A stretch of 41,061 nucleotides of DNA, taken from the NCBI RefSeq assembly GCF_022012415.1, contig NZ_JAKLTR010000030.1, positions 1 to 41,061 of the forward strand. Reading direction: 5' to 3'. This DNA is from Terrimonas ginsenosidimutans (lineage in GTDB: Bacteria > Bacteroidota > Bacteroidia > Chitinophagales > Chitinophagaceae). This document shows, one piece after another, positions 1 through 41,061 of this stretch (positions are counted from its first letter, which is position 1; each line of letters begins with the position of its first letter). The notes under the pieces are model-generated. The model was not told where the DNA came from and made no database searches. It saw only the letters and a program-made list of their open reading frames with translations. Both the position numbers and the translations under genes were made by a program.

Positions 1-22
1 CACCTCGCTTGAATTCCGGACA

Positions 23-60
23 ACGGTCAACGGACAACGGTCAACGGTCAACGGTCAACG
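23..60. repeat. Heptanucleotide tandem repeat (GGTCAAC type)
   Basis: Imperfect tandem copies of a 7-bp unit, GGTCAAC with one GGACAAC variant, lie upstream of the first gene. No coding or hairpin function is evident. A similar 7-bp unit (GGTCATC on the minus strand) occurs near 14631-14658, which suggests a genome-wide family of short intergenic repeats. Confidence 0.8.
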
Positions 61-122
61 ATCATCCCCCTTCTCCTTCTTTGGCACTTTAGTTGAAAGA
101 AGTATGCAGAAATGCGTGTACT

Positions 123-410
123 ATGGAAAGAGGATTTTATATTACGTTGAATATCAAAACCGGATCCGGTTTTGAAAAATATGGAAAATTCTTTGTCGGC
201 GAAGATGAGGACACCTCGTTAGCTATTTTCAGGAAAATGAAAGGTACTGAGGATGCGGATGATAAAAACTTCCTTCAGGTAGATTTCGTGGAAATGAAAG
301 AGACCTTGCCGCTTAACATCAAAATGCTTAGCTGCACTCTGGATGAAATGACGGAGAATTTCAGGACAATTACAAAAGAAATCTTCAAACGTTTTAACCT
401 TAAAATGTAA
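123..410 (+). CDS. Small hypothetical protein
   Basis: A 95-residue soluble protein from the ATG at 123. An in-frame TTG at 93 would add 10 residues, but ATG is preferred and the product then begins MERGFYITLNIKTG. It has no signal peptide and no membrane segment. The C-terminal third looks helical and ends in a basic stretch (EIFKRFNLK). I recognise no family. Codon use looks like its neighbours and the frame is intact, so it is probably a real conserved hypothetical gene. It stands alone, 136 bp before the receptor gene on the same strand, and nothing in the sequence suggests its role. Confidence 0.65.
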   Translation: MERGFYITLNIKTGSGFEKYGKFFVGEDEDTSLAIFRKMKGTEDADDKNFLQVDFVEMKETLPLNIKMLSCTLDEMTENFRTITKEIFKRFNLKM

Positions 411-490
411 TAAACTCACCATCTCCATTATCACTCCGGACCTTATCACATCAGGACGTATGTTAATAACAATTAACATAATATTCGTAA

Positions 491-506
491 AACTAAAAGT
501 TTAGTT
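491..506. promoter_or_regulatory. Inverted repeat upstream of the receptor gene
   Basis: AACTAAA-AG-TTTAGTT is a perfect 7+2+7 palindrome 40 bp before the receptor start. It could be an operator or part of the promoter. Such an AT-rich palindrome can also occur by chance, so this is a weak call. Confidence 0.3.
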
Positions 507-546
507 ATACCGTTTTTTCCTTTATTTTTACTGCATAAGTATAGCC

Positions 547-3339
547 ATGGAAAAAACCAAACTGCTCGTTCTGCTACTGGCCATTCTAGTACTGCCAGCC
601 ATCTCGTTTGCACAAAAAGGCGTGTTGTCGGGTACACTTACCGATACCTCCGGCAAGAAGCCTATCGTATTTGCAACGATAACAGTGTTCAGCGCAAGGG
701 ACACTGCGATCATCACCTATCGCTTAAGTGATGAACAGGGAAAGTTCAAAGTGCCCTCTCTTCCTTTTCAAAAAGAGCTCAGGGTCGTAGTTACGGCAAC
801 AGGATCCGCCGTATGGCGAAAAGAGTTCACCCTTACGGAAGAATCTCCAACACTCGAACTTGGTACCCTGAAACTTGAGGCTGATGTAAAAGAAATGGAG
901 GAGGTACTGCTAATATCAGAACGCCCGCCAGTAGTGGTCCGTAAAGACACGATTGAATTTAATGCAGCCGCATTCAAAACCTTACCAACAGCCCTCGTTG
1001 AAGACCTGCTGAAAAAGATGCCCGGTGTTGATGTTGACCGTGATGGAAATATCATGGTCAATGGCCGGAAAGTAAACAGATTACTGGTTGAAGGCAAAGA
1101 GTTCTTTGGCAGTGATCCGAAGATCGCTTCGAAAAACCTTCCGGCGAACCTGATCGACAAAGTACAGGTCACTGATGACAAAGAAGAGTTGCTTCGTAAT
1201 CCTGATCTCACTGCCGGTGAAGTTGGACAGGTGATCAACCTGAAATTAAAGAAAGCAATTAAACAGGGATGGTTTGGGAAATTGTATGCAGGGGCTGGTA
1301 CAGAAGACCGGTTTGAAGGCGGCGGAATAGTGAACATGTTCCGTGATACCCTGCAGGTAAGCCTGCTCGGTTACACAAACAATCTTAGCCGGTCCGGCTT
1401 CAGTATGCAGGATGTTATGAATATCGGTGGCTTCTCCCGGAGTAACGTCAACATGCTCTCTATTAGTAGTGAAGGAGGTTTTGCGATCAATGATATTTCT
1501 TTCGGCGGGATGGGAGGCGGCGGAATTCAGCGCTCTTCAGGTGGCGGTATAAATGTCAACACGCTACTTGGGAAAAGAACAACGCTGAGCATGCAGTATT
1601 TCTATGGAGAAAATAAAACAACAACGGGTCAGCGGATCAACAACGAGCAATTTTTTAACGACACCACACTTACCACCCGGACGATCAACAGCGGCGAAGC
1701 TTATGACAAATCACATCGCATATCCGGTACTGTTAAGATCAAGATTGATTCATTTTCATCCACGCTGGAATACAGACCTTCATTCACTTTCACCAACTCA
1801 GATGCAACTTCACTGACACAGATCGAATCATTCAGCAATTTTGAGCCAAAGCTGAACGAAAGCACAAATGAACTGCGTCGCAGCAGTGACGGATTTGCCA
1901 CAAGTCACGAACTTTACCTTAATAAGCAATTCCGAAAAAAAGGCAGGACATTATATGCTTCGATAACGGTCGGTTATAACTCCGCCGAAACTCCGCAGTT
2001 CAATGATGCAGAGAATATATTTTATAAAAATCCGTCGACCACTTCCCTTCGCCAGTTACGCCAGCAGGATCAGAATTCGCTTAATACAAGGGCATATCTG
2101 GGATACAACGAACCACTGACCAAAAAGATGTCTTTACGCCTGAACCAGACCACTGAATATTTCAGCAATAAGGATTATATAGACACGTATGAGTTTGATC
2201 CGCTGACAGGAGAATACATCATTCCGGATCCTGATCTCACCAATGGATTAGAAAGATCAGGATGGCGTAACACTACTTATGGTGGCTTACGATTCGCGCC
2301 AACTGCTAAGTTCAACTTCACGGCAGGAGCCAATCTTCGTACCCTGAACCTCGACAATCAGTTCAGAAAAAATCCTACCATCAGGCAAAATTATACGTAT
2401 GTGATGCCTTCGTTGAATGTAACTTATAAGCAATGGAGCATGAACTATAATGCGAACCTGAGAGAGCCAAACGCAACAGATCTTCAGCCTGTCGTAAATA
2501 ATACAAATCCACTCTACCAGTCTTTTGGTAACCCGGATCTTAACCCTACTGTTGCGCATAGTGCCGGCATTTATACCTATATCAACAATATAAAGAGACA
2601 GCTCACCTTTAACTTCAATACAAACTTTACTTACAACCAGGACGCGATCATCAGAGAAAGATCGGTGAGTGACAACGGAGTGCAGACCACAAGACCGATC
2701 AACGTGGATGGCACCTGGAATGCCTCCCTTAATCTCAATGTACGTAAGCAATATAAATTCAGCAGTGTCCTGAAGTTCTCTACAGGTATGAACCTTAATG
2801 CGAACTTAGGGAGAACATTTGTCATAATAAATCAGAACCGGAGCAATGCCACCACGACCAGCCTCTCTCCATCAGCGAACTTCACACTGAACTGGAATGA
2901 TAAGTTTGAATTTACGCAGCGGTATGGCCCGAGCTTTAATAAAACCACGTACGAATCCAACGCTTACCCATCACTAGAAGTCTGGAGACATTCCACAAGC
3001 ACAGAAGTTATTGTACGTATGCCGAAACACATTGTATGGGAAAGTACACTTGATTATTTCTATAATCCGCAGGTGGCTCCCGGTATTCAAAAATCATCAT
3101 TCCGCTGGAATGCCGCAGTGAATGTCCTTTTCCTTAAACAGGATAAAGGTCAGTTGAAGCTGTCTGTATACGACTTGCTGAATCAGAATATCAGCGTAAT
3201 GCGCAGTGTGAGAGAGAACTATATTCAGGATACAGAATCGATCATTCTTCGCCGTTATTTCCTGTTAACATTTACGTATAATATCCGCAACTTCGGAGCG
3301 AAGGTCGGTGGCAGAAATAACGGGTTCATACTGTTCTGA
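547..3339 (+). CDS. Outer-membrane beta-barrel / TonB-dependent receptor-like protein
   Basis: A 930-residue outer-membrane protein. A cleavable signal peptide covers residues 1-22 (hydrophobic LLVLLLAILVLP, then SFAQ). A carboxypeptidase-regulatory-like beta-sandwich follows (about 26-115; GTLTDTSGKKPIVFATI). Next is a plug-like segment (about 130-235; LEDLLKKMPGVDVDRDG-type sequence, then VEGKEFFGSD), and then a long barrel rich in aromatic and Asn/Thr residues. This layout matches the Bacteroidota OMP_b-brl_3 family, whose members usually lack a partner SusD lipoprotein, as here. The substrate cannot be told from sequence. A glycine-rich patch sits at about 315-335 (FGGMGGGG). The last residues (NNGFILF) end on an aromatic, as barrel proteins usually do. 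The gene is followed by a strong terminator and has no operon partner. Confidence 0.9.
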   Translation: MEKTKLLVLLLAILVLPAISFAQKGVLSGTLTDTSGKKPIVFATITVFSARDTAIITYRLSDEQGKFKVPSLPFQKELRVVVTATGSAVWRKEFTLTEESPTLELGTLKLEADVKEMEEVLLISERPPVVVRKDTIEFNAAAFKTLPTALVEDLLKKMPGVDVDRDGNIMVNGRKVNRLLVEGKEFFGSDPKIASKNLPANLIDKVQVTDDKEELLRNPDLTAGEVGQVINLKLKKAIKQGWFGKLYAGAGTEDRFEGGGIVNMFRDTLQVSLLGYTNNLSRSGFSMQDVMNIGGFSRSNVNMLSISSEGGFAINDISFGGMGGGGIQRSSGGGINVNTLLGKRTTLSMQYFYGENKTTTGQRINNEQFFNDTTLTTRTINSGEAYDKSHRISGTVKIKIDSFSSTLEYRPSFTFTNSDATSLTQIESFSNFEPKLNESTNELRRSSDGFATSHELYLNKQFRKKGRTLYASITVGYNSAETPQFNDAENIFYKNPSTTSLRQLRQQDQNSLNTRAYLGYNEPLTKKMSLRLNQTTEYFSNKDYIDTYEFDPLTGEYIIPDPDLTNGLERSGWRNTTYGGLRFAPTAKFNFTAGANLRTLNLDNQFRKNPTIRQNYTYVMPSLNVTYKQWSMNYNANLREPNATDLQPVVNNTNPLYQSFGNPDLNPTVAHSAGIYTYINNIKRQLTFNFNTNFTYNQDAIIRERSVSDNGVQTTRPINVDGTWNASLNLNVRKQYKFSSVLKFSTGMNLNANLGRTFVIINQNRSNATTTSLSPSANFTLNWNDKFEFTQRYGPSFNKTTYESNAYPSLEVWRHSTSTEVIVRMPKHIVWESTLDYFYNPQVAPGIQKSSFRWNAAVNVLFLKQDKGQLKLSVYDLLNQNISVMRSVRENYIQDTESIILRRYFLLTFTYNIRNFGAKVGGRNNGFILF

Positions 3340-3349
3340 TTAAAAACCC

Positions 3350-3406
3350 AAAAAGTAAAAAGCTTCAGTCGGGAAAGACTCTCCTGACTGAAGCTTTTTA
3401 CTTTTT
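3350..3406. terminator. Bidirectional rho-independent terminator
   Basis: A perfect 21-bp stem (3350-3370 with 3386-3406), built on AAGCTTCAGTC and its complement, is flanked by A/T runs on both sides. It serves the receptor gene on + and the convergent kinase gene on -. Confidence 0.93.
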
Positions 3407-3412
3407 GACTTT

Positions 3413-4288
3413 TTAATTAGAATTATTATCGATCATTCTTTCAACATCCACCTCCGTACCCGTAAACGGTCCGGACGCCATTACTTTCAAACCAGCCATT
3501 GCTGACGCAAATACGGCGGCCTGATCAGGAGCAACACCTTTCGCTCTTTGATACAGGTATCCTGCCATATAAGTGTCTCCACAACCTGTAGCGTCTATAG
3601 CGGGGCCGTTAATAAAGGCTGGTATATCATAATACTGATCATTTGTTAATATGACGGAACCTTTACTGCCGAGCGTGATCAGTACTTCTTTTACTCCCCA
3701 GCTTGCGAGGATCGCGGCGCCTTTCCGGATGTCTTTTTCTCCGGTGAGCACGTGCATTTCCTCTTCATTGGCCTTCAATACATCCACGTAAGCAAGCAAT
3801 TCCTTTTTAGCGGGCCAGTCGACAGGATACACCGCATGTTCCCGCACTTCCCGTAAAAATCCCTGTGCATCCATTGATACGATTCCTTTTTCCGACAAAA
3901 AGCGGATCAGGTCGCCAGGGATATCACCCGCGAGTAAAGGTCCAAGATGAAAGATGCGGGCCTCGGTCCCTTCCAGTTGTGCTGTATGGAACGGGTCTGA
4001 CTGAGCCCAGACCTTTTGTTCCCGGTGATCCATATCCTCCCGGTAAATATTCTCGAAGCAAACGGTTTGTTCGCTGTCAAATGCCTTGATTTCAATCCCC
4101 TGGGAGTTAAGCATCTCCACAAACCGTTTCTCGGAGGGTGCAACTGCCGTTACCAGCAGGTAACGCACATCCATTTGCCGGATAGCGTTGGAAAAATAAT
4201 AGGAAGTGCCGCCGGGCATTTCCACCTGCCGGCCGGGGGTCACAATTTTATCAAGCGTAATATGTCCTACACAACAGATATCGTACAT
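3413..4288 (-). CDS. PfkB-family carbohydrate kinase
   Basis: A 291-residue ribokinase-fold sugar kinase that should transfer the ATP gamma-phosphate to a sugar or polyol hydroxyl in the cytoplasm. The family's C-terminal signature is present as DATGCGDTYMAGY (residues 232-244), with D238 as the catalytic base and the GCGD anion hole. An N-terminal GG substrate motif (PGGTSYYFSNA, about 25-35) and the strand LITLGSKGSV before the ATP site are also typical. The sequence is shorter than bacterial fructokinases and resembles the inositol 3-kinase-like branch, but the substrate remains unassigned. The gene stands alone. It starts with ATG at 4288 and faces the receptor gene across the terminator at 3350-3406. 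Confidence 0.88.
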   Translation of the reverse strand: MYDICCVGHITLDKIVTPGRQVEMPGGTSYYFSNAIRQMDVRYLLVTAVAPSEKRFVEMLNSQGIEIKAFDSEQTVCFENIYREDMDHREQKVWAQSDPFHTAQLEGTEARIFHLGPLLAGDIPGDLIRFLSEKGIVSMDAQGFLREVREHAVYPVDWPAKKELLAYVDVLKANEEEMHVLTGEKDIRKGAAILASWGVKEVLITLGSKGSVILTNDQYYDIPAFINGPAIDATGCGDTYMAGYLYQRAKGVAPDQAAVFASAMAGLKVMASGPFTGTEVDVERMIDNNSN

Positions 4289-4495
4289 GCAATTGTATTA
4301 TAAGGGCGCAAAAATACCGATTTCCTGAAACCGCTTGCAGCTTCAGCAGTTCAATCCCTCAGTTCATTTTGATAAAAAAACAGTTAGTTCACCACGCACC
4401 AATAGCAAGACCCTGATTAGCTAGCTTTACCCTATTGCTGCCATCCCAACCTACCACCGCACTACGCATTTTCAACAACACAAACCTTATCAACC

Positions 4496-6079
4496 ATGCA
4501 AAAAATTCTTGCGGTGGCCGCAATGGTCATTCTTTTCTCGTGTAGCAAACCGGACAATCAGGATCCTGATCCAACCCCCGGCGGCGGCGGTGGCCAGAAT
4601 CAATCACTGAAAATCAATGAGGTAAGCCCAGGGGATGTTAATCCAAATACTGTTATGATCATCATCAATGGCTCGGGATTTGGCAGCAAAGTGGAGGATA
4701 ATGAAGTGCTGTTCGGAACGGTACCCGCAATCATTAGGACCGCCGCGATCACCCAATTGGTTACTGAAGTTCCGCTCGCTCTTGTAGACGGACCTTACGA
4801 TGTAAGCGTCAAGGCTAATGGCAGATCGGCTACAAAAACAGGTGCCTTCCGCTATTCAGCAGGTGACCTGGAGATAGTAACCGTCACACCAGCATCAGCA
4901 TTTCCTGGTACCACATCTATAACATTGAATGGCAGAGGATTTGGAAGAATACCGGCAAACAACCAGGTAAAGATCGGGACCATGGTGGCCGTCGTAAAAA
5001 CTGCAGTTGCCAATCAATTGGTCGTAGACCTTCCCGCCAATATTAAAACCGGTACCTATGATGTGACGGTAACTGCAAACGGCAAAACATTCACCAAAGA
5101 AAAAGCCCTGATCTATGACCAAACAGTTGTGACCACATTTGCCGGTTCTGGTACCGGAGGAAGTGCAGACGGCATGGGAACGCAGGCGCAGTTTCTCCAA
5201 CCCCTTGGCATAGCGGTGGACGCGGATCGTAACCTGTATGTCACCGACCTGAACCGTATCAGGAAGATCACACCTGCCGGGCAGGTAACCACCTATGCCG
5301 GCAGCGGCATAAAAGGATCCGCCGACGGTCAGGCCAACACGGCGCGCTTCGATATGCCCTCATCCATTGCAATAGACCAGGCGGGTACTTTATATGTAGC
5401 TGACCAGTTCAATCATTCCATCAGAAAGATCAGCACCAACGGGATAGTGAGTACGATCGCAGGGAACTCCACCGCAGGCAGTAATAACGGGACAGGAACT
5501 GCGGCTTCATTCGCCCTGCCTTATGGAGTAGCCGTAAACCCGGCGGGAACTGTTCTTTATGTAGGAGACAACGGAAACAATAAGATCCGCAAGATCAACC
5601 TTGTAACAAACGAAGTTTCCGACTACGCAGGTGATGGCACGAATTCTTCCAAAGATGGCGAACTGCTCAAAGCAGGCATTCCCTCTCCAGGCGGCTTGCA
5701 TCTTGCTGCTGATGGAACATTATACGTAACAGAAAAAGGAGCCGGAAAGACCCGCAGGATCAGTACGGGAGGCTTTGTCAGCACGATCGGCGGCATACTC
5801 AGCGTGAATACTGCCCCCTGCCAGATAGTGGTCGATCAGGAAGAAACCGCTTACGTGGTTTTCAAAAGAAATAATCATATAAAGAAATACACCAAAGCCG
5901 GAGTTGAGTCGGTGATCTTCGGAGGCAACAATTCCGGCGATACGGAAGGGCCAGCCAGCCAGGCTCTTTTCTTCACCCCGGAAGGCATTGCCATGATCGA
6001 AGAAAATGACGGTACAAAGACGTTTTATATAAGTGACACAGGTAACAGAAAGATCAAGAAAATAGTATTAAGTAAATAG
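4496..6079 (+). CDS. Lipoprotein with IPT/TIG domains and NHL beta-propeller
   Basis: A 527-residue surface or periplasmic lipoprotein. The N-terminus carries a lipobox (MVILFSCSK, Cys at residue 16) and then a low-complexity linker of Asp/Pro and Gly repeats (20-35). Two IPT/TIG immunoglobulin-like domains follow (about 39-122 and 125-207); both contain the INGSGFG / LNGRGFG motif. The rest (about 210-527) is an NHL-type propeller with repeated blocks such as FAGSGTGGSADG, YAGSGIKGSADG and IAGNSTAGSNNG, alternating with ADRNLYV- and AGTLYVAD-like strands. This architecture is common in Bacteroidota and is linked to carbohydrate or protein binding at the cell surface; no catalytic residues are expected. 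It is monocistronic with its own terminator. Confidence 0.9.
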   Translation: MQKILAVAAMVILFSCSKPDNQDPDPTPGGGGGQNQSLKINEVSPGDVNPNTVMIIINGSGFGSKVEDNEVLFGTVPAIIRTAAITQLVTEVPLALVDGPYDVSVKANGRSATKTGAFRYSAGDLEIVTVTPASAFPGTTSITLNGRGFGRIPANNQVKIGTMVAVVKTAVANQLVVDLPANIKTGTYDVTVTANGKTFTKEKALIYDQTVVTTFAGSGTGGSADGMGTQAQFLQPLGIAVDADRNLYVTDLNRIRKITPAGQVTTYAGSGIKGSADGQANTARFDMPSSIAIDQAGTLYVADQFNHSIRKISTNGIVSTIAGNSTAGSNNGTGTAASFALPYGVAVNPAGTVLYVGDNGNNKIRKINLVTNEVSDYAGDGTNSSKDGELLKAGIPSPGGLHLAADGTLYVTEKGAGKTRRISTGGFVSTIGGILSVNTAPCQIVVDQEETAYVVFKRNNHIKKYTKAGVESVIFGGNNSGDTEGPASQALFFTPEGIAMIEENDGTKTFYISDTGNRKIKKIVLSK

Positions 6080-6097
6080 GACGGAGAATAGAGAGAG

Positions 6098-6131
6098 AGC
6101 CCGGCTCGTATACTTACGATGCCGGGCTTTT
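6098..6131 (+). terminator. Rho-independent terminator
   Basis: AGCCCGGC (6098-6105) pairs with GCCGGGCT (6121-6128) and is followed by a short T run. It sits directly after the NHL lipoprotein gene. Confidence 0.85.
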
Positions 6132-6209
6132 CGTATTTATCTTTTATACAGAAAACAATAAGGCTGTTGGGAATGATGGCAATCACGTACCTTCATTAAA
6201 CCATCAACT

Positions 6210-7025
6210 ATGGGAACACCATCTTCCTCAATTATTATCTCCACGTATAACTGGCCGGAAGCCCTCGAGCTTTGCCTTAACAGTATTTTACTTCAAACAG
6301 AATTGCCCGGAGAGATCGTTATAGCAGACGACGGCTCAGGATCTCCAACCAGGCAGGTGGTAGACGCCTTTAAAAACAGATCCCCAGTGCCGGTCAAACA
6401 TATCTGGCATGAGGACCAGGGTTTCCGGCTGGCCGCTATCCGCAACAAAGCGATCGCCGCTGCCAGCGGAAACTATATCATACAGATAGATGGCGATATT
6501 CTTTTGCATAAATACTTTATTGCCGATCATTTACGTTTTGCAAAAAAGAAAAGCTTTGTGAGAGCCAGCAGGATCTACCTCGATGATAGTTTGACCAAAA
6601 AATTGCTGCACCTTAAGCAAAGCAAAATTTCCATCCGGAATAAAGGCGTCACCAATAAAACAAGCGGCATCAGAGTACCCATTCTCTGGCCACTTTTTGA
6701 GACTAACTATAAGAATAAAGGCCTGGAACGGTATGAAATACATGGTTGCAATATGGCCTTCTGGAAAGACGACGCCATCAGCGTGAACGGCTACAATGAA
6801 GACTTTACCGGCTGGGGTTCGGAAGACAAAGAGTTCGTCGCCCGATTGCTGAACGCCGGTTATGAAAAGCGATTCCTGAAGCTGGGCGGCATCGCATTTC
6901 ACCTGTATCACCCCATCAACCCCAAACCCCGACTGGCACATAATGAACACCTGTTGGAGGAAACGATTCGTTTGCAGCATAGTTTTTGTATTAACGGAAT
7001 TAACAAATACCTGACACCTGCTTGA
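6210..7025 (+). CDS. GT2-family glycosyltransferase (first of a tandem pair)
   Basis: A 271-residue cytoplasmic GT-A enzyme that should transfer a sugar from a nucleotide-sugar to a growing surface glycan. The N-terminal strand SIIISTYNWPEALELCL is followed by IADDGSGSPTRQVV (nucleotide-binding Asp pair), the metal-binding DxD motif in IQIDGDILLH (about 93-95), and a C-terminal galactosyltransferase-like block ending GWGSEDKEFVARLLNAG. That last motif marks the Glyco_transf_7C region found in capsule and LPS transferases. No membrane segment is seen. The stop codon overlaps the start of the next gene (TTGA, 7022-7025), so the two are translationally coupled. The downstream gene shares every motif, so the pair came from a duplication. 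Confidence 0.9.
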   Translation: MGTPSSSIIISTYNWPEALELCLNSILLQTELPGEIVIADDGSGSPTRQVVDAFKNRSPVPVKHIWHEDQGFRLAAIRNKAIAAASGNYIIQIDGDILLHKYFIADHLRFAKKKSFVRASRIYLDDSLTKKLLHLKQSKISIRNKGVTNKTSGIRVPILWPLFETNYKNKGLERYEIHGCNMAFWKDDAISVNGYNEDFTGWGSEDKEFVARLLNAGYEKRFLKLGGIAFHLYHPINPKPRLAHNEHLLEETIRLQHSFCINGINKYLTPA

Positions 7026-7870
7026 GAAAAAACGACCCTTCAGCCGCCCTGCTCATCTCGACCTATAACTGGCCGGAAGCGCTTGATTTAGTTTTCCAAA
7101 GTATACTGCATCAAACCCGTATGCCGGATGAGGTCATTATCGCTGACGACGGATCCGGGAATGAAACGAGAAAAGTAATCGACGCTTTCCGGGAAAAATG
7201 CCCTGTACCTGTGCGCCACTTCTGGCAACATGATGACGGCTTCAGGAAAACGGAGATCATCAACCAGGTCATTTCTTATACCGATTGCGCTTATATAATT
7301 CAAATTGATGGAGACATCATCCTTCACCCTAAGTTTATTGAAGACCATTTACGCGTGCAGGAACAGGGGACCTATATCCGGGCAAGCCGGGTCCTGCTGA
7401 GTGAAGAAAAAACAAAAGAGCTTCTCTTTTTAAAAAAATATGCCCCTCCATCCATATTCTCAAACGGCATTAAAAACCGCATCAACGCGCTCCGTCTCCC
7501 ATTGCTGGCGTTTTTTCTCACCAAACGCAGAAGACGTTCCGATAATATTCACGGATCAAATTGTGCCTACTGGCGTGCTGACTTTATTGCCGTGAATGGC
7601 TATAATAACCAGATGCAGGGCTGGGGGCATGAGGACATTGAACTTGCCGCACGGCTGGTAAATGCCGGCATACTTCAGAAACGCGTGAAGCTTCTGGCGA
7701 TCGGATATCACCTTCACCATACTTATAATGACCGGGGGAGGGCAGCCTTTAATCATGGCATCTATCTCCAGGTCGTCAATAGCGGCACAACTACCTGCGC
7801 AGATGGTTATCTTCAGGTCAGAAAGGACGCTATACCAATTACAACACCTATCTCAAGTAAGGCATTGTAG
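7022..7870 (+). CDS. GT2-family glycosyltransferase (second of a tandem pair)
   Basis: A 282-residue paralogue of the gene before it. It shares STYNWPEAL, EVIIADDGSGNETRKVIDAF, the DxD motif IQIDGDIILHPKFIEDHLR, and the C-terminal HGSNCAYWRADF...GWGHEDIELAARLVNAG block. It starts with TTG at 7022, overlapping the upstream TGA, so translation probably depends on reinitiation. The two proteins diverge most between the DxD and the HG(C/S)N motifs, where acceptor choice usually lies; they may therefore add different sugars or act in series. It converges with the membrane GT2 gene on the opposite strand, only 6 bp away. Confidence 0.88.
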   Translation: MRKNDPSAALLISTYNWPEALDLVFQSILHQTRMPDEVIIADDGSGNETRKVIDAFREKCPVPVRHFWQHDDGFRKTEIINQVISYTDCAYIIQIDGDIILHPKFIEDHLRVQEQGTYIRASRVLLSEEKTKELLFLKKYAPPSIFSNGIKNRINALRLPLLAFFLTKRRRRSDNIHGSNCAYWRADFIAVNGYNNQMQGWGHEDIELAARLVNAGILQKRVKLLAIGYHLHHTYNDRGRAAFNHGIYLQVVNSGTTTCADGYLQVRKDAIPITTPISSKAL

Positions 7871-7876
7871 CTAAGC

Positions 7877-8989
7877 TCAGGCGAAAAATACATAATACAG
7901 CGTGAGCAATACCCCCATAAAAATCATCTTTAGGATCTTATAACGGTTCAGCCGGAATGGACTGGGATTGGGTTTTACAAAGCCCAGGTCGGCCCTTCGC
8001 ATAATACCTTTCCAGGTATTGGCGGATAATGCCGCGTATAAATAACCCGCTTCATATACCGTCCTGATCCAGGTCAGCTGAAATGCTATTGCCACAGAGA
8101 ACACCCTCGCTTTTACCCATGCCCTGATCAGGTTCGTAAAAACCTCCGCAACAATCACACTCGTCCCGATTGCAAAAAGGGAATGCACAAACCCAAACGT
8201 GATACCCAACGGAAGAAGGATAAGCAATAAAGCCCAGATCTCCATCGAATTGGCAAAATCAAGATAGGTGTACCGGTAGATATGCGGCAACCTTGCGATC
8301 TCGCTGCCTCCGCCGCCATATCTGAATAACCGACCTGTCTGAACTTTACCATTGTTCCACCAGGGATGTTTCACTATAGCCTCCGGAACAGACCTGTACT
8401 CTTCATTATACAAAAAGCTGCTCCGTACCATGAAATCAATATCTTCCCCGCTTTTTTGCAAGGACACGTCAAACAAGGCAGGATCCATTTTTGAACGGTT
8501 GAGCATCACATTCGCCGTAGGAGACCATACCATGGACGGCTTATATTTTGCAAGATCAAAATGACCGATCGACCCATTGATGATCAGTGCGTGTGTAGTA
8601 GCATTGATCGGTTCGGGGAATTCGGTCACCCCTACAAAACCAATAGCGTCAGGATACTGGTCTATCGCTCTGGTGTAAGCTTCCAGCAGACCCGGCATTG
8701 GCAGTACATCATCATCAAGAAAAAGGATCCATTTAGCCGAACCGGCATGGATCCCGATATTGCGGGTGCCGCCCGGACCGAGATTCTCAGGATTTACGAT
8801 CAGCCGGATCCTTCCCTCCTGCTGCCACGCGGCAATCACGGCGGGGATCTTCACATCCGGATTATCCGCTATAAGAAAAAAACGGATCGTCCAGCCTGCC
8901 GGCTGATCCATACTGATCAAAGGATCCAAAAAGGAGATGTCCAATCTGTATGATGGAATAACAATATCTATGGACCGGTATAAAGACAT
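7877..8989 (-). CDS. Membrane-associated GT2 glycosyltransferase
   Basis: A 370-residue protein with an N-terminal GT-A domain and a C-terminal membrane region. The N-terminal half shows DIVIPSYRLD, NPENLGPGGTRNIGIHAGSAKWILFLDDDVLPMPG (the donor-site DDD near residues 93-95), and a later SGEDIDFMVRSSF block that fits the acceptor/catalytic Asp region. Two or three hydrophobic stretches follow: WALLLILLPLGITFGFVHSL near 253-272, an AIGTSVIVAEVF segment next to it, and MIFMGVLLTLYYVFFA at the extreme C-terminus. It is the only minus-strand gene of the glycan cluster and converges on the tandem GT2 pair. The start at 8989 lies about 100 bp from the divergent GT4 gene, so a shared promoter region is likely. 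Confidence 0.87.
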   Translation of the reverse strand: MSLYRSIDIVIPSYRLDISFLDPLISMDQPAGWTIRFFLIADNPDVKIPAVIAAWQQEGRIRLIVNPENLGPGGTRNIGIHAGSAKWILFLDDDVLPMPGLLEAYTRAIDQYPDAIGFVGVTEFPEPINATTHALIINGSIGHFDLAKYKPSMVWSPTANVMLNRSKMDPALFDVSLQKSGEDIDFMVRSSFLYNEEYRSVPEAIVKHPWWNNGKVQTGRLFRYGGGGSEIARLPHIYRYTYLDFANSMEIWALLLILLPLGITFGFVHSLFAIGTSVIVAEVFTNLIRAWVKARVFSVAIAFQLTWIRTVYEAGYLYAALSANTWKGIMRRADLGFVKPNPSPFRLNRYKILKMIFMGVLLTLYYVFFA

Positions 8990-9095
8990 TATATCAAATA
9001 TAGTATATAGCTCTTTCTGCCAGAGACGTTATGTGGTCGTTTTTATTTATTTTACACCGCTCCACACACTAACCGGTCATACTAATATTACTCAT

Positions 9096-10265
9096 TTGAA
9101 AAAAGTACTTTATTTCTTTCCATTAAATCCTGCCGACCGGAACAGCGGCAGCATCTCAAGAGCATTAGGCCTGTTGAACTATTTCCGTGACAGAAGCATG
9201 CAGGTTGATTTTATCAGCAAACTACATTGGGGACGTTATACAAAGGAAACCATTGAGGCTTTTGAAAAAGCAACACTCGCCACGAATCTTTGGGTGCTGA
9301 GAAGAAAACCCGTCAAAACGAATTCGCTCCATTATTTTTTTTCTTACAAGATCAAACACATCCTGTTTGAAAAGAAGCTGCGAAGAGCAAAACATTCAAT
9401 CCCTAATCATACCACGCTGCATCTGCGTGATCAGTTCGACGCTATTCTGCAAAAGAATAAATATGATTACATCATTATCAGCTATGCTTACTGGGCGGAC
9501 CTGATCAGAGATAATCCTTTTCTGCAGCATGCGGTTACGATCATTGACACCCATGACCTGCTTACATCCCAGCACCAGCATGATCCCGGGATCAATATCG
9601 GTGCGGCAATGGGAGATGAATTGCAAAGAGTTGGACAGTTTGATCAGATCTGGGCGATCTCGATGGAAGAGACTTACTTTTTCAAACAGTTCTTCCCCGG
9701 CAAGGTCCATTTTATTACAATGATGAAGGATGATCCGATGCCTGAGCCTAAGCCTGCCGAGTTTGACCTGATCTATGTAGCAACACATAGCCCCCATAAC
9801 CAACGATCTGTCAAATGGTTCCTGGATGAGGTGTACCCTTTACTTCCTGCAGATCTGAATATTTGCATCATCGGAAATATACTTCAGCATGTTCCGCAAA
9901 ACATCCCCAATATCACCCGCATTGAGTTTGCCGGGAAGCTGGATGATTACTACAACAGGTCAAGCGTTTCTATCTGTCCCATGCTCTCTGGAACCGGGAT
10001 CAAGATCAAAGTAATAGAGGCAATGGCATTCGGTTTGCCCGTAGTTTGTACCACCGGCGGTATAGACGGCATTCCCGATAAAAGCAATAACGGTTGCCTT
10101 GTCGCAAATGATGCAAAAAGCTTTGCCGGGAATATTATGCTGCTGCTCAACAACGATACGGAATATAAAAAACAAAGCGAACTGGGAAGGGCTTACTTTA
10201 AAAAACATTTTTCAAAGACGGCCGTTTATGCGGATCTCGACAAGGCATTGAACATTACACCGTAA
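9096..10265 (+). CDS. GT4-type glycosyltransferase
   Basis: A 389-residue GT-B enzyme. The TTG at 9096 is chosen because it gives a typical Rossmann start (MKKVLYFFPLNPADRNSGSISRALGLLNYF). The frame is open upstream to 8937, but that part overlaps the divergent gene and has no family-like sequence. An N-terminal acceptor domain (about 1-190) contains VTIIDTHDLL. The C-terminal donor domain has FDLIYVATHSPHN, FAGKLDDYYNRSSVSICPM and GTGIKIKVIEAMAFGLPVV, the EX7E-like sugar-nucleotide site of GT4 enzymes. It probably adds a sugar to the same surface glycan as the neighbouring GT2 enzymes. It is followed 33 bp later by the DUF6492-like gene. Confidence 0.85.
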   Translation: MKKVLYFFPLNPADRNSGSISRALGLLNYFRDRSMQVDFISKLHWGRYTKETIEAFEKATLATNLWVLRRKPVKTNSLHYFFSYKIKHILFEKKLRRAKHSIPNHTTLHLRDQFDAILQKNKYDYIIISYAYWADLIRDNPFLQHAVTIIDTHDLLTSQHQHDPGINIGAAMGDELQRVGQFDQIWAISMEETYFFKQFFPGKVHFITMMKDDPMPEPKPAEFDLIYVATHSPHNQRSVKWFLDEVYPLLPADLNICIIGNILQHVPQNIPNITRIEFAGKLDDYYNRSSVSICPMLSGTGIKIKVIEAMAFGLPVVCTTGGIDGIPDKSNNGCLVANDAKSFAGNIMLLLNNDTEYKKQSELGRAYFKKHFSKTAVYADLDKALNITP

Positions 10266-10298
10266 CAACACAGGCATTCACTACATACACATAAAGCT

Positions 10299-11126
10299 TT
10301 GGAAAAAATCGTTCTCTATATCAAAACATACAAGCCCGACTATGAACGGGCAGAGAATCTTCTTCGCTCTATTGAGAAGTTCAACAGGGATGATATTCCT
10401 GTATACATGTCAGTAAACGATATGGATCATGATTTCTTCCGGAAGAGGATCAAAGGAAACATCATACTGATAAAGGACAGCGAGATCGTCACCTGCAAAA
10501 ATATGACACATGGCTGGGTCTATCAGCAGATCGTTAAAGCCCAATTTTACAAGCTTGGAGTATGCCATAATTATCTTTGCATTGATTCGGACAGTGAATT
10601 TATCCGTGACTTTTATGTCAGCGATTTCATGTATGATGACAACACGCCGTATACTATCATGCATGAAGGGAAATCTTTTCTTGACACGATGGAGATCATC
10701 GGTCATGATTCCTCAGAACTTTTCTATGTAAAGGCGCTCAGCTCGGTCCGCGACCACTTCGGCACACATGGTAAACGATGGGACTATGGACCTTCACCGT
10801 ATCTGTGGTCAGCCAAAGTATGGCAGCATTTTCATGAGCATTATCTTGAACCGAAAGGTTATACATTCGAAAGCTTTCTTGCCGAATTACATCAGTCAGC
10901 TTTGCCATCCGAAACTGTCGTTTATGGAGAGTACCTGCGAATGACAAAACTGATCGATATCTGGCCGGTAGAAGGTTTTTTCAAAGTGTATCATTATAAG
11001 AAACAATTTGAACTGGAATCACCCTATTTTGATATTGACCGGTTGAAAAAAACTTACATGGGCATTATTAAGCAAAGCAACTGGCATGTTGTAAAAAAGA
11101 AAAGATGGTACACTTTCTTCAAATAA
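10299..11126 (+). CDS. DUF6492-like protein of the glycan cluster
   Basis: A 275-residue soluble protein starting at TTG 10299 (MEKIVLYIKTYKPDYERAENLLRSIEKF). The start resembles a GT-A nucleotide-binding strand and helix. YLCIDSDSEFIRDF (about residues 94-107) looks like a DxD metal site (DSDSE). SPYLWSAKVWQHFHEHYLEP and PSETVVYGEYLR are further conserved-looking stretches. This fits the DUF6492 family, often found in polysaccharide clusters and probably a glycosyltransferase-like group; the assignment is from memory of the pattern, not a search. The position directly after the GT4 gene supports a role in the same glycan. Confidence 0.7.
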   Translation: MEKIVLYIKTYKPDYERAENLLRSIEKFNRDDIPVYMSVNDMDHDFFRKRIKGNIILIKDSEIVTCKNMTHGWVYQQIVKAQFYKLGVCHNYLCIDSDSEFIRDFYVSDFMYDDNTPYTIMHEGKSFLDTMEIIGHDSSELFYVKALSSVRDHFGTHGKRWDYGPSPYLWSAKVWQHFHEHYLEPKGYTFESFLAELHQSALPSETVVYGEYLRMTKLIDIWPVEGFFKVYHYKKQFELESPYFDIDRLKKTYMGIIKQSNWHVVKKKRWYTFFK

Positions 11127-11194
11127 GTTTTAAAATCCGGACTGATCCCGAAGGCAATATCAATCCATCTTATGTAAGCTTTGTCTAGCGAAGA

Positions 11195-11365
11195 TTACTG
11201 ATCCCCGCCTGCCGCCCTTTTATCATTGCCAGGAACCTGCATGGTTCCATCGCTGTTAAAAACGCAATGACCCATAGGCTCCACTGTATTTGAACCACCT
11301 GATGGCGGTGCATTTCCGTTCTCACACCTTGTGTTCCTCATAATTCCATTGTACCTTGTGATCAT
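11195..11365 (-). CDS. Small ORF translationally coupled to the oxidoreductase
   Basis: A 56-codon reading frame whose ATG overlaps the TAA of the upstream oxidoreductase gene (TAATG at 11363-11367), a classic coupling arrangement. The product starts MITRYNGIMRNTRC, is rich in Gly, Asn and Pro, has two cysteines (C14, C34), and contains no signal peptide or membrane segment. The end reads KRAAGGDQ. I recognise no family. It could be a small partner or substrate of the disulfide oxidoreductase, or a chance ORF in a trailer. The overlap and the cysteines are the only support. Confidence 0.4.
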   Translation of the reverse strand: MITRYNGIMRNTRCENGNAPPSGGSNTVEPMGHCVFNSDGTMQVPGNDKRAAGGDQ

Positions 11366-12276
11366 TACCGGAACTCCTCTTCTATTAATTGATGATTCGC
11401 CATTGCACCTGCTTTAATACCAGCGGCAATCACCACACCCACCGATCGGAATAGCGTGCTGTTATCTCCCGCGGCAAAAATGCCATGAACATTGGTATGC
11501 TGAAAATCATCAACCCTGATCAAACCTTGTTCATTCAACTCACAGCCCAGCTGCTGAGGAATAGTACAATGTTGCGTGAATGGGGCTTTCGCAAAAACAG
11601 CAGTCAGGGGATATGCTTTTCCGCTTTTCACGATCAATTGTTTCAATTCGCCACCTTTATGTTGCAGCTCTGTTATCTCATCTTCTATGATTTCAATGCC
11701 ATGCGATCTCAAAGCAGCGGTCTGCTCCTCCGCAAGGGTGGATTTCCCATTGGTAAAAAGCTTCAAATCCTTACTCCAGTGATGGATCAACCTACTGTAT
11801 TCATAGGCCATCTTCTCATTGGCGATAACGGCAAGCGGCGTATCCTTTACTTCGTATCCGTGACAATATGGACAATGCAATACCGAAATACCCCAGCACT
11901 CTGCAAAACCTTTGATGGAAGGCATGATATCGGTTACGCCGGTAGTGAAAATTATTTTTTTGGAACTGAATACATCCCCCTGCGATGTATGGGTCTCAAA
12001 ATAGGTCTGACGATTATTCACTGCAATCGCAGTTCCATCATAAAAAGAAACTGTGTCGTAACGCATCACCTGCTCAAGAGCTTTTCGCCTGATCTCAGCA
12101 GGAGGTTCGCCGTCATGCGTGATCAGATTATGGGAATGCGGAGTTTGCCTGTTACAGGGATTATTATCGTCGATCACAAGAACGTATCTTTTCGCGCGGC
12201 CAAGGGTCATTGCAGCCGAAAGGCCAGCATAGCTTCCACCAACAATGATCACATCGTACAGTTGCAGTTTGCTCAT
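11365..12276 (-). CDS. Thioredoxin reductase-like FAD/NAD(P) disulfide oxidoreductase
   Basis: A 303-residue flavoprotein. The chosen start is the ATG at 12276 (MSKLQLYDVIIVGGSYAG), which puts the FAD-binding GGSYAG motif at the usual distance from the N-terminus; the frame is open to 12339 but the extra residues look non-coding. The redox-active pair is C135-P-Y-C138 within HCPYCHGYEV. The C-terminal FAD motif reads NVHGIFAAGDNST. The length fits the low-molecular-weight thioredoxin-reductase fold. The CPYC pair and lack of an obvious thioredoxin partner place it with the single-subunit TrxB-like oxidoreductases of unsettled substrate. It diverges from an AraC regulator across a 17-bp palindrome. 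A close paralogue lies at 27188-28252. Confidence 0.87.
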   Translation of the reverse strand: MSKLQLYDVIIVGGSYAGLSAAMTLGRAKRYVLVIDDNNPCNRQTPHSHNLITHDGEPPAEIRRKALEQVMRYDTVSFYDGTAIAVNNRQTYFETHTSQGDVFSSKKIIFTTGVTDIMPSIKGFAECWGISVLHCPYCHGYEVKDTPLAVIANEKMAYEYSRLIHHWSKDLKLFTNGKSTLAEEQTAALRSHGIEIIEDEITELQHKGGELKQLIVKSGKAYPLTAVFAKAPFTQHCTIPQQLGCELNEQGLIRVDDFQHTNVHGIFAAGDNSTLFRSVGVVIAAGIKAGAMANHQLIEEEFR

Positions 12277-12322
12277 AGTAAGAGTTGATTGTGAAAAATT
12301 CAGCAGGTCAAAGATAACTACT

Positions 12323-12339
12323 TTGCAACATAGTTGCAA
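12323..12339. promoter_or_regulatory. Palindromic operator candidate between oxidoreductase and AraC genes
   Basis: TTGCAAC-ATA-GTTGCAA is a perfect 7+3+7 inverted repeat in the 120-bp divergent intergenic region, 47 bp from the oxidoreductase start and 58 bp from the AraC start. The symmetry suits a dimeric regulator of MarR or HxlR type better than a classic AraC protein, so the binder may be encoded elsewhere. Confidence 0.6.
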
Positions 12340-12396
12340 TTAATAGTTCTACTGAAGAAGTATCATCTCCCGATTTATCTCAACTTCGGCATATTG

Positions 12397-13170
12397 ATGA
12401 AGTTTGAAACGATCATACCATGCGAGCGGCTGCGGCCCTATATTCGGCAGTTTGTGATCTCCGAGAGTAGTGGGGAGCAGGCATACCAGGTTTTTCCGGG
12501 AACCGGGCTGGTATTAGGATTTCAATATCGCGGCAGTCTTTCGGTGATCCGCGACAAGGAGAAAATGACATTGTCAGGGGCTGGCATCACGGGCATACTG
12601 GATAGCGTCCGTAGTTTTAAAAGCCATGCGGAGACAGGAACAGTACTGGTTTACTTTACTGAAACAGGCCTCGGAAATTTCACCGTTTGTCCGGCAAACG
12701 AATTATTTGATCTCAGCATTTCGCTGGACAATATTTTTGACAAACAAAAAGTAAGACAGGCGGAAGAAAAACTGGCCGCAGCTACAACGGATCAGCAGCG
12801 GATTGCTATCATGGAAAGATTCTTCCTTTTACAACTGAAGGATATCCAACAGGATCATGTTATAAAGGATGCGGTCAGGCTGATCTGCGCAAATAAAGGA
12901 AGCGTACAAATGGCGGCGCTCAGTAAGAAACTACTGATCAGTCAAAGTCCGCTTGAGAAGCGTTTCCGGAAACTTGTAGGAGCCAGCCCAAAGAAATTTG
13001 CTTCGATCATCCGCTTTCATTCCGTGCTGAACGACCTTAATGAGCAAAAGTCGTTGATGGATATTTGTCATGAGCATAAGTTCTTTGATCAGGCTCATTT
13101 CATCAAAGACTTTCGCCGGTATACGGGTACCACTCCCCAACTGTATCAGAAGAAATCGCAGATACCATAA
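12397..13170 (+). CDS. AraC-family transcriptional regulator
   Basis: A 257-residue regulator. The start at ATG 12397 gives MKFETIIPCERLRPYIRQFVISES, typical of the DUF6597 N-terminal domain seen in Bacteroidota AraC proteins. The C-terminal third (about 155-250) is the two-HTH DNA-binding domain: VQMAALSKKLLISQSPLEKRF for the first helix-turn-helix and LMDICHEHKFFDQAHFIKDFRRYTGTTP for the second, the family signature. The N-terminal domain probably senses a small ligand that cannot be named. It is divergent from the CPYC oxidoreductase and converges with the M48 protease gene only 6 bp away. Its most likely target is the divergent oxidoreductase gene. Confidence 0.88.
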   Translation: MKFETIIPCERLRPYIRQFVISESSGEQAYQVFPGTGLVLGFQYRGSLSVIRDKEKMTLSGAGITGILDSVRSFKSHAETGTVLVYFTETGLGNFTVCPANELFDLSISLDNIFDKQKVRQAEEKLAAATTDQQRIAIMERFFLLQLKDIQQDHVIKDAVRLICANKGSVQMAALSKKLLISQSPLEKRFRKLVGASPKKFASIIRFHSVLNDLNEQKSLMDICHEHKFFDQAHFIKDFRRYTGTTPQLYQKKSQIP

Positions 13171-13176
13171 GAAGCC

Positions 13177-13989
13177 CTATTGTCTTTCACTATAATACTT
13201 GCTTTTTATCTCCGGGATCAAAGCCTGCAGATTTTTGATCCTGGTCTGATCGCCCGGATGAGTGGACAAAAACTCCGGCACCTTATTCTTGTTAACTGAC
13301 GCCATTCTCTCCCAGAAAGGAACAGCTTCTGACGGATCATATCCCGCCATACTCATAAAGATCAGCCCCAGCTTATCTGCTTCGCTTTCCTGCATGCGGC
13401 TATTAGGAAGCGCAAGCGCGAGGTTTGATCCGATCATATATAAAGCCAGGAACAACGCCTGGGTTTCCTCCTTTTTCTTTTTGAGCGCTTCCTGTAATAC
13501 AAGCCCTCCCAGACCGACCAGCAATCCGTCACTCATTCGTTCATTACCATGGCGTGCGATGGCGTGTGCAATTTCGTGACCCATCACTACCGCCAGCCCG
13601 GCTTCTGTCTGAGAAACCGGCAACAGTCCCGTATACACCACCACCTTCCCTCCCGGCATGCACCAGGCATTTACCAGGTTTTCATCGATCGTATTGAATG
13701 TCCATTGAAAATTCTTCAGATCTTTATTAAGGTTATTCTGCTGCATATAACTTTCGACAGCCCGCTGTATTCTCGATCCTACTCTATTCACCATCATTGC
13801 TCTGCTGTCAAATAAAGAAAGCGTTGGACTAACTTTCACTACTGAATCGTATTGAGTAAATGACATCTCATTCAGCATGAACTCGGGAACAAGATTTAAC
13901 TGTTTCCGGCCGGTTACCGGAACTGTTTTACACGATGTGACCAGGAATGATACAAGTACAAAGACTACAGCATATTCAAGTCGTTTCAT
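13177..13989 (-). CDS. M48-family zinc metalloprotease, lipoprotein
   Basis: A 270-residue exported lipoprotein. The lipobox FLVTSC places the lipidated Cys at residue 20. The zinc site is H138-E-I-A-H142 in MGHEIAHAIARHGNERMS, with the third ligand expected at E201 in MQESEADKLGLIFM. Size and order match the periplasmic M48 peptidases of the LoiP/YcaL type, which act in envelope quality control. It lies 19 bp downstream of the Hcp-like gene on the same strand, so the two are probably cotranscribed. The C-terminal FLSTHPGDQTRI block (HP motif) is also typical of this group. Confidence 0.92.
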   Translation of the reverse strand: MKRLEYAVVFVLVSFLVTSCKTVPVTGRKQLNLVPEFMLNEMSFTQYDSVVKVSPTLSLFDSRAMMVNRVGSRIQRAVESYMQQNNLNKDLKNFQWTFNTIDENLVNAWCMPGGKVVVYTGLLPVSQTEAGLAVVMGHEIAHAIARHGNERMSDGLLVGLGGLVLQEALKKKKEETQALFLALYMIGSNLALALPNSRMQESEADKLGLIFMSMAGYDPSEAVPFWERMASVNKNKVPEFLSTHPGDQTRIKNLQALIPEIKSKYYSERQ

Positions 13990-14008
13990 AATGCAGGAGT
14001 TTTAATTT

Positions 14009-14515
14009 TCAGAATCCCGTCCAGGCTTGTTTCTTAGCAGCATCCCACCCACTCTTGCTGCTGATGGTTTGCTTACCCGAACGATCACTGGTGTAATACG
14101 TCCACCCAATACGTGTTGCATCGAGCGTTAACAATGTATTCCCGTTTTTATCCTCGCAAGACAATACGGTGATGTCTTCCATATTGATCTTGTGCTTTGT
14201 TATGCGCCGATCTGCAGACAGTACAGTAACGACGATCTCCCCGGACTTTAGTTTCTTTCCATTGTTAAGTGCATTCCGGAATTCATTTGTTGCAGCGCCG
14301 GCGGGCATGGAGAAGCTTAGAGAAGTATTATTATTCGTTGAAGCGGCAACAAGGTTGTCGACTTCTATTTGCCTTTCGAATCCGCGCGCTAATGAGCTGC
14401 CTTTAATAGCGGCGCCTTCCGCATTGGTAAACTTTCCAAAATCTTCGGTGGAAGAACGTTGCGCCATCAGCATCAGCGGCGCGATGATAAGCAGAGAAAG
14501 AATTATTTTTTTCAT
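14009..14515 (-). CDS. Exported Hcp-like protein (T6SS tube protein fold)
   Basis: A 168-residue protein with a signal peptide (MKKIILSLLIIAPLMLMAQ, cleavage near 19). The mature part shows the pattern of the Hcp beta-barrel family: an initial IKGSSLARGFERQIEV strand, a central NALNNGKKLKSGEIVVTVL stretch, KHKINMEDITVLSCED, and a closing LDATRIGWTYY. Cytoplasmic Hcp proteins form the type VI secretion tube and have no signal peptide, so this is an exported relative, a type seen in Bacteroidota whose role is unclear. No other T6SS gene is in the window. It is cotranscribed with the M48 protease. The family call rests on pattern recognition only. Confidence 0.55.
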   Translation of the reverse strand: MKKIILSLLIIAPLMLMAQRSSTEDFGKFTNAEGAAIKGSSLARGFERQIEVDNLVAASTNNNTSLSFSMPAGAATNEFRNALNNGKKLKSGEIVVTVLSADRRITKHKINMEDITVLSCEDKNGNTLLTLDATRIGWTYYTSDRSGKQTISSKSGWDAAKKQAWTGF

Positions 14516-14630
14516 ATTGTTGTTGTTTAGACCTTGAGATAAAAGTAATTTTTGTTGGAAGACGGGTAAATCCCTCTTTCAGGGGATTTAACAGCAATGT
14601 CATTTAGTTAAGATATCTTTCTACACTAGC

Positions 14631-14658
14631 TCGATGGCCGATGACCGATGACCATCGA
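14631..14658. repeat. Short heptamer repeat within an inverted repeat
   Basis: On the minus strand it reads three near-identical 7-bp units (GGTCATC, GGTCATC, GGCCATC), and the whole element is bounded by TCGATGG and its complement CCATCGA. It resembles the GGTCAAC repeat at the left end of the window. Confidence 0.6.
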
Positions 14659-14685
14659 ATGAACTTTCGGGAAAATCCTTAAAAT

Positions 14686-15054
14686 ATGGGATATTTTGAC
14701 AGCCTTATCGCTTTCATGCAAAAGCTTCCGGGCATGGGTCACTCTATTGCAAAAGGAAGGACAGACAGCGGTTTATGGTGGATAAAGTTTCAATTGGACA
14801 TTGATCATCCATTATCGTGGAGAGTAGTACAGGAGCTCGCATTTGTTGTAAACTATATCTCGGTTGAAGAGCGGCTGCCAACTGCATTTTACCCGGTGTC
14901 TCCTCCCCCATATCTCAATGGCGGAGCACGGGAGTTCTTATCCTGGGTTATTGAATCGACAACACCGGACTTCACCCCCAACGACCTGGCCCAATGGCTG
15001 GAAGGAAGATTACCAGCTCCTGTTGACGATCTAACGCAGTGGGAAGAAGAATAA
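14686..15054 (+). CDS. Conserved-looking hypothetical protein
   Basis: A 122-residue acidic soluble protein starting MGYFDSLIAFMQKLPGMGHS. It is rich in Trp (WWIKFQLDIDHPLSW; SWVIE; LAQWLEG; LTQWEEE), with a proline-rich middle (PVSPPPYLNGGAREFL). There is no signal peptide, membrane segment or recognised motif. Clean codon use and the ATG start make it a likely gene. It converges with the four-gene operon on the minus strand and no neighbour suggests a role. Confidence 0.65.
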   Translation: MGYFDSLIAFMQKLPGMGHSIAKGRTDSGLWWIKFQLDIDHPLSWRVVQELAFVVNYISVEERLPTAFYPVSPPPYLNGGAREFLSWVIESTTPDFTPNDLAQWLEGRLPAPVDDLTQWEEE

Positions 15055-15140
15055 ACAGGATAGTTAGCTGCACTGATTTGAAGAGGGAGGATAGTGAATG
15101 CTCATGTTCAGTTCCTTATCTTCTCATTTACTTCAATTTA

Positions 15141-15166
15141 AAACGCCCGGAACTATGATCCGGGCG
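15141..15166 (-). terminator. Rho-independent terminator of the SPFH operon
   Basis: CGCCCGGA (15144-15151) pairs with TCCGGGCG (15159-15166). On the minus strand the stem is followed by TTTTAAATT, so it ends transcription coming from the DUF6620-like gene 28 bp away. On the plus strand there is no T run. Confidence 0.82.
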
Positions 15167-15193
15167 CTTACTTAAATACATTCTATTCGTCCC

Positions 15194-15772
15194 TTAAAAC
15201 TCCACATCATCCGCCACATTCCCTCCCTGTTCCGCAGCAAACTTTGCTGCATATTCCTGTTGCTTTTTTTGTTGATGATCAACATAATGCTGAATGTTCT
15301 CATAATTGCCTCCGCTCATCTCCTGGTTCTGCACCTGCATCCATTTCATCGCCACGCCCTGAAAATCTCCGAGTGAGATACCAAAATTGTCCTGGATCCA
15401 TTGTGCTCCATCATAACCGTATTCGTATGCCGCCTGTCTTGCGCCATTCAACTCTTCATAAAAGTATCGGTCTGTGGTCATTTTCTGCAGGTTATCTTTT
15501 CCTTCATCACTAACTTCCGGCTGAAGGTCTTTCAGCTTTGGATGATTCTCCGCGTCTCCGAAGTACTGCCCGAATTGTGTTGTCACCTCCCAGGTACCAT
15601 CTTCCTGCATACGCGTTACCCACAATGCAGACGCTTCTTCGAACACTGCGGGCTCGATGCCAAGCTTTTTACAGATCTCCTTTACATCAATACCGGAAGC
15701 CATTTTTGCAGATATTGCTGCATAATCATACAAAGAAACGCCGTGGATCGGCTCTAATAAGGGATTGCTCAT
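15194..15772 (-). CDS. DUF6620-like protein, last gene of the SPFH operon
   Basis: A 192-residue soluble acidic protein (MSNPLLEPIHGVSLYDYAAI). The start and the WVTRMQEDGTWEVTTQFGQYF block recall the DUF6620 family of Bacteroidota; function is unknown. The middle and C-terminus are helical with many Gln and Met residues (QEMSGGNYENIQHYVDHQQK). No zinc site or membrane segment is seen. It lies 11 bp after the 311-residue zinc-ribbon gene and is the fourth gene of a tightly packed operon that begins with the SPFH protein. It is therefore likely to act with that membrane-associated complex. Family call from memory. Confidence 0.7.
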   Translation of the reverse strand: MSNPLLEPIHGVSLYDYAAISAKMASGIDVKEICKKLGIEPAVFEEASALWVTRMQEDGTWEVTTQFGQYFGDAENHPKLKDLQPEVSDEGKDNLQKMTTDRYFYEELNGARQAAYEYGYDGAQWIQDNFGISLGDFQGVAMKWMQVQNQEMSGGNYENIQHYVDHQQKKQQEYAAKFAAEQGGNVADDVEF

Positions 15773-15783
15773 AGTCTGATCGC

Positions 15784-16719
15784 TTAAAGTTTATACTGTT
15801 TGTAATCGGTCAATAACCTTGTATAGAATTTTTCATGTTCCTCCGCCAGTGCCGGGTTGAGGCTGTTCCATTCATCAAACATCGCCCGCAGATAGGTGTA
15901 GTACAGATCCGGGCGTTTCTTTTCCAACACCTCTTTTTGACTCCGCCGCTCGTCTATCTGCTTTCTCTTTTGCGCAAGAACACCTTTATCCTTTTCATGT
16001 ATCAGGCTTAACTCCAGGCGATGGGCCTGCAAATACAGATCATGCACTTTCTCCGGTATCGCATCGTGCTCTTTCAGCAATTGCTTTGTTCTTTGCTCAG
16101 CAAGACTTCGGGCTACATGTTCCAGCAACCTTGCCTGTGACCCTGGCTCAAACGTATTCCTGGTTTGGCAGGCCACACACGTGATATAGGTAGTGGTAAA
16201 ATAGATCCTGTCAATCGTGATCGGGCTTCCACATTGTGTACAACGGAACTTACCCTTGATAGCATCGTGCTCATCCAGGATCCGCTGATACTTTACTTCG
16301 AAATCTTCCACGCCGGTATCTTCCACCCGTTCCCTGTAAGCCGAACAAAGCGCATCAAGCTGGTGATGCCTTTCGTAACACTCATCACGAAACTGGTAAC
16401 ACATCTTAGGGATCTTCTGATCATTATAGGAATACCACAGCGTATCGATTTTCTCCTCCTTCACATCGACCGCCTTTTTCCTTATGCTTTCGATCTGTCC
16501 AAGCACTGCAGCTCTCATTCTGTGATAACTTCTCTTGAACTCATCTGTATCCGTATCAAGCAATGATTGCAGTTCCGGTATCGAAGCCTCACCAAACTCT
16601 TTCAATTTATCTTCCAGCTTGCCAATGAAAACAATGAACCGGTCCCGGGTTTCCTGTATTTCCTTTATAGCTTCACTATTCTGACCATCTTTTGCTGTCT
16701 TCTCAAAAAATCCGGGCAT
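15784..16719 (-). CDS. Zinc-ribbon protein with flanking coiled coils
   Basis: A 311-residue cytoplasmic protein. A four-cysteine zinc ribbon occupies residues 160-184 (C160-x2-C163 and C181-x2-C184, as CTQCGSP and CVACQT). It is flanked by long charged helices: about 10-155 before it, and about 195-280 after it (rich in Leu, Glu, Lys and Arg, for example RKQIDERRSQKEVLEKKR), likely coiled coil. There is no signal peptide. It starts 2 bp after the stop of the small zinc-ribbon gene. Zinc-ribbon proteins next to SPFH proteins are known from the B. subtilis ydjFGHI locus, which handles membrane stress, so a scaffold role in such a complex is inferred. Confidence 0.75.
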   Translation of the reverse strand: MPGFFEKTAKDGQNSEAIKEIQETRDRFIVFIGKLEDKLKEFGEASIPELQSLLDTDTDEFKRSYHRMRAAVLGQIESIRKKAVDVKEEKIDTLWYSYNDQKIPKMCYQFRDECYERHHQLDALCSAYRERVEDTGVEDFEVKYQRILDEHDAIKGKFRCTQCGSPITIDRIYFTTTYITCVACQTRNTFEPGSQARLLEHVARSLAEQRTKQLLKEHDAIPEKVHDLYLQAHRLELSLIHEKDKGVLAQKRKQIDERRSQKEVLEKKRPDLYYTYLRAMFDEWNSLNPALAEEHEKFYTRLLTDYKQYKL

Positions 16720-16721
16720 GC

Positions 16722-16973
16722 TTATGTATTTGAGGAATTATCCTGTTTTTTGATATTGATGCCATCAGTCAGCTTCACAGAAAGAAATTCAAAACTGCAA
16801 TAGGCGCAATGTGTCAACCCATCATGAGCGGCGCGCCCAGCACCACAGTTCGGGCAAACCCTGGCAGTAAGCTTTGCAGACTCCTCAATAAATTCTCCCC
16901 CATAAGATTTCTGCATCATGGCCTTCTGTTTCATCTTCTCCAGTAATGTAAGAGATTTCTTTCCGTCTGACAT
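16722..16973 (-). CDS. Small zinc-ribbon protein
   Basis: An 83-residue protein with one C-terminal zinc ribbon: C40-P-N-C43 (RVCPNCGAGRAAHDG) and C56-A-Y-C59 (THCAYCSFEFLS). The N-terminal 35 residues form a basic helix (LEKMKQKAMMQKSYGG). It lacks membrane segments. It lies 3 bp after the SPFH gene and 2 bp before the 311-residue zinc-ribbon gene, so all are surely cotranscribed. It probably acts as an adaptor in the same complex; the ribbon type (TFIIB-like) often mediates protein rather than DNA contacts in such operons. Confidence 0.78.
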   Translation of the reverse strand: MSDGKKSLTLLEKMKQKAMMQKSYGGEFIEESAKLTARVCPNCGAGRAAHDGLTHCAYCSFEFLSVKLTDGINIKKQDNSSNT

Positions 16974-16976
16974 GAT

Positions 16977-18017
16977 TTACAGTTTTTCAATCAGTTCAGC
17001 TTTTTTGGCTTTGTATTCCGATTCATCGATCAGGCCATTCTCAAAAAGTGTTTTCAATTGCTGCAGTCTTCCGGCGATATTATCCGTGAAGGACGGAGTG
17101 GACGATTGACCCTGCTGAACCTGATTCATCATTATCCCCATTGCTACCGTATTTGCAGTGGCCTCGTTCAGTGCCGTACCTTTTTCCCCGATGGCCTGTG
17201 CCGTATTGAACCGGGTATACTTATCCATATCACTCACCATATTCATATTGGTGATCCTATCGTAATGCGCAGAAACTTCTTCGGGAAGAGTAACGCAGGT
17301 GATAGTAAACGTGACCAGCTCAATTCCGAACTGTGCAAAATATGGCCGCAGATAGGGCTCTACTTTACGGCCAAGTTCTGTCACATTACCTGCCACATCC
17401 TTCACCGAAATATTCTGTTGAGCCAGTACTTCTCCGAATTTTGGCGCAATAAAATCACGCAACTCATGTTGCAATTCAAAAATGGAGAATGTCTTATAAG
17501 AACCCGCATACTGCCGGAAAAAAGCGGCGATATCTTTTACCTGTATATCAAACGTACCAAACGCCCTGATCCGGACCTGGCCGAATTCCGGATCACGCAT
17601 CAGCACCGGTGCCGGCGTTCCCCATTTAAGATTAACGAACTGGCGAGTATTGATAAAGTAGACGTCGGCTTTAAATGGACTGTTGAATCCATACTTCCAT
17701 CCTTTGAGCCGGCTTAAGATCGGAATATTCTCGGTTGCGAGCGTATGAAGACCCGGCAGAAACGTATCTGCGAGTTGACCTTCGTTCAGGAAAACAGCAA
17801 CCTGCGATTCACGTACAGTAAGCTTCGCTCCGTTCTTGATCTCCTTATCCGCATCTTCATGTTTCCACATCAGCAGATTAGGATCTGGCGTAATGCCCTC
17901 AATAATGTCGATGAATGGTGATTTCATGTATACCCTGTTTGATGTAAGAAAAAGCCTGATCAACCAGTAAAGCATTCCACCACACATTATCATCAAAAGC
18001 AACAGCCCCATCACCAT
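16977..18017 (-). CDS. SPFH-domain membrane protein with C-terminal SHOCT motif
   Basis: A 346-residue membrane-anchored protein, first gene of the operon. The N-terminal anchor is MGLLLLMIMCGGMLYWLIRLFL (about 3-25). An SPFH/band-7 domain of the virion-core/YdjI type follows (about 35-275; ESQVAVFLNEGQLADTFLPGLHTL, FINTRQFVNLKWGTPAPVLMRD, RIRAFGTFDIQVKD). The last 30 residues are a SHOCT motif (LQQLKTLFENGLIDESEYKAKKAELIEKL). SPFH proteins oligomerise on membranes and organise microdomains; the YdjI branch recruits PspA-type proteins in Bacillus. Here the partners are two zinc-ribbon proteins and a DUF6620-like protein, and no pspA is visible in the window. Confidence 0.88.
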   Translation of the reverse strand: MVMGLLLLMIMCGGMLYWLIRLFLTSNRVYMKSPFIDIIEGITPDPNLLMWKHEDADKEIKNGAKLTVRESQVAVFLNEGQLADTFLPGLHTLATENIPILSRLKGWKYGFNSPFKADVYFINTRQFVNLKWGTPAPVLMRDPEFGQVRIRAFGTFDIQVKDIAAFFRQYAGSYKTFSIFELQHELRDFIAPKFGEVLAQQNISVKDVAGNVTELGRKVEPYLRPYFAQFGIELVTFTITCVTLPEEVSAHYDRITNMNMVSDMDKYTRFNTAQAIGEKGTALNEATANTVAMGIMMNQVQQGQSSTPSFTDNIAGRLQQLKTLFENGLIDESEYKAKKAELIEKL

Positions 18018-18203
18018 TGTGCAGGCTTATCATTCACAAAAGTGAAAATTCTATTGCAATAAATGGGCCGTAAATAATTCATGTCAGTTAGCCGAAAAAA
18101 GATATTCGTGTATCAAAAATCCTTTAGAGAGTATAACAGTTAAAGAACAGAAAATAACAAAAAGATAAATGAGCAAAAAAATACCAGTCACTAAAAATAA
18201 AGG

Positions 18204-18557
18204 CTATTGAATAAATTTAAAGAGCAGTTCACGCATTTCAATCAACTCGTAGGGCTTGATTATAACTTCGTCCGCACCTGCAAGTTTTGAGAGGGGGATA
18301 ACTGACGGACTTGCTGACATTATGACAACCGGGATGTTTTGTGTTTCTTTTTTTGACTTCAGGAAACGACAAATATCAAGACCATCTATGCCGGGCAATT
18401 GTTTATCGAGCAGGAATAGATCAGGTAAGGTTTTCAATCCGGAAAGAATAGCATTGCCGTCACGATAAGCGGTAAGTTCAAAACCCATTGCCTGAATGAA
18501 GAGCCTGAGCGTATCGGTGATGGCGGGATCGTCTTCCACGAGAATAATCTGTTTCAT
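18204..18557 (-). CDS. Single-domain response regulator (receiver only)
   Basis: A 117-residue CheY-like receiver domain without an output domain. It has the acidic pair D9/D10 (LVEDDPA), the phospho-acceptor D51 (LFLLDKQLPGIDG), the switch Ser in VVIMSAS (81) and the conserved K101 in VIIKPYE. Such stand-alone receivers work in phosphorelays or by binding partners. No histidine kinase is nearby, so the partner lies elsewhere. It starts with ATG at 18557. The gap before the SPFH operon (18018-18203) is AT-rich and is the likely promoter area of that operon. Confidence 0.9.
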   Translation of the reverse strand: MKQIILVEDDPAITDTLRLFIQAMGFELTAYRDGNAILSGLKTLPDLFLLDKQLPGIDGLDICRFLKSKKETQNIPVVIMSASPSVIPLSKLAGADEVIIKPYELIEMRELLFKFIQ

Positions 18558-18639
18558 ACTGATTCTTTACTGATGAAAATGTAACAAGAAAAAATGAACG
18601 ACACAGAAATATGATGAAATGCCGTTTACAGCCGCATTG

Positions 18640-19197
18640 CTAACGGAAGATATTCAGTTCCTGTTCTATCTGCTCTATGATTTTCTTATTGGGAGAGGTG
18701 ATCTTGGCCCATCCATCTGAAGCCGCACCGGGAACCGCTACTTCAACCGTCCAACCAAAATTCAGTAACGCGGGGTACCGTTGACTTTCCGGTAAATCAG
18801 TTGCCTTGAATTTCAGTGGAGTGATGTCATGAAAAACCGCATAACAGCCTTGTTCGTCCCACACATCAATAAACCTTAAAAAATCAATCCTGGTAATTGA
18901 TATATCGACATCAAACTTTTTCAATAATGGATTCAACGATAACTCTCCTGTGAGTATCTCAAATCGAAAGTCAGCACGCTTTCTGCCATAGTGCGAGAAA
19001 TTTTCGATAGTGACGTTATCGCTCCCTAACCCCGCTGCAAAGAGTATGATTTCCTTAGGACATTCAAAAATTTCCAATTGGTAATAACGGTCATTCAAGT
19101 CCCTTCGTTTATAGCTTCCCATATGCGCGCTCATAATTTCGGTTAATGATTCAGATAGCAACAGCTGTTGCCCGGTGTTATTGGTCGTCATTGACAT
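18640..19197 (-). CDS. Hypothetical protein of unknown family
   Basis: The confident part is about 185 residues from the ATG at 19197 (MSMTTNNTGQQLLLSESLTE). The frame is open to a TTG at 19440, but those 81 residues look less protein-like and no other start is compelling except ATG 19278. It is a soluble mixed alpha/beta protein with an acidic C-terminal half (FDVDISITRIDFLRFIDVWDEQG; LLNFGWTVEVAVPG). There is no signal peptide, membrane segment or known motif. It is divergent from tetR and its upstream region includes the palindrome at 19483-19501, so it may also respond to that repressor. Confidence 0.55.
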   Translation of the reverse strand: MSMTTNNTGQQLLLSESLTEIMSAHMGSYKRRDLNDRYYQLEIFECPKEIILFAAGLGSDNVTIENFSHYGRKRADFRFEILTGELSLNPLLKKFDVDISITRIDFLRFIDVWDEQGCYAVFHDITPLKFKATDLPESQRYPALLNFGWTVEVAVPGAASDGWAKITSPNKKIIEQIEQELNIFR

Positions 19198-19482
19198 CCG
19201 AACAAGACTGTCGCACAAACTTATATCGAACAATTGGAAAGAGAAATAGGTCACAGAAGTATGCCCCGCTTTGCGCATCTCAACGCCCGCACTCTTCAGA
19301 CTGCAAGACGTGTAAAAAACAGTCTTCACGTTTATACGGTGAAGCAGTGGGCCTGCCCGAAGAAAATTAAGTTTGACATAACACGGAGGTCGTGTATTTA
19401 AATAAAACCGCCCTGTAGCTGCATTCAATATTGCGGTCAAATCAGTAATTCCGAAAGACTCATCTGAAAAATAAATTTTGAT

Positions 19483-19501
19483 AAATGAACAATGTTCATT
19501 T
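19483..19501. promoter_or_regulatory. TetR operator candidate upstream of tetR
   Basis: AAATGAACAATGTTCATTT is a perfect 19-bp palindrome (one central base) 24 bp before the tetR ATG. The 13-bp core TGAACAATGTTCA is repeated exactly before tolC at 20162. Autoregulation by the adjacent TetR is inferred. Confidence 0.8.
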
Positions 19502-19524
19502 ATTTTGTGCCATAATTGAATGAT

Positions 19525-20142
19525 ATGGGGATTGCAGATCGAAAAGCCAGGGAAAAAGAAGATTTGAGAAACCTGATATTGAAGTCAGCTAAGAAGCTGT
19601 TTGTTGAGAAGGGCGTCGAGCAAACTACCATTCGCAGCATCGCTGAAAGCATCGATTACAGCGTAGGGACTGTTTATCTGTATTTTAAAGATAAGAATGC
19701 CATATTGTATGCCTTGCATAGCCAGGGGTTTTCTCAGCTCAGCGGTGACTTTAAAGTTTTATATAACGTAAGCGATCCTCTGGAACGGCTAAAAGCCCTT
19801 TGCAAGGTATATATTCAATTCGCAGGTGATAATCCGGATATGTATGACCTAATGTTTAACCTGAAAGCGCCCATGGAGTTCCTCGATGCCATTAATGAAG
19901 GCGAATGGAATGAAGGGAAGGGCGCGTTTGATGTGTTGCATACTACAGTAAAACAATGTATTTCCGAAGGTCATTTCACTGGCCATAAGTCTGAACCGCT
20001 GGCATTCATGGTCTGGAGCCTTGTGCACGGCATGTGCAGCCTGGAGATCAGCAAACGATGTATCGGCGTAAACATAAAGAACCCTGAGACCATCGTGTCC
20101 GAAGGCTTTGCAGAGTTTGCAAAACTAATTACCAGACTATAA
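19525..20142 (+). CDS. TetR-family repressor of the RND efflux operon
   Basis: A 205-residue regulator. The start is placed at ATG 19525 (MGIADRKAREKEDLRNLIL); a TTG at 19516 would add three residues. The N-terminal HTH (about 12-58) reads LILKSAKKLFVEKGVEQTTIRSIAESIDYSVGTVYLYFKDKNAIL, the standard TetR layout with the YxYF recognition end. The C-terminal ligand domain (about 65-200) is helical and probably binds a toxic compound exported by the pump. It is first in line with tolC, the adaptor and the RND permease on the same strand, and matching palindromes lie both before it and before tolC. Autorepression and control of the pump follow. Confidence 0.9.
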   Translation: MGIADRKAREKEDLRNLILKSAKKLFVEKGVEQTTIRSIAESIDYSVGTVYLYFKDKNAILYALHSQGFSQLSGDFKVLYNVSDPLERLKALCKVYIQFAGDNPDMYDLMFNLKAPMEFLDAINEGEWNEGKGAFDVLHTTVKQCISEGHFTGHKSEPLAFMVWSLVHGMCSLEISKRCIGVNIKNPETIVSEGFAEFAKLITRL

Positions 20143-20161
20143 GTTTTTTTTGCGCCTTTAC

Positions 20162-20174
20162 TGAACAATGTTCA
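20162..20174. promoter_or_regulatory. TetR operator candidate upstream of tolC
   Basis: TGAACAATGTTCA lies 20 bp after the tetR stop and 18 bp before the tolC-like start. It is identical to the core of the site before tetR, so it gives the repressor a second control point directly on the efflux genes. Confidence 0.8.
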
Positions 20175-20192
20175 TTATAAAAACAACGATCA

Positions 20193-21536
20193 ATGAGACG
20201 TTTTATCACGGCTGTATCATTCGCTGTGGCAGTTCCCTATGCCGCTTCCTCCCAAACCCATCTGGAACGATATGTAGAGTTCGGATTGGGTAACAACGAA
20301 AGCGTAAAGCAGCAACAATTCATTCTTGAAAAGAATCTTTATGCATTGAAGGAGGCAAAATCACTATTTTTTCCGACTGTGAGTTTCAACAGCACCTATA
20401 CGCTTGCTGGTGGCGGGCGAACAGTGGATATCCCCATTGGTGATCTGATGAATCCTGTCTACGCCACACTTAACCAACTGACTGCAAGCAATAATTTTCC
20501 GCAGGTTAAAAACCAAAGCGTCCTATTGAATCCGGATAATTTTTATGATGCCAGGCTTCATACCATCTACCCCATAATAAATGCTGAACTGAATTATAAT
20601 AAAAAGATAAAGGGACAACAATATGATCTGCAAAAAACAGAAATCGGCATTTACAAAAGAGAACTCGCAAAAGACATCAAGATCGCATATTATAATTATC
20701 TAAAAGCAACGCAGGCAATCCGTATCTATGAAAGCGCCCTCTCGCTGGTGAAAGAAAATGAGCGTATCAATACTTCGCTTTTCAACAATGAAAAAGTAAA
20801 CCGTACTTCTGTTATCAGGAGCACAAATGAGGTAACTAAGATAAATGCTCAACTTAATACCGAAAAACAGACACAGGAAAATGCGAAAGCCTATTTCAAT
20901 TTTCTCCTTAATCAACCCCTCAATTCCGCAATCCTTGCCGACTCACTCGCTGCCATTCCTGATATAAATATTCTAAGCGATACAGCTGTAAATCGCAGAG
21001 AAGAGTTACTCAAATTAAATACCGCTTCAGCGATCAGCGAAAACCTGGTAGGGCTCGCCAACTCTTACAAAAGACCAAAGCTGAATTCCTTCCTTGACGT
21101 CGGTTCGCAGGGCTTTGATTTCAAGGTCAACAGTAACACCAGGTATTATTTTCTGGGCCTTTCTCTTGAATATAACATTTTTTCTGGTGGCAAAAACAAA
21201 CATAAAGTAAAACAGGCGGAGGCCGACTTGAATAATATCAAAGCTCAAACCAGCTATGTATCACAGCAATTGGCATTACAGGTAAAAATATCCGCCAATA
21301 CGTTCAAAGCCGCTGTGATCAATTACCAGGCAGCACTCTCTCAGGTTGATGCATCCGAGAAATATTACAGAGATATGTTACGACTATACAAAGAAGGCTC
21401 GGCCCTCTTCATCGAATTGCTCGATGCGCAAAATCAACTCGTTTCAGCACAACTGCAGGCAAATATTTCCCTGTATGACACATGGATCAGGCAATCAGAG
21501 ATCGAAAGGGCCAATGCCGGATTGCTCATCAAATAA
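20193..21536 (+). CDS. TolC-family outer-membrane efflux channel
   Basis: A 447-residue outer-membrane protein of a tripartite pump. The signal peptide is MRRFITAVSFAVAVPYAASSQ. The mature protein has the two-fold repeated coiled-coil layout of the OEP family: helices about 25-75 and 150-235 for the first half, and about 270-320 and 345-440 for the second, with a GGKNKHKVKQAEADLNN helix entry and LYKEGSALFIELLDAQNQLVSAQLQ near the end, a strong family hallmark. The region LNQLTASNNFPQVKNQS probably forms a surface strand. The adaptor gene starts 10 bp downstream. It should export a compound passed on by the RND permease. Confidence 0.93.
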   Translation: MRRFITAVSFAVAVPYAASSQTHLERYVEFGLGNNESVKQQQFILEKNLYALKEAKSLFFPTVSFNSTYTLAGGGRTVDIPIGDLMNPVYATLNQLTASNNFPQVKNQSVLLNPDNFYDARLHTIYPIINAELNYNKKIKGQQYDLQKTEIGIYKRELAKDIKIAYYNYLKATQAIRIYESALSLVKENERINTSLFNNEKVNRTSVIRSTNEVTKINAQLNTEKQTQENAKAYFNFLLNQPLNSAILADSLAAIPDINILSDTAVNRREELLKLNTASAISENLVGLANSYKRPKLNSFLDVGSQGFDFKVNSNTRYYFLGLSLEYNIFSGGKNKHKVKQAEADLNNIKAQTSYVSQQLALQVKISANTFKAAVINYQAALSQVDASEKYYRDMLRLYKEGSALFIELLDAQNQLVSAQLQANISLYDTWIRQSEIERANAGLLIK

Positions 21537-21546
21537 AAAAAAACTT

Positions 21547-22602
21547 ATGTATACAACTAAAATTGTTTTCTGGCTTCTAGCCGGTACAACATTGCTTTCT
21601 TCTTGCGTAGAAAAAAAAGATCAGCAGCAAGCGACAACCTTTGCCAATGAAACGATTCCTGTAAAGACCATAGCCGTTGAGCGGTTGACATCTTCTTTCT
21701 CAATCGCTTCAACCGGCTTACTAACCACGGAGAATGAAGTAAATTATTCTTTCAAAATCGGCGGGATCATCGAAAGTATAAAAGTGTCTGAAGGCCAGTT
21801 TTTCAAACGCGGACAGTTGTTGGCCACGCTTAAAATAACAGAAATAGACGCTCAGGCAACGCAGGCCAGTCTCGGCTATGAAAAAGCAAAAAGAGATTTT
21901 ACCAGGGCAGATAACCTTTATCGCGATAGCGTTGCCACACTCGAACAATTGCAGAATGCAAAGACCAATTTGGATATTGCGCGAAAGACGGTAGATGCAG
22001 TTGAATTTAACAAGAGGTACGCATATATCTATGCTGACGCAAACGGCTTCGTTGCGAAGAAATTGGCCAACGAAGGAGAGGTAGTCAATGCTGGAATGCC
22101 GGTACTCGCCATCAATGAAAGTTCGGGAGCTTCCGACTGGATCCTCAGAGTAGGCGTAACGGATAAAGAATGGGCCACTATCCAGATCGGCGATAAAGCC
22201 TCAGTCACGTTGGACGCCTTCCCCGAGCAAGTCTTCCCGGCTAAAGTATTCCGGAAGTCACAGGCGGCTGATATTGCCAGCAGTTCTTTCCAGATAGAGT
22301 TAAAGATGGCACTCGGAGCTATAACACCTGCTGTCGGATTATTCGGCAAAGCCGAGATCGAAACGAAAAATACCGGGGATATGATGGTCATCCCATATGC
22401 TTCCCTTGTCGAAGCCGACGGAAATAAAGGGTACGTGTTTACAACGCAGGGGCTTAACAAGGTTAAAAAGATACCGGTCACCATACTGAAGTTTGACAAC
22501 AATAAAGTGTACCTGAAAGACAAGTTTTCCAACGACGAACAGATTGTCGTGTCAAACAGCGCTTACCTCAATGAGCAATCTTCCATCAAAATCATTCAAT
22601 AA
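21547..22602 (+). CDS. RND efflux periplasmic adaptor (membrane fusion lipoprotein)
   Basis: A 351-residue HlyD/AcrA-type adaptor. The start at ATG 21547 gives a lipoprotein signal (MYTTKIVFWLLAGTTLLSSC, lipid Cys at 20); the frame is open further upstream only over the tolC gene. Its order is: a membrane-proximal strand (ASTGLLTTENEVNYSFKIGG), a lipoyl half (KVSEGQFFKRGQLLATL), a short hairpin (about 100-150; YEKAKRDFTRADNLYRDS), the second lipoyl half (DANGFVAKKLANEGEVV), and a beta-barrel (ASDWILRVGVTDKEW to the end). It joins the TolC channel to the RND permease. It lies 10 bp after tolC and 8 bp before the permease, in one operon. Confidence 0.93.
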   Translation: MYTTKIVFWLLAGTTLLSSCVEKKDQQQATTFANETIPVKTIAVERLTSSFSIASTGLLTTENEVNYSFKIGGIIESIKVSEGQFFKRGQLLATLKITEIDAQATQASLGYEKAKRDFTRADNLYRDSVATLEQLQNAKTNLDIARKTVDAVEFNKRYAYIYADANGFVAKKLANEGEVVNAGMPVLAINESSGASDWILRVGVTDKEWATIQIGDKASVTLDAFPEQVFPAKVFRKSQAADIASSSFQIELKMALGAITPAVGLFGKAEIETKNTGDMMVIPYASLVEADGNKGYVFTTQGLNKVKKIPVTILKFDNNKVYLKDKFSNDEQIVVSNSAYLNEQSSIKIIQ

Positions 22603-22610
22603 ACCGCGAC

Positions 22611-25600
22611 ATGAAAATCACAAACTTTTCTGTAAAGAATTATCAGTTCACGCTGATCATCTTTCTACTCGTGGCGGTCGTAGGTGTATTGACCCTTTTC
22701 ACGATGCCGAGATCGGAAGATCCTACCACGCATCCACCCCAGTACATCATTACCGTGATCTACCCTGGTACCAGCCCTAAAGATATGGAGGAGCAGGTGG
22801 TGAAGTCGATAGAAAACAAGATATACGGGCTGGAGAATATCGATAAGATACTGACCTATGTTGAGGATGGTGTTGCAGTAATCCAACCCAAATTCAAATA
22901 TGGAGTAGATGTAGATAATAAATACCAGGAGATTTCCACAGAAATCAACTCCCTGAAAAACAGCGAACTTCCCAAAGACATTTATCTCATCAAAACAGAA
23001 AAGGTTTCTTCGGCCGACGTTAAAATTCTCCAGGTTGCCCTTGTCTCCAATACCGCTTCGGCCAAAGCCCTACGCGACGAAGCTGATCTGTTGAAAAGCA
23101 GGTTGGAGAAAATCACCAATCTCAAGGAAGTCAAATATGCCGGCATTCCGGAACAAGAGATCCGTATAGATATGCAACTGGATAAACTGGCCCAGCTGAG
23201 AATTCCACTAAACGTCGTGATTGGAAGCCTGCAGAGTGAAGCGGCCAATATTCCCGGGGGAAGTATAAATCTCGACAGTAAAGTCTTCAACGTAAAGACA
23301 AGCGGAAAATTAAAAAACGTCGATGATGTCGCCAACACAGTTATTTATAATGCAAACGGTAAGATTATTTACCTGAAAGATGTGGCCGAGGTGAGTTATA
23401 AAGATGGCACGGTCAATCACATCACTCGTATCAATGGAAACCGATGTGTACTTGTTACTGCTGCGATGAAAGATAATGTCAACATCAGTAACGTAAAAGA
23501 CGAATACATGCCCGTACTGGATGAATTTGTGAAAGATCTGCCGGAAAATATAAACCTGGTGAAAAATTTTGATCAGGCGGACATGGTATCACAGCGTCTA
23601 GGACATCTCGGATTTGATTTCATACTGGCCATCGCGTTGGTTGTGATCACCCTTCTACCCCTGGGATTCAGAGCTTCCCTGATCGTGATGATCTCCATCC
23701 CCCTGTCGCTTGCACTCGGTTTGATCACCCTGAATTTGCTGGGCTACTCCCTTAACCAGTTAAGTATCGTTGGCCTCGTGGTAGCTTTGGGTCTGCTGGT
23801 AGATGACAGCATTGTTGTGGTGGAAAACATTGAAAGATGGCTGCGAGAAGGCCACTCCAAAAAGGATGCAATCCTGAAAGGAACGAAGCAGATAGGAATG
23901 GCCGTTGTGGGTTGTACGGCTACACTAGTGATCGCTTTTCTTCCTCTCGCCTTCCTGCCGGATGTAGCCGGTGAATTTCTCCGTAGCCTGCCGATGGCCG
24001 TTATCACCAGCGTGCTGGCTTCCATGCTCGTTGCCCTTACGCTAGTTCCTTTCATCGGAAGCAGATTGCTGAAAACACACACTCATGGAGAAGGAAACTT
24101 CTTCCTGAGAAACTTACAAAAGTTCCTGAATTTCTCTTACCGCAGGATCATGCCGAAGGCTCTGAAATGGCCAAAAGTGTCGATCGCTATTTCACTCGCC
24201 CTGAGTGTGCTGGCCTTTCTGTTATTTCCCCTCGCTGGCTTTAAACTCTTTCCCACATCAGAAAAACCAATGTTCCTAATCAATGTGAAGTTGCCACTGC
24301 AAGCGGATATCCCCGAAAGTGACCGTGTGACTAAACTGATCGAAAGAGAACTTAAAAATCACAAGGAGATCGTATACTATACAGCCAATGTCGGCAAAGG
24401 AAATCCGCAGATCTATTATAACGTGCACCAGCAAGATATCAAGTCTGACTTTGCACAGATATTCGTTCAATTGGAAGACGAAGCAACACCTAAACTCAAA
24501 ACAGACCTGATCAGGAAACTACGTCAGCAATTCAAAGATTTCCCTTACGCTAAAGTGGAGGTGAAAGATTTCGAACAGGGCTCTCCCATTGAAGCAAACA
24601 TCGTAGTCCGCGTGTTTGGTGAAAATCAGGACACATTACAGGCATTATCTTTTAAGATAGAAGACATCCTTCGCAAACACCCGGGAACGTTTTACATCAA
24701 TAATGAACTGAATGTAAATAAATCTGATGTAAAGATCGTGATCAACAGAGAAAAGGCAAGAACATTAGGGGTACTCACCAGCGATATAGATAAAGTTGTG
24801 CGAATGGCTGTCGCCGGGCTCAATGTCGGCGATTATATCGACGATAAAGGTGATGCACGAAATGTCGTAATCACCCTTCCACGGGAAAAGTTTTCAACCC
24901 TTGATGTGTTGAAGAATCTATATGTAAATAATATCCAAGGTATACCGATACAACTAGACCAGATCGCCAGCATTGCATTTGAGTCTTCTCCAACAGCGAT
25001 CAATCACTTCAACAAAGCGAGATTTGCTAAAGTCACTTCTCTTACAAAAGACAATGTTTACGCAAACGACATTTTAAAGGATATAGTACCAAAACTGGAT
25101 CAGCTCAAACTTCCGCCGGGGTACTATTACAAATTATCAGGCGAAGCGGAATCCGAAGGCGACGCACTCGGTGGAAATTTTCTGGCAGTAATACTCTTGA
25201 GTGGGTTTCTGTTTATCGGCGTTCTACTGTTGCAGTTCAAAACATTCAAAGGAATTATCATCGTTTTATCCATCATTCCGCTGGGTATTTTAGGCGGCGT
25301 GATATTCTTATTGATAACCGGCAATCCCATGTCACTCGTATCGATCATCGGCTTTATCGGGCTTTCTGGCATCCAGGTAAAAAATTCATTGTTACTTGTC
25401 GACTTTACCAACCAGCTTCGGGCAGAAGGTCATAGTATTGATGAAGCAATTAATATAGCGGGTGAAACACGTTTCCTGCCCGTGGTTCTTACTTCGATCA
25501 CCGCCATCTGCGGGCTTCTTCCGATCGCATTAAACCCCAACCCACTTGTATCTCCCCTGGCAATTGTACTGATTGGCGGATTGATCAGTTCGACCGTGCT

Positions 25601-25664
25601 TGCCAGAATTGTAACGCCGGTGATGTACAAGTTGATTCCTCCGCGAATCGATGACAAAGAATAA
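22611..25664 (+). CDS. RND multidrug efflux permease
   Basis: A 1017-residue inner-membrane proton/drug antiporter of the HAE family. TM1 lies at about 10-32 (YQFTLIIFLLVAVVGVLTLF), followed by a periplasmic porter domain (MPRSEDPTTHPPQYIITVIYPG, a typical RND start). TM2-6 fall at about 333-480, including the proton-relay D398/D399 in GLLVDDSIVVVENIERW. TM7 is at about 525-545, a second porter domain follows, and TM8-12 are at about 850-1010 (GFIGLSGIQVKNSLLLVDF). The length fits full RND pumps. It follows the adaptor by 8 bp and precedes an SDR gene by 53 bp. Expression is probably set by the TetR palindromes before tetR and tolC. Confidence 0.95.
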   Translation: MKITNFSVKNYQFTLIIFLLVAVVGVLTLFTMPRSEDPTTHPPQYIITVIYPGTSPKDMEEQVVKSIENKIYGLENIDKILTYVEDGVAVIQPKFKYGVDVDNKYQEISTEINSLKNSELPKDIYLIKTEKVSSADVKILQVALVSNTASAKALRDEADLLKSRLEKITNLKEVKYAGIPEQEIRIDMQLDKLAQLRIPLNVVIGSLQSEAANIPGGSINLDSKVFNVKTSGKLKNVDDVANTVIYNANGKIIYLKDVAEVSYKDGTVNHITRINGNRCVLVTAAMKDNVNISNVKDEYMPVLDEFVKDLPENINLVKNFDQADMVSQRLGHLGFDFILAIALVVITLLPLGFRASLIVMISIPLSLALGLITLNLLGYSLNQLSIVGLVVALGLLVDDSIVVVENIERWLREGHSKKDAILKGTKQIGMAVVGCTATLVIAFLPLAFLPDVAGEFLRSLPMAVITSVLASMLVALTLVPFIGSRLLKTHTHGEGNFFLRNLQKFLNFSYRRIMPKALKWPKVSIAISLALSVLAFLLFPLAGFKLFPTSEKPMFLINVKLPLQADIPESDRVTKLIERELKNHKEIVYYTANVGKGNPQIYYNVHQQDIKSDFAQIFVQLEDEATPKLKTDLIRKLRQQFKDFPYAKVEVKDFEQGSPIEANIVVRVFGENQDTLQALSFKIEDILRKHPGTFYINNELNVNKSDVKIVINREKARTLGVLTSDIDKVVRMAVAGLNVGDYIDDKGDARNVVITLPREKFSTLDVLKNLYVNNIQGIPIQLDQIASIAFESSPTAINHFNKARFAKVTSLTKDNVYANDILKDIVPKLDQLKLPPGYYYKLSGEAESEGDALGGNFLAVILLSGFLFIGVLLLQFKTFKGIIIVLSIIPLGILGGVIFLLITGNPMSLVSIIGFIGLSGIQVKNSLLLVDFTNQLRAEGHSIDEAINIAGETRFLPVVLTSITAICGLLPIALNPNPLVSPLAIVLIGGLISSTVLARIVTPVMYKLIPPRIDDKE

Positions 25665-25717
25665 ATGCCCACTGGAATAGATAAAAACAACCATCCTTAT
25701 CCACTAAAAAATACTAC

Positions 25718-26497
25718 ATGAAAGAGTATATATTGCTAACAGGTGCTTCCTCAGGAATCGGCTATGAAATGGCTTTCCTGTTGGCCCAAAAAAACAAGAA
25801 TCTGATACTGGTCTCCCGATCCCATGAAAAACTTAATCAAATGCGGGAAGAACTCATCCAAAAATATGGCGTGTCGGTCTATTATATCGTCAAAGATTTA
25901 ACCGATGCACGTGCCGCGACTGAGCTGTATCAGGATATAAAACGGCAAGAATTGCTGGTAACAGCCCTGATCAATAATGCAGGCGTAGGGCATTATGGTA
26001 GATTTATTGAGATAGAAGCAGCGGATGAGCTTAAGATGATCGAATTGAATGTTTCCAGCGTAGTTGTATTGACCAAGTTGTTTGCAAGAGAAATGGCAGA
26101 GTATGGGACCGGGAGGATAATGAATGTATCCTCCTTACTGGCATTCCTACCCTTTCCTTATTACGCTGTTTACTCCGCAACTAAAGCCTTTATCCTTGCG
26201 TTTTCGGACACTGTTGCTGCAGAACTGGAACATACAGGGGTTGTCGTGACGGCACTTTGTCCCGGTCCGGTAGACACAGGTTTCAATAGCGAAGCCATGC
26301 GCACAACTAATGCTTTTAGAGCCAATAAGCCGATGCCGGCACGTGCTGTTGCGGAGCAGGGGGTTAAACTTCTTTTAGAAGGGAAAGGTAGTAAGGTTGT
26401 AGGATTCATGAATCGTCTACTTTCATTTCTGCCTCGATTAGTTCCTGGAACTATAATGATGAGGGTCAAAAAAAAACTGGCAAGCCAGCAGAAATAG
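25718..26497 (+). CDS. SDR-family NAD(P)-dependent oxidoreductase
   Basis: A 259-residue short-chain dehydrogenase/reductase. The cofactor motif is TGASSGIG (about 6-13). LINNAGVGHYG gives the NNAG motif, NVSSLLAF the catalytic Ser, and YSATKAF the Tyr-xxx-Lys pair (about 149-153). LCPGPVDTGF is the usual segment after the active site. The C-terminal helix end (MRVKKKLASQQK) is basic and may touch the membrane, as in the DltE/YqjQ-like reductases it resembles. It is last in the efflux operon, 53 bp after the permease, so it may be controlled by the same TetR and modify the toxic compound. The substrate is unknown. Confidence 0.9.
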   Translation: MKEYILLTGASSGIGYEMAFLLAQKNKNLILVSRSHEKLNQMREELIQKYGVSVYYIVKDLTDARAATELYQDIKRQELLVTALINNAGVGHYGRFIEIEAADELKMIELNVSSVVVLTKLFAREMAEYGTGRIMNVSSLLAFLPFPYYAVYSATKAFILAFSDTVAAELEHTGVVVTALCPGPVDTGFNSEAMRTTNAFRANKPMPARAVAEQGVKLLLEGKGSKVVGFMNRLLSFLPRLVPGTIMMRVKKKLASQQK

Positions 26498-27187
26498 GGG
26501 TTGACTTTAGAGTAAGCCCCTAGCCTGTCTCCCGGGGACAGTTGCGGTTATACCTTTTCTCAAGATGAACCATTTTTCTAAACTCAATATTTAGTAACGT
26601 TGAGCAAATGATGCCGTTTCTTCCAGGAAAAGGATATATCCTCATTTTCTCAAAAAGTGATCGAAATTCTTTACGAGGAGTGGAAGTCAATTTTCCGTGT
26701 TCTGCTCCAGGGAAAAGAAGAATCTATCAGGAAGTTACGGGCTCCTAGCATTCATCACATTCCTAAGAGCAAACTCATCCGTAAATACGAGCCGAACTGT
26801 CTTTACCGGCCCAGCACTTCGAAATATAAGTAGCACCTGCAATGAAAAAATGATCAAATCGGCTGGCCAGACAATATATTCTCCAGGATTGATCCTGACT
26901 CTCCTCTTTCCTTGCGATACCAACGTAACCGCTGTATTGCCCGGAATGCAAAGCGAAGGAACTTCTGAGTTGAATTTGTAAATTATAATACACATGGGAT
27001 TCCGCTCCTGGCTGAACATCTTCGCCAAGGATAATAGCTATGTTAAACTATACTGACGGACTACAGAGCAGTTGCTCGTTAGATTATAAAACATCAATCC
27101 CCGGCATCGGCGAGCAATGAGACGCTCGCTCAATTATTACCAACAAGAGCCATAGCGGCAGACCAATGTTATATGTACCTTATATTG
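26498..27187. other. 690-bp region without a confident gene
   Basis: It holds two hairpins just after the SDR gene: TAGGGG/CCCCTA at 26495-26522 and CTGTC/GACAG around CCCGGG at 26525-26541. Neither has a T run. Overlapping open frames on both strands cover 26697-27028. The minus one (97 codons, with a GNTAVTLVSQGKRRVRINPG stretch) is the more protein-like but is not recognised. The rest shows nothing. Confidence 0.5.
26735..27028 (-). CDS. Doubtful small ORF
   Basis: A 97-codon frame starting MAKMFSQERNPMCIIIYKF. The central stretch VTLVSQGKRRVRINPGEYIVW alternates like a small beta domain, but an open frame of similar length overlaps it on the plus strand. No RBS, signal peptide or partner supports it. 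It may be a real small gene or a remnant whose frame has been lost near 26850. Confidence 0.25.
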   Translation of the reverse strand: MAKMFSQERNPMCIIIYKFNSEVPSLCIPGNTAVTLVSQGKRRVRINPGEYIVWPADLIIFSLQVLLIFRSAGPVKTVRLVFTDEFALRNVMNARSP

Positions 27188-28252
27188 CTATTTTAAAAAG
27201 TCTTCTTCTATCATCGCGTTATTTAAGAACACTCCGGTATTACTCCCTGATGATATAGCAAAAGGTACAGATCGAAGAGGATTGGTACTATCTCCACAGG
27301 CAAAGATATTATCTACAGTTGTTTTCTGAAACGCATCTACCTTGATAAGACCTTGTTCCGTCAATTCACAGCCCAATAATTCCGGGATTCTACAATGTTG
27401 CCTAAAGGGAGGTCTTGAATAGATAGTTTTTAATTGAAAAGTCGAACTATCTGAAAAGATTATTTCTTCAATCACTCCGTCTGTGTGTTGAAATGAGATA
27501 ATCTCTCTTTCAACTATTGAAATATCATGTCTTCGGATTTCATCAGTTTGCTCTTGCGTCAGTTGAGATTTCCCATTGGTAAATATTGTCAAATCTTTTG
27601 TCCAATTACCTATGAGTCGGGCCAAATGAAATGCAGCATATCCATTTGCCAAAATACCCGTTTTTTGATTCCTTACTTCATATCCGTGGCAATAGGGACA
27701 ATGAAGTACAGTAATTCCCCAACATTCAGAAAACCCTTTAATGTCTGGCATTGTATCTTCCAATCCTGTCGCAAAAACCAGTTTGTTTGCCGAGAATACT
27801 TTTCCTGAACGAGTAGAAATCTCAAAGCCATCATCCTTCCTTGTTCCATTAACGGCAAGGTCAGTTAAGAATTTTACGGTTTCGTATTTCAACACCTGCC
27901 CTCTTGCTTTATCCGCAATAACACTTGGCTTTTCTCCGTCTTGGGTAATGAAGTTGTGTGAATGAGGAGTTTGTCGGTTACAGGGCAAACCGCTATCAAT
28001 AATTAAAACTCTTTTTAATGCTCGTCCCAAAGCCATTGCTGCAGAAAGTCCTGCGTAGCTTCCACCAACGATGATTACATCGAAGTTTTTGTCATCTCTC
28101 ATTTCGTTAAAATTTAAAAATGATGTTAATGGAAAGGATAGAGCCAAACCTGATAAAGCCAGCCCGCCTTGTTTAATTAGTTCACGTCGTAATATTTTAT
28201 TCCCCGTTTCCTCCGGTAACATCCGCTTGGCAACCTGAATATTCTTTATCAT
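27188..28252 (-). CDS. CPYC-type FAD disulfide oxidoreductase with Tat-like N-terminus
   Basis: A 354-residue paralogue of the enzyme at 11365-12276. It has the same FAD motif (VIIVGGSYAGLSAAM, residues 59-73), CNRQTPHSHN, the redox pair C185-P-Y-C188 in VLHCPYCHGYEV, and an FAD motif near the end (NIFACGDST). The N-terminal 50 residues are extra: a twin arginine at 22-23 (LRRELIKQGG) is followed by a hydrophobic run (LALSGLALSFPLTSF), which looks like a Tat signal. That would place a flavoenzyme outside the cytoplasm. A start at the internal ATG (residue 51, position 28102) would give a cytoplasmic form instead. It is lower in GC than the window's left half and stands alone. Confidence 0.8.
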   Translation of the reverse strand: MIKNIQVAKRMLPEETGNKILRRELIKQGGLALSGLALSFPLTSFLNFNEMRDDKNFDVIIVGGSYAGLSAAMALGRALKRVLIIDSGLPCNRQTPHSHNFITQDGEKPSVIADKARGQVLKYETVKFLTDLAVNGTRKDDGFEISTRSGKVFSANKLVFATGLEDTMPDIKGFSECWGITVLHCPYCHGYEVRNQKTGILANGYAAFHLARLIGNWTKDLTIFTNGKSQLTQEQTDEIRRHDISIVEREIISFQHTDGVIEEIIFSDSSTFQLKTIYSRPPFRQHCRIPELLGCELTEQGLIKVDAFQKTTVDNIFACGDSTNPLRSVPFAISSGSNTGVFLNNAMIEEDFLK

Positions 28253-28602
28253 ATACCCTTCTTAATCTCTTTTCGGTTATATACACTTTGTAACGCCTTC
28301 CAAGTCGAGCTGGCCTTGTTTACCAGTTCCCTATCAGTCTCTTATATCACCTAGACAATTACTATTGTACTTTCCCACTTCTCTGGTTTTCATGCCTGGA
28401 ATATTCCATGATTAAGGGTATTCAAGGCGGCTTGAAGAATCATAATAATCCTGGGGGTTCGCAGACCTCACGTAGTCCAACTCTGAATTATGGTGTTTGA
28501 AACGACCATGGCAGCTTCTTCCCTAATTCAAATCCTCCCGGTCAACAGTCTTCCTACTGTATCCTTAAATGTGCTCCCTTAAAAACTCAAAAAAATCAGA
28601 AC

Positions 28603-28615
28603 TGAACGATGTTCA
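28603..28615. promoter_or_regulatory. TetR-type palindrome (TGAACGATGTTCA)
   Basis: It has the TGAAC-n3-GTTCA arms of the sites at tetR and tolC, with GAT as the spacer. It lies in a gene-poor region 350 bp before the Tat-type oxidoreductase gene. It may bind the same repressor or be left from a lost paralogous system. Confidence 0.55.
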
Positions 28616-28749
28616 AATATAAACAAATATTCCAATTTTGTCTCGAATAAAAATTGCTATTCCAAAATTATCACGGAACGACTTTATGGTTTGGAAGATG
28701 CCACCTTTTCACCTATTGATAATTCAGATGCTTGATGCACCGGCTTGGC

Positions 28750-28767
28750 AATTTTCTATAGAAAATT
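28750..28767. repeat. AT-rich palindrome
   Basis: AATTTTCTATAGAAAATT is an 18-bp perfect palindrome lying between the two TetR-type sites. No linked gene is intact, so its role is unknown. Confidence 0.4.
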
Positions 28768-28915
28768 TCCTTTACAATTGGTTTTATTCTTGTTATGTAT
28801 TACATTGAAATAACTTTTATCAAACAGGCTCTACAGTCATCTTTGCCTCATAAAATTTACAGATAGCAAATTTTTCATTCAAATGAGTTAGTAGAATCCA
28901 AGAAAAATACAGATA

Positions 28916-28928
28916 TGAACATCGTTCA
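28916..28928. promoter_or_regulatory. TetR-type palindrome (TGAACATCGTTCA)
   Basis: This is the exact reverse complement of the site at 28603-28615, 300 bp away. The mirrored pair recalls the two sites that flank the intact tetR gene. Confidence 0.55.
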
Positions 28929-29164
28929 CAAATCCGTAATAAAAGTGTATTTCCATCTACACCAATAGATTTTACCAGCGGTCATCATTAGCTACGGATA
29001 CAAAATTGCGAAACGTCATTTCTGGCCAGCACTGCCAATTATATCGCCAGACCACACTAATAAAAATCCGTGGTTACGTCTGTGCCTGGTAAATATGACG
29101 GATAGAACCTGGATAAGCATCTTATTAAAACTTCTTAGTATATACAAAAAGAAACTGCCTCCCA

Positions 29165-29413
29165 TTAAGAGAAAGAGCAATTCTGGGAAATTATCATCAC
29201 AAGAACTTTAGTCGCAAAAATTAATTCTATTACTTTTTTAAGCACACGAGCATCAATACTTTCACCGAGGGGTCTTTCATTGCCATTGACATCGCAGTCC
29301 TTCTCCAAGGCAACCTCCGCAAAAACACTTTGACTAATAAACCAATCGAGTTCCGCAAGTAAAAGTAAGTGGGTAAAAAAATCCTGATCAGTTTGTCCTT
29401 GATACAGTAACGA
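29165..29413 (-). pseudogene. Protein-like fragment without a start codon
   Basis: An open minus frame of 82 codons reads like real protein (QTDQDFFTHLLLLAELDWF, then EVALEKDCDVNGNERPLG, then ESIDARVLKKVIELIF) but has no ATG, GTG or TTG near its upstream limit. It is not recognised. It is likely the remaining part of a broken gene, but chance in AT-rich DNA is not excluded. Confidence 0.3.
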
Positions 29414-29544
29414 TCATGCGGGAGCGGGAAGCGGATGTTATACAATTATAAATCTACAAATTGGTATTAGCAAAACACTGAACGCTCGCAGATTGGATGT
29501 ACCATATTCGGCCCCTGCTAGAACTGAGTTATGAAATCGTGCAG

Positions 29545-29612
29545 ATAACTACAATAGCTTTGTATTTTCTGCTTCAACATACAGGTTCGGATCCCGAAAA
29601 GATTTAGAAATT
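29545..29612 (+). pseudogene. Possible tail of an outer-membrane barrel protein
   Basis: A short plus frame ends NYNSFVFSASTYRFGSRKD and a few more residues before the stop. The alternating aromatic strand followed by YRFGSRK is how TonB-type receptor or barrel proteins end in Bacteroidota. A stop lies just upstream in the frame, so only the tail remains. Confidence 0.3.
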
Positions 29613-30063
29613 AAAGTTCAAAATTGATAATAAATACTTGAAGATTGGTAATGTATTTACTCCCCGTAGATGGGATTACGAAGTATCATTTTTGATGAAC
29701 AATCATCTTCTAAGTGGTCGAATAGTGATACTTGCTACCTCCGATAAGGATGCTACAGAAATATGGATATGGCGGAAGAGTGAAAGAGCTCAGTAAATAT
29801 TCAAACTTCTAAACAGTTGGCGCTTTCTCTCATTCTGGGATTTAATACCGGTTCATTTTGTCTATACGGGATTTTCAAACTGACACTTCGAAATCGCTTC
29901 TGCACCAGAAAAATTGACCTTACACATCTTACTCTCAAAAAGATAGTATGGTCGCTTTAGCGACGCTGAAGAGATTAATTCATACGCACCAAATACTTTC
30001 AGGTAAAGACTATCAAGATCAAATTACAAAATGGTCTCTCAGGCCGTCTTAATGAAGAAGTTT

Positions 30064-30120
30064 AAACATATTTAGGTCCTGTCTGGCCATTTTCCTGAGC
30101 ACTTCCATTACCGAGATTTG
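30064..30120 (+). repeat. Diverged duplicate of an upstream region (copy A)
   Basis: This segment (AACATATTTAGGTCCTGTCT at its start, GAGATTTG at its end) aligns over about 57 bp with 33159-33216, which sits directly before the SDR remnant at 33240. It is probably a duplicated promoter region. Confidence 0.55.
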
Positions 30121-30190
30121 TGGAATGATCAACAGGAGTATAAGAACTACGACAAACATTTGAGAACCCTCGGTGTGATTCATTCGAAAG

Positions 30191-30613
30191 TTAAGATGAT
30201 CGCGCAATGATAACCGGTGCATCCTCCTCAAATGGTTTTTTGGGCTTGTCGGAAAGAGATGCTGCGTGTTTTAAAATGACCCGGCGCAATCGCTCTTGAT
30301 TTTCATCGCCCCAGGAACCGATGGCTTGAATTAAGGGAATGATTGATTTACCGAAGTCTGTGAGTCTGTATTCTACCTTGGGTGGCACGACCGGATAAAT
30401 TTTCTTAGTGACCATTTCATGGTCTTCGAGTTCTTTCAGTTGAACATTTAGCACTCGTCTTGTAACGTCAGGGATTTTCCGTTGCAATTCGCTGGGACGG
30501 AGGTTGCCCTGGTGAATGAACCATAGTATACGGATTTTCCATTTGCCATAGAGTACTTCACCGACAAGGTCAAGTCCGCAGTTAAGAGTAGGGAGAGTCT
30601 TTTTTTCGTACAT
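30191..30613 (-). CDS. HxlR-family transcriptional regulator
   Basis: A 140-residue winged-helix regulator of the DUF24/HxlR group. The family features are LNCGLDLVGEVLYGKWKIRI (the Cys near residue 12 and the GKW motif), RPSELQRKIPDVTRRVLNVQ for the recognition helix, and PPKVEYRLTDFGKSI for the wing. The Cys is the redox- or electrophile-sensing residue in many members. It is divergent from the SDR gene at 30738, and a 26-bp perfect palindrome lies between the two starts, the expected site of this repressor. Its length is somewhat longer than usual because of a tail (PKKPFEEDAP). Confidence 0.92.
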   Translation of the reverse strand: MYEKKTLPTLNCGLDLVGEVLYGKWKIRILWFIHQGNLRPSELQRKIPDVTRRVLNVQLKELEDHEMVTKKIYPVVPPKVEYRLTDFGKSIIPLIQAIGSWGDENQERLRRVILKHAASLSDKPKKPFEEDAPVIIARSS

Positions 30614-30646
30614 GATTACAAAAATACATCAAGTCTGATACTTGCG

Positions 30647-30672
30647 GTATAGGGATAAATTTATCCCTATAC
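30647..30672. promoter_or_regulatory. 26-bp perfect palindrome, HxlR operator candidate
   Basis: GTATAGGGATAAA is followed directly by its reverse complement. It lies 33 bp from the hxlR-type start and 65 bp from the SDR start, so one dimeric repressor could control both promoters. Confidence 0.8.
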
Positions 30673-30737
30673 GATTCGTAAGTCCGTAATTGTTTGATGT
30701 TTATGTACACCTGAGATTTGCACAATAAAAAATCAAT

Positions 30738-31532
30738 ATGAAACAACAAATTAATTACAACAACGAGTTATCTGGTAAAATTGCACTGGTGACAGGTGGC
30801 ACCAAAGGTGCCGGACAAGCCATCGCTACACGCTTAAAGGCCGCAGGTGCAACTGTGGTCATCACCGCAAGGAACAAACCTGATCACCCAGATACTGACC
30901 TGCATTTCATTGCTGCTGATCTGAGCCAGCCCGAAGGAGCAGCCAATGTCGCAAAGGAAATTCTGGATAAATATGGGAGGCTGGACATTCTGGTGAATAA
31001 CCTGGGTTCTTCGACAACTCCTTCAGGTGGCTTTAATGCACTAACTGATAAAGATTGGGAATCAACTCTGCAGTCTAATTTACTTGCTCCTGTCCGAATG
31101 GATAGAGAATTTTTACCGCAAATGATCAATCAAAAAAGCGGGGTTATTATTCACATTGCTTCAATCCAGGGCATATTACCCCTGTATGATTCTACTTTAC
31201 CCTATGCTGCTGCAAAAGCAGCATTAAGAAACTACAGTAAAAGTTTATCAAATGAAGTTACACCAAAAGGTGTTCGTGTGCTAACTGTTTCGCCAGGATG
31301 GATAAATACAACAGCATCAGTTGCATGGTTAGGCGAGATTGCAAGAAATGCAAATAGTACAGTTGAAGAAGCTCAGCAAGGTGTCATGCAGGCTTTGGGT
31401 GGAATACCGTACGGTAGACCCGCTGAGCCCGAAGAAGTCGCTGAACTTGTCGGGTTCTTAGTGTCACCGCGAGCAAATTACCTGAGTGGCACTGAGTACG
31501 TTATTGACGGAGGAACAGTCCCAACAATTTAA
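30738..31532 (+). CDS. SDR-family oxidoreductase under HxlR control
   Basis: A 264-residue short-chain dehydrogenase. It has the cofactor motif TGGTKGAG (about 20-27), NNLG in ILVNNLGSSTTP, a catalytic Ser in IHIASIQG, YAAAKAAL for the Tyr-xxx-Lys pair, and the C-terminal LSGTEYVIDGGTVPTI that ends classical SDRs. The substrate is unknown. It is divergent from the HxlR regulator and 21 bp upstream of a SnoaL-like gene, so the two form an operon. A broken copy of this gene lies at 33240-33329 before a paralogue of the SnoaL-like gene. Confidence 0.92.
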   Translation: MKQQINYNNELSGKIALVTGGTKGAGQAIATRLKAAGATVVITARNKPDHPDTDLHFIAADLSQPEGAANVAKEILDKYGRLDILVNNLGSSTTPSGGFNALTDKDWESTLQSNLLAPVRMDREFLPQMINQKSGVIIHIASIQGILPLYDSTLPYAAAKAALRNYSKSLSNEVTPKGVRVLTVSPGWINTTASVAWLGEIARNANSTVEEAQQGVMQALGGIPYGRPAEPEEVAELVGFLVSPRANYLSGTEYVIDGGTVPTI

Positions 31533-31553
31533 ACATTATAAAAGAGTATAAAA

Positions 31554-31877
31554 ATGAATTTACCTAAAGTAGTTACAGATCTGATAAAGGCGCAAAACAA
31601 TTTGGTCAGCGAAGACTTTGCAAATTGTTTTTCTGAAACAGGAGTTATGATTGAAGAAGGGATGCCGTATACTGGAAGAATTCAGATCCAGGAGCTGATC
31701 GAAGAAACCAATAAGAAATATCGGTCTGTAATGAAACCTGTGGGTTATATAGAGGACGGCAACTCAAGTGTCTTGTCTGCAGAATGTTCAGGTACATTTC
31801 CAGGAAGCCCTGCTGTACTAAAATTTCATTTTGTTATTGTTGATGGGCAAATACAGCATCTAAAAGTAACAGGATGA
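31554..31877 (+). CDS. SnoaL-like / NTF2-fold small protein
   Basis: A 107-residue protein of the nuclear transport factor 2 fold, the cone-shaped fold of polyketide cyclases and many small binding enzymes. Typical features are the N-terminal helix (VVTDLIKAQNNLVSEDFANCF), a SETGVMIEEG strand, and the closing strands GTFPGSPAVLKFHFVIVDGQI. A function cannot be set from sequence. It follows the SDR gene by 21 bp and its paralogue at 33349 has the same length, with GTFPGSP and LKVTG kept, so it is duplicated together with the SDR. Confidence 0.82.
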   Translation: MNLPKVVTDLIKAQNNLVSEDFANCFSETGVMIEEGMPYTGRIQIQELIEETNKKYRSVMKPVGYIEDGNSSVLSAECSGTFPGSPAVLKFHFVIVDGQIQHLKVTG

Positions 31878-31933
31878 GAAACCAGAGAGAGTGTATAATC
31901 TTTGTACACTCTCTTTAAAACACCCCTGATGTT

Positions 31934-32143
31934 ATGGGTTATTGTGCAGCGATAGAAAGTCTGTAATCTGAAGAAAAAAGCATGGCATAGAAACTATCAC
32001 GACACCCAATACGGTTTTCCTATTCATGACGACAATGAATTGCTCTGTCGTTTAGCAATGTAAATAAATCAGGCTGGGCTGAGTTGGAAAACGCTAAGGT
32101 CATTTTGAATTTGCAAAAAGAATTTGATTCGTTTCAGAATTAA
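31934..32143 (+). pseudogene. Broken DNA-3-methyladenine glycosylase I (Tag)
   Basis: Conceptual translation in shifted frames gives MGYCAAIES, then WHRNYHDTQYGFPIHDDNELL, then NQAGLSWKTL, then LNLQKEFDSF. These blocks follow the order of the N-terminal third of Tag (YHDxEWGxPxHDD and QAGLSW are family hallmarks). At least two stops and frameshifts interrupt it, and the C-terminal two thirds are missing. The 3' end touches the convergent AraC gene at 32140. Tag removes 3-methyladenine from alkylated DNA; this copy cannot. Confidence 0.8.
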
Positions 32144-33042
32144 ACAGACCGGCGGAAGCCACTTGGGTTTTGGCCAGTATGTTTTTTGAAGAACTTGCTA
32201 AATACGAACTGATCGCTGAAGTTTAAAGTTTCAGCTATGTGGGCGATAGGCATTCCCGACTCATTGAGGAGCAGTTTTGCCTCTACTATTACCATGTCAT
32301 CAATAAGGTTCCCCGCCGACTTACCCGTCAGTTCACGCGTTGCCGTGGTCAGATATTTTGGGGTGATATGTAACATGTCAGCATAAGCCTGAACACTTTT
32401 TTCTTCTTTGAACTTTTTCATTACAAGTTTGAGAAATTGATGCACAATCGATTCCTTTCGCGAACCGGATACAACGTATGGATTGCTCTCTATTTGATAT
32501 AATGAGCCAACTTCTAAAATGAGTGCAGAAAAAAGGAATCGTAAAATATCATTGGCATAGAATGAATTTGTTTGCGCGAATCGCGCCTTTAATCCAAGTG
32601 AAGTAAGTTGTGCCACGATCAATTCAGCCTGATGTTGCTGGAGTGTCGCCACCGGGTTAATGATCCCTGATAGATAATCGAAACCACCCGCAGTCTTCGA
32701 TGGTATTGCTGATCCTAGCAGGTAGTCATCCGAAAACAATAGGTTTTTTGCTCTGCAATCCCGGGTTACGCTTTCAAAATGACGTATCGTATTCGACGTG
32801 AACAACACAAGATCATTTTTTTTCAAGGTATAGTCTATCAAATTGATCTTCACCTTCACCTCTCCTTCCGTTATTAAATGGATCGAGTTATGATCCGACC
32901 TGTAAGGAGAGAGATAAGAAATGTCCATTTCTTCTGCATCGGTATCGAACACGTACAAGCCGTTGCTCGTGGTATTTATATCCAACCTGGATCTTAAAAG
33001 ATCTATGGTCAACTGTTGAATATGCTGTTTTATTTTCTTCAT
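32140..33042 (-). CDS. AraC-family transcriptional regulator
   Basis: A 300-residue regulator. The N-terminal cupin-like part (about 30-190; HNSIHLITEGEVKVKINLIDYTL and DLVLFTSNTIRHFES) should bind a ligand. The C-terminal AraC HTH pair (about 200-298) reads VQAYADMLHITPKYLTTATRELTGKS for the first and PIAHIAETLNFSDQFVFSKFFKKHTGQNPSGFRR for the second, a clean family signature. It overlaps the end of the broken tag gene by a few bases and lies between the intact SDR/SnoaL pair and its decayed duplicate. Its target is not evident. Confidence 0.9.
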   Translation of the reverse strand: MKKIKQHIQQLTIDLLRSRLDINTTSNGLYVFDTDAEEMDISYLSPYRSDHNSIHLITEGEVKVKINLIDYTLKKNDLVLFTSNTIRHFESVTRDCRAKNLLFSDDYLLGSAIPSKTAGGFDYLSGIINPVATLQQHQAELIVAQLTSLGLKARFAQTNSFYANDILRFLFSALILEVGSLYQIESNPYVVSGSRKESIVHQFLKLVMKKFKEEKSVQAYADMLHITPKYLTTATRELTGKSAGNLIDDMVIVEAKLLLNESGMPIAHIAETLNFSDQFVFSKFFKKHTGQNPSGFRRSV

Positions 33043-33158
33043 TGACTGAACCAGGATGCTTGCTGATATTTATCAAAATACAACTCACTCAAATATAAAG
33101 ACATAGACGCAGTTTGTCAAATGAATGGTGCTTGTGTAATAGCCCCGGTGAGGAAATC

Positions 33159-33216
33159 TGAACATATTTCAGTCGTATCCGGCCATTCTCCGGAGGTTCC
33201 CACTTCACGAGATTTG
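33159..33216 (+). repeat. Diverged duplicate of an upstream region (copy B)
   Basis: It aligns with 30064-30120 (shared AACATATTT, GGCCATT and GAGATTTG blocks) and lies just before the SDR remnant. It also contains a TCCGG/CCGGA inverted repeat. Confidence 0.55.
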
Positions 33217-33239
33217 TTCTTTAACAAACAACATAAGCT

Positions 33240-33329
33240 ATGAAACAGACAGTTAGTTACAACAACGAGTTATCCGGGAAATCGCTCTGGTAACGAGAGT
33301 TACCAAAGGCGCCGTACCAACATTTTTAA
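33240..33329 (+). pseudogene. SDR remnant with internal deletion
   Basis: The first about 75 bp match the start of the SDR gene at 30738 (ATGAAACA...GTTACAACAACGAGTTATC in common form), and the last part matches its end (CCAACA plus TTTAAAC). About 230 codons between are gone and a one-base deletion shifts the frame near 33278. It is followed by a SnoaL-like paralogue exactly as the intact SDR is. Confidence 0.8.
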
Positions 33330-33348
33330 ACAATAAATACAGACAATT

Positions 33349-33672
33349 ATGAAATTACCCCAATTAGTAGATCGCTTTATTGCGGCTCACAACAGCTACG
33401 ATAGCAAAAGTTTCGTAGACTGTTTCACAAGATCGGCCATTGTTCATGACGAAGGCAAAACCCATAAGGGTAAAGAAGAAATTGGAAAATGGATTGAACA
33501 TTCGAATGAGGAGTATCGATCTTCGATGAAGCCTCTGAAGTATGAGGAGACAGGGGCAACCGGAGTGCTTACCGCAGAAGTATCTGGTACATTTCCTGGA
33601 AGCCCTATAGTACTGAAGTTTCATTTAACACTGAAAGATGACCTCATTGATGGATTAAAGGTAACTGGATAG
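33349..33672 (+). CDS. SnoaL-like / NTF2-fold small protein (paralogue)
   Basis: A 107-residue paralogue of the protein at 31554, of identical length and about half identical by eye. Shared blocks include YRSSMKP, VSGTFPGSPIVLKFH and the C-terminal LKVTG. The frame is intact although the SDR gene before it has been reduced to a stub, so it may still be expressed from the duplicated promoter. Start ATG 33349 (MKLPQLVDRFIAAHNSYDSKSF). The function is unknown; the fold usually binds small hydrophobic ligands. Confidence 0.8.
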   Translation: MKLPQLVDRFIAAHNSYDSKSFVDCFTRSAIVHDEGKTHKGKEEIGKWIEHSNEEYRSSMKPLKYEETGATGVLTAEVSGTFPGSPIVLKFHLTLKDDLIDGLKVTG

Positions 33673-33731
33673 AATTGCGGATTTTAAAACCCTGATTCCG
33701 ATGACTTGAAACCGCCTGTTCCAGATAAACA

Positions 33732-34020
33732 GGTTTCGCAGATTATGCCGCATCCAAAGCAGCAGTAGCCGCATATACGCGTGGTTGGTCATGGGGATCT
33801 GGGTAAAAAGGAGTATCCGTGAATACTGTTCAACCAGGCTCTATAGACACAGAAATGAATCCTGATGGCACTGAATTTTCCGACAAGAATCAAACCTGGA
33901 TTAGCGCTCGGCAGATATGTCAAGCCGAAGAAATTCCAGCGGTGGTTGCTTTTCTCGCGAGCGAAAAAGCCTCATTAAATATTCCTTCAATCCCAGCTAA
34001 AGGTTCACGGAGAGAGCCCG
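33732..34020 (+). pseudogene. C-terminal fragment of another SDR enzyme
   Basis: The frame reads ADYAASKAAVAAYTRGW, then a stop and shift, then GVSVNTVQPGSIDTEMNP, then QAEEIPAVVAFLASEKASL, after which the SDR pattern is lost. These are the Tyr-xxx-Lys helix, the PG motif and the C-terminal helix of an SDR that differs from the neighbouring copies. An open frame continues to 34118 but is no longer SDR-like. Confidence 0.75.
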
Positions 34021-34189
34021 GAAGGTTACAAAACTTCAGATGTTCGGAAGACACTGGGTGTTCTGTCAACAAGCTGGTGTCTTTAAGAATTAGCCGAAAA
34101 CTACGAACAAAAAAATAGGCGGTACAGTTTACTACAATAAAGATGACATCAGAAATTTACTGGAACAGGGATATTAGTATCAGAAAAAT

Positions 34190-34220
34190 AAGCCGTCTCA
34201 AAAATATAGACGGCTTTTTT
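34190..34220 (+). terminator. Rho-independent terminator
   Basis: AAGCCGTCT pairs with AGACGGCTT across a 9-base loop and is followed by six T. It follows the SDR fragment on the plus strand. Confidence 0.85.
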
Positions 34221-34325
34221 GCGCTATTATGCCTTATTACTCGTTTTTACGGACAACTAACACTAATTCCGATGTGCGAAAGTTCAGACAAGACGCCGGA
34301 TGAAGAAAACTGGTAACTGGTCTTT

Positions 34326-34709
34326 TCACCGGTCAAACTCTATATACAGTTTTGTCAGTTCGGACAACTGTGTTTCCAAATCTTTGGTCATGGATACCAA
34401 CAAGTTTTTGGACGGCTTCCCTTCCAGCGCATCCTGCAAAAGCTTATCCGAAAGATTGCTTTCATAGGACCGCTCGATCATTGACAGATATTGCCGGAAG
34501 GTAACGTCATTAAAAATCTGCCGGTCCCAGCCACCAGGGGTATTGTTGGCATAATCCTTCAGTTTCTGTTGCACCTTCCTTGACATGGCCTGGGTAGCAC
34601 GATAGTGCGTCACAAAATTTTCGATCTCCTCCCTGGACTTCGCGTGAAACGTCTTCCGGTAGGTGAACCAGGCAATCAGCAAACTAAAAATGGCAATGGT
34701 TATCTCCAT
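34326..34709 (-). CDS. Small single-span membrane protein, unknown
   Basis: A 127-residue protein starting MEITIAIFSLLIAWFTYRKTF, a single N-terminal membrane segment (about 3-17) followed by a basic stretch, so the rest should be cytoplasmic. The soluble part is helical and charged (SREEIENFVTHYRATQAMSR to the end) with a likely coiled coil near KDLETQLSELTKLYIEF. No family is recognised. It stands alone between decayed regions and has normal codon use, so it is probably real. Confidence 0.65.
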   Translation of the reverse strand: MEITIAIFSLLIAWFTYRKTFHAKSREEIENFVTHYRATQAMSRKVQQKLKDYANNTPGGWDRQIFNDVTFRQYLSMIERSYESNLSDKLLQDALEGKPSKNLLVSMTKDLETQLSELTKLYIEFDR

Positions 34710-35645
34710 AAGAATCGCGACCGTCGGCCATTACCGACGCACACCGCAAAGCCAATCTACGGAATTTTGCTAAACAAAGAAACACAACTGCAATGTCACA
34801 TACCATCTACTTTTTGTTTTCGGCATTATTTAAGAACTATAAAGGCTCGCGAATGGGCCTCTTCAAACAAAAACAATTTTAATGGTACTGGAGTACTGTT
34901 ACATCGGAACACGCAACAAAAATGAATGCGCTGTCTATCATCTCTATTTGATGGAATATACGGGCATAATGCACAGGTGGCGGCAGGAGAGGACAATGCC
35001 ACCTGTAAAATAAAAAAAGACCCTTGATAAATCAAGAGTCTTTTTCTTTGAGTCGGGAAGACACGATTTGAAAACGCTTACTAAATTACTATAAATCGAA
35101 CATTTGATAGCCCATGGAATAGATACCCACCGATTTACTCACCTTTAAAGTAAAGAGCTTATTCAAAATTAAGAATCGTAATAGGATTATAAAAGAATAT
35201 CAGTACTTATGGATGCCATGAAAACCCCATCCAAAAAAGATTTCAATTATCTATCTTCAAACCTGACAGCATTCAGAATTCTCTACTCCAATTTCAAAAT
35301 ACAGTAGTTAGTAGGGATTGTTATTATATTTTGCTTTTACAAACAACCTACCCCAAAATTTTATGTCCTATATCTAAATAATTCCCTGTTCGACGCGCCG
35401 GTGACCATTTTTAAGTGATCAATAACCTATTAAAGGTTTTTTTGAAATCTATAACACTCCAAACAATCATAACTACCACAAGAACCAGTCTGAGTTCATA
35501 TAAACGATAATTTTACGAACGCATGAAGCGTCCAGGTAGTATGTAATCCAGCGGTAACGCGTATAATAAAGACTGCTGCGTATGTCTAAAAAATTACTAT
35601 ATTTAAGTCACCTGTAAGAAAAAACTTTCACTCCTGTCTGAGATT
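34710..35645. other. 936-bp intergenic region with a repeat relic
   Basis: It holds one copy of the terminator and tRNA 3'-end part of the array unit (35010-35075) and is otherwise AT-rich with no protein-like frame on either strand. The last 100 bp presumably include the promoter of the Crp/Fnr gene. Confidence 0.6.
35010..35075 (-). repeat. Solitary relic of the tRNA-like/terminator unit
   Basis: On the minus strand it reads the end of the tRNA-Pro-like element (TGTCTTCCCGACT), then CAAAG and the same terminator hairpin as in the array at 40619-41061. About 55 bp match the array almost perfectly. The T-arm has decayed and the rest of the tRNA-like part is gone. Confidence 0.85.
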
Positions 35646-36230
35646 ATGTTTGACATACTACGCCAACACATCGAAAATATCACTTCTTCTACTCTATCTG
35701 AAGAGGAGGCACTGATTATAAAAAATGCTTTCGTACAAAAAAGCTTACGTCGTAGGCAATTTCTGCTACACGAGGGAACCATATGCAAGTATATGGCGTT
35801 TGTCACTCGCGGAGCTTTACGCATATATTCCATCGACGACAAAGGAAACGAACACATTGTTCGGTTTGCATTGGAGGGTTGGTGGATCTGTGACCGGGAA
35901 AGCTTTTCACAACTGACGCCATCGCAATATAATATAGATGCGATCGAGGATTGCGACCTATTGGTTTCCACGAACGAACAGTTGAACCAGATGAAACAGT
36001 TATCGCCAACGTATATGAAGTTCACTTCAATCCTGGATGAACGGCATTATGCTGCTACCCACAGGCGGATACAGGCATACATCAGCTATACTGGCGAAGA
36101 ACGGCTCCGTGACCTGATGAATACCTATCCACAGTTTCTGCTTCGCCTGCCTCAGAATATGATAGCTTCTTATCTTGGCCTCACTCCGGAAACGCTCAGT
36201 CGAGTGCGAAAACAATTAATGGAGAAATAA
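35646..36230 (+). CDS. Crp/Fnr-family transcriptional regulator
   Basis: A 194-residue regulator with an N-terminal cyclic-nucleotide-type beta-barrel (about 20-115; FLLHEGTICKYMAFVTRGALRIYSIDDKGNEHIVRFALEGWW), a dimer helix, and a C-terminal helix-turn-helix (LPQNMIASYLGLTPETLSRVRKQLM). No Fe-S cysteine cluster is seen. Bacteroidota have many such proteins with altered ligand sites, so cAMP binding is not assumed. Just after the gene lies a Crp-type palindrome (36245-36260) and then the YcaC-like gene, its likely target. Confidence 0.9.
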   Translation: MFDILRQHIENITSSTLSEEEALIIKNAFVQKSLRRRQFLLHEGTICKYMAFVTRGALRIYSIDDKGNEHIVRFALEGWWICDRESFSQLTPSQYNIDAIEDCDLLVSTNEQLNQMKQLSPTYMKFTSILDERHYAATHRRIQAYISYTGEERLRDLMNTYPQFLLRLPQNMIASYLGLTPETLSRVRKQLMEK

Positions 36231-36244
36231 TCGATTATTGGAGG

Positions 36245-36260
36245 CTTGACAAATGTCAAG
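36245..36260. promoter_or_regulatory. Crp/Fnr-type palindrome
   Basis: CTTGACAAATGTCAAG has the TTGA-n6-TCAA geometry of Crp/Fnr sites. It lies 14 bp after the regulator gene and 89 bp before the YcaC-like gene start, well placed for activation of that gene by the adjacent regulator. Confidence 0.7.
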
Positions 36261-36349
36261 TAAAATTCTTACCAAACCTCATTTCCAGCCCGAAGTTGCT
36301 GGTGCATTTTTGTGTTGTCAATCTGACAAACAAACACAACAATAACATC

Positions 36350-37024
36350 ATGCAACTTAACAACAACTCCAAAGCCGGCCTCGGAGCCCTCCTGACCCCA
36401 AACAATTCTATATTGATCCTGATCGATCACCAACCCTTTCAGTTTGCGGGTCTTCGTAGTCATGATTCACAGAGCCTGATAAACAATGTGGTAACATTGG
36501 CAAAAACAGCCAAAGCTTTTGGCGTACCTACGCTGCTTACAACTGTCATAGCAGATCGCGGGGGGCATATCATCCCACAATTACAGGCCGTATTTCCCGA
36601 TCAGCAGCCTATCGATCGCACTACCCTTAACACTTGGGAAGATACAAGAGTGATCGAGTGGGTCAAAGCTCAGGGAAAGAAAAAGATCATCATGGCTGGT
36701 TTGTGGACCGAGATATGCCTCGCCTTCCCTGCTATACAAGCAGCTGGTGAAGGATATGAAGTCTACGCTGTAACAGATGCTTCAGGCGGCGTCACTCGCG
36801 AATCGCATGATATGGCTGTACTTCGTATGGTTCAGGCGGGTGTAACTCCCATTACATCACGAGTGGTGGGTGCTGAACTCCAGCGTGACTGGGCAAGACT
36901 TGAAACTGTTGAAGCCTTCGCTGAAATCGTCAGCAATCATTTCGGTAATGTTGGAACAACTTTTATTTGGGAACAACAATTACTGAACACGCCTGTGCCT
37001 GAAAATCCTGGTGGTGGAATATGA
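36350..37024 (+). CDS. YcaC-like isochorismatase-family hydrolase
   Basis: A 224-residue cysteine hydrolase. The start at ATG 36350 is chosen (MQLNNNSKAGLGALLTPNNS); upstream in-frame codons run into the promoter region. The catalytic Asp is D26 in LILIDHQPFQ, and the nucleophile is C123 in LWTEICLAFPAIQAAGEGYEV. DASGGVTRESHDMAVLRMVQAGV is the characteristic YcaC C-terminal block. YcaC proteins are widespread octameric or similar hydrolases whose natural substrate is unknown. It follows the Crp/Fnr gene and its palindrome, which suggests direct control. Confidence 0.9.
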   Translation: MQLNNNSKAGLGALLTPNNSILILIDHQPFQFAGLRSHDSQSLINNVVTLAKTAKAFGVPTLLTTVIADRGGHIIPQLQAVFPDQQPIDRTTLNTWEDTRVIEWVKAQGKKKIIMAGLWTEICLAFPAIQAAGEGYEVYAVTDASGGVTRESHDMAVLRMVQAGVTPITSRVVGAELQRDWARLETVEAFAEIVSNHFGNVGTTFIWEQQLLNTPVPENPGGGI

Positions 37025-37056
37025 TCAAAACCTATAAATGATATGGCTGAAAGTAA

Positions 37057-37100
37057 GGCCAAAAAAGAACGTTCCTTAGCGTAGATTTTTTGGCCTTTTT
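37057..37100 (+). terminator. Rho-independent terminator
   Basis: GGCCAAAAAA pairs with TTTTTTGGCC across a 19-base loop and is followed by a T run. It ends the YcaC-like gene and may also serve the convergent VOC gene. Confidence 0.75.
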
Positions 37101-37134
37101 TAGTTTCAATTTACAATGGTATTCTCTTGCTGGC

Positions 37135-37521
37135 TCAGTATCTGGTTAAACTCCAACCCCTCGCCGTCCGATCCTGGTATATGAAAGTATTTGCATCCGT
37201 GAGACCAAAATTCAGGAATAAAGGTTGTTCTTCCATAACAGGTATTCTTGCGACGCTAAATTGAGAAAAAGCTTCGTCTATGTTTTCGACGTCAAAAGCA
37301 ATGTGATCAATATGTCCATCTTCCCTTTCACGAATTTCAATTATTGGGCTCGCTGGCAATTGGTATAATTCGATCATGATCCCGCCGTTTTGCATCATTA
37401 GGCAATTCCCTTCCTCACCTACTGACATGAATGAGGCATTCATGACTCTTTCAAATCCGAGATTCCGATCTTTCCAGACAGCATCAGGATTATTCGCATC
37501 CGGCTTTTTCACAAAAAGCAT
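37135..37521 (-). CDS. VOC-family (glyoxalase/bleomycin resistance-like) protein
   Basis: A 128-residue protein with the two beta-alpha-beta-beta-beta halves of the vicinal-oxygen-chelate fold. The first half ends GIMIELYQLPASPII. The second starts DGHIDHIAFDVENIDEAFSQF, with a metal-ligand His (H55 or H58), and holds a FLNFGLTDANTFIYQDRTARGW strand pair. The substrate is not predictable. The N-terminus (MLFVKKPDANNPDAVW) begins within the fold, so the usual first strand is missing and the gene may be truncated at its 5' end. It lies in convergent orientation to the YcaC-like gene. Confidence 0.75.
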   Translation of the reverse strand: MLFVKKPDANNPDAVWKDRNLGFERVMNASFMSVGEEGNCLMMQNGGIMIELYQLPASPIIEIREREDGHIDHIAFDVENIDEAFSQFSVARIPVMEEQPLFLNFGLTDANTFIYQDRTARGWSLTRY

Positions 37522-37541
37522 CTACAAAATGGAAGTGTCCA

Positions 37542-37816
37542 ATGTCTACATTTCTTTTCCTAAGCCGCTCTAATCTGTGCTCAGCCGATAAGTCTGCGAA
37601 TATTTTGGAAATAATTCCCAAAGAAGCGTTGGCTGAGCTTGGAGATATTTCAAGCGAGTTGTTAAAAACCGCAGGGCTTGCGGAAATGAATGAAAAACTA
37701 AAATCTTTTTGAGGCTCGCCATCGCCAACAAATTCTTCATCCCCCTGGTAGCAGAAACAGGCATAAAGGATACATCTTCGCTGTTGGACAACGAAAAAAA
37801 GCCAGCGTCTGACTGA
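37542..37816 (+). pseudogene. Frameshifted small gene, unknown family
   Basis: The first frame (ATG 37542 to TGA 37712, 56 codons) ends LLKTAGLAEMNEKLKSF. A plus-one shift near 37700 continues as IFLRLAIANKFFIPLVAETG and further to a TGA at 37816, keeping a protein-like pattern. It therefore looks like one gene broken by a frameshift. Not recognised. Confidence 0.35.
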
Positions 37817-37851
37817 ATGAAATTAATTGTCTTTTTGTCTTAAAAACTATT

Positions 37852-38172
37852 TCAAACACCAAGATCGGAGTACCGTTTTTTCTCCACCTTCGCCTGAAGG
37901 TCTGGTTCTCCCTGGTTGTCTATGTCAGGGCCTAGGTCTATAAGCAGGCGTCTAATCACATATGCGATCTGCTTTATCAGAGTTCCTCGTGCATAGGTGC
38001 CACCACCCCAGGTTACAGAGCGATACCCGCCGAATTCATCAACCACATACCCCATCACATCAAAATACATAAAATAACGTTTCTTCAAACCTACAAATAC
38101 CTCACGCCCACTTTCGGACTCATTAACATGATATATCTCATAATTGGTTTGATCAGAGTCTATTTCATCCAA
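37852..38172 (-). CDS. Hypothetical protein, overlaps the ORF upstream
   Basis: A 106-residue soluble protein starting with TTG at 38172 (MDEIDSDQTNYEIYHVNESE). It is rich in aromatic and charged residues, with GLKKRYFMYFDVMGYVVDEF near the middle and VIRRLLIDLGPDIDNQGEPD near the end. No family is recognised. Its start lies within the end of the 55-codon ORF at 38160-38327, 13 bp in another frame. The two are either coupled genes or one gene split by a frameshift; the lack of an ATG start favours the latter slightly. Confidence 0.5.
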   Translation of the reverse strand: MDEIDSDQTNYEIYHVNESESGREVFVGLKKRYFMYFDVMGYVVDEFGGYRSVTWGGGTYARGTLIKQIAYVIRRLLIDLGPDIDNQGEPDLQAKVEKKRYSDLGV

Positions 38173-38327
38173 AAGTGATCAGAAAGTGTATTTGCTTCTA
38201 ATTCGATCAATAAGGTTTCCAACTCCACTACCGGCGCCATTCTTGTTCGGATGCCTTCAAGTTCATACATGAACGCTGTTTTCAAAGATACCCAAACGGT
38301 ACCACCTGTGCTGTAGGATTGAGCCAT
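38160..38327 (-). CDS. Small ORF upstream of and overlapping 37852-38172
   Basis: A 55-codon frame with ATG start (MAQSYSTGGTVWVSLKTAFM) ending LEANTLSDHFWMK. It reads like a real protein N-terminus and directly precedes the 106-residue frame. Joining the two by a frameshift near 38165 would give a protein of about 160 residues. No family is recognised. Confidence 0.45.
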   Translation of the reverse strand: MAQSYSTGGTVWVSLKTAFMYELEGIRTRMAPVVELETLLIELEANTLSDHFWMK

Positions 38328-38345
38328 GTCAAACAAAGTAATGGA

Positions 38346-39758
38346 TCACTCCTTATGCTCAGGCTCTTCGTCTACCTGCAATTCTGCGATTGTTTTTTGT
38401 GCAGCTGCCAATCGCAACAACCGGTTCTTTGCGGTCATCTTGTGGGTGATATAATGCTCGATCCTATGGTGAAGCGGGATCAGCAGGGACGCGATGGCCA
38501 CCATGATCAACAACATCAGCAATGGGGAATGATGAGTAAGGTTACCAAGAAAAGGATGGAGATATAAATTAATGAACTCGAAGAAGAGTAATAAACCCAG
38601 GATGCCAAGGAACCTGATCCATTTTTCGGTAACAATAACAGAACGGCTCAGCAATAAAAAGATCAACAAAAAACTGACAACGCCAATGCCGATAATTGCA
38701 TATTGTATATTGGCCTTTCTTTCCTGGTCTGAAGCGAGTCGCTCTGATTCCAGTTGCTGTTGACGAACGGCTTCTTCAAAGTTCAGCAACTGCACCCGCC
38801 GCGCTTTTTCTTCGTTGAAAAGAGTGTCTTTTACAGCGATCATTTGTTGCATATAAACAAAAGCGCTATCAATAATGCGTTGCTCTTTGTAATAGTTCGC
38901 AAGAAAACTGCTTGCGTCCAGTACCTCAGGCATAAAACCTCCATTCTTTGCCACATTCAGCGAAAGTTTGGCGTAGTATTCAGTAGAATCATGTTGTCCT
39001 TTCAGTTTAAAATAATCAGCCATGCCAATTGCCACCGCACTGATACCGCCAACATGATCTATCTGTTTACAAAGAGGCATGCTGGCCCGGAAATAGCTGA
39101 TTGCAATATCGGGCTGTTTCATTTTCATATAAATGTTCCCAAGGTTACACAGGGACAAGGCAGCGACATCGAGTCTCTTGATTTTAACCGAAAGGTCATT
39201 TGCAAGGGTTGTATAAATGCGGGCAGAATCCAGGATGTTTAGTTTTTCATAACTATCACCAAGATTCAGTTGGCTGATGCAGCGGCCATTGAGGTTGTTG
39301 GTCTTTTCCCAGATTACCAGGGATTTCTTGGTATACTCTACCGACTTCATTTCGTCGCCCAGTGCCGCATAAACATTGCCAAGATTGCTCGTCGCCCTCC
39401 CTTGCAACAGGTCGTCTGGAATCTCTTCCGCCATTTTCAACGCTTGCAGGTAATAGTCAAGGGATTTTGCATTATCGCCAATCGTCCAGAAAATATTGCC
39501 GATCGTATTGAGAGCCTTTGCTTCCTGTAAGCGGTTGCCGGCTTTCCTGCCCATATCCAGCGCCTGCTGTGCCAGCTTCAACGCAGTATCAGGCCGGCTT
39601 AAAGCATAGATCAATCCGAGTTCGTTGATCAGCTCGAAGCGGGCGGAATCTTTTCTTTCTTTAGAAAGTAATTGATTGAGACTGTCGATCTCCGATTGCT
39701 GCGAAGATGCGTTCAACACAGGGAAAAGGCTCAAAACAGCCAGGATAAGTTTTCTCAT
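38346..39758 (-). CDS. TPR-repeat membrane protein without output domain
   Basis: A 470-residue exported protein. The start is placed at ATG 39758 (MRKLILAVLSLFPVLNASSQ), which gives a clean signal peptide; the frame is open 34 residues further up. About 8 tetratricopeptide repeats (about 55-330; LNTIGNIFWTIGDNAKSLDYY, NLGNVYAALGDEMKSVEY, NLGNIYMKMKQPDIAISYF) form the periplasmic part. Three membrane segments follow (about 345-365, 378-396, 405-425), then a cytoplasmic His/Ala/Gln-rich tail. Bacteroidota have similar TPR sensors fused to a histidine kinase or HTH; here no such domain is present, so it may signal through a partner or be a shortened relative. Confidence 0.85.
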   Translation of the reverse strand: MRKLILAVLSLFPVLNASSQQSEIDSLNQLLSKERKDSARFELINELGLIYALSRPDTALKLAQQALDMGRKAGNRLQEAKALNTIGNIFWTIGDNAKSLDYYLQALKMAEEIPDDLLQGRATSNLGNVYAALGDEMKSVEYTKKSLVIWEKTNNLNGRCISQLNLGDSYEKLNILDSARIYTTLANDLSVKIKRLDVAALSLCNLGNIYMKMKQPDIAISYFRASMPLCKQIDHVGGISAVAIGMADYFKLKGQHDSTEYYAKLSLNVAKNGGFMPEVLDASSFLANYYKEQRIIDSAFVYMQQMIAVKDTLFNEEKARRVQLLNFEEAVRQQQLESERLASDQERKANIQYAIIGIGVVSFLLIFLLLSRSVIVTEKWIRFLGILGLLLFFEFINLYLHPFLGNLTHHSPLLMLLIMVAIASLLIPLHHRIEHYITHKMTAKNRLLRLAAAQKTIAELQVDEEPEHKE

Positions 39759-40037
39759 GGTCAGTTGGTTTGTGCAGTAGATGGCGTATTGGCTAAGATA
39801 TTCAAAATTATGAAAATGCGGGCAGCACGACTTCGCCGGATAGTAAGAAAGGTAGCTCATCAGTCGGCTACTGATATCCGGTCACCGGTATCAACTGGAG
39901 ATCATAGATTGAAAAGCGTATTCGGCTAAGAGTACTTAAGGCCAGCCACATAAGGGCGCAACCAAAGATCATCTTGCTTATCTGGCATCCTGCGAGGACC
40001 TCAGGTAAAATAATGTGTTGGTCTGTTATTGACTCTA
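39759..40037. other. Intergenic stretch before the TPR gene
   Basis: About 280 bp upstream of the TPR gene on its 5' side. It should hold its promoter, but I see no clear -33/-7 element, hairpin or reading frame that looks like protein. Confidence 0.4.
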
Positions 40038-40618
40038 TCAAATTCGTGTCCTGCGCACAATGACCGGAAAAAGATGATACATGTCTATAAATAGCTCATA
40101 CCGCAATTTCTCTTGGTCCTTCACGATAAACTTGTTTGCGTAAGTAATCAAAAATCTTTCTTTATCGGTGACAGAACTACCGTCAAATCATTCGATCCCA
40201 ACACCCTTATACATTCCATCCATATCAACAACATTGTGCAACTATTTTAGATGTTCCTTGAATTTTTTCTGATCTATTGTCAGACTTTCCGTAAACTGTA
40301 TCATTTCTTTCACGAATTCATACATATTACCTGGCTCAGTAAGTAACCTTTTCATTTCTTTTGGCATATCTGCCGGTAAATCAATCTCGGCTACAAGCTC
40401 TCTCAATGGCAACGGGATCGCCTTGAATTGCGTACGCATTATTTGTTCCATCATTTCCAATACAGCCGCATAGTCGTTGACGAGTTCATGAATATCAAAT
40501 TTTTTACGTTTGGTCTTCTTCAGAAGACAGCTATATTTTTTGCATTGATTTTCTTTGATCCATTTTCTTGCAAATCATTAAGACTTACAAGGACTGATTG
40601 TTTTTGACATTCCAGTTG
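40038..40618 (-). pseudogene. Stop-interrupted reading frame abutting the array
   Basis: One continuous minus-strand frame of about 190 codons keeps a protein-like pattern across two in-frame stops, TAG at 40242-40244 and TGA at 40188-40190. The first part reads LQEKWIKENQCKKYSCLLKK, then KKFDIHELVNDYAAVLEMME, then IPLPLRELVAEIDLPADMPK. The middle reads DMDGMYKGVGIE, and the last part SSVTDKERFLITYANKFIVK and DQEKLRYELFIDMYHLFPVI. There is no ATG before 40453; a TTG near 40572 is the only upstream start. The sequence joins directly to the end of the first tRNA-like copy, so the 5' end may have been lost when the array formed. No family is recognised. Confidence 0.6.
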
Positions 40619-40695
40619 TCGGGAAGACAGGATTCGAACCTGCGACCCTCCCGGCTTAAAGCCGGGAGGCGCTATCAATGGCCATACGCTTATAC
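40619..40695 (-). other. tRNA-Pro-like element, copy 1
   Basis: This is the leftmost copy, and it runs into the interrupted reading frame with no terminator after it. The anticodon loop is CTTTAAG; the base after the D-stem is C where the others have A (GCGCCT versus GCGCAT). Confidence 0.75.
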
Positions 40696-40739
40696 AATAA
40701 AAAAAGACCCTTGATAAATCAAGAGTCTTTTTCTTTCAG

Positions 40740-40816
40740 TCGGGAAGACAGGATTCGAACCTGCGACCCTCCCGGCCTAAAGCCGGGATGCGCTATCAAT
40801 AGCCATACGCTTATAC
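40740..40816 (-). other. tRNA-Pro-like element, copy 2
   Basis: The anticodon loop is CTTTAGG. The D-loop has one change (CTATTG instead of CCATTG). It is followed on its 3' side by the terminator at 40701-40732. Confidence 0.75.
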
Positions 40817-40859
40817 AATAAAAAAAGACCCTTGATAAATCAAGAGTCTTTTTTTTCAG

Positions 40860-40936
40860 TCGGGAAGACAGGATTCGAACCTGCGACCCTCCCGGCTTAA
40901 AGCCAGGATGCGCTATCAATGGCCATGCGCTTATAC
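40860..40936 (-). other. tRNA-Pro-like element, copy 3
   Basis: The anticodon loop is CTTTAAG with one wobble pair in its stem (CCTGG with CCGGG). The D-stem GCGC/GCGC is perfect. Confidence 0.75.
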
Positions 40937-40980
40937 AATAAAAAAAGACCCTTGATAAATCAAGAGTCTTTTTCTTTCAG

Positions 40981-41057
40981 TCGGGAAGACAGGATTCGAA
41001 CCTGCGACCCTCCCGGCTTAAAGCCGGGATGCGCTATCAATGGCCATGCGCTTATAC
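40981..41057 (-). other. tRNA-Pro-like element, copy 4
   Basis: The consensus copy, with perfect D-stem and anticodon stem and loop CTTTAAG. Its 5' end reaches the window edge. Confidence 0.75.
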
Positions 41058-41061
41058 AATA

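Follow-up and report, generated by a model that had tools for sequence, protein, structure and literature searches.

The rtT repeats of Escherichia coli tyrT resemble the repeats described here in that they stand in tandem after a tRNA gene and begin with the tRNA 3' end. REP/RAYT systems and the Rickettsia palindromic elements are short palindromes that are tied to a small nuclease or inserted in RNA genes, and integrative elements that target tRNA genes by means of tyrosine recombinases duplicate the tRNA 3' end. SegB, a free-standing GIY-YIG homing endonuclease of the T-even phage T6, is reported to cut in tRNA-containing DNA and to drive tandem amplification by recombination, leaving repeats that hold the tRNA and a truncated segB (PMC13096335). 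SegB was the nearest system in our literature search, which covered the top titles and abstracts of long result lists; among these, none described GIY-YIG elements of bacterial chromosomes that are tied to tRNAs. A term search of PMC1564403 gave three mentions of tRNA, none of which concerns the neighbourhood of tRNA genes.

Here we analyse a stretch of 41,061 nucleotides from Terrimonas ginsenosidimutans (the window), which ends in an array of altered tRNA-Pro copies, together with the rest of this genome and related loci in other genomes. We propose that the array probably consists of tandem-amplified, non-autonomous copies, devoid of an open reading frame (ORF), of a GIY-YIG element that targets tRNA genes and sits at tRNA-Pro(UGG).

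An array of altered tRNA-Pro copies

The window ends in a tandem repeat (40618-41061; period 121, 3.7 copies and 96% matches in TRF) made up of four pseudo-tRNA-Pro units on the minus strand with a period of 120-121 bp (Table 1), which confirms the tandem tRNA-Pro-derived array described in an earlier reading made from the sequence only. Each unit runs from a leader of about 24 nt through TAGCGC, an anticodon arm altered to TCCCGG-CTTTAAG-CCGGGA (some units differ from this by one or two changes) and 31 nt equal to the tRNA-Pro 3' end to a terminator, except in the distal unit. The claim that every unit has its own terminator thus holds for three of the four window units, which carry the tRNA-Pro terminator; in the most distal one (40618-40699) other DNA follows directly after CCCGAC. 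The terminator hairpin has a predicted energy of -18.3 kcal/mol, equalled by 0/200 shuffles, and was missed by a simple terminator scanner run on the window. At the other end of the window (17-64) lies a 7-bp tandem repeat, CGGTCAA, in 6.9 copies.

Table 1. Features of the array and of the segment inserted in it; H is the altered anticodon arm
Feature	Position	Strand	Remarks
Detached tRNA 3' end (TGTCTTCCCGAC) with terminator	35012..35069	-	Far end of the ~5.57-kb segment in unit a
Pseudo-tRNA-Pro unit a	40618..40699	-	Distal unit; no terminator of its own
3' part of unit a, 31 nt (variable loop, T-arm, 3' acceptor strand)	40618..40648	-	100% match to intact tRNA-Pro, C30:129-159
H of unit a, TCCCGG-CTTTAAG-CCGGGA	40649..40667	-	Read from sequence
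Terminator of unit b	40700..40738	-	Sequence and fold
Pseudo-tRNA-Pro unit b (H 40770-40788)	40739..40820	-	Has GCTATTGATAGCGCATCCCG in common with ORF-less unit after tRNA-Pro(GGG), L087
Terminator of unit c	40821..40858	-	Sequence
Pseudo-tRNA-Pro unit c (H 40890-40908)	40859..40940	-
Terminator of unit d	40941..40979	-	Sequence
Pseudo-tRNA-Pro unit d (H 41011-41029)	40980..41061	-	Contig end; array probably goes on in C30

The window units are not functional tRNA genes. As the sequence-only reading had noted, no pairing is possible between ATTGTAT, their 5' strand, and CTTCCCG, and no acceptor stem can form; a tRNA search and a covariance search with Rfam, of the kinds which that reading had proposed, gave 0 tRNAs in the window (ARAGORN) and 0 matches at gathering score, the best tRNA-clan scores being 25.6 bits against a threshold of 47 for tRNA-Sec and 20.1 against 29 for tRNA. 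An Rfam family for the unit was therefore dropped as a candidate, only tRNA-clan and chance families appearing below gathering. The 7-nt CTTTAAG loop, with U33 followed by UUA, would give the units the anticodon UUA of an ochre suppressor or other anticodon-variant tRNA, and ARAGORN does call 'tRNA-Stop(tta)' on altered copies in L097 and L150; with an acceptor stem that cannot form in the window units and loops that differ in length and letters among relatives, we give this reading almost no credence.

All copies allow a D-stem, an anticodon stem and a T-stem to be drawn, and the few differences are wobble pairs or fall in loops. The earlier observation that the stems are kept in every copy is correct to this extent; because the units are 97-98% identical in pairwise comparison, such stem-preserving changes are no proof of selection, and the units fold only moderately better than shuffled sequences (z -1.8 to -2.5). 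The near identity fits the very recent expansion that had been offered as the other possibility.

The intact tRNA-Pro and the rest of the genome

An intact tRNA-Pro(UGG), predicted by the sequence-only reading for the far end of the array, is found on contig C30 (129-203, minus strand), where one further unit follows it. The array common to both contigs suggests that C30 and C24 join; joined in this way, the array adjoins an intact tRNA of the same kind on the same strand and comprises at least five units in total, the C30 unit included. C30 also carries tRNA-Ser(GCT) and a gene that we take, from its sequence, to be dnaA. Several array matches, for example in G035 and G036, lie at contig ends, as does the window array.

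Neither the window nor C30 holds a GIY-YIG ORF, and the only GIY-YIG genes of this genome are two from the group that has no link to tRNAs and two that encode long proteins. A search of the window for a nuclease remnant with 142 nuclease queries gave three matches with E values of 0.02-0.05, no better than chance would give with that number of queries, and the best match of the nuclease profile to the window has an E value of 2.4; one candidate remnant near 35.3 kb (E 0.044 with one of the 142 queries) was dropped, the profile giving no support. The array itself, compared by blastn with phages and plasmids, gave only short tRNA-like matches, none spanning 80% of the query, and a pattern for the 5' half matched one unrelated Erythrobacter contig among genome contigs and 0 viral contigs.

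The segment inserted in unit a

Unit a is parted from its terminator by a segment of about 5.57 kb (35052-40617) that is inserted at the tRNA 3' end of the unit, between 12-bp direct repeats of TGTCTTCCCGAC. The proteins encoded in it include a Crp-like regulator, one with an isochorismatase domain, a TPR protein and one that matches glyoxalase weakly. The segment apparently used this pseudo-tRNA unit as its attachment or integration site. At what looks like the orthologous tRNA-Pro(UGG) of a genome of the same genus (G001), an ORF for a phage integrase (PF00589, 7.1e-16; L049 6821-8113) begins 325 bp after the tRNA. The repeat-flanked segment and this integrase are what might be expected if repeated integration by tyrosine recombinases at the tRNA-Pro 3' end had left the array behind as tandem remnants. 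Such integration would cover the 5.57-kb insertion, but not the altered anticodon arm, the terminator copied with each unit or the nuclease layout seen elsewhere, and no integrase was found among the five scanned ORFs of the segment; as an origin of the whole array we consider it improbable.

Altered anticodon arms in relatives

Altered tRNA copies with a similar anticodon stem were found beside Pro, Val, Asn and Arg tRNAs when relatives were searched for tRNA-Pro-like copies. The altered stem, TCCCG...CGGGA (hereafter H), was written as a pattern, GCATCCCG-N3-16-CGGGAGGG, which occurs in 58/244 same-family genomes, against 2/244 for the reversed control pattern; a few of the matches look like coding sequence and are chance. 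Across other genera H lies in altered copies of Lys, Met, Val, Arg, Asn, Pro and Ala tRNAs, and in the genome of the window it is confined to this array and one match on contig C3. The 89 H-bearing pieces that were fetched represent 80 distinct loci, 69 of them with an ARAGORN tRNA in the fetched piece (some of these calls being the altered copies themselves); five loci (L067, L069, L075, L143, L144) are without a tRNA and look like chance matches, and L049, L057, L059-L062, L095 and L096 were left out of the survey. An ORF of about 80 aa for a GIY-YIG nuclease is present at 41/80 distinct loci, the other 39/80 having no ORF in the fetched piece, and its strand is that of H for 45/45 ORFs.

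Another origin of the array would be a plain duplication of tRNA-Pro and its terminator, in which the 5' half decayed and slippage multiplied the now inert unit, with no element involved. The 3' part and terminator that equal those of the intact gene, the near identity of the units and a window free of nuclease genes all suit this origin; divergence from tRNA-Pro that is restricted to the 5' half and the anticodon arm, rather than spread over the unit, does not, and neither does the recurrence of H in altered copies of seven kinds of tRNA in other genera, with nuclease ORFs at about half of the loci. We therefore think a plain duplication unlikely, though less so than remnants of integration.

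The two positions just inside TCCCG/CGGGA, on which the pattern sets no condition, are able to pair in 112/114 distinct H units (A-T in 87, C-G in 22), nine loci (L059-L062, L067, L069, L075, L143, L144) being omitted from this count. H loops vary in length and letters among relatives but often retain part of the sequence of the local anticodon loop, so that H has the look of an anticodon stem whose letters have been replaced. We also considered, and set aside, the possibility that H is a palindrome dispersed at large: in the fetched loci, which had been selected for H, nearly all its occurrences are in tRNA-like copies and a few resemble terminators. The sequence-only reading had taken the paired stems as a possible sign of a family of tRNA-like RNAs. 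The family of similar loci is borne out by the spread of H; a functional family of small RNAs, in which every unit would be transcribed and terminated, is not supported and strikes us as very improbable, even with stems that can pair in all units, H pairs kept in relatives, a strong terminator and the fold scores given above in its favour. Each unit lies behind the terminator of the preceding one, Rfam scores are below threshold, the 5' side and the loop vary freely among genomes, the same altered copies elsewhere flank a nuclease ORF, and 0 promoter-like sites were found in the window against 0.8 expected by a sigma-70 scan, a weak test that fits Bacteroidota promoters poorly.

Presence of H is patchy among close relatives: of three genomes in genus g106, one has it at tRNA-Pro (G107), one at tRNA-Arg (G235) and one not at all (G183). 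Further tandem H arrays occur at L077, L097, L102, L103, L113 and L114. In L074, L081, L085 and L090, additional hairpins of the CCCGA/TCGGG type lie outside the anticodon position of altered tRNA copies. Some elements with a nuclease lack H and have other palindromes or none; non-H palindromes occur in tRNA copies beside the nuclease in L190, L197, L198, L201, L203, L213 and L220, in D- and T-loops too, and may belong to a wider class that enters tRNA loops.

A small GIY-YIG nuclease beside tRNA genes

PF01541 scored above its cut-off in 9/9 nuclease ORFs scanned. A profile of 20 rows built from tRNA-linked ORFs (A1) matches 43/60 same-family genomes, and from the 60-genome list, all but a few places of which were fetched, we obtained 108 ORFs in 90 loci. 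A called tRNA lies within 600 bp of 81/108 of these ORFs, always on the strand of the ORF (81/81; two of the calls are 'Stop' calls on altered copies, besides which there are 22 tRNA labels), and H lies within 600 bp of 42/108. Searched phylum-wide, A1 matches 97/198 genomes at 1e-12, and in the best 29 loci fetched 32/37 ORFs stand beside a tRNA, again on the same strand (32/32). Because A1 came from tRNA-linked ORFs, the count was repeated with the plain Pfam model in eight genomes, covering 30/38 listed places: 13/19 small GIY-YIG ORFs have a tRNA no more than 600 bp away, against 0/11 long GIY-YIG proteins, and of the six remaining small ORFs two are 820 and 1204 bp away and four have no tRNA in the piece. 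Up to four ORFs follow one tRNA in a row at L197, L190, L198 and L220, where nuclease-bearing units are in tandem.

Relatedness among the nucleases follows tRNA identity, strongly but not absolutely. A tree of the 40 ORFs beside H shows 10 changes of tRNA label, against 25.0 with shuffled labels, and a tree of 142 ORFs shows 45, against 86.3 (0/200 shuffles as low in either case); ORFs below 70 aa or 40 bits, near-duplicates and tRNA calls containing H were dropped from the larger tree. Labels do switch, and many forks are not resolved. A clade apart is formed by 14 unlabelled ORFs with no tie to a tRNA, among them L094 from the genome of the window. The nearest solved structures by sequence are 1zg2 (1.4e-12), 1ywl (4.3e-10) and SLX1 (7cq2, 7.6e-7), with I-TevI (1mk0) at only 0.27. 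One query nuclease had no match in phage and plasmid collections, and two had no relative in viral contigs.

Layout of complete elements

The usual order is a 5' tRNA fragment, an intact tRNA with the nuclease, and a 3' tRNA fragment. Counted with one row per locus, 89 of 103 loci with a tRNA followed by a nuclease have a partial copy of the tRNA downstream of the ORF, 67 of them reaching the tRNA 3' end, and 50 have a partial copy upstream, 44 of them beginning at nt 1-2. Control tRNAs have an upstream copy in 8/47 cases and a downstream copy in 2/47, and the control loci with copies include three that are element loci themselves (L025, L033, L035) and two that adjoin a real tRNA-Pro (L045, L058). 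By these counts, the intact tRNA and the nuclease are usually enclosed by the two parts of a split copy of that tRNA gene. The break points are scattered, with downstream copies starting at nt 1-71 and upstream copies ending at nt 13-77, and therefore no single cut site is seen; the two fragments overlap at about nt 18-60, a stretch centred on the anticodon arm. The order is reversed at Pro(GGG) loci, where the nuclease precedes the tRNA. In many cases the 3' fragment ends in its own terminator and the nuclease ORF starts within the T-run of a terminator, and the intact tRNA has an unchanged anticodon stem in the examples read.

The window array matches this type of element by its 3' tRNA fragment with a copied terminator and by its H-type anticodon arm, which is common but not universal among elements. 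Having no GIY-YIG ORF, it is assigned as an ORF-less copy and not as a member of the complete elements. ORF-less and ORF-bearing units stand side by side in L041. The nearest unit found to those of the window is an ORF-less one after tRNA-Pro(GGG) in the nuclease-bearing L087, which is identical to unit b over 20 nt and lacks the 5' D-stem strand. Two nuclease ORFs, each followed by H, lie at a tRNA-Ser(GCT)-tRNA-Pro(UGG) pair in L109, which looks like the same site as that of the window genome.

Proposed origin of the array

By analogy with SegB, we infer the following course of events. A nuclease matched to one tRNA gene would break target copies of that gene, and repair from the element would copy the element into the broken site, the intact tRNA carried along keeping the cell alive. 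The altered anticodon arm H might block or mark recutting, and repair together with recombination between direct repeats would multiply short ORF-less units such as those in the window, whose array would once have held an ORF. As the window has no nuclease remnant, the reading of its units as ORF-less copies rests on H and on layout. Several observations weigh against this course: the intact tRNA, in the examples read, keeps its anticodon stem, which leaves its escape from cutting unexplained; no trace of a nuclease accompanies an H that, in its own genome, hardly occurs outside the array; the scattered break points show no single cut site; and the fetched pieces of many H loci contain no ORF, the controls are not clean and some elements are without H. 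A variant worth testing is an enzyme that would be selective for structure and act on cruciform-prone tRNA genes, since the nearest structures are UPF0213 and SLX1 and not I-TevI.

More tentatively, and with somewhat more doubt than belief, we suggest that such elements may form a phylum-wide selfish class, in which each lineage of tiny GIY-YIG nucleases belongs to a single tRNA gene, which it splits and for which it brings an intact replacement. This would amount to a natural system of break and rescue, with broken copies marked by a palindromic anticodon stem, and the window would show its nuclease-free, amplified end state. If this is true, essential tRNA genes across the phylum host resident, addictive selfish elements, which would account for odd arrays of tRNA pseudogenes, for many tiny GIY-YIG ORFs and for some assembly breaks at tRNAs. 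About twenty nuclease-tRNA pairings are on offer, and their DNA specificity is directly testable.

Comparison with known systems

The rtT repeats of E. coli, to our knowledge, have neither H nor the nuclease layout. REP/RAYT systems and the Rickettsia palindromic elements differ in that no RAYT is present here and H occupies one defined place of tRNA copies. The integrative elements that target tRNA genes likewise duplicate the tRNA 3' end, and one such event seemingly used unit a, but they employ another enzyme, do not bring an intact tRNA with a GIY-YIG gene and have no H. UPF0213 and SLX1-type GIY-YIG proteins are the closest in sequence among solved structures, and the separate clade of 14 ORFs is not tied to tRNAs. 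The likeness to SegB, as reported, lies in a small GIY-YIG nuclease gene beside tRNA genes and in tandem repeats (PMC13096335). SegB belongs to phage genomes, the survey in that source dealing with phage and archaeal-virus proteins (PMC13096335), whereas the elements described here, known from their sequences, are chromosomal, lie in a split copy of the same tRNA gene and have one nuclease lineage per tRNA; if our reading is true, they would be a chromosomal counterpart of the tandem amplification driven by SegB.
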